Shown: positions 1-64,000 of the stretch, in pieces | Position numbering within the stretch: position 1 is the stretch's first letter | Layout: every line of letters begins with the position of its first letter | DNA from: Oscillospiraceae bacterium | Lineage (GTDB): Bacteria; Bacillota; Clostridia; Oscillospirales; Ruminococcaceae | DNA length: 64,000 bases | Assembly: GCA_009777725.1 (NCBI GenBank) | Contig: WRLG01000007.1 | Location: 43,071 to 107,070, forward strand | Reading direction: 5' to 3' | Translations under genes and position numbers: made by a program | Notes under the pieces: generated by a model | What the model was told of the DNA's origin: nothing | The model's input: the letters and a program-made list of their open reading frames with translations, nothing else | Databases searched by the model: none

Positions 1-1
1 C

Positions 2-1141
2 GGGGTTATCAACAATCATTTAGGCAGCTGCTCTACAGTTATTTGGGATTTATTGAATAAAGAGGGTTTTGATTTTAAGAAATACCCCGATATTTCAACC
101 GCGCTTTATTACGGCTCATACACGGATACAAGCGGCTTTGAGGAAATTGCCCACCCATTGGATAAAGATATGCGTGACGGTTTAAAATTCAGCCAGCACA
201 TCGTTAAAAGGCTGAGAAACAACAACTTATCTTTATCAGAGCTGGAGATTGCGGGGGAGGCTTTCAGCCGAAATACAGTAAACAAAGCGTTAGGTTACGC
301 AATCTTTCAAGCCGCCCCTTGCGACCCGAATATTTTAGGATTTATAAGTGACCTTGCGCTGCAAACCGAGGGCGTTGACGTGTGCACGGTTTATAATGAA
401 AATAACGACGGCTATAAACTTTCTATGCGCTCTTGCATAAGGGAGGTTATGGCGAATGATTATGCGCGGTTTTTAACCGAGGGTGTCGGTAACGGCGGCG
501 GACATAAGCAAAAGGCGGGGGGCTTTATCAGCAAAGCCGCTATTGCACAAAAAGAGCTTTCCATATCGGAATATATGGAGCGGCGCACGGAAGAATATTT
601 CGGCAGTTATGATGTTATAATGGCTTCTGACCATGACTTGAAAATTTCCGAAATGAAAAAATTCAAAAAGAAAAAACGCCCGGTTTATTATGCGAAAACC
701 GCCGATATTTTCAAGAAAGAAACGCCGCTCACAATCAGGACGCTTGAAGGCGATGCCGAAGTTGAATCATCAGATGATATTTATTTGATGATTGGCATAG
801 AGGGCGAAGTTTACCCGATAAAATCGGAGAAATTCTACCGAAGCTATCGGGTTTTAGATGTTGCTCATGATTATAATTTTGAATACCCGCCCTCTGTGAT
901 TAACAGAATATCTACAGAATCGGTAAAGATTATGGGGTTTGCAAAGCCCTGCATTTCAACGGGAGATGTTTATATATACGCCGCCCCGCTCACACGAAAC
1001 ACCAAAGTTTTCACAATCTGGAATGAAGATGAATATATGGCGGGCAGACCGGGTGATTACGTCGCTGTCCGCGCGGACGACCATCATGATGTTTATATTA
1101 TTAGGGGGGATATATTTAGCGGGACTTACGGGGAGGTGTAG
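2..1141 (+). CDS. DHH-family phosphoesterase, 5'-truncated by window edge
   Basis: The reading frame is open from base 2, so the ATG at 53 in the ORF track is internal and the true start lies outside the window. The upstream in-frame residues include a NNHLGSCST stretch like the DHH-domain region that precedes the substrate-binding half, and GGGHKQKAGG near residue 150 is the DHHA1 glycine/His motif of RecJ/nanoRNase-like phosphoesterases, which hydrolyse phosphodiesters using Mn2+. About 200 residues follow DHHA1, ending in a PGDYVAV...DVYII segment that I do not recognise; this tail is longer than in plain nanoRNases. It converges tail to tail with the next gene, one base apart. Family is fairly sure, substrate unknown. 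Confidence 0.75.
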   Translation, partial: GVINNHLGSCSTVIWDLLNKEGFDFKKYPDISTALYYGSYTDTSGFEEIAHPLDKDMRDGLKFSQHIVKRLRNNNLSLSELEIAGEAFSRNTVNKALGYAIFQAAPCDPNILGFISDLALQTEGVDVCTVYNENNDGYKLSMRSCIREVMANDYARFLTEGVGNGGGHKQKAGGFISKAAIAQKELSISEYMERRTEEYFGSYDVIMASDHDLKISEMKKFKKKKRPVYYAKTADIFKKETPLTIRTLEGDAEVESSDDIYLMIGIEGEVYPIKSEKFYRSYRVLDVAHDYNFEYPPSVINRISTESVKIMGFAKPCISTGDVYIYAAPLTRNTKVFTIWNEDEYMAGRPGDYVAVRADDHHDVYIIRGDIFSGTYGEV

Positions 1142-1142
1142 A

Positions 1143-2174
1143 CTAGGTAGTTGACCACGCCCCCGCATTACCCGCTGCGGGTAATGTTTTTGAAAATTCT
1201 TTCACGCAAGAGCCGTTTTCATATACCCTAATGGTTGCGCTGTTAGTGTCGGGATTCTTTAAGCAAGTTACTATTCTGCCTTCGCTGTCGATAACGGCAT
1301 CAAAGCTTTCATAGATGAATTGATTGCCGTAGTTGGTTTTGGTTTTTGTTTTGCTGAATTTGCCGTCTGCAAATGTGACTATTTCTTCCGTTGCGGGCAC
1401 TTGCCTGTTTCCGAGCGCATTTAGCCCGGGCATGTTCCGCCAGATTATTTTATCGCCGTATGCGCGGGGAAAGCTAACGTCGTCTTTTTGCTCGATGTTC
1501 GTTTTCCCTGTTTTCAGTTCAACCGTTCCGTAGTAATTCACGGACGTGCCGTATGTTGTGCTGCCGGTTCTAACCGGCTCACCCATTCCCTTGGCGTAAA
1601 ACGCCGCATAGTCGCCTGTCAAAGCAATTCCTTGAAAGTTATTAGGTTTTTCATTGTTTAAATCCATTAATAATATTTTGCCTTTCGCGCTGAAATCGGT
1701 AAGATACAGCTTAGAATCCACGGCGTAGCAAACCCTGCCGTCCGTTACGTCAATCAAAGACGGGTCTTTTACTAAAGATGAAAAGTCATATGAAGCTGTG
1801 TTTTTAAGATTTTTGTCAAGCACCGTGCATTTTACGCCCGTGCTTCTGATGCCGTTCAGCTCAGCGTATAACAGATAGACGGATTCGTCAGTGACCTTAG
1901 CCTTTAAACTCGCCGCGTTGGCGGGCAGAGCATAAGACGCCCTAATGTTGTTATCTTTATCAGCTTTGAAAAAATAACCCGCTGAACCCTGCCTTTTGTA
2001 ACCCTCGTAATACACGTTGCCCTCATCATCAGTTGCGCGAACAAAAACAGTAGCCAAATCCGAAAATTTCAAACCGACTGCCTCATCGGATAATTCCGCC
2101 GAAGCGTTTATGCCTAACATACCGCTCAATATAACGGCGGCTAATATAATTGCAAGTTTTTTAATCATGTTCAT
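1143..2174 (-). CDS. Secreted protein of unknown function
   Basis: The ORF-track start at 2261 lies in repeat DNA. The better start is the ATG at 2174 (or 2168), preceded by GAAAGG, which gives a clean signal peptide: two lysines, a hydrophobic run and cleavage near ASA/E. The roughly 315-residue exported part has recurring short YxxGYK, VYLLYAE and KLYLTDFS strands suggestive of beta-propeller-like blades, but I recognise no family. It stands alone, convergent with the DHH gene, with palindromic repeats upstream. An exported sensor-like or surface protein is possible; the function is unknown. Confidence 0.6.
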   Translation of the reverse strand: MNMIKKLAIILAAVILSGMLGINASAELSDEAVGLKFSDLATVFVRATDDEGNVYYEGYKRQGSAGYFFKADKDNNIRASYALPANAASLKAKVTDESVYLLYAELNGIRSTGVKCTVLDKNLKNTASYDFSSLVKDPSLIDVTDGRVCYAVDSKLYLTDFSAKGKILLMDLNNEKPNNFQGIALTGDYAAFYAKGMGEPVRTGSTTYGTSVNYYGTVELKTGKTNIEQKDDVSFPRAYGDKIIWRNMPGLNALGNRQVPATEEIVTFADGKFSKTKTKTNYGNQFIYESFDAVIDSEGRIVTCLKNPDTNSATIRVYENGSCVKEFSKTLPAAGNAGAWSTT

Positions 2175-2223
2175 TATTCCTTTCTTTCTCACATCAAAAA
2201 AATTATATAACCCAATAGGGGTT

Positions 2224-2333
2224 GTAGGGGACGGGCTTGCCCGTCCCTCGGGGTGAAACACTATGACAAAATTTTATGCCACATGCCGCAAGTGAAGCGC
2301 GTTCTCACGGGACAGGCAAGCCTGTCCCCTACA
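2224..2333. repeat. Pair of GTAGGGG-type palindromic repeats
   Basis: Two short palindromes face each other: GTAGGGGACGGGCTTGCC followed by its complement at 2224-2248, and the reverse orientation ending in GTCCCCTAC at 2309-2333. Related units occur near 26.04, 47.71-47.87 and 63.80 kb. They lie between genes, are self-complementary and have no coding potential. They look like a REP-like, non-autonomous dispersed family. Confidence 0.7.
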
Positions 2334-2356
2334 ATATAATTGTCAATTATCAATTA

Positions 2357-3514
2357 TCAATTGTCAATTGTAATTGTTTCCACCTGCTCGGGGTCGATTA
2401 CAACGTCAATGTTGAAAGTCACTGTCAGCGATTCGGGTGATGTTGTTGAACTCTTGAGTTTCATTCCGTTTACGCTTCCGTCTTTCATGATGAGAACGGC
2501 TTTTGTATCTGCTAAGTTTAGCGGTATAGCTTCGATTTCGGCGGGAGAATCCAAATCAGCAGAGAATGTCACGTTATAAGGCGACACTTCAATGTCTTTC
2601 ACAAATACATCCAATCCGCCCAAGCTTATATTTTTATTTATGTTAATCATGCGGGTAAGGCTTTCAAAATTAAGCGGTGCTGTAAAGCTCCAATGTCCGT
2701 CCGAGATAATATCGGGGCTGTTTTTATAATCAAGCCAATAAGCCTCGTCAAAATACATGTAATCCAAATCGAGATACAGGTTTTTTCCGATAAGGGATTC
2801 CTTTTCCGTATTGGATACGCGTACATCAATCACAAATGCCGCTTTGCCGTTTTCTTCGGCAATTACTTCATAATTCATGCCCGTGCTCTGGCTTGTTCCC
2901 CAACCGTCTCCCGGTTGAGCTTTGGGCGACAGCAGCCATATGTCATAGGGCGGCGGCGTGTCATCATCGGCATATCTTAATTCCCCCAAAGTATCGTCGG
3001 TTCGCATTTTTATATTGCCGAATCGGAAATCTTCGAGTGACCTGCCGGAAGGGTCGTATACGTCAAGCAGGATTTTCAAGCTTTGACCATCGCCTACTAC
3101 GCCGCGAAGGGTTACGTCAATGCCGCCGCTTGATACTGTTTGGTTTACGGCAGACCCCGTTGCGTCAACAATCGGCGACATGGAGGATAAAGGAGCGATT
3201 CCCCCATCGGGCGACTGCTCATTTAAAATCCCGCGGAAAGCATCGCTCGCGCTTAAATAATACGCGGCGACCGTAATCCCCATTGCCATGACGGCGGCGC
3301 AGACTGCCGCCGCCAATACAGCGGGGCGTTTTACTAAGCGTATTCTGCTTTTAGTAAAGCTAAAACCATCGTTAAATTCCTCGTTCACGCCCTCGCTCAA
3401 AGCGATTTTGCTTGAAACAAGCTCGTAGACCCTGTCCGCGCTCACATTCTCCCGCGCGGGATTTTCATAGACAACACTGAATTTATCAAACTGCTTTAAA
3501 AACGACATATTCAT
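2357..3514 (-). CDS. DUF4179-type anti-sigma factor, membrane-anchored
   Basis: Likely holds the adjacent ECF sigma factor inactive at the membrane until an envelope signal arrives. The N-terminal ~60 residues are cytoplasmic and helical. One membrane segment follows (AVLAAAVCAAVMAMGITVAAYYL), then an extracellular region of about 290 residues typical of DUF4179 proteins. The start at 3514 is preferred over 3532 because AAAGGGG lies 8 bases before it; this leaves a 29-base overlap with the sigma gene and suggests translational coupling. The 3' end runs into an AT-rich TTGTCAATTATCAATT-type repeat, so the last codons are built from repeat DNA. Confidence 0.75.
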   Translation of the reverse strand: MNMSFLKQFDKFSVVYENPARENVSADRVYELVSSKIALSEGVNEEFNDGFSFTKSRIRLVKRPAVLAAAVCAAVMAMGITVAAYYLSASDAFRGILNEQSPDGGIAPLSSMSPIVDATGSAVNQTVSSGGIDVTLRGVVGDGQSLKILLDVYDPSGRSLEDFRFGNIKMRTDDTLGELRYADDDTPPPYDIWLLSPKAQPGDGWGTSQSTGMNYEVIAEENGKAAFVIDVRVSNTEKESLIGKNLYLDLDYMYFDEAYWLDYKNSPDIISDGHWSFTAPLNFESLTRMININKNISLGGLDVFVKDIEVSPYNVTFSADLDSPAEIEAIPLNLADTKAVLIMKDGSVNGMKLKSSTTSPESLTVTFNIDVVIDPEQVETITIDN

Positions 3515-4046
3515 TATAGTTACCCCTTTCATCTAATGCCTTTCTAAGGCTTTTTCTGCCGCGGTATAACCGCGCTTTTACTTTGGATTCGCTTAACCCG
3601 ACAGCCGCCGCAATCTCTTTATCCGTCTCAAACATAAACAGCTTGCGGGTAAAAATCTCCCTGTTTACGGGGGACATTTTCATTATAAGGCTTTGCAGCT
3701 TATCAATAAACTCGCTGTCAATAACCGACATCTCCATATCCTCATCCGAGATGATTTCTATTTCATCTGTTGAGTAGCTTTGATTTTTGAGCCGATTATA
3801 GCGGTCAATCGCATTGTTTCTTGCCGTACAGATAAGGTAGCCCTTTATCCCCTCCGGCTTTTCAAGCTTATGCAAGGTTTTCCACATGCTGATAAACGCA
3901 TCGGCGACACATTCCTCGACATCCTGCGGATTTTTAAGTATACGCGAAGCAACAGCGGTCAGCAGTCCCGTATACCGATTTATCAATTCCCGCAACCCCA
4001 TAGACGGGTTGCTCGTCAGCAGTTCCAACATCTGTTCATCATTCAA
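3486..4046 (-). CDS. ECF RNA polymerase sigma factor
   Basis: A 186-residue sigma-70 family protein with region 2 (VEECVADAFISMWKTL and the YLICTARNNAIDRY helix) and region 4 (PVNREIFTRKLF, then the KEIAAAVGLSESKVKARLYRGRKSLRK helix-turn-helix). It directs RNA polymerase to a small regulon, usually including its own operon. The start is TTG at 4046 with AGGAG eight bases upstream; no ATG in frame is equally placed. It overlaps the downstream anti-sigma gene, the standard pairing. Its target promoter could not be defined from this window. Confidence 0.9.
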   Translation of the reverse strand: MNDEQMLELLTSNPSMGLRELINRYTGLLTAVASRILKNPQDVEECVADAFISMWKTLHKLEKPEGIKGYLICTARNNAIDRYNRLKNQSYSTDEIEIISDEDMEMSVIDSEFIDKLQSLIMKMSPVNREIFTRKLFMFETDKEIAAAVGLSESKVKARLYRGRKSLRKALDERGNYNEYVVFKAV

Positions 4047-4144
4047 TCATATCACTCCTATTTTCAATTAAAAAGTACTTTCACTTATTAAGACCTGTTC
4101 AGAGGCGGTAAAGACACGCTTACTTATGTAAACATTCTGTGAAC

Positions 4145-4181
4145 AAAAAAAAAAATACGCCTGCACCCCGCAGACGTATTT
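4145..4181 (-). terminator. Intrinsic terminator after the deaminase gene
   Basis: Read on the minus strand, AAATACGTCTGC, a GGGGT loop and GCAGGCGTATTT form a stem followed by a run of about 11 T. It ends the salvage operon before the sigma-factor gene. Confidence 0.85.
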
Positions 4182-4194
4182 ACGCTCTATATGC

Positions 4195-5466
4195 TCATCT
4201 CATTCTTGCAATAATCTCATTTGCCTTAGCATAAACCAAATCACTGTCTTTGGCAGAGAAGTTGCCGTTTTCATATAAAACCCTGCCGTTTACCATGGTT
4301 AAGGCGACATTTTGCTTAGAACCTGCGTATACTATATTCTTGACTATGTTGTTAAGCGGCTGCATATTCGGCTGGTTTAGGTCTATGACCGTAAGGTCGG
4401 CTTTTTTGCCCTCGGCTATAGTGTCACAATCGTCAAGACCTATGGCAAGCGCGCCACCTTTACACGCCGCTTCGAGAACCTGAACCGCAGACATTGAAGC
4501 CGCATCTTGAAGCAAAATTTTCTGCAAAACTGCGGCAAGATACATCTCCCTAAACATATCAAGCGCGTTATTGCTTGCCGCTCCGTCCGTCCCTATCGCG
4601 ATATTTATGCCTAAATCCAGCATCTTAGCGAGCGGTGCGATTCCGCTTGCGAGTTTGCAGTTTGAGGCGGGGTTCGTAACCGCCCAAAGTCCGCGCCGCT
4701 TGAAGATGTCAAGGTCATTACCCGTCATATGAACGCAATGGAAGCCGCCGCCGCCGTATTCATACAGTCCTACGCTCTCAAAAAGCTCAGTCGGGGTCAT
4801 TCCGCCGTGCCGCTCCTTACAGCCCTCAACCTCAAGCGCCGTCTCTGAATTATGGGCGAAAACAGGGGCTTTGTAAGCTTTTGCCATCTCCGCGATTTCT
4901 TCCATAAGCTTAACATCATTAGTATATTCAGCATGAAACCCAAGTTTGTAAGCGACAAGGGGGTCGTAATTATTATACTCTTCGTAATATTCTCTCAAAA
5001 TTTTAGGAGTTGTCCCGAAATTATTCACAGAGCCGCACATAGTGAGCCGAAATCCCACATCCTTAGCCGCCGCCGCGACGGCTTGCGGCTCAAAATACAT
5101 ATCAAAGCAAGCCGATATTCCCGAGCTTAAATATTCCATAAACGCAAGGCGCGAAAGCCAGTAAATATCATCGCCCGTAAGCTTCGCTTCCATTGGGAAA
5201 ACCTGCTCATGAAGCCATTCGTGAAGCGGCAGGTCATCGGCATAGGAGCGCAGAAAGGTCATAGCCGAGTGGGAGTGGGCATTTTTGAACGCAGGGATTA
5301 TAAGATTGCCCTTTAAGTCAATTTCACGTTCAAAAGTTACGTTTTCCGGCACAGGCTTTGCCTCTCCGACATATGAAATGCTGTCACCGTCCGTCCAAAC
5401 CTCGCCTTGTGTGATGTCTGTGTTATTCATTGTTAGGATTTTTGCGTTGTAAAATTTTGTACTCAT
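4195..5466 (-). CDS. mtaD: 5-methylthioadenosine/S-adenosylhomocysteine deaminase-like amidohydrolase
   Basis: A 423-residue metal-dependent amidohydrolase of the TrzN/MtaD group that deaminates adenosine-type nucleosides such as MTA or SAH to inosine derivatives. Visible metal and catalytic residues are the HSH pair near 64/66, H178 (HAEYT), H205 (FAHNSETA), H243/H246 (HCVHMT) and D294 (GTDGAASNN), with the NPASN signature. Length fits the family. It lies 73 bp downstream of a purine nucleoside phosphorylase, which would cleave the inosine product, so a nucleoside-salvage pair is likely. Exact substrate preference (MTA, SAH, adenosine) cannot be read from sequence. Confidence 0.85.
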   Translation of the reverse strand: MSTKFYNAKILTMNNTDITQGEVWTDGDSISYVGEAKPVPENVTFEREIDLKGNLIIPAFKNAHSHSAMTFLRSYADDLPLHEWLHEQVFPMEAKLTGDDIYWLSRLAFMEYLSSGISACFDMYFEPQAVAAAAKDVGFRLTMCGSVNNFGTTPKILREYYEEYNNYDPLVAYKLGFHAEYTNDVKLMEEIAEMAKAYKAPVFAHNSETALEVEGCKERHGGMTPTELFESVGLYEYGGGGFHCVHMTGNDLDIFKRRGLWAVTNPASNCKLASGIAPLAKMLDLGINIAIGTDGAASNNALDMFREMYLAAVLQKILLQDAASMSAVQVLEAACKGGALAIGLDDCDTIAEGKKADLTVIDLNQPNMQPLNNIVKNIVYAGSKQNVALTMVNGRVLYENGNFSAKDSDLVYAKANEIIARMR

Positions 5467-5539
5467 TGTATATTATTCTCCTTTTATTACATTTAATCGT
5501 TCATAAATATACAATTAGTATATTTACATATAGTTTATA

Positions 5540-6367
5540 CTAATTTCCCCCAAACCCCAATATCGAATCCGTCAAAAGCCTCTTGAAACGCGGGGCGGCT
5601 TTGTCGGCGGTTTCTTGTACCTCATCGTGAGTTAAAGGGCTGTCGGTTATGCCGCAGGCTAAGTTTGAAATGCAGGATACCCCGACCACTCTCATTCCCG
5701 CGTGATTTGCAACGATTGCCTCGCAAGCGGTTGACATACCGACCGCATCCGCGCCTAACACTCTCGCCATGCGAATCTCAGCGGGTGATTCAAAATTAGG
5801 TCCCGTCAACTGCATATAAACGCCCTCTCTAAGCGGAATGTCCGCTTTTTTTGCGGCGTTTCTTACAATTTCGCGCAGTTCCCTGTCATATATATTACTC
5901 ATATCGGGGAAACGAGTGCCCAATTCATCAATATTAGCCCCGATAAGCGGCGACCTGACCATGCAGATTTGGTCTGAAATAAGCATAAAATCGCCTGCAT
6001 TAAAATCGAAATGAACGCCCCCCGCGGCGTTAGTCAAAAACAATTTTTCCGCCCCCATAAGCTTCATAAGGCGTATGGGGAGCACAACGTCTTCCATCGG
6101 ATACCCCTCGTAAAAATGCACCCGTCCCTGCATAATCACAACCTTAACCGCCCCGACATAACCGAAAACAAACCGCCCCTTATGACCTATAATCGTAGAA
6201 ACGGGGAAGCCGTCAATTTCGGAATAGTCAAGGGTAGCTTCAACCTTGATAGTATCCGCATAATCCCCCAGCCCCGAACCCAGCACCAACGCGACCTCCG
6301 GCTCAAAGCTTACCTTTTCCTTTACTTGGCTAAGGCATTTTTGCAGTCTTTCATATTGTTTGTTCAT
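5540..6367 (-). CDS. punA: Purine nucleoside phosphorylase (trimeric, class I)
   Basis: Phosphorolysis of purine (deoxy)nucleosides to base plus ribose-1-phosphate. The 275-residue protein shows the family motifs in order: GSGLG, GHKGR, MQGRVHFYEGY, TNAAGG, TGPNFESPAEIR, GADAVGMSTACE and SNLACGI. The Asn in SNLACGI fits the guanine/hypoxanthine-type enzymes. It sits between RNase HI upstream and the MtaD-like deaminase downstream on the same strand, which suggests co-transcribed salvage of nucleosides. PunA/XapA-type naming is uncertain, enzyme class is not. Confidence 0.92.
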   Translation of the reverse strand: MNKQYERLQKCLSQVKEKVSFEPEVALVLGSGLGDYADTIKVEATLDYSEIDGFPVSTIIGHKGRFVFGYVGAVKVVIMQGRVHFYEGYPMEDVVLPIRLMKLMGAEKLFLTNAAGGVHFDFNAGDFMLISDQICMVRSPLIGANIDELGTRFPDMSNIYDRELREIVRNAAKKADIPLREGVYMQLTGPNFESPAEIRMARVLGADAVGMSTACEAIVANHAGMRVVGVSCISNLACGITDSPLTHDEVQETADKAAPRFKRLLTDSILGFGGN

Positions 6368-6394
6368 AAAAAAGCTCCTTTATTTACTTTATTT

Positions 6395-6835
6395 TTATTT
6401 AGAAAACTGATTCCTCTGAGCAACCGCCAGCCTATCACAAAGTTCATTTTCCGGGTGCCCCGCGTGTCCTTTAACCCAGACGAATTTGACATTATGCGTA
6501 TCGAGCAGGTCTAGGAGCTTTTCCCAAAGGTCAGCGTTAAGCGCGGGCTTTTTGTCGGATTTGAGCCATCCGTTTTTGCGCCAGCTTCGCGCCCAGCCTT
6601 TTGTAACGCTGTCAACTATATATTTGCTGTCGGTAGTAAGCTTCACTTCGCAATTAGGGCGGTTCAAAGCGGAAAGTGCCTCTATTACGCCGGTAAGCTC
6701 CATGCGGTTATTGGTAGTCATAGCCTCCCCGCCGGATAATTCTTTTTTATGCTCCCCGAAGCGCAAAAACGCGCCCCACCCGCCGGGTCCCGGATTGCCC
6801 GAGCAAGCCCCATCGGTAAAAATTTCAACAATCAA
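6395..6835 (-). CDS. rnhA: Ribonuclease HI
   Basis: Cleaves the RNA strand of RNA-DNA hybrids. The carboxylate set is visible: D in [18 protein letters not shown] in NRMELTG, D in TTDSKY and D in NELCDRLA, together with the GHAGHPEN loop. The ORF-track start (TTG at 6853) would put the GGAGG ribosome-binding site inside the gene. The TTG at 6835 lies seven bases after that GGAGG and gives the usual short N-terminus MIVEIFTDG, so 146 residues is preferred. It sits 27 bp upstream of the nucleoside phosphorylase and 24 bp after the TIM-barrel gene, in one minus-strand operon. Confidence 0.92.
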
Positions 6836-6859
6836 TATAAATCCTCCGCTCAAATCATG

Positions 6860-7648
6860 TTAACGGCAGTTCTCAACCGCCTTTTTAAGTAAGCTGTAAT
6901 TTTGCAGTAAATCTTCCGTATCTTTATAGTTTTGCCGATATAGTTCAAGCATAATATGCCCCGTAAAGCCAACGCTTTTAAGCTCCTTAAACAGTGCCGC
7001 GTTATCATATTCGCCATCGCCGAATTTTAGGCAATCGCCCCGCGCCCCCGAATCCGAAAAATGAACGTGCTTTATATGATTGTCCAGAGCCTTTACAAAT
7101 TCAAGCGGGTCGCCGCCCTCGCGGTGCGCTTGCTTTGTATCAAGCACAAATTTGGCGTTTTCGCCTAAAGCGTCCGCCATCTCCTTTAAAAAAGTCATGC
7201 TCCCCGCCGTACAGCGGCTTACGTTTTCATGCAATACCGAAACGCCGCATGAATACGCCGCCTCCTGCAACCGCATATACCGCTCAAAGTAAAGCTCATT
7301 TTGAATTTTGTTTTCCTTTTTATTTCCGTGGAGGATAAAATAATCCGCCCCGAATTGGTTCATAAACTCAAAAAAACGCTTATAGTAGTCGAGCATGTCA
7401 ATCACCCGCCGCTCATAGTCGGTAAACAGCATCATTGTTTCAACGGCGCATGAAAACGGGTGCACGGCAACCACGTCAACGCCGTATTCGCGCTTTACCG
7501 CAAGCATTTCGGAAAGGTAAGGGTCGTAAAGCTCGCAGTGCGTATTTACAAAAATTTCCGCAGAGCAAACACCGCCCTCAGCGATTTGTGCAAAGGCTTT
7601 TTCAAGCGGCATAGGGTAGAAGCTTGCAGTTGTTATCCCCGTTTGCAT
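6860..7648 (-). CDS. Sugar phosphate isomerase/epimerase-like TIM-barrel protein
   Basis: A 262-residue member of the xylose isomerase-like (AP endonuclease 2) superfamily. Probable metal ligands are E in HENVSR, D in VLDTKQAH, H in HVHFSDS and E in MLELYRQNY, in the spacing of the family. The substrate is unknown; relatives act as epimerases, isomerases or endonuclease IV-like enzymes. It is the first gene of the minus-strand operon and has its own strong promoter facing away from smc. Start ATG at 7648 follows AAAGGGG. Confidence 0.8.
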   Translation of the reverse strand: MQTGITTASFYPMPLEKAFAQIAEGGVCSAEIFVNTHCELYDPYLSEMLAVKREYGVDVVAVHPFSCAVETMMLFTDYERRVIDMLDYYKRFFEFMNQFGADYFILHGNKKENKIQNELYFERYMRLQEAAYSCGVSVLHENVSRCTAGSMTFLKEMADALGENAKFVLDTKQAHREGGDPLEFVKALDNHIKHVHFSDSGARGDCLKFGDGEYDNAALFKELKSVGFTGHIMLELYRQNYKDTEDLLQNYSLLKKAVENCR

Positions 7649-7669
7649 AAAACATAACCCCTTTTAAAT

Positions 7670-7698
7670 ATTATACCATGTTTTGGGGTGTATGTCAA
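7670..7698 (-). promoter_or_regulatory. Promoter of the isomerase-rnhA-punA-mtaD run
   Basis: On the minus strand TTGACA (7698-7693), a 17-base spacer and TATAAT (7675-7670) match the consensus. The predicted leader is only about 15 nt. It is divergent from the smc promoter. Confidence 0.85.
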
Positions 7699-7752
7699 AT
7701 TCTTTTAGGGACTGTTTATATATAAAAAATATCATTTCAAAAATTTTAACAC

Positions 7753-7781
7753 TTGACATTTTTCGAGGTTTGCAGTATAAT
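7753..7781 (+). promoter_or_regulatory. Promoter of smc
   Basis: TTGACA at 7753-7758, a 17-base spacer and TATAAT at 7776-7781. The ORF track places the smc start on the TTG of this -35 box, which is an artefact. Confidence 0.88.
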
Positions 7782-7818
7782 TAAGTCAGATATTAGGCAG
7801 GTAAGGGCGGTTGCAATC

Positions 7819-10800
7819 ATGTATCTTGAATCTCTGGAGCTTCAAGGCTTTAAATCGTTTCCCGATAAAATTAAGCTTGAATTTGACAAGGGCTTAACGG
7901 CTGTAGTCGGACCTAACGGGAGCGGGAAATCGAATATAAGCGATGCCGTGCGCTGGGTTTTGGGCGAGCAATCGTCTAAAACCCTGCGCGGCGCAAAGAT
8001 GGAGGATGTTATCTTTTCGGGTACCGTTCTGCGGAAGCCTGTGGGCTTTGCGAGCGTTACCCTTAATATTGTTAACAGCAAGGGGATTTTACAGCTTAGC
8101 TCCGAGCAGGTTTCGGTAACGAGAAAACTGTACCGCAGCGGTGACAGTGAATACCTTATAAACGGCGCGCAGGTGCGCCTAAAGGACATAAATGAGTTGT
8201 TTATGGATACGGGACTGGGGCGGGACGGATACTCCGTCATCGGGCAGGGCAGAATTTCGGAGATAATATCGGCAAAATCGGGTGAACGGCGCGAAATATT
8301 TGAAGAAGCGGCGGGTATATCCAAGTTCCGCTACAAAAAAGCCGAGGCGGAACGCCGCCTTAACCACGCTGAGGATAATTTACTGCGCCTGCGCGATATA
8401 TTGAGCGAGTTGGAGGGGCGGGTCGGACCGCTTAAAGCGCAGTCGGAGAAAGCCGCGCTTTTTATAGATTACTCTGAAAAAAAGAAAATATTGGAAATCT
8501 CCGTGTGGGTATGTGTGCTTAACGAGCATAAAAATCAGCTGAAGGAGCTTTCAGAAAAAATACTAATCAGCGAAAACGATTATAACGCCGCCGAGGCTGA
8601 AATCGCGAGGCTGGAGGACGGCATAAATAAGGTTTATCAAGACATACAAGATAAAACCCTGCTGATTGAAAGGCTTCGCGAAAAAATACTTGAAGCGGAA
8701 CGCGGCAATACCGCGCTTCACTCCGACATAGCCGTTTTTGAAAACGATATTTTACACAGCAGAGCCGCTATTGAGGAAATCGAAAAACAAAGAGAGCTTT
8801 CTAAAAATTCAAGCCGCGAAAATCTTGATATAATTGAGAAAAAGCTTTTTGAAGCGAAAAAAGCCGATGATGAGGTCGCGGCAATTACCGAAGAATACGG
8901 CGCGGCTTCCGAGCGGCTTGAAAGGCTTTTGAGCGAACAAAGCGATTTTGACAGTGACCTTGCCGAGGCGAATAACAGCTTGAATCGGCTCTACATACGC
9001 CGCTCCGAGTTGACTACCGCCATTGCCTCTTCCGAAAACGCCGTTGCCGACATGAATGAGGAGCTGTCCGGCGCGGACGGCAGGGACGAGGGCTTTCGCG
9101 CACAGATGGAGGCTCTGCGGCGGGAGAGAGCGGAAACAGACGATGCCTTGTCAATTGTCGGCGAGAAGATAAGCGAATATTCAAACCGCCTTGCGGGGAT
9201 GCAAAAGCTTTATGAGGGGCGGAACGAAAAGCTGGAGCTTTCAAAAAAAGAGCAGGAAGCCCTAAGCTTTAAGATTAACGATAAAAACCAAAGAATCCGT
9301 ATGCTTCAAGACCTTGAAAGGAGCATGGAGGGTGTGTCAGGTGCGACCCGTCAAGTGCTGAAAGCGGCTGAAAGGGGTCAGATTAAGGGCGTGCGCGGCT
9401 CTGTGGCAAGGCTTATTACGGTTGAGGGCAGGTTCAGCGTAGCGATTGAGGTAGCGTTAGGCGCGGCTATGCACAATGTCGTGGTTGATAACGATGACGC
9501 GGCGAAGAGGTGCATAGAGCTTTTAAAAGAAACAAAAGCGGGCAGAGCTACATTCCTGCCGCTTACCAATATAAAAGGGAACAGGCTTCAAGATAAAGGG
9601 CTTGAAGATAATACAGGCTTTATCGCCCTTGCCGTTGATATTGTATCCTACTCGCCCGAATATACGGATATTTTCACCTCTATTTTGGGCAGGACGGTAA
9701 TAGCCGAGGACTTGAACACTGCCGGAGCAATCGCTAAAAAATACGGCTACCGCTTTAAAATAGTAACCCTTGACGGGCAGGTCATTAACGCCGGCGGCTC
9801 ATTTACCGGCGGCTCTGTTTCAAAGTCGGCGGGCATCTTAACCAGAAAAAACGAAATAGAAAGGCTTGGGGGGGAGCGCGCAGAGCTTGAAGAAAAGCTT
9901 GCTTCATCTGTTCTGGCTTGCGAAAAACTGAAAACCGAGGCGGATAAGCTTTATTTTGATATGGAGGGCGTTAAGGAAAATACCGCTCTGGCGCATGACG
10001 ACCAAATCCGCTTTGAATCTGAAATTAAGCGCATTGAAGCGATAATCTGTCAGACAGGCACTCAGCTTGACGATGCGGAGGCTTCGCGCGCACGCTTAAA
10101 GGCGCGCTTGGCGGAGCTTTACTCAAATGCCGAAAGTGCGGCTTTGGAATTGAAAACCTGCCAAGCTCAAATACATGAAAAAGAAAACCTTGCTTCCGAA
10201 AATGAAGAAAGGCGAACAGCCGCGCAGGACAAGCGCGGAGAGCTTTCTTCATTGATGTCAGAGTTAAAATTGCGCGAAATGGAGGTAACGAAGGACCGCG
10301 CCGCCTTGCTTAAAGAGGCGGAAGACCTGCGGCTTCAATGCGAGCAAATCGGCGATAATACCGTCCGACTTGCCGCCCAAAGGGAAGAGCAGGAGGCGAA
10401 TATACTGGAAAAGGAGCGGCTGATAGAAGAAAGAAAGCAGGGGCTTGCGGATTCGGATGGGAAAGTTAAGGAAATCAACGAGAGGATTCTTTCCGAGCAG
10501 TTAAATGCGCGAGAACTGGAGCGCGGCTCAAACGAACAGCGCGTGAAAATCAGGGAGCTTTCCGACATGAAGGAAAAACATTCGCGTGAAACATCGCGCT
10601 TGGAGGAGCGCAAGATTTCGGTCACGCAAAGCTGTGATGAAATTATAGCGGATATGTCGGAGCAGTATAACATCTACCAGTCCGAGGCGGCGGATTTAGC
10701 ACAGCCCGTAAGCGACTTAAACGCATCGAAACGCGAGCTTGACGGAATGAAGCGTAAAATCCGAGAGCTGGGTAACGTCAACCTTGCGGCTATAGAGGAA

Positions 10801-11385
10801 TACAAGGAGGTATCGGAGCGTTATCATTTCCTCTCTGAACAGCTTGCGGACGTTGAGGCTTCAAAGCGGGAATTAGAGCGGCTTATAAACGAACTGACCG
10901 ATGATATGCGCCGAATGTTCACCGAAAGTTTCACATTGATAAATGAAAACTTCAAATCTGTTTTTACAGAGCTTTTCGGCGGCGGAAGCGCAGAGCTTTC
11001 CCTCTCAGACCCGGAGGACGTTTTGGAATCGGGGATTGAAATCCGGGTTGCGCCGCCGGGGAAGGTGATAAACAACCTGTCGCTGCTGTCCGGCGGGGAG
11101 CAGGCTTTCGCGGCGATTGCCATATACTTCTCCATACTGAAAATCAAGCCCGCCCCTTTCTGCATACTTGACGAAATAGAAGCGGCACTTGATGATATAA
11201 ATGTAATTAAATACGCGCGATACCTCCGCCGCTTTACCGATACAACACAGTTTATTCTGGTAACGCACCGCCGAGGAACAATGGAAGAAGCCGACATCAT
11301 GTACGGCGTTACAATGCAGGATAAAGGGATTTCCAAGGTATTAAAAATGGAACAGCCGACGCCGCCGGTTACGGACTTGGTATAA
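7819..11385 (+). CDS. smc: Chromosome segregation protein SMC
   Basis: ATPase that compacts and helps segregate the chromosome with ScpA/ScpB. The true start is ATG 7819 (MYLESLELQGFKSF), after a purine-rich GGTAAGGGCGG site; the protein is 1188 residues, normal for the family. Walker A GPNGSGKS is at residues 31-38. Two long coiled coils flank a glycine-rich hinge at roughly 490-650, and the C-terminal head carries the LSGGEQAFAAIA signature and Walker B CILDEIEAALDD. Neither rnc nor ftsY, frequent neighbours, is adjacent. Confidence 0.96.
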   Translation: MYLESLELQGFKSFPDKIKLEFDKGLTAVVGPNGSGKSNISDAVRWVLGEQSSKTLRGAKMEDVIFSGTVLRKPVGFASVTLNIVNSKGILQLSSEQVSVTRKLYRSGDSEYLINGAQVRLKDINELFMDTGLGRDGYSVIGQGRISEIISAKSGERREIFEEAAGISKFRYKKAEAERRLNHAEDNLLRLRDILSELEGRVGPLKAQSEKAALFIDYSEKKKILEISVWVCVLNEHKNQLKELSEKILISENDYNAAEAEIARLEDGINKVYQDIQDKTLLIERLREKILEAERGNTALHSDIAVFENDILHSRAAIEEIEKQRELSKNSSRENLDIIEKKLFEAKKADDEVAAITEEYGAASERLERLLSEQSDFDSDLAEANNSLNRLYIRRSELTTAIASSENAVADMNEELSGADGRDEGFRAQMEALRRERAETDDALSIVGEKISEYSNRLAGMQKLYEGRNEKLELSKKEQEALSFKINDKNQRIRMLQDLERSMEGVSGATRQVLKAAERGQIKGVRGSVARLITVEGRFSVAIEVALGAAMHNVVVDNDDAAKRCIELLKETKAGRATFLPLTNIKGNRLQDKGLEDNTGFIALAVDIVSYSPEYTDIFTSILGRTVIAEDLNTAGAIAKKYGYRFKIVTLDGQVINAGGSFTGGSVSKSAGILTRKNEIERLGGERAELEEKLASSVLACEKLKTEADKLYFDMEGVKENTALAHDDQIRFESEIKRIEAIICQTGTQLDDAEASRARLKARLAELYSNAESAALELKTCQAQIHEKENLASENEERRTAAQDKRGELSSLMSELKLREMEVTKDRAALLKEAEDLRLQCEQIGDNTVRLAAQREEQEANILEKERLIEERKQGLADSDGKVKEINERILSEQLNARELERGSNEQRVKIRELSDMKEKHSRETSRLEERKISVTQSCDEIIADMSEQYNIYQSEAADLAQPVSDLNASKRELDGMKRKIRELGNVNLAAIEEYKEVSERYHFLSEQLADVEASKRELERLINELTDDMRRMFTESFTLINENFKSVFTELFGGGSAELSLSDPEDVLESGIEIRVAPPGKVINNLSLLSGGEQAFAAIAIYFSILKIKPAPFCILDEIEAALDDINVIKYARYLRRFTDTTQFILVTHRRGTMEEADIMYGVTMQDKGISKVLKMEQPTPPVTDLV

Positions 11386-11422
11386 TGTACAGTTTACTAT
11401 TTAACGCCATAAATGCTAAGCA

Positions 11423-11540
11423 GTCCCATATTTAGGGTATATTATATTAGCCCGAAAAACCGAACGGAAGCTACGCACGAAGCTTAAAGCTTTCACAAAA
11501 GTAGTGGTAGGGCGGTTATAATATACCTTAAATATGGGAC
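11423..11540. repeat. 118-bp imperfect palindrome with 24-bp terminal arms
   Basis: The arms begin GTCCCATATTTAGGG and end CCTTAAATATGGGAC and match over 24 bp except one G/T position, which would still pair as G-U in RNA. The interior holds further nested complementarities (CTAC/GTAG, and GAAGCTT with AAAGCTTTC). It lies between smc and an XRE gene with no T-run after it, so it is not a simple terminator. It may be a MITE-like element or a structured RNA. Confidence 0.6.
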
Positions 11541-11579
11541 GGTATGAAACGAATAAAATTAGGTTTTAAATTTAATTTC

Positions 11580-11792
11580 CTAATTATCAGTATCTTGATT
11601 TCTTCCCAGAAGATAGTCAACAGATACGTTAAAGTAATCGGCAATTTTAATTAAACTTTCGGCGGACGGAATACGTTCGCCTTTTTTCCAATACCCTATC
11701 ATACGGTCGGGTATTCCTGTATCCTTTGACATACGATAGGGGGTTATATCCTTTTCATTTAAAAGATAATTAAACATTTGTGTAAAAATCAT
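11580..11792 (-). CDS. XRE-family helix-turn-helix regulator (70 aa)
   Basis: A stand-alone Cro/CI-type DNA-binding domain: YRMSKDTGIPDRMIGYWKKGERIPS covers the recognition helices, followed by the usual LIKIADYFNVSVDYLLGR helix pair. There is no effector domain. AGAAGG precedes the ATG. Two near-identical palindromes lie immediately upstream over the promoter region, so autorepression is the natural inference. No obvious partner gene is transcribed with it. The C-terminal LLGR(N/T) wording resembles the XRE protein at 63.1 kb. Confidence 0.85.
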   Translation of the reverse strand: MIFTQMFNYLLNEKDITPYRMSKDTGIPDRMIGYWKKGERIPSAESLIKIADYFNVSVDYLLGRNQDTDN

Positions 11793-11810
11793 AAAAATAC
11801 CTTCTATTAT

Positions 11811-11865
11811 TGTTGACTATTTAGTCATTAAAGTTATTGACTAAATAGTCAATATATGATATAAT
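11811..11865. promoter_or_regulatory. Twin palindromic operators with divergent promoters
   Basis: TTGACTATTTAGTCA (11813-11827) and TTGACTAAATAGTCAA (11837-11852) are each palindromes and copies of each other, 24 bp apart. The second supplies a plus-strand -35 (TTGACT) with a 17-bp spacer to TATAAT at 11860-11865. Read on the minus strand the first-met TTGACT with TAATGA 16 bp on could drive the XRE gene. The plus-strand promoter points into the 3' end of mltG, where no plus-strand gene is seen. Confidence 0.75.
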
Positions 11866-11885
11866 TAAATTAAAAGGGTGAACCG

Positions 11886-13256
11886 TTAATCCAAAACAAT
11901 CCCGGCTTTTACAAGATTTTCGTTATGCTCGGCATATGTTTTGGCAAAGAAGGTTTCTCTGGTTTCAATATTGGCGCAAAAGAAGAAATAGTCGGTTTCG
12001 GTAGGAAAAAGTACGGCATTAATGGCATCCAGCCCGGGGTTTCCTATCGGACCGGGGGGAAGCCCCGCAGATTGATAGGTATCATACGCGGCAAACATAG
12101 CCTCCGACCTTATCTCGACATTAGGCTCAATCACCTCGCGGACATATTTCCTTGTCGGGTCAGACTGCAAAAGCGGAAAATCTGTAGGGCTGTTCAGCCT
12201 GTTCCAAAACACGGAGGACACTCGCCGCATATCGGACTTAAAGGGCACTTCCGCTTGAACGATAGAGGCTAAAATCAGCGTTTCCTCCAAAGTCAGCCCT
12301 AAGTCGCTCATACGTCCGTAAATATCGGGCGTAATTTTATTCGCAAAATTAGCGTATATTTTTCTTGAAACAATGAGCGGGTCCTCATCAAGGAAAAATT
12401 TGTATGTATCGGGGAAAAGATAGCCCTCCATCCTAAAAAATTTCAAGGGCGTATCCTCCACCAGTTCCTCAAATGAAAAGTCGAAACTTGCAGAGTTAAA
12501 TACGCGGACGAATTCATCTGCATCGCATATACCCTTTTCTTCAAGCCTTCTTCCGGCTTCAATTAAGCTGATTCCTTCGGGGAAAACAACATCAGCGGAT
12601 TCGCGGGGAGATTCCACTACCTTCATAAGCTCATCCACCAAATCCCCGTATGACATTTTGGGGGTAAAGCTGTGAACACCCGAGATATACGAGCCATCCG
12701 TACCTCTTACCTTAGAGAAGAATATGAACAGCCATTGCTCCTCAATAATTCCCTCATCGAAAAGTATTTGTGCAATTTGTGCGGTATTTGAGCCATACGG
12801 GATTTCAACTACAATCTCGACATCGGACCTGCCCAGCCCCATAAGCTCTTGCGAATAATGAATAATGTTTACGGCAAGGAAAACAGATGTTCCTATAATT
12901 ACAGCCGCCAAAATCAAGCCGAACATAAGCCTTGACGTGCCTGCTCCGCCGCGCCTTTTTTTTATTTTAGAGGGCTTCACATAGTGCTCACCGACTTGCT
13001 CTTCCTCATAGTTTTGGTCATATTCGTCGTAAACCTCATCGGACTGGTTATCATCGTATTCATACTCATGCTCGTATTCATATTCGGATTTTTCTTTTGC
13101 CTCAACGACGGGCTCTGATATGGGCTCTGCATTTACCTCCGAATTCGGCAAGGCTTCGCCTAAGCTTTCCTCATCGCCGGGCTCTTGCGGGAAGCTGTTT
13201 AGAATATCGTCAAGTGCTAATTCGGAATGGTCTTTATATTTTGCTTTAGTATCCAT
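11886..13256 (-). CDS. mltG: Endolytic transglycosylase MltG
   Basis: Cleaves nascent peptidoglycan strands, setting glycan length at the membrane. After an acidic, low-complexity cytoplasmic part of about 105 residues (EYEYEHEYEYD), one membrane helix near 108-130 leads to the YceG fold. Diagnostic segments are EGYLFPDTYKF, LASIVQAE with the likely catalytic glutamate, and the AGLPPGPIGNPG loop near the C-terminus. It overlaps the cyclo-ligase gene by 11 bp, so it is the last gene of a four-gene operon. The long acidic N-terminal region is larger than usual. Confidence 0.93.
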   Translation of the reverse strand: MDTKAKYKDHSELALDDILNSFPQEPGDEESLGEALPNSEVNAEPISEPVVEAKEKSEYEYEHEYEYDDNQSDEVYDEYDQNYEEEQVGEHYVKPSKIKKRRGGAGTSRLMFGLILAAVIIGTSVFLAVNIIHYSQELMGLGRSDVEIVVEIPYGSNTAQIAQILFDEGIIEEQWLFIFFSKVRGTDGSYISGVHSFTPKMSYGDLVDELMKVVESPRESADVVFPEGISLIEAGRRLEEKGICDADEFVRVFNSASFDFSFEELVEDTPLKFFRMEGYLFPDTYKFFLDEDPLIVSRKIYANFANKITPDIYGRMSDLGLTLEETLILASIVQAEVPFKSDMRRVSSVFWNRLNSPTDFPLLQSDPTRKYVREVIEPNVEIRSEAMFAAYDTYQSAGLPPGPIGNPGLDAINAVLFPTETDYFFFCANIETRETFFAKTYAEHNENLVKAGIVLD

Positions 13257-13824
13257 TTGAAAGCTCCTTTTCGGTAATAATTAAATCCACCGGTATGTCA
13301 TGCGCCTCCGACGGCAGCCGTTCAGCAAGGCACGCGCCGTAGGTAACACCTATTTTGTATAAATCGGGGTATTTTGACAAAAATTTATCGTAATAGCCCT
13401 TGCCGTAACCTATCCGCCGCCCGCTCACATCAAAAGCGACCGCAGGCACAACGCAAACTGCACAGCTGAAATCCAAAAGGAGCGGGCAGCCCTCCGTAGG
13501 CTCTGATATTCCGAAACGCCCGCGCTCCAAATCGGATAAGGACTTAATGATAAAAAACGCCATATCCGCACTGCCGTATGAACAACGCGGCGCGGCAACG
13601 GTTTTTCCGTGAGCGAGAGCGTGCAGAATCAGCCCCTTAGTGTCAACCTCACATTCGGTTGAAGCGTAGGTCAGCAACGTACTGCAAGCTTTAAATTTTT
13701 CAACGCCTGTTAAGCGCAGAAATATTTTCCGCTCAAATTCTTTCCTTGCTTCAAGGGGAATCGCCCGCCTGATTTGAGAATACTTTTCCCTAAGCGCAGC
13801 CTTCGCGGCTTCTATCTCGCGCAT
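13246..13824 (-). CDS. 5-formyltetrahydrofolate cyclo-ligase
   Basis: ATP-dependent conversion of 5-formyl-THF to 5,10-methenyl-THF, returning a storage folate to one-carbon metabolism. The 192-residue protein has the N-terminal KAALREKYSQIRRAI segment, YASTECEVDT, and the C-terminal hallmark GRRIGYGKGYYDKFL. It overlaps both neighbours (13 bp with the DJ-1 gene, 11 bp with mltG), so translation is probably coupled. metH, another folate-using gene, is elsewhere in the window at 55.6 kb. Confidence 0.93.
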   Translation of the reverse strand: MREIEAAKAALREKYSQIRRAIPLEARKEFERKIFLRLTGVEKFKACSTLLTYASTECEVDTKGLILHALAHGKTVAAPRCSYGSADMAFFIIKSLSDLERGRFGISEPTEGCPLLLDFSCAVCVVPAVAFDVSGRRIGYGKGYYDKFLSKYPDLYKIGVTYGACLAERLPSEAHDIPVDLIITEKELSNGY

Positions 13825-14363
13825 AACATAGCATCCCGCAGAGCCTCGGCGCGCTCCTTGGAAATCAACGCCTCAATAAGAGCAAACCCGAATTCCATAG
13901 AAGCACCCGCGCCCCGCGCCGTGATGATATTCCCGTCTTGAACCGCCTGCGTATCTTGAATATCCGCGCCTTCGAGCTTAGCCTCCCAGCCCTTATAGCA
14001 AACAGCTTTTTTACCGCGCAATAACTTTTTATTCCCGAGAATGGAAGGCGCGGCGCAAATTGCCCCTATAAAAACATTGTTTTCCGCGCAATAGTCTACC
14101 GCCCTTTGAACATATTCGGATTTTTCAAGGTTAGCCGTACCCGGCATACCGCCGGGCAAAATTATCATTTCAAGGCTTCCGTCCAGAACAATGTCCTTTT
14201 CCGAAATATCGGCGGCGATGTAAATGTCGTGCGCGCCTCGGATAAGCTTATTTTCGCTGCCCACCCCGACTGTTACGACTTCCTTATCGCACCTTTTGAG
14301 CATATCAAGCGGCGTAACCGCTTCGATTTCCTCAAATCCATCAGCTAAAAAAATATAAATCAT
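13812..14363 (-). CDS. DJ-1/PfpI (ThiJ-like) family protein
   Basis: A 183-residue DJ-1-type alpha/beta protein. The nucleophile cysteine sits in GAICAAPSILG and the supporting glutamate in FEEIEAVTPLD near the N-terminus; ILPGGMPGTANL is also typical. Members act in glyoxal/oxidative damage repair or as stress chaperones; the exact role is unknown here. Translation is coupled to the cyclo-ligase by a 13-bp overlap, and the DUF2156 gene lies 24 bp upstream. Confidence 0.88.
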   Translation of the reverse strand: MIYIFLADGFEEIEAVTPLDMLKRCDKEVVTVGVGSENKLIRGAHDIYIAADISEKDIVLDGSLEMIILPGGMPGTANLEKSEYVQRAVDYCAENNVFIGAICAAPSILGNKKLLRGKKAVCYKGWEAKLEGADIQDTQAVQDGNIITARGAGASMEFGFALIEALISKERAEALRDAMLCAR

Positions 14364-14387
14364 AACAAACTCCTTATTTATAAACTG

Positions 14388-15272
14388 TTAAAGGTTAATG
14401 GTTACCGTGTTTTTCTCCAATAAAAATCTGGGATAATAAGAACGCTTCGCTTTGCGGAGACCTTCAAGCCCTAAATCCTCCTCGCGGTTTATATACGTGT
14501 ACCCTGCCGTTTCTGCTTTAGCAAATTCGTGGTTTATAGCGGCGTATGAGCCTTGAAGCAAGGGGTTGGCTTTTTCAATATGGATAACAAAGGTATCCGA
14601 ATTTAAGCCCTCGCCAATGGTAAAGCCTTGGATTTCACCGTCAACTCTGACAATGCCGCCTTTAAGCTCCAGTGCTTCAAAATGGTTAAAAAACGTATTG
14701 ATGGCGAATTGCTCGGAAACGCTTGATTCATCATCGTAGCCGCCGTTTAGGTTATAGTTTTTGACGGCGAATTCTATGCAGTCGTCAAAATCCTTTTCGG
14801 TCAGCGCGTTATATTGCCAATGATTATGGTTAAACCTGTTAAGATGGTTGCGTTTCCCGTGGTATTTTTTGCCGGAAAGCGTCCGAAGGTCTTCCGCGCC
14901 GTAGATATAATCAAAGCCGCCCTCATCTTGGGTTACGGTATACCGACCGGGGTAAAGCTCCTCAAAAATCGGCAGATTGCCGTTTGTTACCGAATTTACT
15001 GTAAAGGGGACGTTGTTTTTTTCCGAATATTTCGCCATCTGATTAAAAACATCGCGGTAATCACCCTCCCCGGCGGGGAAGATGAACTGCGCCCCATGCT
15101 TATGAGAGCAGGATATATAAAACCCCTTATACCTGCAAATCTGCGTATCATAGAGCCGCCGCCACGCCATATTATTGGAAAACGAATATTCACAGCCCCT
15201 AAAATCCGAGCTTTTAAGAGCCGCCTTAATCCATTCCTTGTCGTTTAAAGCTATTGTTTTGAATTCAAGCAT
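14388..15272 (-). CDS. DUF2156 domain protein (GNAT-fold, lysyl-transferase-like)
   Basis: A 294-residue protein resembling the soluble catalytic part of MprF-type aminoacyl-phosphatidylglycerol synthases (two GNAT folds), without membrane segments. Recognisable blocks are SGKKYHGKRNHLNRF, IVRVDGEIQGFTIGE and YINREEDLGLEGLRKAKRSYYP. Relatives may transfer amino acids from aminoacyl-tRNA, but the acceptor is unknown. It opens the operon with DJ-1, cyclo-ligase and mltG, and its mRNA has a structured leader of about 140 nt. The link with cell-wall enzyme MltG fits an envelope-modifying role, by inference only. Confidence 0.8.
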   Translation of the reverse strand: MLEFKTIALNDKEWIKAALKSSDFRGCEYSFSNNMAWRRLYDTQICRYKGFYISCSHKHGAQFIFPAGEGDYRDVFNQMAKYSEKNNVPFTVNSVTNGNLPIFEELYPGRYTVTQDEGGFDYIYGAEDLRTLSGKKYHGKRNHLNRFNHNHWQYNALTEKDFDDCIEFAVKNYNLNGGYDDESSVSEQFAINTFFNHFEALELKGGIVRVDGEIQGFTIGEGLNSDTFVIHIEKANPLLQGSYAAINHEFAKAETAGYTYINREEDLGLEGLRKAKRSYYPRFLLEKNTVTINL

Positions 15273-15289
15273 CTATATTATACTCCTGT

Positions 15290-15416
15290 GTTTACGGCAT
15301 TAAATATTCTTCAATGGTGATTCAGCGGGACAGTAGCTTGGTGGTTAACCGCTGGTTCGGTAAAATTAACCCGCCGCTTTCATCGCGCTAATAAGCGGGG
15401 GAGCTTAACTAAGCTA
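15290..15416 (-). ncRNA. Structured 5' leader, riboswitch candidate of unknown class
   Basis: Between a strong promoter and the DUF2156 start lies a leader of about 143 nt. Read on the minus strand it can form a closing helix UAGCUU/AAGCUA, a GC-rich hairpin (CCGCUU with AAGCGG) and a two-part hairpin (GGUUA/UAACC over ACCG/CGGU). The 5' half of the closing helix can instead form AGCUUAGUUAAGCU, so two exclusive folds exist. A CUCC in the 5' part could pair with the GGAG of the ribosome-binding site. I could not match it to a known riboswitch. Confidence 0.5.
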
Positions 15417-15421
15417 TAACT

Positions 15422-15450
15422 ATTCTATCATTTTTGATGAATAATGTCAA
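15422..15450 (-). promoter_or_regulatory. Promoter of the DUF2156-mltG operon
   Basis: Minus-strand TTGACA (15450-15445), 17-base spacer, TAGAAT (15427-15422). Transcription would begin near 15415. Confidence 0.82.
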
Positions 15451-15527
15451 GCATGAATATTTTTTACATGCGGCAGGTTAAACAAAAAGGACGCGGTGAA
15501 TACCAACGTCCTCTTTTGAATTATCAA

Positions 15528-15800
15528 CTACCTGCACCGACCGCGACCTGCTGCCCAATTTTCGCGGCATAAGCTTGTTCCGTAATCAGAGCAGTGGTAG
15601 TATACGCCGTCATGCTCATGCAGACCGTAGGCATCGCAACCTTCAACAGTGCAGATTTCATAGCGCGGTTGCTGTGCTGTTTTTGCCGCTCCTTGCCCAA
15701 TTCTTCCTCCTCCGTGGCAACCGCGAGCAAATGACGTAACGCCGATTGCGCTGACAACCAGCAATACTGCCGTTAAAGCGGAAATAATCCTTTTCGTCAT
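15528..15800 (-). CDS. Small secreted Cys/His-rich protein
   Basis: The start is the ATG at 15800 after AGGAG, not 15905; it gives a 90-residue precursor with a signal peptide (TKRIISALTAVLLVVSAIG) and a mature part of about 65 residues. The mature peptide has six cysteines, including CTVEGC, and GLHEHDGVYYHC, which could bind metal or form disulfides. An extended -10 (TGGTATAAT, plus coordinates 15832-15840) lies upstream. The overlapping track ORF 15524-15757 is a shadow. No family function is known to me. Confidence 0.65.
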   Translation of the reverse strand: MTKRIISALTAVLLVVSAIGVTSFARGCHGGGRIGQGAAKTAQQPRYEICTVEGCDAYGLHEHDGVYYHCSDYGTSLCRENWAAGRGRCR

Positions 15801-15907
15801 ATTACCATCTCCTAACATTAAAATTATTTTAATTATACCAAAAATTACAGCAGGGTTGCATTTTAATAAAATTAATAAATTGTAAATTTTTTTACCCAAA
15901 GCCATGT

Positions 15908-16009
15908 TCTAATCGGCTTTGTTTTTCGGGGTGCGTCAAAAATGGGGAAGCTTATAAAAATAAAACTATTGACAGATTGGGGGGGTTGGGGTATAATATA
16001 TGTGTAAGG
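15908..16009 (+). repeat. 102-bp promoter-bearing repeat, copy 1 (left boundary of cassette 1)
   Basis: Begins TCTAATCGGCTTTG and is nearly identical to 16816-16917. It contains TTGACA (15969-15974), a G-rich 17-bp spacer and TATAAT (15992-15997), which would transcribe the cargo to its right. The first six bases (TCTAAT) match the end of the polC tail copies. Confidence 0.85.
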
Positions 16010-16076
16010 TAGATAACTATCTAATGCGCTTTACCGCTCGGCGTAATAAATTAGCGGTTTGAAGGAGGTATCTGTT

Positions 16077-16424
16077 ATGCGTAAAATTGAAGTTTTGCTT
16101 AATGAGGAAAAAATCAGAGCAGAGGGTAAGTATGAGCTTGAAAAAATATATGCGGAGCTTGATAAATCTTTCATTAATAAAGCAGGTATGCAAAAATCAT
16201 TAGGAGCAGACGGAACTGTAATATACTTTGTTTCTATAATGAAAGATGAAAACCATTATGCAAAAATTATGCTTGCTATTAAAGAATATGTAAAAGAAAA
16301 ATGGTTTACCGATAATGTGTTAAAATATCTTTACGGCGACACATATGGTAGCAACAACCCTAACGATTATAGTATTGAGGACGTTTTAGAGGAATGGGAA
16401 GTTGGGAAATCTGTGTTGGTATAA
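16077..16424 (+). CDS. Unknown small protein upstream of vapD-like gene, possible antitoxin
   Basis: The start is ATG 16077, ten bases after AAGGAGG; the track start at 16059 precedes the ribosome-binding site. The 115-residue product is charged and helical (LLNEEKIRAEGKYELEKIYAELD), ends in an acidic EDVLEEWEVGK segment and has no domain I recognise. It is transcribed from the repeat promoter and sits 15 bp before the VapD-like gene, the position expected of a partner or antitoxin, which is inference. Lower GC than the flanking housekeeping genes suggests transfer. Confidence 0.65.
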   Translation: MRKIEVLLNEEKIRAEGKYELEKIYAELDKSFINKAGMQKSLGADGTVIYFVSIMKDENHYAKIMLAIKEYVKEKWFTDNVLKYLYGDTYGSNNPNDYSIEDVLEEWEVGKSVLV

Positions 16425-16439
16425 AATGGGGGATTGTAA

Positions 16440-16802
16440 ATGGCGGTTAAAAAAATAAGGAAAGCTATAAACTTTGACTTGGATGATAAAGCACTAAAAG
16501 CCGCCTACCCCAATCCGAAAAGCTATAAAAATGCGTGGAGTGACATCAAAAAGTTTATGCTTGCAAACGGCTTTGAACGCAGACAATATTCCGGGTATAA
16601 CTCAATTGAACCTACAACCCAGTTAAAAATCAACAAATTGATTGACGAGCTTATAGAATCTTTGCCGTGGCTTACGGAAAACGGCGTTATACAACAAATT
16701 GACGTAACAGATATAGGAGAAACCTACTCATTGAAGCATTTGTTTGAAGAGGTCAATATGTCAGAAAAACGAAATCTGATTAGTCTTAGGCAATTCGGAT
16801 AA
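16440..16802 (+). CDS. VapD-like endoribonuclease with a polC-derived C-terminal tail
   Basis: The N-terminal ~90 residues (INFDLDDKALKAAYPNPKSYKNAWSDI, then KKFMLANGFERRQYSGY) resemble VapD, a small Cas2-like ferredoxin-fold RNase found in toxin-antitoxin settings. The last 11 residues ([11 protein letters not shown]) are encoded by a copy of the polC 3' end read antisense, so the gene's terminus was created or altered when the boundary repeat was placed here. It follows a possible antitoxin gene. Whether the altered tail leaves it active is unknown. Confidence 0.7.
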   Translation: MAVKKIRKAINFDLDDKALKAAYPNPKSYKNAWSDIKKFMLANGFERRQYSGYNSIEPTTQLKINKLIDELIESLPWLTENGVIQQIDVTDIGETYSLKHLFEEVNMSEKRNLISLRQFG

Positions 16803-16821
16803 AGCCCCCAAAAGCTCTAAT
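16765..16821. repeat. Displaced copy of the polC 3' end (57 bp)
   Basis: Matches 17670-17726, the true last codons of polC, at 54 of 57 positions by eye. It joins directly (6-base overlap) to copy 2 of the 102-bp repeat, forming a polC-tail/repeat junction between two cassettes. On the minus strand it still encodes [15 protein letters not shown]. Confidence 0.9.
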
Positions 16822-16917
16822 CGGCTTTGTCTTCCGGGGTGCGTCAAAAATGGGGGAACTTATAAAAATAAAACTATTGACAGATTGGGGGATTTGGGGT
16901 ATAATATAAGTGTAAGG
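16816..16917 (+). repeat. 102-bp promoter-bearing repeat, copy 2
   Basis: Near-identical to 15908-16009 and 908 bp from it. Contains TTGACA (16877-16882), a 17-bp spacer with G runs and TATAAT (16900-16905). Here it drives a short transcript with no convincing ORF. Confidence 0.88.
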
Positions 16918-17087
16918 CAATTATTGCTTTATGTTTAAAATGTTTGTCCGCTCCCCGATATGCGGATTCCAAAATAAATGGTCGGGTTCAAAATGTTTGT
17001 CCGCTCCCCGATACGCGGATTTCAAATAAATGGTCGGGTAAAAAATAAGTATTTGGGGTTCTGCTTACGGTAGAGCCTCAAATTTTT
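16912..17087 (+). ncRNA. Candidate small RNA with two 52-nt tandem repeats
   Basis: From the repeat promoter to a strong terminator this unit is about 176 nt. It holds two near-identical tandem units (16934-16986 and 16987-17038), each with a TCCGC/GCGGA hairpin and complementary CCCGA/TCGGG. The only ORF is 32 codons with no ribosome-binding site. The layout (promoter, tandem repeats, terminator) recalls type III antitoxin RNAs, but no ToxN/CptN/TenpN-type toxin gene is adjacent. Confidence 0.6.
17046..17087. terminator. Bidirectional intrinsic terminator
   Basis: UUUGGGGUUCUGC (17052-17064) pairs along all 13 positions, allowing G-U, with GUAGAGCCUCAAA (17070-17082), loop UUACG, followed by five T on the plus strand. 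An A-rich stretch on the left serves the convergent XRE gene, whose stop codon lies within the stem. Confidence 0.85.
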
Positions 17088-17290
17088 ATGTCGTCTGCAA
17101 CATATTCCATTATGTCACCGGGCTGGCAGTCAAGCAATCTGCAAATTTCCTCTATAGTTTTAGTGGATATTGCTTTGCCTTTGTTCATTTTAGCAATAGT
17201 AGCAGAATGAATTCCGCTTTCACGCAAGCGGGATTTATTCATTTCCTTGTCAAGTAATAGATGCCATAATTTTTTGTATGAAATTCCCAT
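17078..17290 (-). CDS. XRE-family helix-turn-helix regulator (70 aa)
   Basis: A compact Cro/CI-like domain: SRLRESGIHSATIAKMNKGKAIS forms the HTH, followed by TIEEICRLLDCQPGDIMEYV, the motif common in HTH_26 proteins. GGAG precedes the ATG by seven bases. It is divergent from the 89-aa gene, and the two -35 boxes abut, so it probably regulates both. It is cargo of the second cassette and unrelated in sequence to the first cassette's genes. Confidence 0.85.
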   Translation of the reverse strand: MGISYKKLWHLLLDKEMNKSRLRESGIHSATIAKMNKGKAISTKTIEEICRLLDCQPGDIMEYVADDIKI

Positions 17291-17330
17291 TTAAAAACTC
17301 CTAAATAATTTTGTGTAAATTTGTTAAATA

Positions 17331-17365
17331 TGTCAATAGACAAAAATAACATTATAGTGTACAAT
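17331..17365. promoter_or_regulatory. Back-to-back promoters of the second cassette
   Basis: Minus-strand TTGACA (17336-17331) with a weak CAAAAT 17 bp on, and plus-strand TAGACA (17337-17342) with TACAAT at 17360-17365, also 17 bp. The abutting -35 boxes would allow one regulator to control both directions. Confidence 0.6.
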
Positions 17366-17399
17366 TAATACATTATAATAAATAGGTGGTGAAATATTT

Positions 17400-17669
17400 A
17401 TGTATGAAAAATATAAACAAGCTTTTGATGATTATATATATAATCTGTTGGAAATTTTGCGTTTGGAATATTGCGAAACATCAGAATATTGTTTACATAC
17501 AGAAAAAACAGGTAAAATGCGTGATATTTTAGAGGGCGAAATTAGAAGCGTTCAACAAAATCTAATTGAAGATTGTTTTGAGGTATTGCTGAAATCGTCA
17601 GAAGCGGAAATGGAGTTCGTGTTTAAAAAAGCTTTTTTGTGCGGTGTTTTATTTTCGCGGCAACTCTAA
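17400..17669 (+). CDS. 89-aa hypothetical protein, possibly DUF6809-like
   Basis: A small acidic, helical protein with a cysteine-containing middle ([10 protein letters not shown]) and [23 protein letters not shown] near the end. It reminds me of DUF6809 proteins of Clostridia, but this is a weak call. AGGTGG lies ten bases upstream of the ATG. It converges on polC and their stop codons overlap by four bases, so this gene ends exactly at the cassette/polC junction. Function unknown. Confidence 0.65.
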
Positions 17670-20600
17670 AAAAACGAAATCTGATTAGTCTTAGGCAATT
17701 CCGATAAAGCTCCCGAAAGCTCTAATGATTCTATTACGGCTTTGGTTACACCGCTCCGCATTTGAAGCTCGTCTATGGATAGCAGCTCACCCTTTTGCGC
17801 CGCTTCGTGTAAAGCCCGCGCCGCATAAAAGCCTACTCCTTTTACAGAGCAAAAGGGCAGTCTTATTTTACCCTCCTCCGGCAAATAGCTTGAAGCGTCT
17901 GATTTATATACGCTGACGGGCAGGAATTCAAGCCCTCTTGCAAGCATTTCATTGATGAGCATAAGTGCGTCAAGTGTACCGGATTCTTTAGCGGTCCGCT
18001 CATTACCCTTGTTCTTCAGCATGGTGATTTGAGCGCGGACGGCATCTCTGCCCGCAACGGCGGAATCATAATCAAAATCCTCGCCTCTTACGGTGAATAT
18101 GGCGGCGTAAAACGCAAGCGGTTCATAAACCTTAAACCAACCCAGCTTCATCGCCGCAATTACATAAGCCGCCGCGTGCGCTTTAGGGAACATATATTTG
18201 ATTTTCATACAGCTTTCAATATACCATTCGGGGATATTATGGGCGCGCATCTGCTCCTTCATAGCCGCGGTAAGCTTTTTTGCCGCCTGTCCTTTTCTTG
18301 TGATTTCTGTGATTTCAAATGCCAGGCTGGGGTCTAAGCCGTGGTAAATCAGCCTTATCATAATACTATCTCTTGTACCGATAACCTGTGAAATATCGCA
18401 GGTTTTATTCTTGATAAGCTCTTGCGCGTTGCCCAGCCATACGTCCGTTCCGTGTGATAAGCCGGAAATCTGCAAAAGGTCTGAGAAATTAGAGGGCTTT
18501 GCTTCAATAAGCATCTGCCGCACAAAAGATGTGCCCATCTCCGGCAGTGCCAATGTCCCTGTTTCGCAATCTATTTCCTCGGGGGTTACGCCAAGCTCCT
18601 TAGGTGAGGTATACAGGCTCAAAACCCTCTCATCGGCAGGGAAAATGTTAGTGGTTTTAATTCCTGTTAAGTCCTCCAAACGCTTATAAAGGGTCGGAAC
18701 ATCATGCCCTAACTCGTCCAACTTTAGTATAGTATCATGGAGCGAATGGAAGTCAAAGTGAGTGGTAACCACGTCCGATTTCGTATCATCGGCGGGGCGT
18801 TGAACAGGGGTAAAATCCGTAACCTCATATTTTGAGGGGACTACAACCATGCCGCCGGGGTGCTGCCCCGTCGTCCGCTTTATGCCCGTGCAACCCATAA
18901 TGAGGCGGTTTGTTTCGGCTTTTGAGGCGGTCTGCCCCGTTTCGTCAAGATAGTGTTTCACAAAGCCGAATGCGGTTTTTTCGGCGATTGTGCTGATTGT
19001 TCCCGCTTTGAATACATTGTCCGCTCCGAAAAGCTCTTCTGTATATCTGTGCGCGTTTGATTGATATTCGCCGGAAAAGTTAAGGTCTATATCCGGGGTT
19101 TTATCGCCGCCGAAGCCTAGAAAGGTTTCAAACGGAATATCATGCCCGTCACGGTTATACGGCGTATTGCACTTTATGCAGTCTTTAGCCGGCAGGTCAT
19201 AACCCGAGCCGACAGAGCCATCGGTAAAAAATTCACTGTGCTTACATTGCGGGCAGACATAATGCGGAGGGAGCGGGTTAACCTCCGAAATCCCCGCCGC
19301 AAACGCCGCAAATGACGAGCCGACAGAACCCCGCGAGCCGACCTGATACCCATCCTCATTCGATTTAGCGACTAACTTTTGCGCGATGATATACATAACG
19401 GCGAAACCATGCTTGATAATAGAGGATAATTCCCTTTCAAGCCGCGCCGATACCGTTTCGGGCAGTTCGTCACCGTATATTTTTTTGACACGCTCCCAAG
19501 AAATTTTCTGCAAATCCTCATCCGCACCCTCAATTTCGGGGACAAATGTGCCTTTCGGAATCGGTAAAATATCGGGGCTTACCATATCTGATATAAGATT
19601 TGTGTTAGTGACTACGACTTCATAAGCCTTTTCTTCACCCAGATAGGAAAACTCGCGGAGCATTTCTTCGGTTGTCCTAAAAAATAAAGGAGCTTGAAGC
19701 TGTGCATCGGAGTATTTTTGACCGAAGAATAAAACCTTGCGGAACACACTGTCCCCCTCGTCCATAAAGTGAACATCACAGGTAGCGCAGACGGGGATAT
19801 TAAGCTCCGCGCCCAGCTTGACGATTTGGCGGTTCAAATTCTGCAAATCTTCAATCGTGTTAATCTTGCTGTACTCCTCGCTTCTAATCAGATATTCATT
19901 GTTAAGCACGGGCTGAATTTCAAGATAGTCGTAGAATTTGGCAAGCTCTTTTATTTTTTCCCAATCCGCGCCGTCTTTAACCGCGCTGAAAACCTCGCCC
20001 GCCTCGCAAGCACTGCCGATAATAAGCCCCTCGCGGTGCTTTATAAGCTCTGACATGGGTATTTTAGGGTTTCGGTAAAAATATTCAAGGTTTGCTTTGG
20101 ATATTAATTTATACAGGTTTTTAAGCCCCGTATTGTTTTTCACAAGTATGATTTGGTGGTATGCTTTCAGTGTTTTAAGGTCGGCGGTTGAAATGTCGGG
20201 GGCGTTTACGGAATATGCCTCACAGCCGTATATAACTTTAAACTCGCCGCCGCCCCTGCGGATTTTATTCACCGCCGCCGCCGCATCCGGGAATGACTGC
20301 GCTACGCCGTGGTCGGTTATGGCGATTGCTTTATGCCCCCAGCTGTATGCCCTCTCAATCAGCTTTCCGACCGGGGTGATTGCATCCAGCGCGGACATAT
20401 TGGTATGCAGATGAAGCTCAACCCGCTTGACTTCGCTTTTATCCGCCCGCTCTTTCTTTTTTACTTTCATTATATCGCTTGCTCTCATGTTCACCTCTTT
20501 GTCAAAGTTATCATATTCGCTTTTGCCGCGAATGATTACGGTATCGCCTTTTTTTAAGGCAGTCAGCGAATTAGCTGCACCCTTGTCCTCAAAGCTTTTC

Positions 20601-21091
20601 AGTGAAATTGAGCTTGTATAGTCCGTAATACTTACAGAAACGGCAAGCTTTTCTTCGCCCGCCTTAGTGCGGATTTCCCTTTCGGAGCAGTCGAAAACAT
20701 CGCCCCATATGACGACACGTTCCATATTTTCTTTAATGTCAACGATATTGGTAAGCATAAGCTTGCTGATTTTTTTGCCCTTTATAACCTCGGCATTTTC
20801 TGTATATATCGGCAGGTTCATATCTTTTAAAGCGGTAGTTATGTTTTCGGTTTTTTGAACGGCGGCGGCTTCGGGGAAGCGGCAATCTAAGCGGAAGCTG
20901 TTTAAATTTAGCTCTCTTTTAACCGTGTCCTCAAAATCGGAGATATAAGCGTTATCCAGCCTTTGAGCAAATGAAACCGAAATGGTAAGCTCCGTCAATT
21001 CTTTATTATGTATAAGCCTTTGAACCTCCCCCCTGCCCATAGCGGCGGGAACAGAATCCGCATATTCGGAAAATAAATCCTTTATAAACAT
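17666..21091 (-). CDS. polC: PolC-type DNA polymerase III alpha subunit lacking the exonuclease insert
   Basis: Replicative polymerase of low-GC Gram-positives. In order: OB region ([10 protein letters not shown]...ITDYTSSI, near 125-215), PHP domain ([27 protein letters not shown]), palm with [12 protein letters not shown], a zinc knuckle ([10 protein letters not shown]...CIKCNTPY), [18 protein letters not shown] and a C-terminal clamp-binding NQISFF. It has 1141 residues against about 1440 in Bacillus, and the VFDVETTG-type DEDD exonuclease normally inserted in PHP after IYGxEA is absent: the sequence goes from [10 protein letters not shown] to [10 protein letters not shown] within about 20 residues. 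GGGAGG precedes the ATG, 11 bp after the kinase gene. Confidence 0.95.
17670..17726. repeat. Genuine polC 3' end serving as right cassette boundary
   Basis: These 57 bp encode the last 19 residues of PolC, including the clamp-binding tail, and match 16765-16821. Cargo begins immediately beyond the polC stop codon, as when an element joins at the 3' end of a gene and leaves it intact. Confidence 0.88.
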
Positions 21092-21102
21092 TGTATCCTC
21101 CC

Positions 21103-24405
<3,303 letters not shown>

Positions 24406-24465
24406 TTTTCGGCTCCCCCGTTCATCTTATTTTGTGCATGTTATCAGAGCGAATTTGTTAGTTAT

Positions 24466-24494
24466 ATTATACTATATATGAAAAAATTTGTCAA
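24466..24494 (-). promoter_or_regulatory. Promoter of the hybrid kinase-polC transcript
   Basis: Minus-strand TTGACA (24494-24489), 17-base spacer, TATAAT (24471-24466). No separate promoter is visible in the 11-bp gap before polC. Confidence 0.85.
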
Positions 24495-24610
24495 ATAAAA
24501 ATTTTAACAATTCCTAAGCTCAAACGGCTCTTACACCATTTCAGAGGGACTGCATAAAATGAATGAGGGAAGAATGCCTTTTTCCTAATACACTGAAAGG
24601 AACGGTCATT

Positions 24611-24835
24611 TTGACAGGTAAATATACTGTAGCGTTCGGGTCGGTCACAATCGCTATGAAAGCCCAGACGCTTCTTAATCATAACGGAATCCGCACGTCT
24701 GTCGTAAGGACACCTAAGAATCTTTCCTCGGGTTGCGGCTACAGCTTATCCGGCTACGGAGAGGTTTCAATGACGGCGTCGATTCTGGAGCGGAACGGCA
24801 TAAAATACAAGGCGGTAATGGAAACGCCGGAATAG
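24611..24835 (+). CDS. DUF3343 protein (putative S/Se carrier-like)
   Basis: The likely start is TTG 24611, ten bases after GAAAGG, giving a 74-residue protein (TGKYTVAFGSVTIAMKAQ); the track start at 24563 lacks a site. The family feature is the SSGCGYSLS segment with a single cysteine following a conserved arginine/proline (RTPKNLSSGCG). DUF3343 proteins are small single-domain proteins often beside a cysteine desulfurase-like enzyme, as here (55 bp downstream). A sulfur- or selenium-carrier role has been proposed for the family; it is not proven by this sequence. Confidence 0.8.
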   Translation: MTGKYTVAFGSVTIAMKAQTLLNHNGIRTSVVRTPKNLSSGCGYSLSGYGEVSMTASILERNGIKYKAVMETPE

Positions 24836-24889
24836 CTGTGCTCCTAAGGGAGTATCATCCGGCGCGCGTATGAAAGGATAGTAACAGGA

Positions 24890-26035
24890 ATGGCTATTGT
24901 AAACTTTGACAATTCAGCGACATCGTTTCCCAAGCCCGCCTCTGTAAAGGACGCGGCTCTGTCAGCTATTGCCGATTGCGGAGGGAATCCGGGGCGCAGC
25001 GGGCACAAGCTTTCAATTCAAGCGGCGGCTCATGTTTTTAATGTCCGCAGCCGGGCGGCTCATTTTTTCGGCGCGCAGGTTGATAATGTCGTGTTTACCT
25101 TAAACTGCACCCACGCGCTTAATCTGGCGATTCAGGGTGTTATGCGGAGGTATAAAACGGGGCATATTATCATATCAAATCTGGAGCATAATTCCGTAGC
25201 GCGACCCGTCCACGCGCTGTCAAAGTGTTGCCGATACAATTACAGCATAGCGCGGGTTTCGCATGACGATGATGAAACGATTCGCAATATAAAATCGCTT
25301 ATAACTCCGAAAACGCGCCTTGTAGTCTTTTCGCTGGGGAGCAATGTAACGGGGCAGATAACGCCGTTTAGAAAAATAGGCGCGCTTTGCAACGAGCGCG
25401 GAATTTGCTTTATAGGGGACGGCGCGCAGGTATGCGGTGTCCTGCCCGTTACCCTCGGCGATGGGATTAATATCCTCTGCACCTCGGGGCATAAGTCCTT
25501 ATATGGTCTGACAGGGACGGGGCTGCTCATCACGGACGGCAAGCACCACATAGCCCCCGTAATGCAGGGCGGGACGGGGAGCACCTCTCTGGAGCTTATT
25601 CAGCCTGATTTCACGCCGGACAGCTTAGAGAGCGGAACGGTAAACACCGTAGGAATCATCGCTCTCGGAGAGGGTTTGCGCTTTATTGAAACGGTAGGCT
25701 TGAATAACATTCGCAGGCACGAAACCGCGCTCTGCGAAAGGTTTTTGCAGGGTGCTTCAAAAATCCCCAAAATCAAGGTATACCGCAATGACAGAGTAAA
25801 GGATTATCTCCCCGTTATATCGTTCAACCTTTACGGCAAGACGGCAAATGAAGCGGCTTCCCTGCTGAGTGACAGCGGGTTCGCGCTTCGCGGAGGGCTT
25901 CATTGCTCCGGCTTAGCTCATAAATCAATCGGCACTCAAATTGATGGTACAGTTAGGTTTTCGCCATCGTTTTTCAACAATGAAAGGGAAGTAGACGCAC
26001 TTTTAGGGATTCTGGAAAAAGCCGCCAGAGAATAA
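24890..26035 (+). CDS. Cysteine desulfurase-like PLP-dependent enzyme
   Basis: A 381-residue fold-type I aminotransferase class V protein. The PLP lysine is in CTSGHKSLYG, the aspartate in FIGDGAQVCG, and the catalytic persulfide cysteine probably in LRGGLHCSGLAHKS; NFDNSATSFPKP is the family N-terminus. It would take sulfur (or selenium) from cysteine and pass it to a carrier, and its DUF3343 neighbour is the obvious candidate. It resembles the group found with selenium traits more than IscS/SufS, but no selD or yqeB is in the window. Confidence 0.87.
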   Translation: MAIVNFDNSATSFPKPASVKDAALSAIADCGGNPGRSGHKLSIQAAAHVFNVRSRAAHFFGAQVDNVVFTLNCTHALNLAIQGVMRRYKTGHIIISNLEHNSVARPVHALSKCCRYNYSIARVSHDDDETIRNIKSLITPKTRLVVFSLGSNVTGQITPFRKIGALCNERGICFIGDGAQVCGVLPVTLGDGINILCTSGHKSLYGLTGTGLLITDGKHHIAPVMQGGTGSTSLELIQPDFTPDSLESGTVNTVGIIALGEGLRFIETVGLNNIRRHETALCERFLQGASKIPKIKVYRNDRVKDYLPVISFNLYGKTANEAASLLSDSGFALRGGLHCSGLAHKSIGTQIDGTVRFSPSFFNNEREVDALLGILEKAARE

Positions 26036-26038
26036 TAA

Positions 26039-26065
26039 AGGGCGTGCCGATTCGTCACGCCCTAC
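26039..26065. repeat. AGGGCGTG palindrome after the desulfurase gene
   Basis: AGGGCGTG and CACGCCCTAC flank a nine-base loop. It lies four bases after the stop codon and may act as a hairpin terminator. Read on the minus strand it starts GTAGGGCG, like the other palindromic repeats of the window. Confidence 0.6.
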
Positions 26066-26149
26066 AAGGTTTGCAGATATTTTGGTGCTCGGAGGCTACC
26101 CGAAATAAAATAATTCTCAAAATGTTAAAAAAAAATCTATAAACATCTA

Positions 26150-26178
26150 TTGACATCATGAATGTTTAGTAGTATACT
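26150..26178 (+). promoter_or_regulatory. Promoter of tRNA-Trp
   Basis: TTGACA (26150-26155), 17-base spacer, TATACT (26173-26178), about 30 bp before the tRNA. Confidence 0.85.
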
Positions 26179-26208
26179 AAATATTAGTTGGTTTTTGCTT
26201 ATTGCTCT

Positions 26209-26284
26209 AGGGGTATAGCTCAGCAGGTAGAGCGTCGGTCTCCAAAACCGCAGGTCGAGGGTTCGATTCCTTCTGCCCCTGCCA
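26209..26284 (+). tRNA. tRNA-Trp (anticodon CCA)
   Basis: A 76-nt gene with encoded CCA. The acceptor strands AGGGGTA/TGCCCCT pair, the D arm is GCTC-AGCAGGTA-GAGC, the anticodon loop is CTCCAAA (CCA) and the T loop is TTCGATT. The 3' half is repeated at 28806-28850 and its last bases again near 27814-27840. Confidence 0.96.
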
Positions 26285-26429
26285 ATAAAACGCCGTGAAA
26301 TTCAGGGTTTACGGCGTTTTTGTTATTTTGTTGGCTATGCTGTTTGAGAGTATATTTTTTAAAATTGGCTGTTATGTCGGCTGTCGGGTGTTTGGTTTGG
26401 CATTTGCCTCTTGTTGTTAAGGGGGTTAT
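26240..26429. repeat. 190-bp direct repeat, copy 1 (3' half of tRNA-Trp and downstream)
   Basis: Matches 28806-29004 with few differences, including the tRNA 3' half, its terminator and about 110 bp of unassigned DNA beyond. It marks the left side of a 2.6-kb island. Confidence 0.88.
26288..26321 (+). terminator. Terminator of tRNA-Trp
   Basis: AACGCCGT and ACGGCGTT form the stem, followed by TTTTTG, directly after the CCA end. Confidence 0.85.
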
Positions 26430-26521
26430 CGTGGGGAAGAATTATCCTTATTATTATGAGGGGCGGGATAATGGGGGGTGAGGGCTTGGGCTTATGAGTT
26501 AGGGCTTTTCTTTGCATAAAG
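26430..26521. other. Unassigned spacer between the two duplicated blocks
   Basis: G-rich DNA without an ORF or signal I can support. At the equivalent position in the other copy lies the 139-aa membrane-protein gene (29027-29446); only its first few codons (ATGAAAGC on the minus strand) remain here, so this looks like a deletion scar. Confidence 0.5.
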
Positions 26522-26695
26522 CTTTCATTATAACGTCCCCTTATAATTTAAAACTTCCTTTAAATATAAACATCTTGCTATAACCTATTTTATCATATAT
26601 TGAAAATAATGTCAATGTTTTTTATAATCTTTAATTTAGATTTCATTTGAAACAGTATTGACAATATCAGATAAATCATCTATAATAAAGTTAAG
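26522..26695. repeat. Second direct repeat, copy 1, with promoter
   Basis: Matches 29437-29606. It contains TTGACA (26658-26663), a 17-bp spacer and TATAAT (26681-26686). In this copy the promoter reads into the island; in the other it reads into the DUF5050 lipoprotein gene. Confidence 0.88.
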
Positions 26696-26718
26696 ATAAA
26701 AAATAAGGCGGGTTGAAT

Positions 26719-26949
26719 ATGAACGATTTTACGGTTGAACATCACGTTGAGTCAAATATAGAAAACTCCGCCGCATTTTTCAACAGCGTAGCAAAAATAA
26801 TAGAACAAGCACGGTTACACATCGGGCAAACCACCGACTTGACTATGTGCATGACTTATTTTGGAATAGGGCGAATCTGCAAATCGCAAAGCTTGGTCAG
26901 ACCCGCAAATTTTGCAACACACTGTTGCAAAATTACAATGGCTCAATGA
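26719..26949 (+). pseudogene. DUF1016 (YhcG-like nuclease) N-terminal fragment
   Basis: The first ~55 residues (ENSAAFFNSVAKIIEQARLHIG, then YFGIGRI) are the N-terminus of DUF1016/YhcG PD-(D/E)XK-linked proteins, which normally exceed 300 residues. After GIGRI the frame runs into unrelated codons and stops at 76 residues. An 11-bp inverted repeat (AATTTTGCAAC/GTTGCAAAATT) lies at the break. It is remnant cargo of the island, driven by the duplicated promoter. Confidence 0.7.
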
Positions 26950-26980
26950 TTATCGAAATTACAGATAAGGTTTGAGTATT

Positions 26981-27838
26981 ATGATTATCTCCGCATCACG
27001 CAGAACGGACATACCCGCATTTTATTCCGATTGGCTAATCAATCGGCTCAATGCGGGTTCTTGTTCAGTGAAAAATCCGTTTAATCCTGCACAAATTCGG
27101 CGAGTATCGCTGTTGCCGCAGGACGTTGACGGGGTTGTGTTGTGGACTAAAAATGCCGCCCCGCTTTTGCCGAAAAGGGCGGCACTTGATAAATATAAAT
27201 ACTATTTTCAATACACAATTACGCCGTATCACAGCGATATAGAGAGCGGGCTTGCCGATAAGAAAAGCGTGGTAATTCCTGCATTTATCGAGTTCGCCCG
27301 GCATATCGGTGCGGAGCATATGATTTGGAGATATGACCCGATTATTATTACAAAACGCTATAATTTTGATTACCACATCAAAGCGTTTACAAAGCTGTGT
27401 GAACTGCTTTCGGGGAGTACCAAAAAGTGTATAATCAGTTTTGTTGTTGCTTATAAGTCGGTTGCGAAAAGTCTGCGCGAAGTTGGGCATTTGGAGTTGG
27501 GAATTGATGAAAAGTTGCGATTGACGGAAGCGTTACTTAGTATAGCAAAAGATTATAATATCACGCTTTGTGCTTGTTGTGAGCTAGCAGAATTAGAACA
27601 ACTCGGCGTACAACCTATATCATGCGTGAACGCTGATTTATTTGGTGTAAACGCTTTGCGTGATAAAAATCAGCGGAAAGGTTGCAACTGCGCTGTCAGT
27701 GTTGACATTGGTGCATATAATTCTTGTATGAATGGCTGTCGATATTGTTATGCAAATCATTTCGAAGCTAAAGTCAGAGCGAATTATGAGAAGCATGATG
27801 TGACCGGGGAGTTGATTCTACGTTGCCCCTGCCAATAA
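26981..27838 (+). CDS. DUF1848 protein, truncated at the C-terminus
   Basis: Start ATG 26981 gives the family N-terminus MIISASRRTDIPAFYSDWL. DUF1848 proteins are TIM-barrel-like and carry a late CxxxCxYC cluster, here NSCMNGCRYCYAN near residue 255, so they probably bind an Fe-S cluster in radical-SAM-like fashion. The reading frame ends in LRCPCQ, encoded by a displaced copy of the tRNA-Trp 3' end, and the usual tail is missing. It may be inactive. No partner gene remains around it. Confidence 0.75.
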   Translation: MIISASRRTDIPAFYSDWLINRLNAGSCSVKNPFNPAQIRRVSLLPQDVDGVVLWTKNAAPLLPKRAALDKYKYYFQYTITPYHSDIESGLADKKSVVIPAFIEFARHIGAEHMIWRYDPIIITKRYNFDYHIKAFTKLCELLSGSTKKCIISFVVAYKSVAKSLREVGHLELGIDEKLRLTEALLSIAKDYNITLCACCELAELEQLGVQPISCVNADLFGVNALRDKNQRKGCNCAVSVDIGAYNSCMNGCRYCYANHFEAKVRANYEKHDVTGELILRCPCQ

Positions 27839-27840
27839 AA
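27814..27840. repeat. Short copy of the tRNA-Trp 3' end
   Basis: GATTC, five differing bases, then TGCCCCTGCCAATAAAA, as at the tRNA 3' terminus. It forms the last codons of the DUF1848 gene and divides the island into two parts. Confidence 0.75.
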
Positions 27841-27989
27841 TCAAGGTTAACTATGTGCATGACATATTCACCCTTGACACAAACCCCAAACTGCGTGCGG
27901 CGGTGATAACTGCAAATGAAAAATCCACACTTGACATTTCAGAGCGTTTAGGTTATAATAATATCAGAGAGGATGGGGAGTTGGATTGA
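27839..27989 (+). pseudogene. C-terminal fragment of an unknown gene, possibly the PIN partner
   Basis: An open frame runs from the tRNA remnant and ends in LDISERLGYNNIREDGELD before a TGA that overlaps the TTG start of the PIN gene. No start with a ribosome-binding site is present. Its position, abutting a PIN toxin, suggests the tail of an antitoxin whose 5' part was lost; the fragment itself matches no family that I recognise. Confidence 0.5.
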
Positions 27990-28462
27990 AAAAGCTGAAA
28001 ATTTATCTCGACACATCTGTTATCAGTCATTTAGACGTAACTAACCGCCTTGATTGGATGGCAGAAACCCGAAAACTTTGGGACGAAATAACGGCGGGAA
28101 AATACGATGTTTATTTATCGGAAACAACTTTGACCGAGATAAGCCGTTGCGAACCGCAAAAATTCAATTTCCTTATGGATATACTTGACGAGATTGAATA
28201 TACAGTTCTTCCGCCGAACGAGGAAATTGACGAAGTTGCCGAAATGGTTGTTTCTATGGGCATACTAAAGAAAAAAAGCCTTGACGATTCTTTCCATATC
28301 GGTTCGGCTGTGGTGGGCGGTTGCGATGTTATAGTTTCGTGGAATTTCAAACATCTTGTAAACATCAAAACAATTAAAGGCGTTAGGGCGATTACAACTT
28401 TGCAGGGTTATCCGAATATTGAAATTGTTTCGCCGTCTATGTTGATTGAAAGGGAGGAGTAA
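27986..28462 (+). CDS. PIN-domain toxin-like ribonuclease
   Basis: A 158-residue PIN protein: acidic residues in IYLDTSVISHLD, TTLTEI and LDDSFHIGSA, with the SWNFKHLVN end motif, compose the Mg2+ site of VapC-like nucleases. Start TTG 27986 follows GGGGAG. In its group it is typically partnered with a small antitoxin; an upstream fragment and a 60-aa downstream gene are both candidates. Mobile-gene context and flanking tRNA repeats support acquisition by transfer. Confidence 0.85.
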   Translation: MKKLKIYLDTSVISHLDVTNRLDWMAETRKLWDEITAGKYDVYLSETTLTEISRCEPQKFNFLMDILDEIEYTVLPPNEEIDEVAEMVVSMGILKKKSLDDSFHIGSAVVGGCDVIVSWNFKHLVNIKTIKGVRAITTLQGYPNIEIVSPSMLIEREE

Positions 28463-28464
28463 AT

Positions 28465-28647
28465 ATGACTATGCCTGAATTAAGCCCATATTTTACTGTT
28501 GAGGATATTCACAAAGTCCGTGAATATCATTACGAAGTGACAAAAGATATGTCGCAAGAAGACCGTTGGGCATATTATCGCAAAGGAGCGGAGGAATTCA
28601 GAAGACTATCAGCCGAGCGAAAAGCATTAAAGCAATCGGCGATTTAA
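28465..28647 (+). CDS. 60-aa protein downstream of the PIN toxin, possible antitoxin
   Basis: Begins two bases after the PIN stop codon, with GGGAGGAG overlapping the end of that gene. The charged, helical sequence (VEDIHKVREYHYEVTKDMSQ, then EEFRRLSAERKALK) has the size and charge of an antitoxin-like partner but no recognised DNA-binding fold. Conserved pairing with this PIN subgroup would confirm the role. Confidence 0.65.
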   Translation: MTMPELSPYFTVEDIHKVREYHYEVTKDMSQEDRWAYYRKGAEEFRRLSAERKALKQSAI

Positions 28648-28805
28648 GCTGTTGGTTTATTCTCAAAAAAACCAACAAAAAACCAACTAAGTTGCAGAAA
28701 CTTATGAAAATCTGCAACAATTAGGAACAACCGTATTATATAAATTCTTGAATTTATCTTAACTTTCAGCAAGTTGCGGTGAGCGACAGCAATAAAAAAC
28801 GAGAG
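28648..28805. other. Right end of the tRNA-Trp island, non-coding
   Basis: Contains GTTGGTTT/AAACCAAC complementarity and paired GTTGCAGA/TCTGCAAC, but no gene. The island gives way at 28806 to the duplicated tRNA-Trp 3' half. Confidence 0.5.
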
Positions 28806-29004
28806 CTCCAAAACCGCAGGTTGAGGGTTTGATTCCTTCTGCCCCTGCCAATAAAACGCCGTGAAATTGAGGGTTTACGGTGTTTTTTGTTATTTTGTTG
28901 GCTATGCTGTTTGAGAATATATTTTTTAAAATTGGCTGTTTATGTCGGCTGTTGGCTGTCGGGTGTTTGGTTTGGCATTTGCCGCTTGTTGTTAAGGGGG
29001 TTAT
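28806..29004. repeat. Direct repeat copy 2 with partial tRNA-Trp (28806-28850)
   Basis: Starts at CTCCAAAACCGC, the anticodon-loop region, and keeps the T arm, acceptor strand, CCA and terminator hairpin. It lacks the 5' half, so no functional tRNA is made. This is the geometry of the distal attachment site of an element inserted in a tRNA gene. Confidence 0.88.
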
Positions 29005-29026
29005 GGAGAGGAGAAGCTATTCTTTT

Positions 29027-29446
29027 TTACTTACCTATTAAATCACTTAATTTTTTAGTTGCATATTTTCGTTCTCTGATATGTATGCTTTCTTTTGCAA
29101 TATCTTTAAGGATATTATGAGTTTTTGCATTATTTGAATATGATTCACATAATTTATCAATAGCATTTTTTCGTTCTCTAATATGAATTGAGGTTTTCAC
29201 CGTATGTATAAGGGTATCCAAAAGAACATCTGAGCTATCTTCAAGCACATCTGATGAATCAAGCTGTGACAAAGTTGACTTTGAAATTGACTTATTTGAG
29301 AAAATTCCAAAAACAAAAGCTAATAATGCAAAAGCTCCTCCCAAAATTTGTCCCTTATCACTTTCATGGAATCCGTGAATTATAACAGCCAAACCAACAA
29401 TGCCAATAACAAGAATAAATACTCTGTATAATAAAACTTTCATCAT
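29027..29446 (-). CDS. Two-TM membrane protein with HEAT-like SIHIRERK repeats
   Basis: Two membrane helices (VFILVIGIVGLAVIIHG and GGAFALLAFVFGIF) precede a cytoplasmic helical part. That part repeats SIHIRERKNAIDKL and SIHIRERKYATKKL, with a related earlier SIHIRERKNA context after VKTS. The two units, about 34 residues apart, resemble short helical repeats. GGGGATG precedes the start. The gene is absent from the other copy of the duplicated block (near 26.5 kb), where only its 5' scar remains. Function unknown. Confidence 0.6.
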   Translation of the reverse strand: MMKVLLYRVFILVIGIVGLAVIIHGFHESDKGQILGGAFALLAFVFGIFSNKSISKSTLSQLDSSDVLEDSSDVLLDTLIHTVKTSIHIRERKNAIDKLCESYSNNAKTHNILKDIAKESIHIRERKYATKKLSDLIGK

Positions 29447-29606
29447 AACATCCCCTTATAATTTAAAACTTCCTTTAAATATAAACATCTTGCTATAACC
29501 TATTTTATCATATATTGAAAATAATGTCAATATTTTTATCTTTAATTTAGATTTTATTTGAAACAGTATTGACAACATCAAATAAATCATCTATAATAAA
29601 GTTAAG
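29437..29606. repeat. Second direct repeat, copy 2, with promoter of the DUF5050 gene
   Basis: Matches 26522-26695. TTGACA (29569-29574), a 17-bp spacer and TATAAT (29592-29597) would transcribe the lipoprotein gene at 29658. Confidence 0.88.
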
Positions 29607-29657
29607 CTAAACTATATAAAGATAGAATTAACACTGAACAAAGAAAGGCTGATTTCA

Positions 29658-31733
29658 ATGAAAGCATTAAAACTTACGGCAGCTGCCTTATCAACAATAC
29701 TGATTATCCTGTTAGCGGGTTGCGCCGGGAGTGAGGGTAATGAATTAATTGAACTTCTTGAAGAGCATGACTATTCGAGAGAAATGAACGCCCGGAATAA
29801 TTCGGTTGCTGCACCGATTATTGAAACAACAGCCGACCATGACAATTACAGTGACGTTGACTACGACTTCGGCGGCACAATTAGCATGGGGAATACATCG
29901 GGGAATATTGTGAATAAAGGGCTTGCGGCTTTCGATGGTGAATGGATTTATTATTCCGACCCTGCTGACGGATACAGGCTTCGCAAAATGAGTATTGATG
30001 GTTCTGTCAACCAGCTTTTGAGCAATGAGCAAGCGATTAACATAAACGTATTAGACGGCATTGTGTATTTCACCTGCGTTAGTTTTAATAAATATGCTTA
30101 CAGGATTTTCCCCGATGGCACGGGTGAGGATGACTTCCCCGGCAATGATGCAAACTTTCTGACCGTTGCAGATGACGGTTGGTTTTACTATAGCCGCTAT
30201 CACGGTATTTACGCAAGGAATATAACCAACTACAGGAATAATATGGAACCGGGAGAATTTTATATAAACAGAATGATTTGGGATTGGGGCGATGAAATAA
30301 GCCTTGCAGACGGCAAAATCTTTTACATAAACAAAGAAAAAGACGCCCTCTATTCAATGGCTAGAGACGGCAAAAATGTCAGCCTTACAGCAGATGAAAG
30401 ATGTGCATATATCAACGCCGTTGACGGTTATGTTTATTACAGCAGTACAGATGAGGGCTTGAAGCTTTGCAAAATAAGCTATGACGGAACGGGCAAGACG
30501 GTTCTGTTAGATTACAGAACCGAGTATATCAACGTATCCGATGGGTTTATTTATTACAGTAGTTACGCGCCGGGCGAAAACGGTTCTTTATGGAGGATGC
30601 GTACCGACGGAACGGAGAAAACCAAAATCAGCAATGACAGATGCCGCTTTATCAATGTAATAGGGAATGTGGTTTTCTACAGCAATATGAATGACAGCGA
30701 CAGTCTTTATATGATTAGCACAAACGGCGAGGGGCGCAAAAGAGTAAACGGCAGAACAATTCCCGAACCCGGCAAAGAACCTTTTGTTTATAACCAAACC
30801 GCAGAGCAGATAACCACCACAGGCAATATTGCAAACAACGGTCTTGCCGCTTTTGACGGTGAATGGATTTACTACGCAGGCGATAACAGCCAACTTTACA
30901 AACGCCGCGCCGACGGCTCGGAAGAAACTCTTCTGAATAACGAAGAAAGCTTGCAAATCAATCTGCACGGCGAATGGATTTACTATGCAAACTCTGACGG
31001 TATTTACAGGATTCGCACTGACGGGGCGGAGAGAACAAAGCTCTCTTCAGTATACGCACGCAACATAACCATTACCGCAGACGGGATTTACTATATTGAT
31101 AACGCTGATTGGCATTCGTTATACAGAATAAATCATGACGGCACAGGCAAAGTTAAAATATCGGACGGAATTGCCGAAATGTCTGTTTACGATAATACAA
31201 TCTATTTCCGCTACTATGATTTGGAAAAAGACAATTATTATTATTCGGGTGCAATAGGCAAAATGAATCTTGACGGCTCTGGTAAAACCAAAGTTGCTGA
31301 TGTAGCGGCTGAAAAATTTCACGTATCGGGTGACTATATCTACTTTGTTGAGGAAATAGGGAGCGGAATGGCGAAGCGCAGTGTTTACAGAATGAATCTT
31401 GACGGCACAGATATAAAAGAAATATTCAACACAGGCAACAACTGGGCGATGTTTATCGATATTAATGCCGCCGATGACGGCTGGCTCTATTACAGCGGCA
31501 TTGAGCTAAACGGCGTATTCGGAATCGGAACAAGCTGCCCGCTCTACAAAATCCGCCCCGACGGAACGGGCAAGGTGCTGCTCGATGATGAATATATGCA
31601 ATATTACAATATTAACAAAGCGGGGGATTGGTTAGTCTGCACTGCATCCAGATGGGAGGGCGATGATGTCGTTGCCTATATTATCATGGTGCGTACAGAT
31701 GGTGCAGAAAAAATCGTATTAGGTTCGCGCTAG
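29658..31733 (+). CDS. DUF5050-type beta-propeller lipoprotein
   Basis: Signal peptide with lipobox LLAGC (Cys22), so it is anchored to the outer face of the membrane. The rest consists of many blades of the form GEWIYYS...YRIRTDGT..KLS, the DUF5050 pattern, in two sets separated near residue 380, where FDGEWIYY recurs. Such propellers bind ligands or other proteins; no catalytic residues are seen. AAAGG lies before the ATG and the promoter sits in the duplicated block. Confidence 0.85.
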   Translation: MKALKLTAAALSTILIILLAGCAGSEGNELIELLEEHDYSREMNARNNSVAAPIIETTADHDNYSDVDYDFGGTISMGNTSGNIVNKGLAAFDGEWIYYSDPADGYRLRKMSIDGSVNQLLSNEQAININVLDGIVYFTCVSFNKYAYRIFPDGTGEDDFPGNDANFLTVADDGWFYYSRYHGIYARNITNYRNNMEPGEFYINRMIWDWGDEISLADGKIFYINKEKDALYSMARDGKNVSLTADERCAYINAVDGYVYYSSTDEGLKLCKISYDGTGKTVLLDYRTEYINVSDGFIYYSSYAPGENGSLWRMRTDGTEKTKISNDRCRFINVIGNVVFYSNMNDSDSLYMISTNGEGRKRVNGRTIPEPGKEPFVYNQTAEQITTTGNIANNGLAAFDGEWIYYAGDNSQLYKRRADGSEETLLNNEESLQINLHGEWIYYANSDGIYRIRTDGAERTKLSSVYARNITITADGIYYIDNADWHSLYRINHDGTGKVKISDGIAEMSVYDNTIYFRYYDLEKDNYYYSGAIGKMNLDGSGKTKVADVAAEKFHVSGDYIYFVEEIGSGMAKRSVYRMNLDGTDIKEIFNTGNNWAMFIDINAADDGWLYYSGIELNGVFGIGTSCPLYKIRPDGTGKVLLDDEYMQYYNINKAGDWLVCTASRWEGDDVVAYIIMVRTDGAEKIVLGSR

Positions 31734-31739
31734 GTTCGC

Positions 31740-33818
31740 CTAACCCTTCAACTTAAACTGTGCAATCAATTCATCCAGCATATCGGCTTGACTGCTCATC
31801 TCTTGCGATACCGCCGAGGATTGCTGTGCCGTTACGGAATTTTGCTGGACTACTTGCGTAAATTCATTGACGGAAAGGTTTATTTGATTTATAGAAGCAG
31901 TCTGCTGACCTGATGATTCTGCTATTTCAGACAGAATTTTGTTGCTTTCCTCTATGCCGGATACAATTTCGCCTAAGCTTGCGGCAGTTTCACCGGCTAT
32001 CTGTGTACCAAGCTCCGCTTTTTCTACCGAATTAGCAATAAGGGTTGAGGTTTCTTTTGCGGATTCAGCACTTTTGGAAGCTAAATTGCGTACCTCCTCT
32101 GCAACAACAGCGAAGCCTTTACCCGCCGCCCCCGCTCTTGCCGCCTCAACTGCGGCGTTGAGGGCAAGTATATTAGTTTGAAATGCTATGTCGTCAATGG
32201 TCTTAATAACCGTGCTGATTCCTTGATTTGCACGGTTAATTTCATTAACCGCATTGACCATCTGCTTCATTTGATTTGTCCCTTTTTCGGCGTTTTGCAT
32301 GATTGTGTATGCAAGGCTGGCGGCTTCACCGGTTCTTTTGGCATTTTCTTCGGTTTTGCTTGAAACTTCGGTAATTGTAGCCGATAGCTGCTGTAAAGTT
32401 TCGGCTTGCTGTGTTGAAGCATCCGCCAAATGGCTTGAACCGTCGGAAATTCGTTTTGAACCCTCGGTAACTAACGCGGCTGATTTGTGAATATCGTTAA
32501 ACATGGCATTGAGGCTCTCAACGACCTTTCTCAGAGAAATACCGATTGTATCTTTTTCGGAAATAACCTCAACATCAATCGCCAAATTCCCGTTTGCAAC
32601 GCTTGCCAATTCTTCGGATACGTAAATAATCCTGTCCATATAGCTGTCGCAATCGGTAATCAGCTGCCCTATTTCATCACCGTTCTCTTTGAATCGGTTA
32701 AACATTGCGTTAACCTCATCCGAGCAGGTAATTTCGCCCGTCGTCGCCGCGCGCTTGAAAAATTTGGCAGTTTCGACAATAGGTTTGAGCATACGCCCCG
32801 TGAAGTTGTAGATTGCGGCAGGGATCAATATAATCATAAGTAAAGCTATAATAACAAGAAACAATAATATCCTGTCAGCTTGAGCGTTTACTTCCGATAA
32901 CGGGACGACTACCGACAGGTAATACGTTTCATTATTATAATCAAAATTAACAGGTGTTGTTAAAACCATGCTGTTTTTTCCGTTTACGCCTGATTTCACA
33001 TTTGCAAACACACCCGAATCAGGTGAACTCGGATAATCCAATCCTGCTGACTTCTTATTTGTCATCCAATCGTTAGGATCGGGTGCATAAACAATTGTTC
33101 CTTCATTATCGGAAAGAACAATATAGCCTGTATCGAAAATTTTCTGCTCCGAAAAAAAGTCACTGATAAGCTCAAGAGCAATATCAACGCCCAAAACGCC
33201 GAGTTTTTCACCGTTTTGTGTTGTAATCGGTGCGGCAATCGTTACCATATCAATGGCAATTCCGTCTATAACATCTCTGTAAGGCGGCAAAACGGTTAAT
33301 CTGCCCGTATTGAAAGGTTCTGAATAATAAGGTTCGTCGTATGCTTCAAGGTCGTCGGGTTCTGTCAGCGGGATAAAGTTAGCCTGTCCGTTATCGTATT
33401 CAATGAAGCCTTCAAAATGCCGCCCGTCGGGATATGTACCGTAATCGGTGTTCATGTATTCGGCGGCTCTGTCATCGAATTTATCCTCATCAAACATAAA
33501 CCAAAAGCCGCTTAAAAAATCCGCACTCTGCGTAAGCGACTCCATATAGGCGACAAATTCTTCACGGCTGATGATTTGCTCACTCACCGTATGGGCAGTC
33601 TGCCGGACATTGGCGTTGAGAAAAACGGTGGGAACGTCAAAGGTGTTTGACACCAACAGGCTGAGATGCTTTGAAATATCCGTGAGTTTCTCCTGTGCAT
33701 CGCTCGCTGCTTTCGTGTGTGTTGAGATAAATACAAATACGGTAATTACGGCTATTCCCAAAAATACCAACACAGCTAAAATCAAGCTTATTTTTGTTTT
33801 AAGACTGCGAGACCTCAT
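31740..33818 (-). CDS. Methyl-accepting chemotaxis protein (dCache)
   Basis: A 692-residue chemoreceptor: TM1 near 9-32, extracellular dCache-like domain to about 315 ([18 protein letters not shown]), TM2 near 320-345, HAMP, and a long signalling coiled coil with the conserved tip [22 protein letters not shown] and [11 protein letters not shown]. It would signal to CheA/CheW, none of which is in this window, so the ligand and output are unknown. It has no CheR-docking pentapeptide. It converges with the DUF5050 gene, 6 bp apart. Confidence 0.93.
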
Positions 33819-33923
33819 AAAAAAATACCCTCCATTATTTTAAATGCGTTTTTCGACTATTATATCATACTATATAAAGCCGACAAAAACAAGGAACATT
33901 GGCGGGTACTTTTATATTTTTGA

Positions 33924-35567
33924 TTAAAGATTAATGACTCCTATAAACTGAACCTCATAAAGCCCCGTAACCGGGTCGCGGCTTTCACTGTCTGCGAAAA
34001 TGCCTTTCCCCGAAGGCAAAACCGCCGCTTCATTCCGTCTTATTTTGCGCCCTAAAGTAATTTCAGCTGTTTTAATCACCTTTTTAAACTGTTCATTTGT
34101 CCCTGTTTTTAAGAAGTCGGGCAGGTCCCCGTATTTTACCGCTCTGAACCAATCGTAAATCATGCACTCGCGCAGTTGAGCCTCGTCAACGCCTTTCAGT
34201 TTGCGGCAGAGGATATATATCTGCTCCGCATAATATTTGAGCGGTACGCCGTAAGCGGGAGCGGCTTCGCCTATTGTCTGAAACAGTGCAAACGGGCGGA
34301 TTTCCGCCGCCCCCGCTATATACCTAAGTGTTGATAAAAACCGCCCCTTATTATAGGTATTTCTAAGCGCGTCCTCCGCTTGCTTAATCATCTTCAAATC
34401 CGAAGTGCTGAGCCAAGGACTGCTGATGATTTCATAAGGCGGTTCTTTTGAATAAACGATAGAAGTATTCTGCTCCCGAATCTTACTGCCGTGAAGAAGC
34501 TTTAAAAAGCCGAGTTGTAAGTTATGCGCGTTTAACGCATATGCGCGCTCAAAGCTGTTTTTAAAATCAGACAGTGTTTCAAGGGGAAGCCCCGCGATTA
34601 AGTCAATATGGATATGAATATTTTGATGACTTAGCAAGGCGCGTATATTTTCCTCCGCCCGCGTCAAATCCGTCTGCCTGCAAACGGCTTTAAGCGCGGG
34701 CTCAAAGAAGCTTTGCAGACCTATTTCAAACTGGATTCGCCCCGGCGGCGCGGTTGCTAAAAGCTCAATTGTCCGCCCGTCAAACAAATCCGCCGCCGCT
34801 TCAAAGTGAAAACATCTTGAAGTATTAAGCCCTATGATATATTCAAACAACTCATATGCGCGTTTGGGGGAGCAATTAAATGTCCTGTCCGTAAATTTAA
34901 TGACCTTTGCGTTAGATTCCGCCAGCTTGCGGATTTGCTCCTTAGCCGTTTCAAGCGGCAAAAATTTTACCTCACTGCCGCCCGATAAGCAGTAGGCACA
35001 ACTGAAAGGGCAACCCCGCGATGTTTCAATATACGCGATTCTGCCGTTAAGCTCGTCTGAAAAGCTTTCAAAATCGGGGGTGATAAAGCTTTTGCTCGGC
35101 TTTACTTCCGCGTTGCAGAATACTAAGCCGTCTTTTTTAAAGCATAAGCCGGGGATTTTGTTGAGGGAGGTTTTATTGGCAAGCGCGTCAAGAAGCGCGG
35201 GGAAGCTTTGCTCACCCTCGCCTTGAAGCACAAAATCAGCACCCGCTTCAAGCCAATATTCGGCGTTGTGAGCGGCTTCGGGTCCGCCCGGAACCAAAGC
35301 CGTTTCCGGCATAAGGCTGCGAAATAATTTCAAAAGCCCCGTCACCATGCCCGCGTTCCAGATGTAGGTTGAAATGCCTACCAGAACGGGGTTATGAGCC
35401 GTCACCAAGTCGGCGATGTCGTAAAAGCCTTGGTTTATATTCGCTTCAATAACAATAACCTCGTGCGCCGTCTTGGAATACCGCGAAACGCCCTCCGCCA
35501 GAACCCGCGCCGACAAAGAGGTATGAATATATTTGGCATTAATTGCCAGAATCACTACTTTTTTCAT
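33924..35567 (-). CDS. B12-binding-domain radical SAM protein (DUF4080)
   Basis: A 547-residue protein with an N-terminal cobalamin-binding-like fold (VLVGISTYIWNAG, VPGGPEAAH), a radical SAM core with the cluster motif CPFSCAYC (SRGCPFSCAYCLSGG) and a C-terminal DUF4080 region. This architecture is common and largely uncharacterised; members may methylate or rearrange unactivated carbons. The B12-like domain lacks an obvious DxHxxG His, so base-off binding is plausible. It stands alone with its own intergenic regions. Confidence 0.88.
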   Translation of the reverse strand: MKKVVILAINAKYIHTSLSARVLAEGVSRYSKTAHEVIVIEANINQGFYDIADLVTAHNPVLVGISTYIWNAGMVTGLLKLFRSLMPETALVPGGPEAAHNAEYWLEAGADFVLQGEGEQSFPALLDALANKTSLNKIPGLCFKKDGLVFCNAEVKPSKSFITPDFESFSDELNGRIAYIETSRGCPFSCAYCLSGGSEVKFLPLETAKEQIRKLAESNAKVIKFTDRTFNCSPKRAYELFEYIIGLNTSRCFHFEAAADLFDGRTIELLATAPPGRIQFEIGLQSFFEPALKAVCRQTDLTRAEENIRALLSHQNIHIHIDLIAGLPLETLSDFKNSFERAYALNAHNLQLGFLKLLHGSKIREQNTSIVYSKEPPYEIISSPWLSTSDLKMIKQAEDALRNTYNKGRFLSTLRYIAGAAEIRPFALFQTIGEAAPAYGVPLKYYAEQIYILCRKLKGVDEAQLRECMIYDWFRAVKYGDLPDFLKTGTNEQFKKVIKTAEITLGRKIRRNEAAVLPSGKGIFADSESRDPVTGLYEVQFIGVINL

Positions 35568-35723
35568 GATTTAATTTTAACACAATACTCAAATTAAAGT
35601 CAAGCTGTCATTTATTAGAAAATATTGCAAATTATTTGTGAAGAAATGATATATTACTCAAAATTTTGGTAATAATAAATAAATTTTATACTTATTCACT
35701 ACTATTTATGTGAACAAATGCTA

Positions 35724-35752
35724 TTGACATTTGTTTAAAATAATGTTAGAAT
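35724..35752 (+). promoter_or_regulatory. Promoter of the Big2-type secreted protein
   Basis: TTGACA (35724-35729), 17-base spacer, TAGAAT (35747-35752); a GAGGAGG site precedes the ATG at 35807. Confidence 0.85.
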
Positions 35753-35806
35753 TATTATACAGAACGATTACACATAAGAAAAAGAAAAAAGAGGAGGAAA
35801 TTTTTT

Positions 35807-37564
35807 ATGTCAAGAAGATTCAAGGCATTACTCAGCGGAGTACTTGCGGCGGCAATGGTATTGTCACTGCTGGCAATCCCCGTAAACGCGCAGCCGAGGC
35901 TGAACCGCACCAGTGCATCCATCACGGTCGGCTTCGTGGGGAGCTTAACGGTATCGGGTGCTACAGACACTGTTCGGTGGACATCAAGCAACACAAACGT
36001 AGTTCTTGTAAACTCGCGCGGTCAGATTAAGGGCGTAGGGGTAGGCAGTGCCATGGTTACGGCAACCACGGGCGGCACGAGATTAAACTGCGCGATTACA
36101 GTTACGGCGGGAAGAATTACCCCGGGGGTATCCAGCGTAACAATGTCCAAGGGTGATTCCACCAAGGTTAACCTCAACGTAAGAATGGCAAGACCCCGCT
36201 CACTCGCGGCTTCAAGCTCCGACAGAAATGTTGCTACGGCAAGCTGGAGCGGTGCTGCGTGGGATGGCGACAATATCCAAGTAACCATTAACGCAAGAGA
36301 AAACGGCACAGCAACCATAAGGGTTTACGCCAAGGAAAACCCCAATGCTGTTTTCTGCGATATTCAAGTGAGAGTAGGCTCGGGAACAAGCGACCTTATC
36401 ATTTTACCGCAAAGCGACACGGTTAACGTAGACATAGGGCAGACGACTGCTTTCCGCGTCGGAACATCACAGCCTAACGCGGTAAATGTAACCTCGGCAA
36501 ATCCTGCCATAGCAACGGCGACCTTAGGCACTTCAAGCGGCACTGCCACAAATATCAATATCAGAGGAATAGCTGCAGGTAATACAACTATCCGCATAGT
36601 GGATAAAAACAATGCAAGCAACTTTGCCGATGTAAGAGTAACCGTAGCGGGCTCGTCAAATCAGTATTACACCGCCACCATTCTGCGCCCGACACCCCTT
36701 ACACCCTCCGACCAGGTACTTACCTTTACAGAGGGCAACATCACAAGGTATATGCTCGTTCCCTCGGGTTATGACGCGGCGTTGGCGAATACTGCCTTTG
36801 CAAGCGCGCTGAATATCTATAACTATTATATCGTTTATTCGCAAAGACCGCCTACGAGAGCAACAGGCGACACGGTAAGAAACTTTACCGCAAACATAAA
36901 TAACAGAAATGAAGCGCGCTTCATCCTTGTCCCGAGAAACCCGGACGAAGCCCAGCTTGCAACCGCGCAAGCCGACTATACCAAGGTGTGGGAATATCAC
37001 ACCATATACAACATCCGCCCGACGACAAGGGTTAACTCCGACAGAATTGAACAATGGACAATTACCGACGAAAACAACAGGAATGTTCAAAGGTACATGC
37101 TCGTACCCAATTGGGATAACGGTTACGCGCAACAGCTGATTGATGAGGATAGGAACAACAGTTCCAGCTTTACTCATTATACGATGCTTAACAGCTACCC
37201 GGCTAATGTATCAAACAGCGATTTAGTTCTCCATTGGACGAGTATAAACAACAATTCAAGCAACGTAACACGCTATATGGTTGTTCCGCGCAACACATGG
37301 AATACCAGAATTGAAGCGAACAACGCAGCGATTAACCGCCCCAATTCTCCTTTGCCGCACTTCACCAATACGCTTTACTTAAACCCAATCTCAGGGATGA
37401 CCGGTATGCCCTACAATCTTGTACAATTAAACGTAGTAGGGAGTACATCAAACAGCCCCGGATATATCTATGTTGCCCAAGGGGTTAACAATGACAACGT
37501 ATTAGCCGGAATCATATCTAACGCAGTCCAAAACAGAGTGAATAACTCAGTTCAAATCGACTAA
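35807..37564 (+). CDS. Secreted Ig-like (Big2) protein with four RYMLVP repeats
   Basis: Signal peptide (FKALLSGVLAAAMVLSLLAIPVNA), then about three Ig-like Big2-type modules (GSLTVSGATDTVRWTSSNT, IKGVGVGSAMVTAT, IRGIAAGNTTIRIVD). From about residue 285 a different repeat of roughly 62-68 residues occurs four times, each ending in R(Y/F)(M/I)(L/V)VP after a DxVxxxT...N segment. I do not recognise this second repeat. There is no LPXTG, cell-wall-binding or SLH motif, so anchoring is unclear. Likely a surface or matrix protein. Confidence 0.8.
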   Translation: MSRRFKALLSGVLAAAMVLSLLAIPVNAQPRLNRTSASITVGFVGSLTVSGATDTVRWTSSNTNVVLVNSRGQIKGVGVGSAMVTATTGGTRLNCAITVTAGRITPGVSSVTMSKGDSTKVNLNVRMARPRSLAASSSDRNVATASWSGAAWDGDNIQVTINARENGTATIRVYAKENPNAVFCDIQVRVGSGTSDLIILPQSDTVNVDIGQTTAFRVGTSQPNAVNVTSANPAIATATLGTSSGTATNINIRGIAAGNTTIRIVDKNNASNFADVRVTVAGSSNQYYTATILRPTPLTPSDQVLTFTEGNITRYMLVPSGYDAALANTAFASALNIYNYYIVYSQRPPTRATGDTVRNFTANINNRNEARFILVPRNPDEAQLATAQADYTKVWEYHTIYNIRPTTRVNSDRIEQWTITDENNRNVQRYMLVPNWDNGYAQQLIDEDRNNSSSFTHYTMLNSYPANVSNSDLVLHWTSINNNSSNVTRYMVVPRNTWNTRIEANNAAINRPNSPLPHFTNTLYLNPISGMTGMPYNLVQLNVVGSTSNSPGYIYVAQGVNNDNVLAGIISNAVQNRVNNSVQID

Positions 37565-37576
37565 CAAAATAACAAT

Positions 37577-37615
37577 AAAAACCCCGCCGGATTTAAATAC
37601 CCGGCGGGGTTTTTA
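37577..37615. terminator. Bidirectional terminator
   Basis: AAAACCCCGCCGG, loop ATTTAAATA, CCCGGCGGGGTTTTT. It serves the Big2 gene and the convergent GGGtGRT gene. Confidence 0.92.
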
Positions 37616-37625
37616 TTAAAGAATT

Positions 37626-38624
37626 TTATTTAGATGCCTCTTCAACCGCAACAGCACAAGCAACAGTCGCGCCTACCATCGGGTTGTTACCCATACCGAT
37701 TAAGCCCATCATCTCAACGTGAGCCGGAACGGAGGAAGAGCCTGCGAATTGTGCGTCCCCGTGCATACGACCCATTGAGTCGGTCATGCCGTAGGAAGCA
37801 GGACCTGCCGCCATATTATCGGGGTGCAGGGTGCGCCCTGTTCCGCCGCCGGACGCAACGGAGAAGTAGCCCTTACCGTTTTCTGTAGCCCATTTCTTAT
37901 ATGTTCCTGCTACAAGGTGCTGGAAGCGGGTGGGGTTGGTAGAATTTCCCGTAATGGAAACGTCGGTTTTCTCATGCTTCATAATCGCTACGCCCTCTAA
38001 AACATCGTTACAGCCGTAAACCTTTACCTTTGCTTTTTCACCGCTTGAATAAGGCTTTTCGGAAACGATTTTAAGCTCGCCCGTATCAAAGCAATATTCC
38101 GTATTCACATATGTAAAGCCGTTTATGCGCGATATAATCATAGCCGCATCTTTACCCAAGCCGTTTAAGAAAACACGGAGCGGGGTGCTTCTTGCTTTGT
38201 TCGCCGTTCTGGCAATTCCGATTGCGCCCTCAGCCGCCGCAAAGGATTCATGCCCTGCTAAAAAGCAGAAGCAATCGGTTTCCTCCCGAAGCAGCATAGC
38301 CCCCAAATTACCGTGCCCCAAGCCAACATCTCTTTGCTCCGCTACAGAGCCGGGTATACAAAACGCCTGCAACCCTATTCCAATCGCCTCTGCGGCATCA
38401 GCCGCTTTGGTTAAGCCTTTTTTAAAGGCAATCGCCGTGCCCAGAGTATACGCCCAAACAGCGTTTTCAAATGCAATCGGCTGAATACCCTTGACAATTT
38501 TATCAACATCAACCCCCTTGGACTTACAAAAGTCCGCAGTTTCGTCAATATTTCCGAAGCCGTATTCCTTTAAGCAAGCCTCGATTTTCGGCATACGCCT
38601 TTCTTGACCCTCAAACTTAGCCAT
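37626..38624 (-). CDS. GGGtGRT protein
   Basis: The family is named for the motif seen here as SGGGTGRTLHPD. The 332-residue protein is rich in glycine motifs (GHGNLGAMLL, LIGMGNNPMVGATVA) and lacks transmembrane segments. Its function is unknown. In Clostridia it commonly sits beside a NifU/SufU-like scaffold, as here (68 bp downstream of it on the same strand), which suggests a link with Fe-S or sulfur chemistry. Cysteines occur in CFDTG, DCFCFLAG and YGCNDV. Confidence 0.88.
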   Translation of the reverse strand: MAKFEGQERRMPKIEACLKEYGFGNIDETADFCKSKGVDVDKIVKGIQPIAFENAVWAYTLGTAIAFKKGLTKAADAAEAIGIGLQAFCIPGSVAEQRDVGLGHGNLGAMLLREETDCFCFLAGHESFAAAEGAIGIARTANKARSTPLRVFLNGLGKDAAMIISRINGFTYVNTEYCFDTGELKIVSEKPYSSGEKAKVKVYGCNDVLEGVAIMKHEKTDVSITGNSTNPTRFQHLVAGTYKKWATENGKGYFSVASGGGTGRTLHPDNMAAGPASYGMTDSMGRMHGDAQFAGSSSVPAHVEMMGLIGMGNNPMVGATVACAVAVEEASK

Positions 38625-38692
38625 TTATATAATCTTCCTTCCCTATCAATTTAAAAAGTGCACAGGAACTTGTCCGCATTACCGAAAGCTCC

Positions 38693-39391
38693 TTATTCCT
38701 CTCTGGGGTCTATGTACTTAACCGCGCCATCCTCTTTAGAGTAACGACCATAGGTTCCTATGTTGTTATTGTAGGCATCCTTCGGGTCAGCACCGCGGCG
38801 AATATCCTCCAGCATTTTGCCTACCTTTACGAATTGATACCCGCAGGGCTGGTTGTCTGCATCAACGGCGACCTTTAGGATATAGCCCTCAGCCATTTCA
38901 AGGTAGCGAACTCCCTTAGCTCCCGTTGAAAAAATCGTGCCGACCTGCGAGCGCAAGCCCTTGCCCAAGTCCTCCAGCCCCGCGCCGATGGGTAAGCCGC
39001 CCTCGGAGAATGCGGTTTGGGTGCGCCCGTAAGCGATTTGAAGGAACAATTCGCGCATTGCGACATTAATCGCGTCGCAAACCAAGTCTGAATTTAAGGC
39101 TTCAAGTATGGTTTTGCCCGGCAGGATTTCGCCCGCCATAGCCGCCGAATGGGTCATGCCGGAGCAGCCTAAGGTTTCAACCAAAGCCTCCTCGATAATG
39201 CCGTTTTTTACGTTAAGGGTAAGCTTGCAGCAGCCCTGCTGCGGAGCGCACCAGCCAACTCCGTGAGTAAGTCCCGAAATATCCTTAACCTCATAGGCTT
39301 TAACCCACGAGCCCTCCTCGGGAATCGGCGCAGGTCCGTGGTTAGGACCCTTTGAGAGCTTACACATTCTCTCAACCTCATGCGAATACAT
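38693..39391 (-). CDS. NifU/SufU-like iron-sulfur scaffold protein
   Basis: The track start at 39460 is too long; ATG 39391 (or 39394), after AAAGGAG, is preferred. The core QQGCCKLTLNVKNGIIEEALVETLGCSGMTHSAAMAG resembles the NifU N-terminal scaffold with cluster-binding cysteines, and a further Cys sits in SDLVCDAIN. It would assemble or deliver Fe-S clusters, probably together with the GGGtGRT protein encoded next. No sufBCD genes are nearby. Confidence 0.8.
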   Translation of the reverse strand: MYSHEVERMCKLSKGPNHGPAPIPEEGSWVKAYEVKDISGLTHGVGWCAPQQGCCKLTLNVKNGIIEEALVETLGCSGMTHSAAMAGEILPGKTILEALNSDLVCDAINVAMRELFLQIAYGRTQTAFSEGGLPIGAGLEDLGKGLRSQVGTIFSTGAKGVRYLEMAEGYILKVAVDADNQPCGYQFVKVGKMLEDIRRGADPKDAYNNNIGTYGRYSKEDGAVKYIDPREE

Positions 39392-39431
39392 CATAATCAG
39401 TACATAGCTCCTTTCAACAAAGTATAAATAT

Positions 39432-39460
39432 ATTATATAACATCTAAGGGAATAAATCAA
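39432..39460 (-). promoter_or_regulatory. Promoter of the scaffold-GGGtGRT operon
   Basis: Minus-strand TTGATT (39460-39455), 17-base spacer, TATAAT (39437-39432). Confidence 0.78.
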
Positions 39461-39515
39461 GTTAATTTGTAAAAGATATTAAAAAAATAAAATAAGCTAT
39501 TAAGGAATGAATATA

Positions 39516-40247
39516 ATGCCGATTATACAAAACGAGCCGGATGAAATCATTGAGGAAAATACCCCGACGAAGGAACAGCTTGAAAAAGCCGAGCTAATCG
39601 AAAACACCGGCGAGGTGGTTGTGCAAAATGCAAAGCATTTAATCCACTGCCTTACGGTTATCGGACAGGTTGAGGGGCATTATTTATTGCCCGAAACGAA
39701 CAAAACCACCAAATACGAGCACATCATGCCCGCACTGGTCGCGATTGAGCAGGACCGCTCCATAGAGGGACTGCTCATCATCTTGAATACCGTCGGCGGC
39801 GATGTCGAAGCAGGGCTTGCCATAGCGGAAATCATAGCGGGGATGAAAACGCCTACCGTATCAATTGTCGTAGGGGGAGGACATTCCATTGGTGTGCCCC
39901 TTGCCGTTGCCGCGAAGCGTTCCTTTATCGTCCCCAGCGCGACGATGACGATTCACCCCGTCAGAATGAGCGGCACGGTGGTTGGCGTTCCCCAGACATT
40001 TTATTATTTTAACAAAATGCAGGAGCGCATAATTAATTTTGTAACGCGGCACAGCGGAATTACCCCCGAGCGGTTTAACGAGCTTCTTATGAACACGGGC
40101 GAACTGGTCATGGACGTAGGCACGACAATTAACGGCAACGATGCGGTAAGCGAGGGGCTAATCGACAGCTTAGGAGGGCTTTCGGACGCGATAGGGGCTT
40201 TATATGACATGATTGAGAATACGCAGATGCGATATACTATACTATAA
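39516..40247 (+). CDS. tepA: ClpP-fold serine protease, TepA-like
   Basis: Start ATG 39516 ([15 protein letters not shown]) is nine bases after AAGGA; the track ATG at 39507 abuts the site. The serine nucleophile lies in [14 protein letters not shown] and the histidine in [11 protein letters not shown], with the oxyanion region [13 protein letters not shown], all typical of the YmfB/TepA group of ClpP-like proteins. TepA has been linked to degradation of exported-protein leftovers and, in some, spore development. It is divergent from the Fe-S scaffold operon. Confidence 0.87.
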
Positions 40248-40282
40248 AAAGAATGGCTAAAAAATTGTAGGTTCTTACAAAT

Positions 40283-40358
40283 TTAACCCGAAACGAATTT
40301 TACGGCGCGGATAATAAAATTTTGATAAAAAAATACCCAAGTTTTCGTTTCGGGTTAA
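40283..40358. repeat. 15-bp perfect inverted repeat after tepA
   Basis: TTAACCCGAAACGAA (40283-40297) and TTCGTTTCGGGTTAA (40344-40358) enclose 46 bp of AT-rich DNA. No T-run follows directly, so this is not a textbook terminator. Confidence 0.7.
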
Positions 40359-40430
40359 TAAAATTAATAGCTTTTTGAAGTGTTAGACCCCAATATTACA
40401 TGCTAAAAATACATTTTATGGAATTTATTA

Positions 40431-40497
40431 ACCGAATTTCACAAAATACGACCGAATTCCACAAAGTGCTTGACATAATGTTTTTTTGTGGTATAAT
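40431..40497 (+). promoter_or_regulatory. Promoter with two 20-bp-spaced direct repeats upstream
   Basis: ACCGAATTTCACAAA (40431-40445) and ACCGAATTCCACAAA (40451-40465) repeat with a period of exactly 20 bp, ending 4 bp before TTGACA (40470-40475). TATAAT is at 40492-40497 with a TGG extension. Two helical turns apart next to the -35 box is the layout of an activator- or repressor-binding site. Confidence 0.65.
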
Positions 40498-40500
40498 TAT

Positions 40501-40643
40501 AAGTACGTTTTTCGGATTATTAAGAGTTGGGTAAAAAAGCTTAAATATTTTGGTAAAAATGCCCAAAATTTAAGCATTGACATAATCAGTATTTTTTGAT
40601 ATACTTATATTATGATGTGTAAAGCAACTCTTTTTAAAAAACG
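40501..40643 (+). promoter_or_regulatory. Second promoter and hairpin leader of the 264-aa gene
   Basis: A hairpin pairs GCTTAAATATTTTGG with CCAAAATTTAAGC, followed by a second promoter TTGACA (40577-40582), 17 bp, TATACT (40600-40605). AAGAGTTG near 40520 and CAACTCTT near 40625 are complementary, so both promoters lie inside or beside a large palindromic region. Confidence 0.55.
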
Positions 40644-40679
40644 AATATAATATTATAATTTTGAAAGAGTGATTGATAA

Positions 40680-41474
40680 ATGCTGTTGGACTGGAATGAC
40701 CTTTGCGAGCAAGAGAAGTTGAGCTATGCAAAAATATACATAATTGCTAAAATTAGGTATAGTAAGAATGGCGTAAATGAGATAGGACTTGCGTTTATTA
40801 CAAGAGAACACATTAGTGCGAATGATTTTACTTTTGAAACCAACCCAAACTGCTATGGATTCTCGCCCGGGGTTAGAGTAGCAAAAAATTCAAGCGTTAG
40901 CGTGAATCCTTTGACTAAAGAAATGTATTCCTTGATAAATGAAAGAGAAGGAGGCAACCTTGATTATTATCTTTCACTCTTTCATAACCACGGAACGGGA
41001 GCTTCATTTTGTTTTGTCGATATAGCTACTTTTTTGGTTGTAACAAAGGTGATTTCCACCTTGCTAGATACCAGTAGCTATATATATGTTTTGCGTAAAA
41101 ACCCCGCATACGAAAACATATTTAATGCTCCGAATGATGAGAGAACCAAGCAAGCGCAATTGGATTTAATTAAAGAAATATTAGAAATTGTAAGACTTGG
41201 ATTGAAGGCTTTCAATTTTAGAATGTCTGCGCTAAGAGGTAATGTTGCAGCACAAAATCTATTAAAAGATATATATTGTGATTGGGTTTGGGGTCGCGTA
41301 TCCTGCGAAATTCAAAAAAGCACTTTTTTGGAGCGTTATAGAATTCCCAAAAGCGATTTAAATGTGCTCTGCCTTGAAATAATTAAATCGCTTGATGAAG
41401 ATAAAAATGAAGCCAAGGAGGAGTTTGACTTGTCTAAGGCTGAATTGCTTTCACTTTTTGAGGACATTCCTTAA
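40680..41474 (+). CDS. 264-aa protein of unknown function
   Basis: No signal peptide or membrane segment. Sequence is AT-rich in codon use and unlike its neighbours. Visible blocks are FHNHGTGASFCFVDIATF and KIYCDWVWGRVSCEIQ-like stretches that I cannot assign to a family, and a helical C-terminus ending in an acidic KAELLSLFEDIP. GAAAGAG precedes the ATG at 40680. The elaborate control region upstream suggests tight regulation; low GC suggests acquisition. Confidence 0.65.
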   Translation: MLLDWNDLCEQEKLSYAKIYIIAKIRYSKNGVNEIGLAFITREHISANDFTFETNPNCYGFSPGVRVAKNSSVSVNPLTKEMYSLINEREGGNLDYYLSLFHNHGTGASFCFVDIATFLVVTKVISTLLDTSSYIYVLRKNPAYENIFNAPNDERTKQAQLDLIKEILEIVRLGLKAFNFRMSALRGNVAAQNLLKDIYCDWVWGRVSCEIQKSTFLERYRIPKSDLNVLCLEIIKSLDEDKNEAKEEFDLSKAELLSLFEDIP

Positions 41475-41620
41475 CAGATATAATTCTCACTATTTTGCGG
41501 GATTTTTGCTGTTTGCCGAAAATAAAACCATAGTCGCTTTTTGGCACAGGTTTTGTTTTGAAGCATACAATAAGCAAAAAGACTGCGAGCATGGTGAGTT
41601 TTTTGCTCGTTAAGAAATAA

Positions 41621-41655
41621 TATAATATTTAATTAAATATAATATTTAATTAAAA
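41621..41655 (+). repeat. Tandem 17-bp AT repeat before the 97-aa gene
   Basis: TATAATATTTAATTAAA occurs twice in succession, ending 20 bp before the ATG at 41677. It includes the palindrome ATATTTAATTAAATAT and TATAAT hexamers, so it may be a promoter or operator array. Confidence 0.5.
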
Positions 41656-41676
41656 GGAAGAAGGAGTTTTTTATTA

Positions 41677-41970
41677 ATGCTCACAGAACTGAATTTTAAG
41701 GACTGGGTTTTAAATCCCGAGGAGGAGGAGCTTTACGAAAAAAATATGAAGCTTGTTCCTGAGGGTACGCAGATTGATTTCTTGGAGGAGTGCGAAAACG
41801 CTGCTTACGGAGAGATGAAAAATTATCCGTTAGACGACATTACGATTATGGCGTTTGCTATAACCAAAGAGGAATTGAGCCCATACAATGATGACAAGCA
41901 CGCAACGACCCCTTGGACCACCATACTGGAAGAAATTTTATCTAATAGAGGGCATCAATTTCATCTGTAA
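41677..41970 (+). CDS. 97-aa protein of unknown function
   Basis: A small acidic soluble protein (LNPEEEELYEKNMKL, EEILSNRGHQF) with GAAGGAG ten bases upstream of its ATG. No motif recognised. It lies 200 bp after the 264-aa gene on the same strand with the AT repeat between, so it could be a partner under separate control. A hairpin with 11-bp stem (GCTTGTCTAAA/TTTAGGCAAGC, 41974-42003) follows the stop codon without a clear T-run. Confidence 0.6.
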   Translation: MLTELNFKDWVLNPEEEELYEKNMKLVPEGTQIDFLEECENAAYGEMKNYPLDDITIMAFAITKEELSPYNDDKHATTPWTTILEEILSNRGHQFHL

Positions 41971-42196
41971 TGGCTTGTCTAAAACAAAACACTTTAGGCA
42001 AGCTGTAGGTGGGCGTTGCATCCCCTCTTTGGCTAGGCATAAAGCTATTATATTATCCTTTGAGGGGATTGTCACATATTTTATTTTTGACTGCTTGTGC
42101 GGTCTATTCTTGTTTTATCTGAAAAAACATTATTATTGCTGTAATTATTAATATTTTGTTAAAATTAAGCCACCCTATAATTTTCTTAAAAATACC
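41971..42196. other. Intergenic DNA between the 97-aa gene and pulA
   Basis: After the hairpin at 41974-42003, ATCCCCTC (42020-42027) and GAGGGGAT (42062-42069) form another weak inverted repeat. The remainder is AT-rich with no convincing ORF; the track ORF at 41888-42151 has no site and overlaps the 97-aa gene. Confidence 0.5.
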
Positions 42197-42225
42197 TTTA
42201 CAAATTCCTTTTTTTAGTGTACAAT
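42197..42225 (+). promoter_or_regulatory. Promoter of pulA
   Basis: TTTACA (42197-42202), 17-base spacer, TACAAT (42220-42225). The leader carries a small CCTC/GAGG hairpin before GGAGAA at the start codon. Confidence 0.7.
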
Positions 42226-42285
42226 TATAATCATCATTATAAATGTGCCTCTTTTTGAGGGGTATAGGAACAGGAGAATACGGCG

Positions 42286-44331
42286 ATGTTTGAGAAAATA
42301 GATGAAAAGTACGCTTACAGCGGAAATGATTTGGGTGCGGTTTATACAAAGGAGGAGACAAGCTTCAAGGTCTGGGCTCCTTTAGCCGCAAATGCCGCAG
42401 TGCGGCTGTACCATAGCTGCAGGCATGAGAAACCGTTCAAAGAGCTAGTCATGACAAAAGAGGCGGGCGTATGGGCGCAAACCGTTCAGGGGGATTTGGA
42501 CGGCGTTTATTATACCTATGTCATAACCTACGACGGCATAGAGCAGGAGGTTATCGACATATACGCGAAATCGGCGGGCGCGAACGGTGCGATGGGGCTT
42601 ATTTTTGACCCCGCCGCTCTTAATCCCGAGAATTGGGAGAACCAAACCTCCCCGCCATTGCAAAAATATACCGATGCCTGCATATATGAACTCCATGTCC
42701 GCGACTTTTCGATTGACCAGGATGCGCGGTTTGTCAATAAAGGTAAGTTCGCGGCATTTACCGAGAAAGGGCTTGTCAATACCGCCGGAGATAAAATCGG
42801 CATAGACCATCTAAAAGAATTAGGGATTACCCATGTCCAACTCCTGCCGGTCTACGACTTTCACACGGTTGACGAAACCGACCCGAAGCCGCAGTTTAAC
42901 TGGGGTTATGACCCGATGAACTTCAACTGCTTGGAGGGCAGCTATTCCTCCGACCCGTTTGACGGAAAGACCAGAGTGCGCGAATTTAAGCTGCTCGTGC
43001 AGGCTCTGCATAACGAGGGCATCGGCGTTATAATGGACGTGGTATACAACCACACCTATTCAACCGCGGATTCCGGCTTTAACCTAACCTTTCCGAAATA
43101 CTACTACCGCCAATGGGAGGGCGATTCTTTCGCAAACGGCTCAGGTTGCGGCAACGAGGTAGCCACCGAAAGGGCAATGGTTCGCAAATATATCATAGAC
43201 AGCTTAACGCACTGGATGACGGAATATAAGCTTGACGGTTTCCGCTTTGATTTAATGGGTCTTTACGACATAAACACCCTGCGGGAGATTAACCGCGTTT
43301 TGCGCGAAATAAACCCGCAAGTTATGCTTTACGGCGAGGGCTGGACGGGCGCGGATTCTCCTCTGCCGTATGAAATGAGAGCCATGAAGCTTAATGCCCG
43401 AAATACCCCCGCATATGCCTACTTCAGCGATGATTTCCGCGATACGGTAAAGGGCAATAACTTTATCAATAAGGAAAAAGGCTATGTAAACGGCGCGGAG
43501 GGCAGGGAGCATTTTATAAAGGAGGTTATGTCCGGCAGAGTTCCGCACCCTCAGCTTCAAAGCCTGCATAAATACGCATGGACAGACCACCCCTATCAGA
43601 CAATCAACTATGTTGAGGTACATGATAATCTAACCCTATGGAATAAGCTTTACTACTCAAACATCGTTGACTCGGAGGCGACCCGCATAAGGATGCACAA
43701 GCTTGCGGGGGCGATTGTGTTCCTCTCACAGGGAATCCCGCTTCTTCACGCGGCTCAGGATTTCCTGCGCTCCAAGCCGTTGCCGGGCGGTGCGGTATTC
43801 GACCATAACAGCTATAAATCGCCCGATGCGGTTAACAGTATAAAGTGGGACAGGAAAGCCAAATATAAAGCCGTTTTCGAGTATTATAAAGGACTGATTG
43901 AGTTTAGAAAGGCTCATTCAGCTCTCAGAATGTCCGAAAATGCCGAGGTTGCCGAGCATTTGCATTATTTTGACGCGCTTCCCAAGGGCGTGGTCGGTTT
44001 CAGCCTTACGGGAGATGACAGCTTGGAGGAAATCATAGTATTCCTAAACAACGGCATAAACCCCGTCGGACTTCACGCTTTCGGAGAATATTCCGTTTAT
44101 ATTGACGCCCAAAACGCCGGAAACACCCCCTTATACAACATAGAGGGCGATTATTCACTTGCACCGATAAGTGCGATGGTATTAGGCAGGAAAAGGGAGG
44201 AAAAGCCCGAGGTAAGCGAAGCTGAAAGCGTTGAGGTTTGCGAAACCTCTGCCGATGATGCGCCGTCTGACATGGAGAATCCCGTTGCCGAAAATCAGCT
44301 TAATCCAACGGTTTACCCGCCTAATATGTAA
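42286..44331 (+). CDS. pulA: Type I pullulanase
   Basis: Hydrolyses alpha-1,6 branches of pullulan, glycogen or amylopectin. A CBM48-like module (FKVWAPLAANAAVRLY) precedes a GH13_14 catalytic barrel with the diagnostic FNWGYDPMNFN, nucleophile D in LDGFRFDLMG, acid E in LYGEGWTG and D in VEVHDN. There is no signal peptide, so it acts inside the cell, probably on glycogen or imported oligosaccharides. The ~45-residue acidic tail (KPEVSEAESVEVCETSADD) is an unusual extension. pgk and tpiA follow under a separate promoter. Confidence 0.94.
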   Translation: MFEKIDEKYAYSGNDLGAVYTKEETSFKVWAPLAANAAVRLYHSCRHEKPFKELVMTKEAGVWAQTVQGDLDGVYYTYVITYDGIEQEVIDIYAKSAGANGAMGLIFDPAALNPENWENQTSPPLQKYTDACIYELHVRDFSIDQDARFVNKGKFAAFTEKGLVNTAGDKIGIDHLKELGITHVQLLPVYDFHTVDETDPKPQFNWGYDPMNFNCLEGSYSSDPFDGKTRVREFKLLVQALHNEGIGVIMDVVYNHTYSTADSGFNLTFPKYYYRQWEGDSFANGSGCGNEVATERAMVRKYIIDSLTHWMTEYKLDGFRFDLMGLYDINTLREINRVLREINPQVMLYGEGWTGADSPLPYEMRAMKLNARNTPAYAYFSDDFRDTVKGNNFINKEKGYVNGAEGREHFIKEVMSGRVPHPQLQSLHKYAWTDHPYQTINYVEVHDNLTLWNKLYYSNIVDSEATRIRMHKLAGAIVFLSQGIPLLHAAQDFLRSKPLPGGAVFDHNSYKSPDAVNSIKWDRKAKYKAVFEYYKGLIEFRKAHSALRMSENAEVAEHLHYFDALPKGVVGFSLTGDDSLEEIIVFLNNGINPVGLHAFGEYSVYIDAQNAGNTPLYNIEGDYSLAPISAMVLGRKREEKPEVSEAESVEVCETSADDAPSDMENPVAENQLNPTVYPPNM

Positions 44332-44346
44332 AATTTTCAAAAACTC

Positions 44347-44375
44347 TTGCTAAAATAAAGAAAATGTTATATAAT
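44347..44375 (+). promoter_or_regulatory. Promoter of pgk
   Basis: TTGCTA (44347-44352), 17-base spacer, TATAAT (44370-44375), about 70 bp before the ATG, with GAAAGGAAG as ribosome-binding site. Confidence 0.8.
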
Positions 44376-44442
44376 ATTAAGGGTAAGGAATGCTTTGGGT
44401 ATCAAGGCTTCTGAATTTTGTTTCTTGAAAGGAAGATTATAA

Positions 44443-45663
44443 ATGGCAGGCTTAAACAAGGTTACGGTTGATGACATTAACGTAAAGGGCAAAAAAGTAC
44501 TGGTAAGGTGCGATTTTAACGTCCCCCTAAAGGACGGCGCGATTACAAATGACAACAGAATTACAGCGGCTCTACCAACCATCAAAAAGCTCCTCGCAGA
44601 CGGAGGGCAGCTAATCCTCTGCTCGCATCTCGGCAAGCCTAAGAACGGTCCCGAGGACAAGTTTTCATTAGCCCCCGTTGCGGCGCGGCTGGCAGAGCTT
44701 CTGCCGGGCGTTAAGGTTACATTCGCCGACGACGGCAACGTGACAGGCGAAAAGGCAAAGGAAGCCGTTAACGCTATGAATGACGGCGATGTAGTGCTGT
44801 TGCAGAACACTCGATTCAGAGGTGCTGAGGAAACAAAGAACGGAGCGGAATTCAGTAAGGAGCTTGCTGATTTAGCTGAGGTGTTCGTCATGGATGCTTT
44901 CGGCTCGGCGCACCGCGCCCATGCCTCCACTGCGGGCGTTACCGATTATATTAAGGAAACGGCAGTAGGCTACCTTATGAAAAAAGAGATTGAGTATTTA
45001 GGGAACGCGGTAGAAAACCCGGAACGTCCGTTTGTCGCGATTTTGGGCGGGGCTAAGGTTTCCGATAAATTGAATGTAATATCAAATCTGATTGATAAAT
45101 GCGATACGCTGATTATCGGCGGCGGGATGGCTTACACTTTTGATAAAGCAAACGGCTTTGAGGTGGGCAATTCGCTGATTGATGAAGAAAAGGTTGATTA
45201 TTGCAAGGACATGATTGAAAAGGCAAAAAATTCCGGCAAAACGCTTCTTATGCCGATTGACCATGTAGTGGCAAATGATTTTCCCAACCCGATTGATGCC
45301 GAAATCGCGGTTGAAACCGTTAAGGTTGACGAGATACCTGCCGATAAGATGGGGCTTGATATAGGAGAATGTACGCAAGCTCTTTTCGCGCAAGCGGTTA
45401 AGTCGGCTAAAACCGTTGTTTGGAACGGTCCTATGGGCGTGTTTGAGAATCCTATTCTTTCAAAGGGCACTATAGCGGTCGCTAAAGCTCTTGCCGATAC
45501 CGATGCCGTAACGATTATCGGCGGCGGCGATTCGGCGGCGGCTGTAATGCAGCTTGGTTTTGCCGATAAGATGTCACACATCTCCACAGGCGGCGGAGCT
45601 TCCCTTGAATATCTTGAAGGAAAGGTTCTTCCGGGCGTGGATTGTATTGCGGACAAGGCTTGA
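44443..45663 (+). CDS. pgk: Phosphoglycerate kinase
   Basis: Transfers phosphate from 1,3-bisphosphoglycerate to ADP in glycolysis. 406 residues with [14 protein letters not shown] at the N-terminus, [45 protein letters not shown] and the C-terminal GGGDSAAAV and [13 protein letters not shown]. All substrate-binding loops are intact. It is followed after 114 bp by tpiA; gap, eno and gpm are not in the window. An AATTGACAATTGTTAATTG repeat lies in the gap before tpiA. Confidence 0.97.
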
Positions 45664-45777
45664 GTTTGTCAGCAAGTAAATTCAGCAAAATAAACTGCTT
45701 AAAATGTTACGCCAAGAGCGTAATTCCGAAATTGTTAATTGACAATTGTTAATTGCTATAGAAAGGGTTGGGAAAAC

Positions 45778-46548
45778 ATGAATAAGGCGTTAAGAAAGGC
45801 AGTAATTGCCGGAAACTGGAAGATGAACAAAACCCGAACCGAGGCGAAAACCTTGATTGAGGAGTTGATTCCGATTGCGGCTAAATTTTCAAGCTGCGAA
45901 ACGGTGATTTGCGTACCGTTTACCAGCTTGGAAACGGCTTTGGAACTTACAAAGGGGACTAACATTAAGGTTGGCGCGCAAAATTGTCATTTTCAAAAAT
46001 GCGGCGCGTATACGGGTGAGATTTCAGCCGGAATGCTTGCCGAAATGGGCGTTGAGTATGTCATTATCGGTCACTCGGAACGCCGCCAGTATTTCGCCGA
46101 AACAGACCTTACCGTAAATCGGAGAACCAAGGCGGCTCTTGCGGCTGGGCTTACCCCCATCGTGTGCGTAGGAGAAATGCTTTCCGAGCGGGAGGACGGC
46201 ATAACGGAAGCAATCGTCATGCTTCAGACAATAGCCGCGTTTACCGGAATCTCCGCCGAGGAAGCAAAGAAAATCGTCATAGCCTATGAACCCGTCTGGG
46301 CAATCGGCACCGGCAAAACCGCTACTGATGAGCAGGCGGAGGAGGTATGCGCCTTTATACGTAAAATCATGGCTGATAAATACGGAAACGACACAGCGGA
46401 GGTCATGGTCATCCAATACGGCGGCTCAATGAACCCCGGCAACGCCGCAGGACTTTTGGCAAAGGAAAACATAGACGGCGGACTGATTGGCGGCGCATCG
46501 CTTAAAGCATCGGATTTCGGCGTATTGCTTGAAGTCGCGAACGCATGA
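45778..46548 (+). CDS. tpiA: Triosephosphate isomerase
   Basis: Interconverts dihydroxyacetone phosphate and glyceraldehyde-3-phosphate. The start is ATG 45778, after GAAAGGG; the upstream track codons are repeat DNA. Visible are the substrate-binding GNWKMNKT, electrophile H in IIGHSERRQYF, catalytic E in AYEPVWAIGTG, the flexible loop and YGGSMNPGNA. 256 residues is normal. It ends in an ATGA overlap with the small membrane-protein gene that follows. Confidence 0.97.
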   Translation: MNKALRKAVIAGNWKMNKTRTEAKTLIEELIPIAAKFSSCETVICVPFTSLETALELTKGTNIKVGAQNCHFQKCGAYTGEISAGMLAEMGVEYVIIGHSERRQYFAETDLTVNRRTKAALAAGLTPIVCVGEMLSEREDGITEAIVMLQTIAAFTGISAEEAKKIVIAYEPVWAIGTGKTATDEQAEEVCAFIRKIMADKYGNDTAEVMVIQYGGSMNPGNAAGLLAKENIDGGLIGGASLKASDFGVLLEVANA

Positions 46549-46853
46549 GGTTCGCGGGCTACACTCCCGAAGCGCGCGAAAAAAAGCCGTTACCCAAGCT
46601 TGTTAAAGCCTTGCTGAGATTGTTGATAGGCTGTGCTTTAACTGTTTCATTTCTTTTCTTTGCGGTTGATTACATCAGAATCAAAAGGGATAACAAGCCG
46701 CCCGTTTTCTGCATAAAGGCTATAGAGCATGAAAGCGGCAGTGTTGATTATTACGGATTTCTTTACAAGGTCTGGAAAGATTACGACCCCTTTGAGCGTG
46801 AAACCGAATACTATATAACCTTTTGGTTCTTCCCTAAATTTTTAAGTATATGA
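46545..46853 (+). CDS. Small single-TM protein coupled to tpiA
   Basis: Starts inside the tpiA stop codon (ATGA), so translation is probably coupled. The 102 residues have a basic N-terminus, one membrane helix (LLRLLIGCALTVSFLFFAVDYI) and an extracellular part with PPVFCIKAIEHESG and VDYYGFLYKVW. Similar small proteins with a PxFCxK...YxGxxYKV pattern occur in Clostridia, with no known role. AAAAAGCCGTTGAACACGGC follows as a hairpin, likely the operon terminator. Confidence 0.65.
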   Translation: MRFAGYTPEAREKKPLPKLVKALLRLLIGCALTVSFLFFAVDYIRIKRDNKPPVFCIKAIEHESGSVDYYGFLYKVWKDYDPFERETEYYITFWFFPKFLSI

Positions 46854-46885
46854 GTAAAAAAGCCGTTGAACACGGCTTTTTTAAA

Positions 46886-47071
46886 TTGACATTCCCGCCA
46901 AAATATGTTATAATAAAAATACAAAAAATTAACAAGAAAGGTCTTGACTTAAATGCCCAGACATGCTACAATTTTAGCAAGCAAGCGGGTAACTTCGCTC
47001 TTTCGGCGTGTCTTAAAATTTATGTAAATATATGGCAACTGCCCCCTGTTTAGGAGGTAGTTGCTTTTTTT
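46886..47071 (+). ncRNA. RNA-like unit, copy 1: tandem promoters, hairpin and terminator
   Basis: Two consensus promoters lie in tandem (TTGACA 46886-46891 with TATAAT 46909-46914; TTGACT 46944-46949 with TACAAT 46967-46972, both spaced 17). They are followed by an AGCGG/TCGCT hairpin and a terminator with stem GCAACTGCC/GGTAGTTGC and seven T (47034-47071). A GAAAGG site and ATG at 46953 would allow a 24-codon ORF, which does not stay in frame with that of copy 2. I therefore favour a non-coding RNA. Confidence 0.55.
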
Positions 47072-47099
47072 GTGTTAAGGATTTACACGAAGGGGTTCG

Positions 47100-47309
47100 T
47101 TAACCTAAATTATCCCAATCAATGTCATCGTCGTCAATATAATCGCCGTTTTCCGCTTCTTCGAGCGCGGCTCTTTCAAAAGCGGTAAGCTTGGTGTAGT
47201 CGGGGTCCCAAGCCAAAACAAGCCTTTTAATAAATTCAAAAGCAAAGTTCTGCTCATCTTCGGGAAGCATTTCTACCATATTCGCAATTTGCATTGTTTT
47301 CGTTGACAT
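47100..47309 (-). CDS. 69-aa antitoxin-like protein
   Basis: The start is ATG 47309 after a perfect AAGGAGG; the longer track ORF reads through upstream sequence. The protein begins with a helical NMVEMLPEDEQNFAFEFIKRLV segment and ends in a very acidic DYIDDDDIDWDNL tail, the layout of small type II antitoxins, but no toxin gene is beside it. An in-frame upstream stretch from 47399 (KVKYEKKAVKGIIHNE) may be a remnant. It lies between two copies of the RNA-like unit. Confidence 0.7.
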   Translation of the reverse strand: MSTKTMQIANMVEMLPEDEQNFAFEFIKRLVLAWDPDYTKLTAFERAALEEAENGDYIDDDDIDWDNLG

Positions 47310-47439
47310 AACTAATCCTCCTTGTAAATATCGCCGCGAGAGCCGATATTCATTATGAATAATGCCTTTAACAGCTTTCTTTTCATATTTTACTTTCATA
47401 GGTCGCTCCAAAGCTCTGCCCCCTTTCCCTATAACTATA

Positions 47440-47468
47440 ATTATACCCCCTACCCCCCATTTTGTCAA
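47440..47468 (-). promoter_or_regulatory. Promoter of the antitoxin-like gene, G-rich spacer
   Basis: Minus-strand TTGACA (47468-47463), a 17-base spacer consisting mostly of G, TATAAT (47445-47440). The spacer resembles those of the polC-cassette promoters at 15.97 and 16.88 kb. Confidence 0.8.
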
Positions 47469-47507
47469 CATAAAAAACAACAAACAATTAACACTTTCCC
47501 AAAAACC

Positions 47508-47703
47508 TTGACACCCCCGCCCAAAATATGCTATAATAAAAACACAAAAAATTAACAAGAAAGGTCTTGACAAAAATGCCAAAATATGCTACAATTTTAG
47601 CAAGCAAGCAAGCGGGTAACTCCGCTTTTTTGGCGTGGTTTAAATTTTATATAAATAAATGGGCAACTACTTTCTGCTTTAAGCAGAGGGTAGTTGCCTT
47701 TTT
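47508..47703 (+). ncRNA. RNA-like unit, copy 2
   Basis: Aligns over its length with 46886-47071. Promoters are TTGACA 47508-47513/TATAAT 47532-47537 (18 bp) and TTGACA 47567-47572/TACAAT 47590-47595 (17 bp). The AGCGG/CCGCT hairpin and the terminator stem GGCAACTAC/GTAGTTGCC are kept by paired changes relative to copy 1. A 54-codon ORF starts at 47576 (MPKYATILASK) but runs through the terminator. Confidence 0.55.
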
Positions 47704-47706
47704 GTG

Positions 47707-47872
47707 TGCGGGACGGGCAAGCCCGTCCCCTACAGAATAAAATGGTGGCAAATTTTTTCGTAGGGGCGACCGCCCCGGTCGCCCGAATACACCGCCCTCG
47801 GTCGCCCGAATAACGCTGTTATTTATTCTTTTGCCTGCTCTTTCGGGCGAACGAGGCGTTCGCCCCTACAAA
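47707..47872. repeat. Cluster of GTAGGGGCG-type palindromes
   Basis: Contains GGGACGGGCAAGCCCGTCCC with CTAC, then GTAGGGGCGACCGCCCCGGTCGCCC, a second partial unit, and TTCGGGCGAACGAGGCG ending in CGCCCCTAC. One portion is nearly the same as at 63.80 kb. No gene fits here. Confidence 0.75.
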
Positions 47873-47905
47873 GTATTTTAAAAATAAAAAAACGGAGGAT
47901 TTACC

Positions 47906-49216
47906 ATGTTAAAAACCAAGAAAACAACCCGCAAATCCCGCATTATCCCTATCCTAACCGCCCTGGCAATCTTCATCTCAATCTTCACCGCGCTGAATAT
48001 TTCAGCGCAAACCTTTTACTATGAAACATCAGGCAACGGCTGGCATGTTGGTTGCGTTGTATATGAAGATGACGAGGGTGAATTCGTTGCTGCTGTCTAT
48101 ACACTCACAGTTTCTTCAGATGTCGGTGTGGCATTTTCTCAAGAAGCCGGTATGGCAAATTGGCGGGCAGAGCTAAGCGGTTGGACTACACCCAGATACA
48201 TAACAGAGGTTATAATCGAAAACACTGTTACGACAATAGGCGATGCGGCGTTTTTAGACATAGGTGCAGCTACCATAGAAATACCCGATAGTGTTGTGTT
48301 TATAGGAGGCGGCAGAACATTTAACAGCGATTTCTTAACCGCAATAAATGTTGACCCGAACAACAGCCATTATTCAAGCCTTAATGGTGTGTTATTTAGT
48401 AAAGACGGAACAGAGTTGAGAACATACCCGGAAGGAAAGGCAGAAGCAAGCTATACCGTCCCCAATGGTGTTACGAGCATATACAACCAAGCATTTGCAT
48501 CGGCAAAAAATCTAACCTCAATTGTTATTTCGCAAAGCGTGGAGTTTATAGACTTCGCCGCATTTGCAAATTGCGTTAGCTTAAACTCTATAACATTCAC
48601 CTCACGAACCCCGCCGACATTCAACGAGTGGGCATTCTCCGGTGCTCCCCCCGCATTGACAATACACGTCCCACACGGTGCAAAGGCGGCATATGCGGCA
48701 ATTGAGGGGTTGAGCAACTTCACTATACATGAACTTCCCGCCCCTGCTATCCGAGATAATGACGATGATAACAATAACAACCGCGGCGGAAGCTCCGTAA
48801 GAGATACAATCATCAGCGGCGGCGGAATCGGCGGCGCGGCAGGGAGCATAAACAGCAGCGGCAACTCCGAAATCAACGGTCATTTTGAAAATGACACCTA
48901 CATAAAACACGCTGAAACCCCGCTGGTTTACACAGCAGACAAAAATTATGCAGACTTCAGAGAAGTCCGCATAAACGGTCGCCGACTGACAAAGGGTACA
49001 CATTACACCGTCAAAAGCGGCTCGACAATCATTACCCTCCTGCCCGAATATCTGGACGCACTTGAAGCAGGAGAGCATGAATTAAGCGTTCATTTCAGCG
49101 GGCTTGCAGTGGTTAAGGCTTCGTTTATCGTTGAAAACGCCGAACATGACGATGTTTCGACTTTGGCGGGGATTTTGGAGGATTTTGATTCAATAAGCTT
49201 TCCCCCAAAGAACTAA
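47906..49216 (+). CDS. Secreted leucine-rich-repeat (LRR_5/BspA-like) protein
   Basis: Signal peptide ([22 protein letters not shown]), then BspA-like LRR_5 units ([54 protein letters not shown]), a low-complexity Asp/Asn and Gly/Ser linker, and a C-terminal module with [21 protein letters not shown] and [18 protein letters not shown], which looks like an X2-type Ig module. Likely a surface adhesin or binding protein. GGAGG lies before the ATG; the 3' end overlaps the convergent proS by 27 bp. Confidence 0.85.
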
Positions 49217-50629
49217 ATTTTCGGCTTGCTTGCCGCAGCAAACACAGGTTTCGGAAACCTTTTCAAATTCAAGCGGCATACAGCGCGAACCAACGCCTGT
49301 TTGCTCCTTAACCCTATCCTCACATTCCTCCGCGCCGCACCACATAGCTTTAATAAAGCCATCGCCCTTGCTTTCGAGCGCGGCGGTGATTTCGCTTAGC
49401 TCCTTGCAGGTATAGGTTCTGTTCTCGCGGTTTTGGAGAGCGTTTGCGTATAAGCCGCCCCGAACCTCGGCGAGCTTTTCGGTAACGGCGGCTTCAAGCC
49501 CGTCTAAGCTGACCACTGTTTTTTCACGGTTATGACGGGTAACGATTACGCACTGCCCCGCTTCAATATCCTTAGGTCCGATTTCGATACGGACAGGAAC
49601 GCCTTTCATTTCATATTCGGCAAATTTCCACCCGGGCGAATTATCGGAATCATCAAGCTTAACCCTAAACTGCGCCGACAACTGACCCATTACCTCGCGG
49701 CATTTTTCCAAAACCCCATCCTTGTGCATGGCAATCGGGAGGATTACGGCTTGCACGGGGGCAATGTCGGGCGGGAGAACCAAGCCGTTGTCATCGCCGT
49801 GCGTCATAATAACCGCGCCTATAAGCCGCGTTGTAACGCCCCAAGAGGTCTGGTGCGGAAATGCCGTTTTATTATCCTTACCTGTAAACTGAATGTCAAA
49901 CGCCCTCGCAAAGCCATCGCCGAAATAGTGAGAAGTTCCTGCTTGCAGAGCTTTTCCATCGTGCATAAGAGCCTCTATGGCATAGGTCGCTTCCGCGCCT
50001 GCAAACTTGTCAGACTCGGTCTTTTTCCCCTTTATAACGGGCATTGCCAAATATTTCTCGCAAAATTCCGCGTATATGTTAAGCATACGCTCTGTTTCTT
50101 CAATTGCCTCTTCAGCCGTAGCGTGAATGGTGTGCCCCTCCTGCCATAAAAACTCGCGCGAACGCAGAAACGGTCTTGTCGTTTTCTCCCATCTTACGAT
50201 ATTGCACCACTGATTGTAAAGCTTCGGCAGGTCTCTGTAGGAGTGTATGATATTGGCGTAATGCTCGCAGAAAAGCGTCTCAGATGTCGGGCGGACGCAA
50301 AGCCTTTCCTCCAGCTTTTCCGAGCCGCCGTGAGTGACCCATGCAACCTCGGGAGCAAAGCCCTTAACATGGTCTTTTTCCTTTTGCAAAAGCGATTCGG
50401 GAATAAACATCGGCATACAGACATTTTCGTGCCCCGTTGCCTTAAACATGCCGTCCAGTACGCGCTGGATATTTTCCCATATAGCGTAGCCGTAAGGGCG
50501 TAAAACCATACACCCCTTAACGGAGGTATACTCAACAAGCTCCGCTTTTTTTACAATATCGGTATACCATTTAGCGAAATCCTCATCCATAGAGGTAATC
50601 GCGGCAACCATTTTCTTATTATCGGGCAT
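49190..50629 (-). CDS. proS: Prolyl-tRNA synthetase, archaeal/eukaryotic-type
   Basis: Charges tRNA-Pro. The start at ATG 50629 has AAAGGA nine bases upstream, while the track start abuts the site. Class II motif 2 appears as [20 protein letters not shown] and motif 3 as a [10 protein letters not shown] region, with the TSE in [14 protein letters not shown]. It lacks the bacterial-type editing insert and carries the short C-terminal Cys-containing domain ([15 protein letters not shown]) of ProS type 3. No T-box leader was recognised in the 220-bp upstream region. Confidence 0.95.
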
Positions 50630-50783
50630 TTTTATCATTCCTTTTTTTATTTTATAAACACAACTGTCCCAACGTCCCCTAATCCTTGACCCCTAAACCC
50701 TATTTTTATTATATATTATTTTCACAGATTTGTCAAATAATTATCTTTAATTTGTAAAGCTTTACAATAAATTGTCTATTCTA

Positions 50784-50812
50784 TTTACATGAATTGTATT
50801 ATCGTGTATAAT
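50784..50812 (+). promoter_or_regulatory. Promoter of the secreted 279-aa protein
   Basis: TTTACA (50784-50789), 17-base spacer, TATAAT (50807-50812). Confidence 0.8.
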
Positions 50813-50862
50813 TATATAAGAGCTTGTGCTCTGAAATATTTTTAATTGGAGGCTTATCATTT

Positions 50863-51699
50863 ATGAAAAAAGGTTTTAAAGCACTAATCAGCGCGTTTTT
50901 GGCTGCGGCTATGGCATGTTCAATGTCGGGCGTTACGCTTTTTGCGAACAACGACACTGCACCCACCACCCAAACCGCAAATACGGAGCAATCATCGCCC
51001 TCGGAAATCTTCGGCAGAAGAAAAAGCTTTTCCGCCGTCAGAGGGTATGACTTTTCGCAGCACACCAACTCATCCAGACAGATGCTGTTTTCCGAAAGCA
51101 GAACCTACAGGCAAGCAACACGGTTAATGAACGCAAAGACATTCTATATCGGAATGCAGATGAGGATTGACAATGATTTTATGGGACATTCGCTTTCCGC
51201 AGAGGTCTTTATAGCGAACAGCGATGACAGAATCTCCATGATTATGAATTTAGATTTAGGCGACAATGCTCCAACCTCGCTCAGGGCTTATGTTGACAAC
51301 AAGCAATCCATACTGTATGACAGTGAAACAAAGAACGGCTATCGCGTAAAAGCCGATAACGAGCTTAAGATAGAAGAGATGAAAAGCGAGCTTTTAAGCG
51401 TTTTCTCAACGGGAACTTCCGGGATTAATGCTATGAGCAACCGAACCATACATGTTTTTCAGCTTACAATCGGCGGCGAAAGGTATATATATGAATATAT
51501 GCCGAGCGATAAAACAGGGTATCTGATTGACAAATACGGGGAGTTGTGCGGCGTTTACGTTGATGACATGTTTATAGCTTTCCATGCTTTCACTCCGAAA
51601 GTCCCCTCCAATGCTTTCGCCCGCCCAAGCGGATACACAATCGTAGACGTTGACGAGCTTGACGGTAAATTTGACATAGACATAAAGAATTGGTTTTAA
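50863..51699 (+). CDS. Secreted protein of unknown function
   Basis: ATG 50863, ten bases after GGAGG, gives a signal peptide (KKGFKALISAFLAAAMACSMSGVTLFA); the track ATG at 50824 is upstream of that site. The mature ~250 residues include FYIGMQMRIDNDFMG, ISMIMNLDLGDNAPTSLRAYV and GERYIYEYMPSDKTGYLIDK, which look like an alternating beta-sheet domain but match no family that I know. Free-standing gene with its own promoter and terminator. Its signal peptide resembles that of the Big2 protein. Confidence 0.65.
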   Translation: MKKGFKALISAFLAAAMACSMSGVTLFANNDTAPTTQTANTEQSSPSEIFGRRKSFSAVRGYDFSQHTNSSRQMLFSESRTYRQATRLMNAKTFYIGMQMRIDNDFMGHSLSAEVFIANSDDRISMIMNLDLGDNAPTSLRAYVDNKQSILYDSETKNGYRVKADNELKIEEMKSELLSVFSTGTSGINAMSNRTIHVFQLTIGGERYIYEYMPSDKTGYLIDKYGELCGVYVDDMFIAFHAFTPKVPSNAFARPSGYTIVDVDELDGKFDIDIKNWF

Positions 51700-51711
51700 T
51701 TTCAATTGACA

Positions 51712-51747
51712 AATGGGGACGGTAAGTGAGCCGTCCCCATTATTTTT
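51712..51747 (+). terminator. Intrinsic terminator
   Basis: AATGGGGACGG (51712-51722) and CCGTCCCCATT (51731-51741) form a perfect 11-bp stem followed by ATTTTTG. Confidence 0.9.
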
Positions 51748-51749
51748 GT

Positions 51750-52502
51750 TTATGATTGATATTCAACAATCGCAATCTTTTCAATCAGAACCTGCTTTAA
51801 GGGCTTGTCACTCGCATCGGTTTCAACCTTAGCCATTTCGCGGACAACCTCCATGCCTTCAAAAACCTGACCGAAAACCGTATATTCGCCGTCTAAGAAA
51901 GGAGTGCCGCCGACTTCCAGATATTTTGCTTTAACATTACTCGCCGGCATTCCTGCTAAATGAACATCGGCAAGGGTCGGGTTTGTGTTGACTATATAAA
52001 ATTGACTGCCTATTTCGTTGGCGTGCTGTGGTCTTGCGTAAGCGACAGCTCCGCTGAAATGATAGAGGTTCGGTGAAACATCTCCGTCGATTTTGCCGCC
52101 GCCAAGGCTTTCACCGCCTGTTCCGTTTCCTTTGGGGTCGCCGCCTTGGTTCATAAATTCCTCTATGATTCTATGGAAAATAAGCTCATCATAATAGCCC
52201 GATTCGGCAAGCCCTACAAAATTTTCAACCTCTTTAGGGAGAGCTTCGGGAAACAGCTTGATTTTTATATCCCCAAAGTCCTTTACCGTGATTACCGCTA
52301 TTTTTTCGCCCGCTTGCGGAGGGTTAAAATTCAATATCTCCCTAGTCGCGGCAGGCTCGCCGTTTGCGGGGGTTGCGTTCGCGTTCGGCTGTTCAAGCTC
52401 AATAAGCTGTGAAGCCATAGGCTCACCCTTGCACCCCGAGAAAACCGCCATGCCGAGTGCCGCCAAAAGAACCGCGCTTAAATTTTTCCTTTTAAACATC
52501 AT
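51750..52502 (-). CDS. Cyclophilin-type peptidyl-prolyl isomerase lipoprotein
   Basis: Signal peptide with lipobox VFSGC (Cys24), then a ~45-residue linker and a cyclophilin domain: ELIFHRIIEEFMNQGGDPKGNGTGGES holds the active-site FHR and MxQGGD, followed by GSQFYIV and the final FGQVFEGMEVVREM. It would assist folding of exported proteins on the outer membrane face. The KGEPMASQLIELEQPN linker is disordered. AAAGGA precedes the ATG. Confidence 0.92.
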   Translation of the reverse strand: MMFKRKNLSAVLLAALGMAVFSGCKGEPMASQLIELEQPNANATPANGEPAATREILNFNPPQAGEKIAVITVKDFGDIKIKLFPEALPKEVENFVGLAESGYYDELIFHRIIEEFMNQGGDPKGNGTGGESLGGGKIDGDVSPNLYHFSGAVAYARPQHANEIGSQFYIVNTNPTLADVHLAGMPASNVKAKYLEVGGTPFLDGEYTVFGQVFEGMEVVREMAKVETDASDKPLKQVLIEKIAIVEYQS

Positions 52503-52528
52503 TTTTAATTCCTTTCTCTTTGAGCATA

Positions 52529-53485
52529 TTATTTAGTATTTGAAAGCTTCCATCTGAAGGTTGAAATCCGCTGTGCCTTGGTATTGTCAAAAGAAATATT
52601 GCTGGCAATCACGCTTAGGTCGTTATAGCGATAGTCTGTTTTCGCGATTTTATTGCCGAAAGAAATCGCCGCCTTGATAACGTCCGCGCCGAGGTTTTTT
52701 TGGATAACCGCGCCTACCTTTTTATTGTCCCTCAAAAAGTCAACAACATCCTTCGCACTCGTAGGCTTGGTATCGCAGATATTATACACGCCTTGATAGG
52801 TAATCCCCTGCTCAACGCTGAGAATACCCATAAGAAAATCAACGGCGTTATATACACAGCAGAAAGAAAATCCATAGTCGCCGTAGCCGTAAATATAGCT
52901 GCAGCCATCCTTAGGGTCGTAAATTTTGGACATAAGGTTTTCGCAGAAATTTTTATTATAAATCGGGCACAGCCTTGCGATAATCCCCTTGCTGTTTGAT
53001 TTGCCTATAGCCTTAGAAAAAGTCTTTTCGCTGTCATACTTCATTTTGGCGTAGTCGGTAAAGGGTTTCGCTTCAACGGTTTCTCTGACAGGCTCGCGGC
53101 TTTTAACGGTCGCGTAGACCTGATGGGTGCTTAATATTGCTATATCCTTAATATTAGCGTCAACAGCCGCTTTATACAGGTATTTATCAACCATAGAGGA
53201 AATTTTTTCCTGCAAAGGGGTAATTACATTTGAGAAATCGTTATCAACGGTACAAGCCAGATGGGCAAGAAAATCTATTTTATTGCCGCTCAAAATAGGT
53301 ATAATTTTATCCTTATCCTCGATATTCGCTTGAATAAACTCATAGCCGGGCTTACCCAAAAAGCTGTTAGGTCTGTTGTCTGTACCTATAACAGTATATC
53401 CTTTAGCGAGTAAAACCTCGGTAAACTCCGTCCCGATAAGACCCGATGCGCCCGTAACCATTACTGTTTTCAAATATCCCGCCAT
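52529..53485 (-). CDS. NAD-dependent epimerase/dehydratase family protein
   Basis: Extended short-chain dehydrogenase: nucleotide-binding GASGLIGTEFTEVL near residue 11, catalytic YxxxK as DYAKMKYDSEK, and a FLAHLAC segment. 318 residues fits sugar-nucleotide epimerases and dehydratases, but the substrate is unknown and no other sugar-nucleotide genes are nearby. It has its own promoter (TTGCAA, 17 bp, TATAAT on the minus strand). Confidence 0.85.
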   Translation of the reverse strand: MAGYLKTVMVTGASGLIGTEFTEVLLAKGYTVIGTDNRPNSFLGKPGYEFIQANIEDKDKIIPILSGNKIDFLAHLACTVDNDFSNVITPLQEKISSMVDKYLYKAAVDANIKDIAILSTHQVYATVKSREPVRETVEAKPFTDYAKMKYDSEKTFSKAIGKSNSKGIIARLCPIYNKNFCENLMSKIYDPKDGCSYIYGYGDYGFSFCCVYNAVDFLMGILSVEQGITYQGVYNICDTKPTSAKDVVDFLRDNKKVGAVIQKNLGADVIKAAISFGNKIAKTDYRYNDLSVIASNISFDNTKAQRISTFRWKLSNTK

Positions 53486-53517
53486 CCTTTCACGCGCGCT
53501 TTTTGATACGCTTCATA

Positions 53518-53546
53518 ATTATATCACAAAAGAAAAATAATTGCAA
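53518..53546 (-). promoter_or_regulatory. Promoter of the epimerase gene
   Basis: Minus-strand TTGCAA (53546-53541), 17-base spacer, TATAAT (53523-53518). Confidence 0.78.
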
Positions 53547-53580
53547 TAGCGTTTTTGACAAATTACGCAGTTCTTTGCCT

Positions 53581-54129
53581 CTAAACTTTATCTAAAATAA
53601 CGATTAGGTCATCAAAATCGTAATTTTCCGCGGCTTTTCTTAAAGCCCCAAGGTCGGGAACATGAACTCCGACCCAATCGTAAGCGTAAAGCTCATCTAT
53701 AATCCTTTCACAATCGGAGGGGTTAAATTCCGAGGCGGCTTTTTTCAACCCTTCGGAAAGCACCGCATATTCGTCCTTTCCCCCGGGCTTGCTCCCCGCA
53801 GACCTTGCGCCGTCATTCGGGGGCGGAATTTTCAAATTGATAAGGGCGCACATCTCGCGCATACGAGATGCGAAAAAAGCGTACCTTTCAAGAGCGGGCA
53901 AATTTTGCTCCGCTTCAGCCGCCGCCTCCGCCAACCCGTAAATCCCCAGATTTCCTGCGATTCCTTTTATTGTGTGGGCATATTTTTTTAAGCTCTCGGC
54001 ATCAGCCTCCGGCGCGGGCGGCGGGTACTCGGAAGCGAATCGGAGCAGAGATTTTACATACAGCTTTTCATTCCCCGCGAATCGGGCTAAGCCCTCGGGG
54101 GTATTAATCCCTTCTATGCTTATATTCAT
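53581..54129 (-). CDS. Stand-alone HPt (histidine phosphotransfer) protein
   Basis: The phosphorylatable histidine is in KKYAHTIKGIAGNLG near residue 52, in the middle of a helical bundle of about 100 residues. A ~40-residue Pro/Gly-rich linker (PPPNDGARSAGSKPGG) leads to a second helical part without a motif. It would shuttle phosphate between a hybrid kinase and a response regulator. No kinase is next to it, though the window also encodes a hybrid kinase with its own HPt (21.1 kb) and an orphan REC protein (58.3 kb). Confidence 0.82.
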   Translation of the reverse strand: MNISIEGINTPEGLARFAGNEKLYVKSLLRFASEYPPPAPEADAESLKKYAHTIKGIAGNLGIYGLAEAAAEAEQNLPALERYAFFASRMREMCALINLKIPPPNDGARSAGSKPGGKDEYAVLSEGLKKAASEFNPSDCERIIDELYAYDWVGVHVPDLGALRKAAENYDFDDLIVILDKV

Positions 54130-54241
54130 ACCTGCACTCCTTATTAAAGCATTAAAACAATTTTTACGACCTTAATTATTATACATCATATTAAACAATA
54201 TGTCAATACTTGACTTTTAATATAATTTTAATAAAAAAACA

Positions 54242-54287
54242 TTGACCCAAAGTGATATATGTGATATAATAATAACATATATCACTT
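54242..54287 (+). promoter_or_regulatory. mazEF promoter with palindromic operator
   Basis: TTGACC (54242-54247), 17-base spacer, TATAAT (54265-54270). The 12-bp arms AAGTGATATATG (54250-54261) and CATATATCACTT (54276-54287) bracket the -10 box, so binding would block polymerase. Autorepression by MazE/MazF is the usual scheme. Confidence 0.78.
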
Positions 54288-54313
54288 GAATAATTTGAAA
54301 GGGGTGGTTGGCT

Positions 54314-54571
54314 ATGGAAACAATATTACAGCTCGCTTCGTGGGGCGGCTCAACGGCTTTGAGAATCCCTAAAAATTTCTTACAGCAGTTAAATATGACT
54401 GACAAATCAACTGTAAAAATCAAGATTAACCGCAACAATGAATTAGTTGTTATGCCATATGTAAAGCGAATGACAATACAGGAACGCTTTGAGATGTATC
54501 CTGCAAATTATTTCCAAGAAGAAGAGCTCGATTGGGGCGAAGACATAGGGGAGGAAATAATATGCGATTAA
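54314..54571 (+). CDS. mazE: MazE-like antitoxin (AbrB fold)
   Basis: ATG 54314 is nine bases after GAAAGGGG. The first ~50 residues (LASWGGSTALRIPKNFLQQLNM, then VKIKINRNNELVVMP) form the swapped-hairpin DNA-binding domain of MazE antitoxins; the acidic tail (EEEELDWGEDIGEEI) would occupy the toxin's active groove. It overlaps mazF by ten bases. The operator described just upstream is its probable binding site. Confidence 0.9.
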   Translation: METILQLASWGGSTALRIPKNFLQQLNMTDKSTVKIKINRNNELVVMPYVKRMTIQERFEMYPANYFQEEELDWGEDIGEEIICD

Positions 54572-54897
54572 ATCAAGGTGATATAATTCAAGTTAATTTT
54601 AACCCGACAATAGGCAGTGAACAGCAAGGAAAACGCCCCGCAGTGGTAATTTCTAATAATTTTGTGATTAAAAACACCGCTATCCTTTTTGTTGCTCCTG
54701 TCACATCAAAGCAAGGAAATTCCGCATTGAATGTGGCTCTTGACGAAAGAACTAAAACCATAGGGGCTGTTTTATGCGCTCATACACGAGCATTAGACCT
54801 TTCAAAACGCCCCTATGATTTCATTGAAAAGTTGCCGCCGGAAAAGCTGAAAGAGGTTTTGGATGTAATTATCAGCCTTGTAGAGCCGTCCGAATAA
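54562..54897 (+). CDS. mazF: MazF/PemK-type mRNA interferase toxin
   Basis: The start is ATG 54562, after GGGGAGG, ten bases inside mazE. The 111-residue protein shows the MazF signatures GDIIQVNFNPTIGSEQQGKRPAVVIS, VAPVTSK and a conserved VLCAHTRALD. It cleaves mRNA at specific short sites, opposed by MazE. It precedes pyrE by 30 bp without a clear terminator between, so read-through into pyrE is possible. Confidence 0.93.
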   Translation: MRLNQGDIIQVNFNPTIGSEQQGKRPAVVISNNFVIKNTAILFVAPVTSKQGNSALNVALDERTKTIGAVLCAHTRALDLSKRPYDFIEKLPPEKLKEVLDVIISLVEPSE

Positions 54898-54927
54898 TAC
54901 ATAAATATAATAGGGAGGATAAATTTT

Positions 54928-55596
54928 ATGAACAAACGTATGGAATTTATAGACTTTATGATTAAGAGCGGCGCGCTTCTTTTCGGGGAGTTTAAGCTGA
55001 AAAGCGGGCGGACAGCACCCTATTTCGTCAACACGGGTAATTACAGCTCCGGCGGTAAAACCTCGAAGCTGGGCGAATTTTACGCCGATTGCTTAATCAG
55101 CAACCATATTCAATTTGAAACCCTTTTCGGACCTGCGTATAAGGGGATACCCCTATGCGTTTCGTGTGCCGCCGCATTGTACGGCAAGCATCATATTGAT
55201 GTCGGCTATTGCTTTGACCGAAAAGAAATAAAAGACCACGGCGAGGGCGGCGTCATTGTAGGCAAGAAGCTGAGCGATGGCGAAAAGGTAGTGATTATAG
55301 AGGATGTAATCACAGCCGGCACGGCAATCCGCCAAGTCCTGCCCGTACTTAAAGCCGCAGCCGATGTAAATATAACAGGCATGGTCATATCCGTTGACCG
55401 CATGGAGGTCGGCACGGAAAATGTTACGGCAGTCAAGCAGGTTAAAGAAGAATTCGGAATCGATGTTTATTCTATAGTAAACGCCAAGGATATTATAGAG
55501 TACCTCGAAAATATTCCCGAAGGCTTTGCCGCCGTTGAAAATGCCGCCGAATATGCTTTGAAAATGCGGGAGTATTTGGTTCGGTATGGAGGTTAG
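54928..55596 (+). CDS. pyrE: Orotate phosphoribosyltransferase
   Basis: Forms OMP from orotate and PRPP in pyrimidine synthesis. 222 residues with the PRPP-binding loop VVIIEDVITAGTAIRQ, FGPAYKGIPL, and the flexible loop FDRKEIKDHGEGG. GGGAGG precedes the ATG. It is separated from the other pyr genes, none of which is in this window, and sits directly behind mazEF, an unusual position for a biosynthetic gene. Confidence 0.96.
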   Translation: MNKRMEFIDFMIKSGALLFGEFKLKSGRTAPYFVNTGNYSSGGKTSKLGEFYADCLISNHIQFETLFGPAYKGIPLCVSCAAALYGKHHIDVGYCFDRKEIKDHGEGGVIVGKKLSDGEKVVIIEDVITAGTAIRQVLPVLKAAADVNITGMVISVDRMEVGTENVTAVKQVKEEFGIDVYSIVNAKDIIEYLENIPEGFAAVENAAEYALKMREYLVRYGG

Positions 55597-55641
55597 AATC
55601 GTTAACGGTTAACATTGAACAGAATTGGGGACTTAACTCCC

Positions 55642-58044
55642 TCACTCCTCGTTCCTAAGTCCTAAAGCCTCATTCGCTATATCGACAGCCTCCTTTGCAT
55701 CCTTAGCGTAGAAATCCGCGCCGATTTTCAAGGCGTATTCCGGGGTTAGCACCGCGCCGCCTACCATAACTTTGCAATTAATGCCGCTCTCGCGTAAAAG
55801 CGTTATGGTATCTTCCATAGCACGGAGCGTTGTTGTCATAAGCGCGGACAGCCCTACAAGGCGGGCATCATGCTTGCGCGCCGCTTCGGCAATCTCGCTC
55901 GGCGGGACATCCTTACCTAAATCAACCACCTCAAAGCCGTAATTCTGCAACAGGAGCTTTACGATATTTTTCCCTATATCGTGAATGTCGCCCTTGACCG
56001 TTGCCAAAACGACCTTACCTTTTGATATGCAGTCGGGGCTTCCTTTTTGTGCGGAGAAGTGTCTTATTTCCTCAAATCCCGCTTGCGCCGCACTTGCCGC
56101 CATAATAAGCTGAGGCAGAAAGCTTTTGCCCGCTTCAAATTCAGAGCCGACCGAATCAAGAGCGGGTATAAGCATGGTGTTTACAATGGTCATGGGCGGC
56201 GTGTGGGTAAGGAGCTGTTTCGTTATAAGAGCGGCTTCTTTTTTTAATCCGCTTTTTACTGCGGCTTCAAGCGTCAAGTCGGAGCTTTGCTTTGTTTCCG
56301 CACCATCTCCGCTATCGCGCTTAGTTTGATAGGCGGCGATAAATTCGGCGGCGTTAACGTCAAGCTTATTTAAGAGGTTATGAGCTAAAACCGCGCCCGT
56401 CATAGCACGGCTGTTAGGGTTTATGATTGGCAGGTCAAGACCGTTTGCCAAGGCAATTTGCAAAAAACTGCTGTTTATAAGCTCTCTTTCGGGGAGACCA
56501 AAAGAAATATTGGAAATGCCCAACACCGTTTTAAGCCCAAGCTCGCTTTTAACGCGGCGTAAAGCCTCAATCGTCTGCATAGCACTTTCCTGTTCTGCCG
56601 ACACGGTAAGCGTCAGGCAGTCAATATAAACGTCCTCCTTTTTTATGCCGTAGGACAGAGCCTTTTCAAGTATTTTTTGAGCAATTTTAAGCCTGCCCTC
56701 CGCAGACTTGGGAATCCCGCTTTTATCAAGCGTTAACCCCACCGTTGCCGCGCCGTATTTTTTAATTACGGGCAACAGAGCGTCAAGCGATGCGTCCTCG
56801 CCGCTTACGGAATTGACGATAGCCTTGCCGTTATAAACGCGCAAAGCCGCTTCTATTACGTCCTTATCCGTGGAGTCAATCTGTAAGGGCAGGTCGGTAA
56901 CGCTCTGCAAAGCCTTTACAGTCCTTACCATAACCGCCTTTTCGTCAATGCCGGGGATACCCACGTTAACATCGAGTATATCCGCGCCCGCGTTTACCTG
57001 CTCGATTGCCTGCCTTAGGATATAATCTATATCCCCGCTTTTTAATGCTTCTTTAAAAAGCTTCTTTCCCGTAGGGTTAATTCTTTCCCCGATAATACGG
57101 GGGCGGTTAATCACTACCGCTTTGGAAGCGGAGCATACCGCAGATACAGGCGTTTGGCGCGTGATGCCGGGGGCGGGCAGGGTTGAAAATCTCTCCTTTA
57201 GCTTTTTTATAAATTCCGGCGAAGTTCCGCAGCAGCCGCCGACTATTTTTACGCCGTATTCGGCAAGCTCTGCCATGCCTTGGGCGAACTCCTCCGCCGA
57301 AAGGCTGAACAGCCCCGTTTCCGGGTCGGGGAGCCCCGCGTTGGGCTTAGCGATAATCGGCAGGCTGGTCCATTCGGACAATTCCTTTATAACCTGTGCC
57401 AAATCGTTTGCTCCTAAAGAGCAGTTTACGCCAATGGCATCCGCGCCCAGACCCTCTAAGGTTAACGCCATAGAGGGGACACAAACGCCCGAAAAGGTTC
57501 GCCCGCTTTTTTCAAAGGTCATACAGGCAAGAACCGGCAACTCACTATTCTCCTTAACGGCTAAAACAGCCGCTTTCATCTCATATAAATCCGCGAACGT
57601 CTGTATGGCAAAGAGCTGTGCTCCTGCTTTTACACCCGCCTTTACCTGTTCGGCGAACATCTCATATGCGTCCTCGAACGAAAGCACGCCCGTCGGCTCT
57701 AAAAGCTGACCGATGGGCGATATATCCAGAGCTAACAGGGTGTTGGGGAAATCGTCTTTTAGCGCGTCCTTAGCGACTTTTGCCGCTTGAATGATAACCT
57801 CTTCAACGCTCTTACCTGTCCCCTCCAGCTTGTAGCGGTTTACGCCGAAAGTATTCATGCTGACTATATCCGAGCCTGCCTCGGCGTAGGAGCGGATAAC
57901 CGCGCCGACCATATCGGGCGAGGTAAAGTTAAGCATAACGGGATTTTCCCCCGTTTTCATTCCTTTTTTTTGCAATTCCGTTCCCATAGCACCGTCAAAA
58001 AATACAAAATTATTTTTCAGCAGTTCTTGCAGTTTATTTTTCAT
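55642..58044 (-). CDS. metH: B12-dependent methionine synthase, lacking the activation domain
   Basis: In order: homocysteine-binding barrel (FFDGAMGTEL, zinc ligands in GVNCS and GGCCGT), pterin/methyl-THF barrel (RIIGERINPTGKK, LQIDSTDKDV), cap helix bundle and cobalamin domain with DIHDIGKN, giving the base-off histidine. At about 800 residues it ends after the B12 domain, so the reactivation domain of E. coli MetH is missing, as is common in Clostridia where a separate protein reactivates it. The start at 58044 fits MKNKLQELL; 58056 is an alternative. Confidence 0.94.
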   Translation of the reverse strand: MKNKLQELLKNNFVFFDGAMGTELQKKGMKTGENPVMLNFTSPDMVGAVIRSYAEAGSDIVSMNTFGVNRYKLEGTGKSVEEVIIQAAKVAKDALKDDFPNTLLALDISPIGQLLEPTGVLSFEDAYEMFAEQVKAGVKAGAQLFAIQTFADLYEMKAAVLAVKENSELPVLACMTFEKSGRTFSGVCVPSMALTLEGLGADAIGVNCSLGANDLAQVIKELSEWTSLPIIAKPNAGLPDPETGLFSLSAEEFAQGMAELAEYGVKIVGGCCGTSPEFIKKLKERFSTLPAPGITRQTPVSAVCSASKAVVINRPRIIGERINPTGKKLFKEALKSGDIDYILRQAIEQVNAGADILDVNVGIPGIDEKAVMVRTVKALQSVTDLPLQIDSTDKDVIEAALRVYNGKAIVNSVSGEDASLDALLPVIKKYGAATVGLTLDKSGIPKSAEGRLKIAQKILEKALSYGIKKEDVYIDCLTLTVSAEQESAMQTIEALRRVKSELGLKTVLGISNISFGLPERELINSSFLQIALANGLDLPIINPNSRAMTGAVLAHNLLNKLDVNAAEFIAAYQTKRDSGDGAETKQSSDLTLEAAVKSGLKKEAALITKQLLTHTPPMTIVNTMLIPALDSVGSEFEAGKSFLPQLIMAASAAQAGFEEIRHFSAQKGSPDCISKGKVVLATVKGDIHDIGKNIVKLLLQNYGFEVVDLGKDVPPSEIAEAARKHDARLVGLSALMTTTLRAMEDTITLLRESGINCKVMVGGAVLTPEYALKIGADFYAKDAKEAVDIANEALGLRNEE

Positions 58045-58244
58045 ATATATAACCATGCTCCGTTCCGCGCGCGCAAGCATGAAATTCGCATGGTCTTGCC
58101 CCCTTTTTATTTTTTATTTAAGTATAACATATTATATTACGAATTGTCAACTTTTTGCTTTGACTTGTTTGGGTAAACGAAGGTTGATAATTTGTGAACA
58201 TATTGTGTATTTTAATTTTCAAAATATTAATTTACTTCCAGCTA

Positions 58245-58273
58245 TTGACTTAAAAGCAAAAATATGCTATTAT
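58245..58273 (+). promoter_or_regulatory. Promoter of the REC protein
   Basis: TTGACT (58245-58250), 17-base spacer, TATTAT (58268-58273). Confidence 0.72.
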
Positions 58274-58329
58274 TATAGCGTATAAGGTAAATTTCAGTTA
58301 AGAATAACTTACAAGCGGAGGAAACGGTT

Positions 58330-58719
58330 ATGTCCGAAAATAAAAACAGCATACTTATAGTGGATGATGAGAACTCGAATATTATGGCGTTGACCCATAT
58401 TTTGAGTGATGAATATATAATCTACGCGGCAAAGGACGGGTGGGACGCGATTGACGCCGCCAAAGAATTCTCCCCCGATTTAATTTTGCTCGATATTATC
58501 ATGCCCGGAATGGATGGCTACGAGGTTCTCACCGCGCTCAGAAAAACAGAAAAGACCAAAAATATACCCGTTATTTTCGTAACGGGTCTAAGCAGTATTG
58601 ACGATGAGGAAATCGGCTTGACCTTCGGCGCGGCGGATTACATCATTAAGCCCTTTAACGCGTCCATTGTAAACCTCAGAGTGCGGAATCAGATGAAGAT
58701 TATTAATAAGCTTAAATGA
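58330..58719 (+). CDS. Stand-alone response regulator receiver domain
   Basis: A 129-residue single REC domain: acid pocket IVDDE, phosphoacceptor D in LILLDIIMPGMDG, T in FVTGLSS and K in IKPFNAS. There is no output domain, so it acts by binding another protein or by passing phosphate on. It may receive phosphate from the HPt proteins of this window; the neighbouring kinase at 58.8 kb has no receiver of its own and converges on it. GGAGG lies before the ATG. Confidence 0.92.
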   Translation: MSENKNSILIVDDENSNIMALTHILSDEYIIYAAKDGWDAIDAAKEFSPDLILLDIIMPGMDGYEVLTALRKTEKTKNIPVIFVTGLSSIDDEEIGLTFGAADYIIKPFNASIVNLRVRNQMKIINKLK

Positions 58720-58760
58720 GTGGGTTGCGGGGGCTATGTATTGGCACGAATATATTATTT

Positions 58761-58789
58761 AAAAAACCGCCATAATAGGGCGGTTTTTT
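58761..58789. terminator. Bidirectional terminator between REC and kinase genes
   Basis: AAAAAACCGCC, loop ATAATA, GGGCGGTTTTTT, with A and T runs on both sides. Confidence 0.92.
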
Positions 58790-58818
58790 AAATAATTGCT
58801 TACCGGCATAACTTACGC

Positions 58819-60231
58819 TCACTGTTCATTGTTAACTGCCTCACCGCCGGAGATTTCAAACCAAAATGTACTCCCCACCCCCATGATTGAAGAAACGCCG
58901 AACCTGCAGTTATGCTGTTTTAAAATTTGCTTTACTATTGAAAGCCCCAAGCCTGTTCCGATAACATCACGCTTGCTTTTTTCGGCGCGGTAGTATCTGT
59001 CGAAAATCAGCGGGAGCAGTTCCTTTTCAATTCCGGCACCCGTGTCGGTTATTTCAATCAGCGTATGATTTTTTGAATTTCGCTGAACAATATAAACGGT
59101 TTTATTTTCGCCGGTATAGTTAACCGCGTTATTAATAAGATTATATAAAACCTGCTCGATTTTTATAGTATCGGCTGAAACTGTAAAAGGATTGCCGAGG
59201 GACAGAATAAATTTATATCCCTGCCGCTCCGAAAAAATCTTGTAGCGTTCCATAATGCCGCTTATTTTTTCGGTTATATCAAATTCTGTTATATTTAGAC
59301 CGACAACCCCGCTTTCAAGCGCGGAGAGGTCCAGTATATCCTTTACCAAGGAGGCGAGACGGTCGCTTTCATCAATGATTATGCCGATGTGTTCATCCCG
59401 CTTTTGAGGATTTCCGCCCGATATGTCGCGCAACATTTCGGCGTATGCCTTTACCATGGTTAAGGGCGTTCTTAAATCATGGGAGATGTTCGCGACAATA
59501 TCCCTCCGCAAGCCGCCTACCTTAGATATTTCGGCGGCGGCAAAGCGCAGTGCGTCTGCAATCAGCTCCGTTTCGGCGTAGCCCTGCCCGTTAAAATCAA
59601 GATTGCTCTCTCCCTGCGATAATTTTTTCGCGCAACGGGCAACTCTTTTTACGGGGCGTTCTATACGCCTTGCTATAAAGAGCGAAACACAAACGCCGAG
59701 TGCGAACAGCATCGCAAGGATAAAGAAAATCTGATTTTTTACTAAAGCCGCCTCCGAATCAAGCGGCTCTAACAAGACGTTAAGGTAAACATACCCCGCA
59801 GGGCTTTCGCGCTCTCCCAAAATATATGCTAAAAGCAGGGTTTCCTTTCCGAAGCGGTTTAACGGTCGGGCGTGAAATAGTCCGTCCGGGCTTGCCGCCG
59901 CTTCGGCACGGCATAAATAAAGCTCAAGGTAGTTGAGGCTGTGGAGAACACAGCTTTCGCCCATTGCGTCAAACCGATAAACGAGCCTCCCTGTTTGGTC
60001 CAGAATCAGTATGCACATATTATTCTCATAAGCCAGTTTATTGAGCATATCCGCCGTGAAATTCTCATCATTTTCTATATTGAGGATATAATCCGCCGCC
60101 TTTTTCGTGTCGCGGATTTTTGCATTTTTGTAATTCGCCTCGAAAGACGAGAGAAAAGCGACCCAGAATAACAAGAGCATAAGTGCTGTAAATATGATTA
60201 AATATAACCAAACGGTATTACGCACTTTCAT
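58819..60231 (-). CDS. Membrane sensor histidine kinase
   Basis: The ATG at 60231 shares its A with the TGA stop of the upstream aldo/keto reductase gene, so translation is coupled. The protein has TM1 near 9-30, an extracellular part of about 150 residues, TM2 near 165-185, HAMP, HisKA with VANISHDLRTPLTMVKAY and HATPase (LYNLINNAVNYTG, GTGLGLSIV). No response-regulator gene follows it; the nearest REC protein converges from the other strand. Coupling to a reductase suggests redox or metabolite sensing, by inference. Confidence 0.9.
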   Translation of the reverse strand: MKVRNTVWLYLIIFTALMLLLFWVAFLSSFEANYKNAKIRDTKKAADYILNIENDENFTADMLNKLAYENNMCILILDQTGRLVYRFDAMGESCVLHSLNYLELYLCRAEAAASPDGLFHARPLNRFGKETLLLAYILGERESPAGYVYLNVLLEPLDSEAALVKNQIFFILAMLFALGVCVSLFIARRIERPVKRVARCAKKLSQGESNLDFNGQGYAETELIADALRFAAAEISKVGGLRRDIVANISHDLRTPLTMVKAYAEMLRDISGGNPQKRDEHIGIIIDESDRLASLVKDILDLSALESGVVGLNITEFDITEKISGIMERYKIFSERQGYKFILSLGNPFTVSADTIKIEQVLYNLINNAVNYTGENKTVYIVQRNSKNHTLIEITDTGAGIEKELLPLIFDRYYRAEKSKRDVIGTGLGLSIVKQILKQHNCRFGVSSIMGVGSTFWFEISGGEAVNNEQ

Positions 60232-61361
60232 CACAAGCTTTCCAATACGCCGCAAACCCTTTCAAGCTCCTTGCGGATAAGAAGCTTTTGGGGACACTTA
60301 GGTTCGCAAGCTCCGCAGTTAACGCAATGCTCGAAAATTTTCCCCTCTCCCCAAGGGTTCTTTTTATACCAGCCGTATGCGCCTTTGATTCCCTCGCTTA
60401 AACCGTATACGTTATGGTGGGTGTAAAACTCGAATATTTTAGGGATGTCAATCCCGGCGGGGCAAGGCATACAGTATTTACAGCCGGTACAGTACAGTTC
60501 CCTGAATTTAGCCGCATCCTCCATCGCATCGCCCAGCCGCTTCCATTCATCGGCGGTGATTTCACCCGCTATGCTCGCTACGGCGGCATTTGCTTCAAGG
60601 TGCTCCATGCTCTCCATCCCCGAAAGGGCACAGTCAACGCTTTGGTTGCCTATAACAAAGCGCATGGCAAGCTCATAGGTCGCGTTTGATTTTTTCCCGG
60701 TAAGCTTTTCATAAAGCCCGGTCGGCGCAGAAAGCCTGCCGCCCCCAACGGGACCCATGACGACGACCCCCAGCCCCTTTTCCTTTGCATAATCCATCAT
60801 TTTTTCGTGTGAGCGGTCAAGCAGATTATACTGCACAAGGACAGAGGAAAGCCCCGGCACGTTGTCTATTATATAGCTCATATTTTCCGGCTCATCGTGG
60901 AAGCTGAACGACATATGTCGAATCAGCCCTTCGTCTATGCACCTTTGGGCTTCTGCCATGATATTATCCTTTACAATTATTTCCGCCGTGCCTTTATTAA
61001 TGCCCCAGAAGTGGTAGAAATCAACATAATCCGTTTCCATTTTGGCAAGGCTTCCCTCTAAAAACCTGCGAAAATCGCCGATTTGCTTATATTCACCCAT
61101 CGGTATTTTGGTTGACAGGTAAAGTTGCGAGCGAAACGGTTTTAACGCTCTGCCCATAATGCTTTCGCTGTTGCCGTTAAGATAATAAGGCGCGGAATCG
61201 AAGTAATTCACGCCCAATTCAACGGCTCTTTGCAAGAGCGGAAAGGCTATGTCCTCATTCACATAATGCTTGCCCTCCTTTTCAATTTCCGGCAGTCTCA
61301 TACAGCCGAAGCCCAGAACAGAAATATCCAACCCTGTGTTTCCGAATTTGCGGTATTGCAT
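60231..61361 (-). CDS. Aldo/keto reductase with C-terminal 4Fe-4S ferredoxin domain
   Basis: ATG 61361 has AAAGGAG eight bases upstream. An AKR barrel (YRKFGNTGLDISVLGFGCMRLP, NYFDSAPYY with the catalytic Tyr, TKIP) is followed by a ferredoxin-like domain with CTGCKYCMPCP and CVNCGACEPKCP, eight cysteines for two 4Fe-4S clusters. This fused type is widespread in anaerobes, with unknown substrates. The start of the coupled kinase gene overlaps its stop codon. Confidence 0.92.
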   Translation of the reverse strand: MQYRKFGNTGLDISVLGFGCMRLPEIEKEGKHYVNEDIAFPLLQRAVELGVNYFDSAPYYLNGNSESIMGRALKPFRSQLYLSTKIPMGEYKQIGDFRRFLEGSLAKMETDYVDFYHFWGINKGTAEIIVKDNIMAEAQRCIDEGLIRHMSFSFHDEPENMSYIIDNVPGLSSVLVQYNLLDRSHEKMMDYAKEKGLGVVVMGPVGGGRLSAPTGLYEKLTGKKSNATYELAMRFVIGNQSVDCALSGMESMEHLEANAAVASIAGEITADEWKRLGDAMEDAAKFRELYCTGCKYCMPCPAGIDIPKIFEFYTHHNVYGLSEGIKGAYGWYKKNPWGEGKIFEHCVNCGACEPKCPQKLLIRKELERVCGVLESL

Positions 61362-61427
61362 AGTGTTCACTCCTTTTCGTTATTAAAAAATAGTTGTTAG
61401 CGGCTGGTTGCTTTAATTTAAATTGAC

Positions 61428-61820
61428 TTAACGGTTATCAAATATAATAATATTTTCATTTAAATTTACGGTAAAAATAAATTTACTAAGTATATTCATG
61501 CCGATAATGCCGTCAATTTTAAACTCATCTAGGTATTTGTTTGAATGAGCGGGTATGTCAATCAATTCAAAAGAGCTTATCTGAATTTTCGGCACAGTTA
61601 CTTCATTTGCCGTAGTTATTCCTCCGCCTGTTCTTACGGTGATAGGCTTATCGTAAGTTATATAGCCAAGCCTTTTTATTGCTGAATCAGAAAAAGTTGT
61701 AATTGCCGCTCCTGTATCAATAAGTACGCGCATAGAAAAATAATCATTGTCTATGACGCTCCAAAAATCAACCTCAGCATATATTAAATCTTTTATGATT
61801 ACAATATCAAGCTTTCCCAT
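61428..61820 (-). CDS. Retropepsin-like aspartic protease
   Basis: A 130-residue single-domain aspartyl protease fold: the catalytic DTGA in VLIDTGAAITTFS and the second conserved loop IDGIIGMNILSKF. Active enzymes would be homodimers, each chain giving one Asp. The function in bacteria is unknown. It begins at the base where its upstream 72-aa partner ends, so the two are co-translated. Intracellular, as there is no signal peptide. Confidence 0.85.
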   Translation of the reverse strand: MGKLDIVIIKDLIYAEVDFWSVIDNDYFSMRVLIDTGAAITTFSDSAIKRLGYITYDKPITVRTGGGITTANEVTVPKIQISSFELIDIPAHSNKYLDEFKIDGIIGMNILSKFIFTVNLNENIIIFDNR

Positions 61821-62038
61821 TACAACAAAAACCCCCCTTCTTCATCGGGAAATTGACCTATATATAAGAATAGACTTTTAGGATTTTTCGACCATACGTC
61901 AAGTATAGTTTCTTTGTCTTCGCTTGCGGCAATAACCTCTCCGCCTAACGTGGAAAAATATTCGCTTTTTTTACGATTGGAAATACAAACAAATTTCCCA
62001 TCATACTGCTTTTCAATTTCCTGCATTGTTTGGTACAT
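61820..62038 (-). CDS. 72-aa partner of the retropepsin-like gene (DUF5678-like)
   Basis: A small protein with the pattern YDGKFVCIS...GGEVIAASEDKETILDVW, which resembles DUF5678 domains. These often precede retropepsin-like genes, and here the stop overlaps the partner's start. GGAGTG precedes the ATG. It may be a substrate-presenting or regulatory subunit; that is inference. No catalytic residues seen. Confidence 0.7.
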   Translation of the reverse strand: MYQTMQEIEKQYDGKFVCISNRKKSEYFSTLGGEVIAASEDKETILDVWSKNPKSLFLYIGQFPDEEGGFLL

Positions 62039-62081
62039 ATGGCTACACTCCTTTTAGTGATTAGAAAATAGTTGTTAGCAG

Positions 62082-62690
62082 TCAGTTAAAGTAGTCTTCC
62101 GCATTTTTATGTTGGCTTGCGGGGTGGTTTGAATTATATAGCTTTACCACTTCCTCAATAGCATCGTTTGACATAAAGGGCAGATAATCCTTAGCATAAT
62201 CCCAATTCCCGGTTAATTTAATCAGGTTTATTGCGCCTTTGTCAAAATTGATATTCATTTCAGAGCCAATGCGCTTTATATCATCGGGGTCGTCTAAAAT
62301 GATATATTGGTTATTATGAATAATTACGATTCGCTTGTCTGATAAAATCACGCCTTGGTTTATTATGCCGTCTTCATAAGAGCCTTCAATTGTCACGAAG
62401 TTGCCTTTAACCCGAAATTTATTCATCCAAGCATAGTTGATTTCGCTGCCATCATAAATTTCCCCATCGTAGATTTCACTTAGCTTCAAGCCGTCCCAAC
62501 TAATGTTGCTGATAGAATTTTCTTTTGGCTCTGAGCTGGTGTTTGTGTTGGGTTGACTCTTGCCGTTATCCAATTCAGCAACATACTTATCAAGATTTTT
62601 TAAAGCCTCTTGCACCCCGTATTCATCGCACCCCGACATTAAAATGGCGAGCATTATTGCTGACAAAAAAACTACTGATGTTATTTTCAT
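62082..62690 (-). CDS. Lipoprotein of unknown function
   Basis: Lipobox MSGC (Cys21) after a short signal sequence, followed by a ~45-residue Asn/Ser-rich linker and a domain of about 130 residues with repeated short strands (GNFVTIEGSYEDG, VILSDKRIVIIHNNQYIILDDPDD). It would sit on the outer membrane face. No recognised domain. It lies downstream of an Rpn remnant and upstream of the retropepsin pair, with an independent ribosome-binding site (AAGGAG). Confidence 0.7.
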   Translation of the reverse strand: MKITSVVFLSAIMLAILMSGCDEYGVQEALKNLDKYVAELDNGKSQPNTNTSSEPKENSISNISWDGLKLSEIYDGEIYDGSEINYAWMNKFRVKGNFVTIEGSYEDGIINQGVILSDKRIVIIHNNQYIILDDPDDIKRIGSEMNINFDKGAINLIKLTGNWDYAKDYLPFMSNDAIEEVVKLYNSNHPASQHKNAEDYFN

Positions 62691-62754
62691 TTTGTTAGTC
62701 TCCTTGTTATAATTATAGTCGTTAATCGCCCGTATGCCAACGAATTTTCCGCCC

Positions 62755-63051
62755 TCAATCTTCGCCCCTCGTCCAAAGCTGCCTTAACTCCTCATCGGGA
62801 AGATTAGTTACCCTCTTAATCATATCAAAGGATAAACCCTCTTTAATCATCCTGACCGCATTTTCAATTGCGGCTTCCAGCTTGCCCCTTTGAATCCCTG
62901 TTTGAATCCCTGTTTGAATCCCCTCGTTCAACCATTTCCTATCGCGCCTGTCGCGCATGATTTCTATTGAATGTGTCATAGAGTCCACATCTCCTTTCGC
63001 AATCGCTTGCTTGAATTTTTCTTTAAAATCATCGGGCGCGTCCCCCTTGAA
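62755..63051 (-). pseudogene. C-terminal remnant of an Rpn-family nuclease
   Basis: The open frame starts after an in-frame TAA at 63054-63052 and reads FKGDAPDDFKEKFKQ...RDRRDRKWLNEG, then GIQTGIQTGIQRGK and LEAAIENAVRMIKEG, the usual C-terminal part of Rpn/PD-(D/E)XK transposase-like proteins. The catalytic N-terminal ~200 residues are missing. An internal start at 62979 with AAAGGAG could still yield a short peptide. The GIQT repeat is an in-frame tandem 12-bp repeat. Confidence 0.75.
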
Positions 63052-63147
63052 TTACCCCACCTCTTTTCTATAATTATATCTAATCAAGCAGAAAATGTCA
63101 AGCGGTCAAGAATAAAAATTCACGCAAGAAACACACGGCAAAAGCAC

Positions 63148-63639
63148 CTAATTTTCAATGCGACCCTTATCATATTCCCTGTAGGCTTCGGCTTGTACTA
63201 AAGCCCTCCCCATTTTGTTTAAGCTTTTGTAGATGTTAATCAATTCCTGTTCATCTTCTGTCAAATTTTGCTCTTGAATCGGGGGAGCGGCGCAGCCCGG
63301 GGGTTCGTTAGCGGGGAATTCAAAGCAATCGGTAAGCTTCTGCAGGGCTTGGGCTTTAACTAAGATTTTACCCTTTAGGGTTAAGCTTTTGTAAGTGTTA
63401 AGCAGTTCCTGTTCGTCCTCTGTCAAGGATTTTTTCAGAACAGGGGTGTTGGTGCGCCCTAAAAGATAATCTGTGGAACATTCGAGGTAATCGGCAAGCT
63501 TTAATAGTGCTTCGCCGTTAGGAATTACTCCCCTTTTCCAATTAGACACACTTCCCGAGGATAACCCCAATTTAGCGGTCACAGCACTTGGCGTTGTATT
63601 TTTTTCTTTACAAATTTTTTCAAAATTAGCATAATTCAT
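63148..63639 (-). CDS. XRE-family regulator with duplicated 29-residue C-terminal repeat
   Basis: The start is ATG 63639 after AAAGGAG. An XRE domain (TPSAVTAKLGLSSGSVSNWKRGVIPN, LLKLADYLECSTDYLLGR) is followed by two copies of LTEDEQEL(L/I)N(T/I)YKSL...G(K/R)xLVxA, separated by ~25 residues with a Pro-rich stretch. The repeat probably forms dimerising or effector helices. Palindromic AAATATCAT/ATGATATTT lies just upstream, its likely operator, next to a divergent promoter. Confidence 0.87.
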   Translation of the reverse strand: MNYANFEKICKEKNTTPSAVTAKLGLSSGSVSNWKRGVIPNGEALLKLADYLECSTDYLLGRTNTPVLKKSLTEDEQELLNTYKSLTLKGKILVKAQALQKLTDCFEFPANEPPGCAAPPIQEQNLTEDEQELINIYKSLNKMGRALVQAEAYREYDKGRIEN

Positions 63640-63671
63640 AATAAACTCCTTTTGATTTAGTGAAGTTAAAT

Positions 63672-63727
63672 AAATATCATAAAAATGATATTTTAGTATT
63701 GACATTATACCCGAAATGATGTATAAT
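63672..63727. promoter_or_regulatory. Operator palindrome and divergent plus-strand promoter
   Basis: AAATATCAT (63672-63680) and ATGATATTT (63685-63693) form a palindrome. TTGACA (63699-63704), 17 bp, TATAAT (63722-63727) points to the right, into repeat-rich DNA with no gene inside the window. Confidence 0.75.
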
Positions 63728-63796
63728 GTTTATTATAATAGTATCGTATCCAAAAGTTGTATCCATTCAGTCACTGCAATATTGCACAAATTTTTC

Positions 63797-63824
63797 GTAG
63801 GGGCGACCGCCTCGGTCGCCCGAA
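63797..63824. repeat. GTAGGGGCG-type palindromic repeat
   Basis: GTAGGGGCGACCGCC with GGTCGCCC, followed by CGAAAGAACAAGCG. Nearly identical to the core at 47.76 kb, including the upstream AAATTTTTTCG. Confidence 0.75.
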
Positions 63825-63879
63825 AGAACAAGCGAAAGAATAAATAACGTAATGATTCAAGCGACCTTCTGCCGTCTTA

Positions 63880-63983
63880 ACTCCCTCCGTCACCTGCGGG
63901 TGACACCTCCCTCAAAGAGGGAGGCAAAAAGCTCCTTGCCTCCCTCTTTGAGGGAGGTGCCGCCCGCAGGCGGCGGAGGGAGT
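63880..63983. repeat. 46-bp inverted repeat with 12-bp loop
   Basis: The left arm begins ACTCCCTCCGTCACC and contains CCTCCCTCAAAGAGGGAGGC; the right arm is its near-perfect complement ending CGGAGGGAGT. Each arm also contains a smaller palindrome. The remaining bases to 64000 start a partial further copy (CGGAGGGAGTG). It is a dispersed, non-coding repeat type seen in many Clostridia. Confidence 0.75.
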
Positions 63984-64000
63984 GATGGCGGAGGGAGTGT

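Follow-up and report, generated by a model that had tools for sequence, protein, structure and literature searches.

Repeat-containing leaders as predicted phase-variable attenuators of surface-protein genes in an Oscillospiraceae genome

We analyzed a 64,000-nucleotide stretch of an Oscillospiraceae genome (contig WRLG01000007.1, positions 43,071 to 107,070; hereafter the window) and found two homologous direct repeats, at 46886-47073 and 47508-47703 and 623 bp apart, that belong to a genome-wide family of such units. Judged on sequence, these units are probably 5' leaders that act as phase-variable transcription attenuators of surface genes. The second copy probably serves in cis as the leader of the gene starting at 47906; action as a free small RNA is less likely. 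The anatomy of the units, their copy number, their linkage to genes, the positions of their stop codons and the differences in repeat number between sister copies were all read directly from the DNA.

Each unit comprises, in order, a promoter (P1), a ribosome-binding site, an ATG, a promoter-like site (P2) over the start of the open reading frame (ORF), an AAGC repeat, a small hairpin and a strong terminator. The features of the region are as follows.

46886-46914, plus strand: copy 1 promoter P1 (TTGACA-17-TATAAT, extended -10), 12/12 consensus, common to the family
46934-46941, plus strand: copy 1 ribosome-binding site AAGAAAGG, from sequence, kept in every intact copy
46944-46972, plus strand: copy 1 promoter-like P2, overlapping the leader start, 10/12 consensus
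46953-47027, plus strand: copy 1 leader ORF, 24 aa, stop 6 nt 5' of the terminator stem
46979-46986, plus strand: copy 1 AAGC repeat, 2 units
46983-47000, plus strand: copy 1 short hairpin after the repeat, from folding and alignment counts
47034-47072, plus strand: copy 1 intrinsic terminator, -19.4 kcal/mol, z -5.1 against shuffles
47100-47309, minus strand: convergent 69-aa ORF between the copies, no family match
47440-47468, minus strand: promoter-like site for the 69-aa ORF, 12/12 consensus
47508-47537, plus strand: copy 2 promoter P1 (TTGACA-18-TATAAT), 12/12 consensus
47557-47564, plus strand: copy 2 ribosome-binding site AAGAAAGG, from sequence
47567-47595, plus strand: copy 2 promoter-like P2, 11/12 consensus
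47576-47740, plus strand: copy 2 leader ORF, 54 aa, crosses the terminator, predicted ON
47602-47613, plus strand: copy 2 AAGC repeat, 3 units
47610-47627, plus strand: copy 2 short hairpin, from folding and alignment counts
47661-47703, plus strand: copy 2 intrinsic terminator, -29 kcal/mol, z -7.9 against shuffles, also found by terminator scan
47906-49216, plus strand: secreted BspA-type LRR_5 and CBM_X2 protein behind copy 2, 436 aa, by Pfam

The two copies are 92% identical across 89 nt and 87% identical across 60 nt. The tandem promoters, short hairpin and terminator that a first-pass annotation had described in both copies were borne out by the folding and by a consensus scan, in which 7 promoter-like sites were observed against 2.3 expected. 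The leader ORFs (ATG 46953 and ATG 47576) have their first 11 codon positions in common (MPRHATILASK and MPKYATILASK), past which copy 2 equals copy 1 with one AAGC unit added and the frame is shifted. The annotation had seen these common codons and the 4-base CAAG difference behind them, which corresponds to one repeat unit, and had taken the shift as favouring RNA function. That reading is partly supported: the copies are units of RNA-level control and the frame difference is central to them, but the frame shift is no argument against translation, being one unit of a tetranucleotide repeat within the leader ORF. An imperfect inverted repeat with 38-nt arms (82%) occupies 47750-47879, after the terminator of copy 2 and ahead of the surface gene; similar GTAGGGGCG palindromes lie 3' of other copies and also occur in the relative G427.

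We infer transcription, translation, slippage and read-through of the leaders and propose the following mechanism. RNA started at P1 would include the ribosome-binding site and, after it, a short leader ORF in which the (AAGC)n tract lies close to the start, and the gain or loss of one AAGC unit would place ribosomes leaving the tract in another frame. In one frame, with a far stop, the ribosome would halt about 40 nt before the terminator, leaving the stem free to fold and the surface gene OFF. A ribosome in either of the remaining frames would reach the base of the stem before stopping, or pass through it; the terminator could then not fold, and transcription would go on into the gene (ON). 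The module would have been dispersed to about two dozen sites, mostly before secreted proteins sharing a C-terminal CBM_X2. In a fused form, where the module is joined straight to the protein, the frame alone would set ON or OFF.

Such a mechanism is already known, from one species in the literature searched. In Streptococcus gallolyticus, GCAGA repeats in the leader ORFs of pil1 and pil3 set where the ribosome stops relative to a premature terminator: a stop 39-49 nt before the terminator gives low pilus and a stop at or within it gives high pilus, a model supported by mutating the leader start, the stops and the terminator (Danne et al. 2014, PMC3894217). The units described here resemble pil1/pil3 in having a promoter, a leader ORF with a short tandem repeat, a premature intrinsic terminator and surface genes behind, and in having one frame with a stop far ahead of the terminator and the others with stops at or in the hairpin. 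A promoter and ribosome-binding site precede the short leader ORF here and in relatives, the repeat unit inside that ORF is not divisible by 3, and in copy 2 an intrinsic terminator separates the leader from the surface gene. They differ from pil1/pil3 in the repeat unit (AAGC, 4 nt, against GCAGA, 5 nt), in number (about two dozen copies in one genome against two loci), in their targets (LRR/CBM_X2 secreted proteins against pili), and in having a fused form and a second promoter-like site inside the leader; the sequences are unrelated. The tetranucleotide contingency loci of Haemophilus influenzae are also similar: there, the reading frame of a surface-related gene is changed by a 4-nt repeat close to its start codon, a form that the fused copies match (PMC2651432), whereas most copies here would act through a separate leader ORF and terminator rather than the gene's own frame. 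As in trp-type attenuators of amino-acid operons, leader translation would decide whether an intrinsic terminator forms, but the variable here is repeat length rather than charged tRNA, and neither control codons nor a competing antiterminator were found in the units. As far as we found, the tetranucleotide version, its spread over about two dozen positions of a single genome, the existence of a fused form and the occurrence in several families are apparently new; no genome-wide set of such switches was found in the literature searched.

From the S. gallolyticus design we derived a rule, fixed first and then applied to newly fetched loci, by which the stem lies at least 28 nt beyond the stop of one frame, and the stops of the other two fall no more than 10 nt before it, inside it or past it. 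Terminator stems were marked by eye ahead of the stop-position count. In both window copies, the three frames stop 41 nt before the terminator, 6 nt before it, and inside or past it. The rule held at 15 of 17 loci, against 4.6 expected from dinucleotide shuffles, with a nominal P of 2e-7 that overstates the case because the loci share ancestry. In the fitting loci, the far frame stops 29-59 nt before the terminator and the other two stop within 6 nt of it, inside it or past it. All ten new loci from genus g16 fit and are counted within the 15; an eighteenth locus, L137 (the eleventh new one), fits as well. Subtype B' (L009:2237, L011:2844, L020) and G054 do not follow the rule. In an ancestry-corrected test with 8 coarse clusters, in which all members had to fit and the value for L137 was assumed rather than computed, P was 0.009; this result depends on the cut-off, as clustering at a looser one gave a non-significant test with no power. 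A conserved peptide in the terminator-crossing frame (NSA-x-L-x-C-L-K between subtypes) was dropped as evidence because homologous DNA makes neighbouring frames align equally well. Likewise dropped was a conserved pairing, present in G253 and G037 and absent elsewhere, between CTTGACA and a TGTCAAG sequence downstream of it.

A search of the window's own genome returned 45 matches, about 24 of them whole or half units and the remainder P1 only. Because several copies sit at contig ends, the true copy number is 22-24. The common plan is a promoter, a ribosome-binding site, an ATG and (AAGC)n, with n=2-20, followed by either a terminated short leader or a secreted-protein fusion. The genome holds 140 overlapping (AAGC)4 words, against 0 for the reversed control, and all are explained by the 14 arrays of at least 4 units, every one of which falls inside a unit. 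In kind A, seen at 7 places or more, the tract is fused directly to a secreted protein that no longer has a start codon of its own, while in kinds B (the window type) and C a leader of ~48 nt comes next, then a terminator, and in most cases a gene that retains a separate start. Arrays of 13-20 units lie on contigs C4, C5, C8, C10, C12, C15 and C22. With one assembly per species, repeat number was compared between sister copies. Fused sister copies have n = 3, 15 and 18 with 101-103 of 110 positions identical in their 3' flanks, which indicates that array length changes faster than the flanks. Over 9 aligned copies, pairing holds for 95.7% of the terminator cells, and in two of the pairs both partners are exchanged (A-U/G-C and C-G/U-A). 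The compensating terminator changes reported earlier from the window thus hold in the wider family, but they are modest, and the number of two-sided changes does not exceed the shuffle control.

These copies could also be a selfish or neutral module of promoter and microsatellite that spreads by recombination and brings promoters before genes without any switching. The many copies, the contigs broken at them, the modular 5' flanks and the short and truncated versions are in keeping with this, but the stop-position rule, the retention of terminators with covariation and the preference for secreted-protein genes in other genera too make it quite improbable. P1 alone (TTGACACCCCCGCxCAAAxATGCTATAAT) recurs ~15 times, for example at L010:3269, L010:4145, L011:3947, L014:3181, L023, L024 and L027, often ahead of Rpn-like PD-(D/E)XK nuclease-transposase genes that immediately precede full units. 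At L009:1223-1327 (minus strand), a unit without a repeat tract has a promoter region that is followed directly by an 81-aa ORF and the gene for a PIN-domain toxin.

Under phase-variable attenuation, the assembly yields a predicted state for each readable copy. For the LRR/CBM_X2 gene behind copy 2, the prediction is ON. By the stop rule, C8 (L021) would also be ON, L014, L015, L016 and L012 OFF, and L020 intermediate, while the relatives would include 8 ON, 2 OFF and 1 intermediate. Switching is probably rare for the window arrays, which have only 2-3 units, and copy 2 may thus be fixed in the ON state. Arrays of 4-20 units at sister loci point to frame shifting as the likely purpose. The frame can be read in seven fused copies (L010, L011:4992, L014:4153, L015:3805, L018, L019 and L022); all seven share one frame, closed by TAG before the tract, and each is thus predicted OFF in the assembly. 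Random, independent phases would give a single shared frame with a chance of ~1 in 700; the pattern may reflect selection, chance or decay.

We then considered the genes adjoining the units. Of 17 CBM_X2 genes in the genome, 14 are preceded by a unit (kind A, B or C); the remainder comprise 2 cut by contig ends and 1 without a unit. Copy 1 has its terminator and no gene downstream on its strand, making it an orphan leader. Five B copies, including copy 1, end against a convergent gene (a small ORF, PIN toxin or PD-(D/E)XK nuclease) and control nothing visible. Other copies adjoin PIN, PemK or PD-(D/E)XK genes, or none. That PIN and PemK toxins and PD-(D/E)XK nuclease genes adjoin several copies would suit a role in toxin-antitoxin regulation, with the units serving the genes that lie between them. 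Such a role is extremely improbable, however, as the neighbours either converge on the unit or carry promoters of their own, and what follows most copies is a surface gene instead.

The first-pass annotation had also placed an antitoxin-like gene without a toxin between the window copies. The 69-aa ORF is indeed present on the minus strand, and no toxin ORF adjoins it, but the antitoxin identity is unproven because the ORF has no Pfam or NCBIfam match. It is incidental to copy 2. Directly upstream of it, at 47310-47443 on the minus strand, is a short frame starting MKVKYEKKAVKGIIHNEYRLSRRYLQGG, perhaps all that is left of a toxin gene or other partner that has been lost.

The same architecture was found in other relatives, both within the family (G253, G424, G427, G429, G431, G445, G465, G475 and G578) and in other families of the order (G037, G225 and G054). 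The leaders have diverged in sequence, including those from other genera and families. Their distribution is patchy: leader or array DNA matched in 13 of 71 genomes of genus g16, and a family-wide search with the array pattern matched 3 of 199 genomes, one of which (G541) proved on inspection to be something else. Both CBM_X2 genes and AAGC arrays are absent from the sister species G001, and among viral contigs 15 matches to the start-region pattern included 0 with a repeat. The genes downstream of leaders in relatives mostly begin with signal peptides, with one TetR-type regulator (by eye); in G037 and G253, CBM_X2 genes lie on the leader's contig, on its downstream side. The repeat unit was replaced by CACAG in G445 (L111:1-100) and by GCCA in G253:C37 (L118) with the architecture kept, suggesting that the unit turns over while the leader persists.

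The relatives also bear on whether the units encode a free small RNA, in keeping with the RNA function that the earlier annotation favoured. On this reading, P2 would start, at the repeat, a trans-acting terminated RNA of ~100 nt, and the ORF would be accidental. P2 matches 10-11 of 12 consensus positions in the window and is near-perfect in part of genus g16, terminator pairs covary modestly, L013 retains a merged promoter with the leader start lost, and several copies have no gene behind them. But the -10 of P2 is poor in several relatives that still keep the start codon and ribosome-binding site, the repeat unit itself varies between loci, linkage to secreted-protein genes is strong, and Rfam gave no match at the gathering score (covariance models at gathering and loose thresholds returned only chance-level matches at the units). 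At G253:C9, the P2 -10 is lost while the codons read T-L-V-A-S, against T-I-L-A-S elsewhere, which favours a leader ORF. We therefore consider a free small RNA unlikely. P2 may nevertheless be a real promoter, giving a short terminated RNA whatever the phase.

We tentatively extend the attenuator reading beyond this genome. A portable cassette of promoter, leader start and slippery AAGC tract may have spread through the genome, placing a surface-protein family under independent, random on/off control by attenuation or direct frame switching, and the same type of attenuator, with differing repeat units, may be common and overlooked across this Clostridia-like order. If so, repeat-tuned attenuation of surface proteins would be a recurrent device in another order rather than a peculiarity of Streptococcus, and more than 10 genes would be switched in a single genome, with up to 2^n surface combinations. 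The three stop positions relative to the terminator would then provide a sequence rule for finding switches in any genome, and each gene's ON or OFF state would be predictable from the assembly. At one further leader, L106 (G431:C11), 20 AAGC units lie ahead of a frame starting MVFPSFVFLQFFLPALIILYYVVF, which by eye resembles an MBOAT O-acyltransferase.
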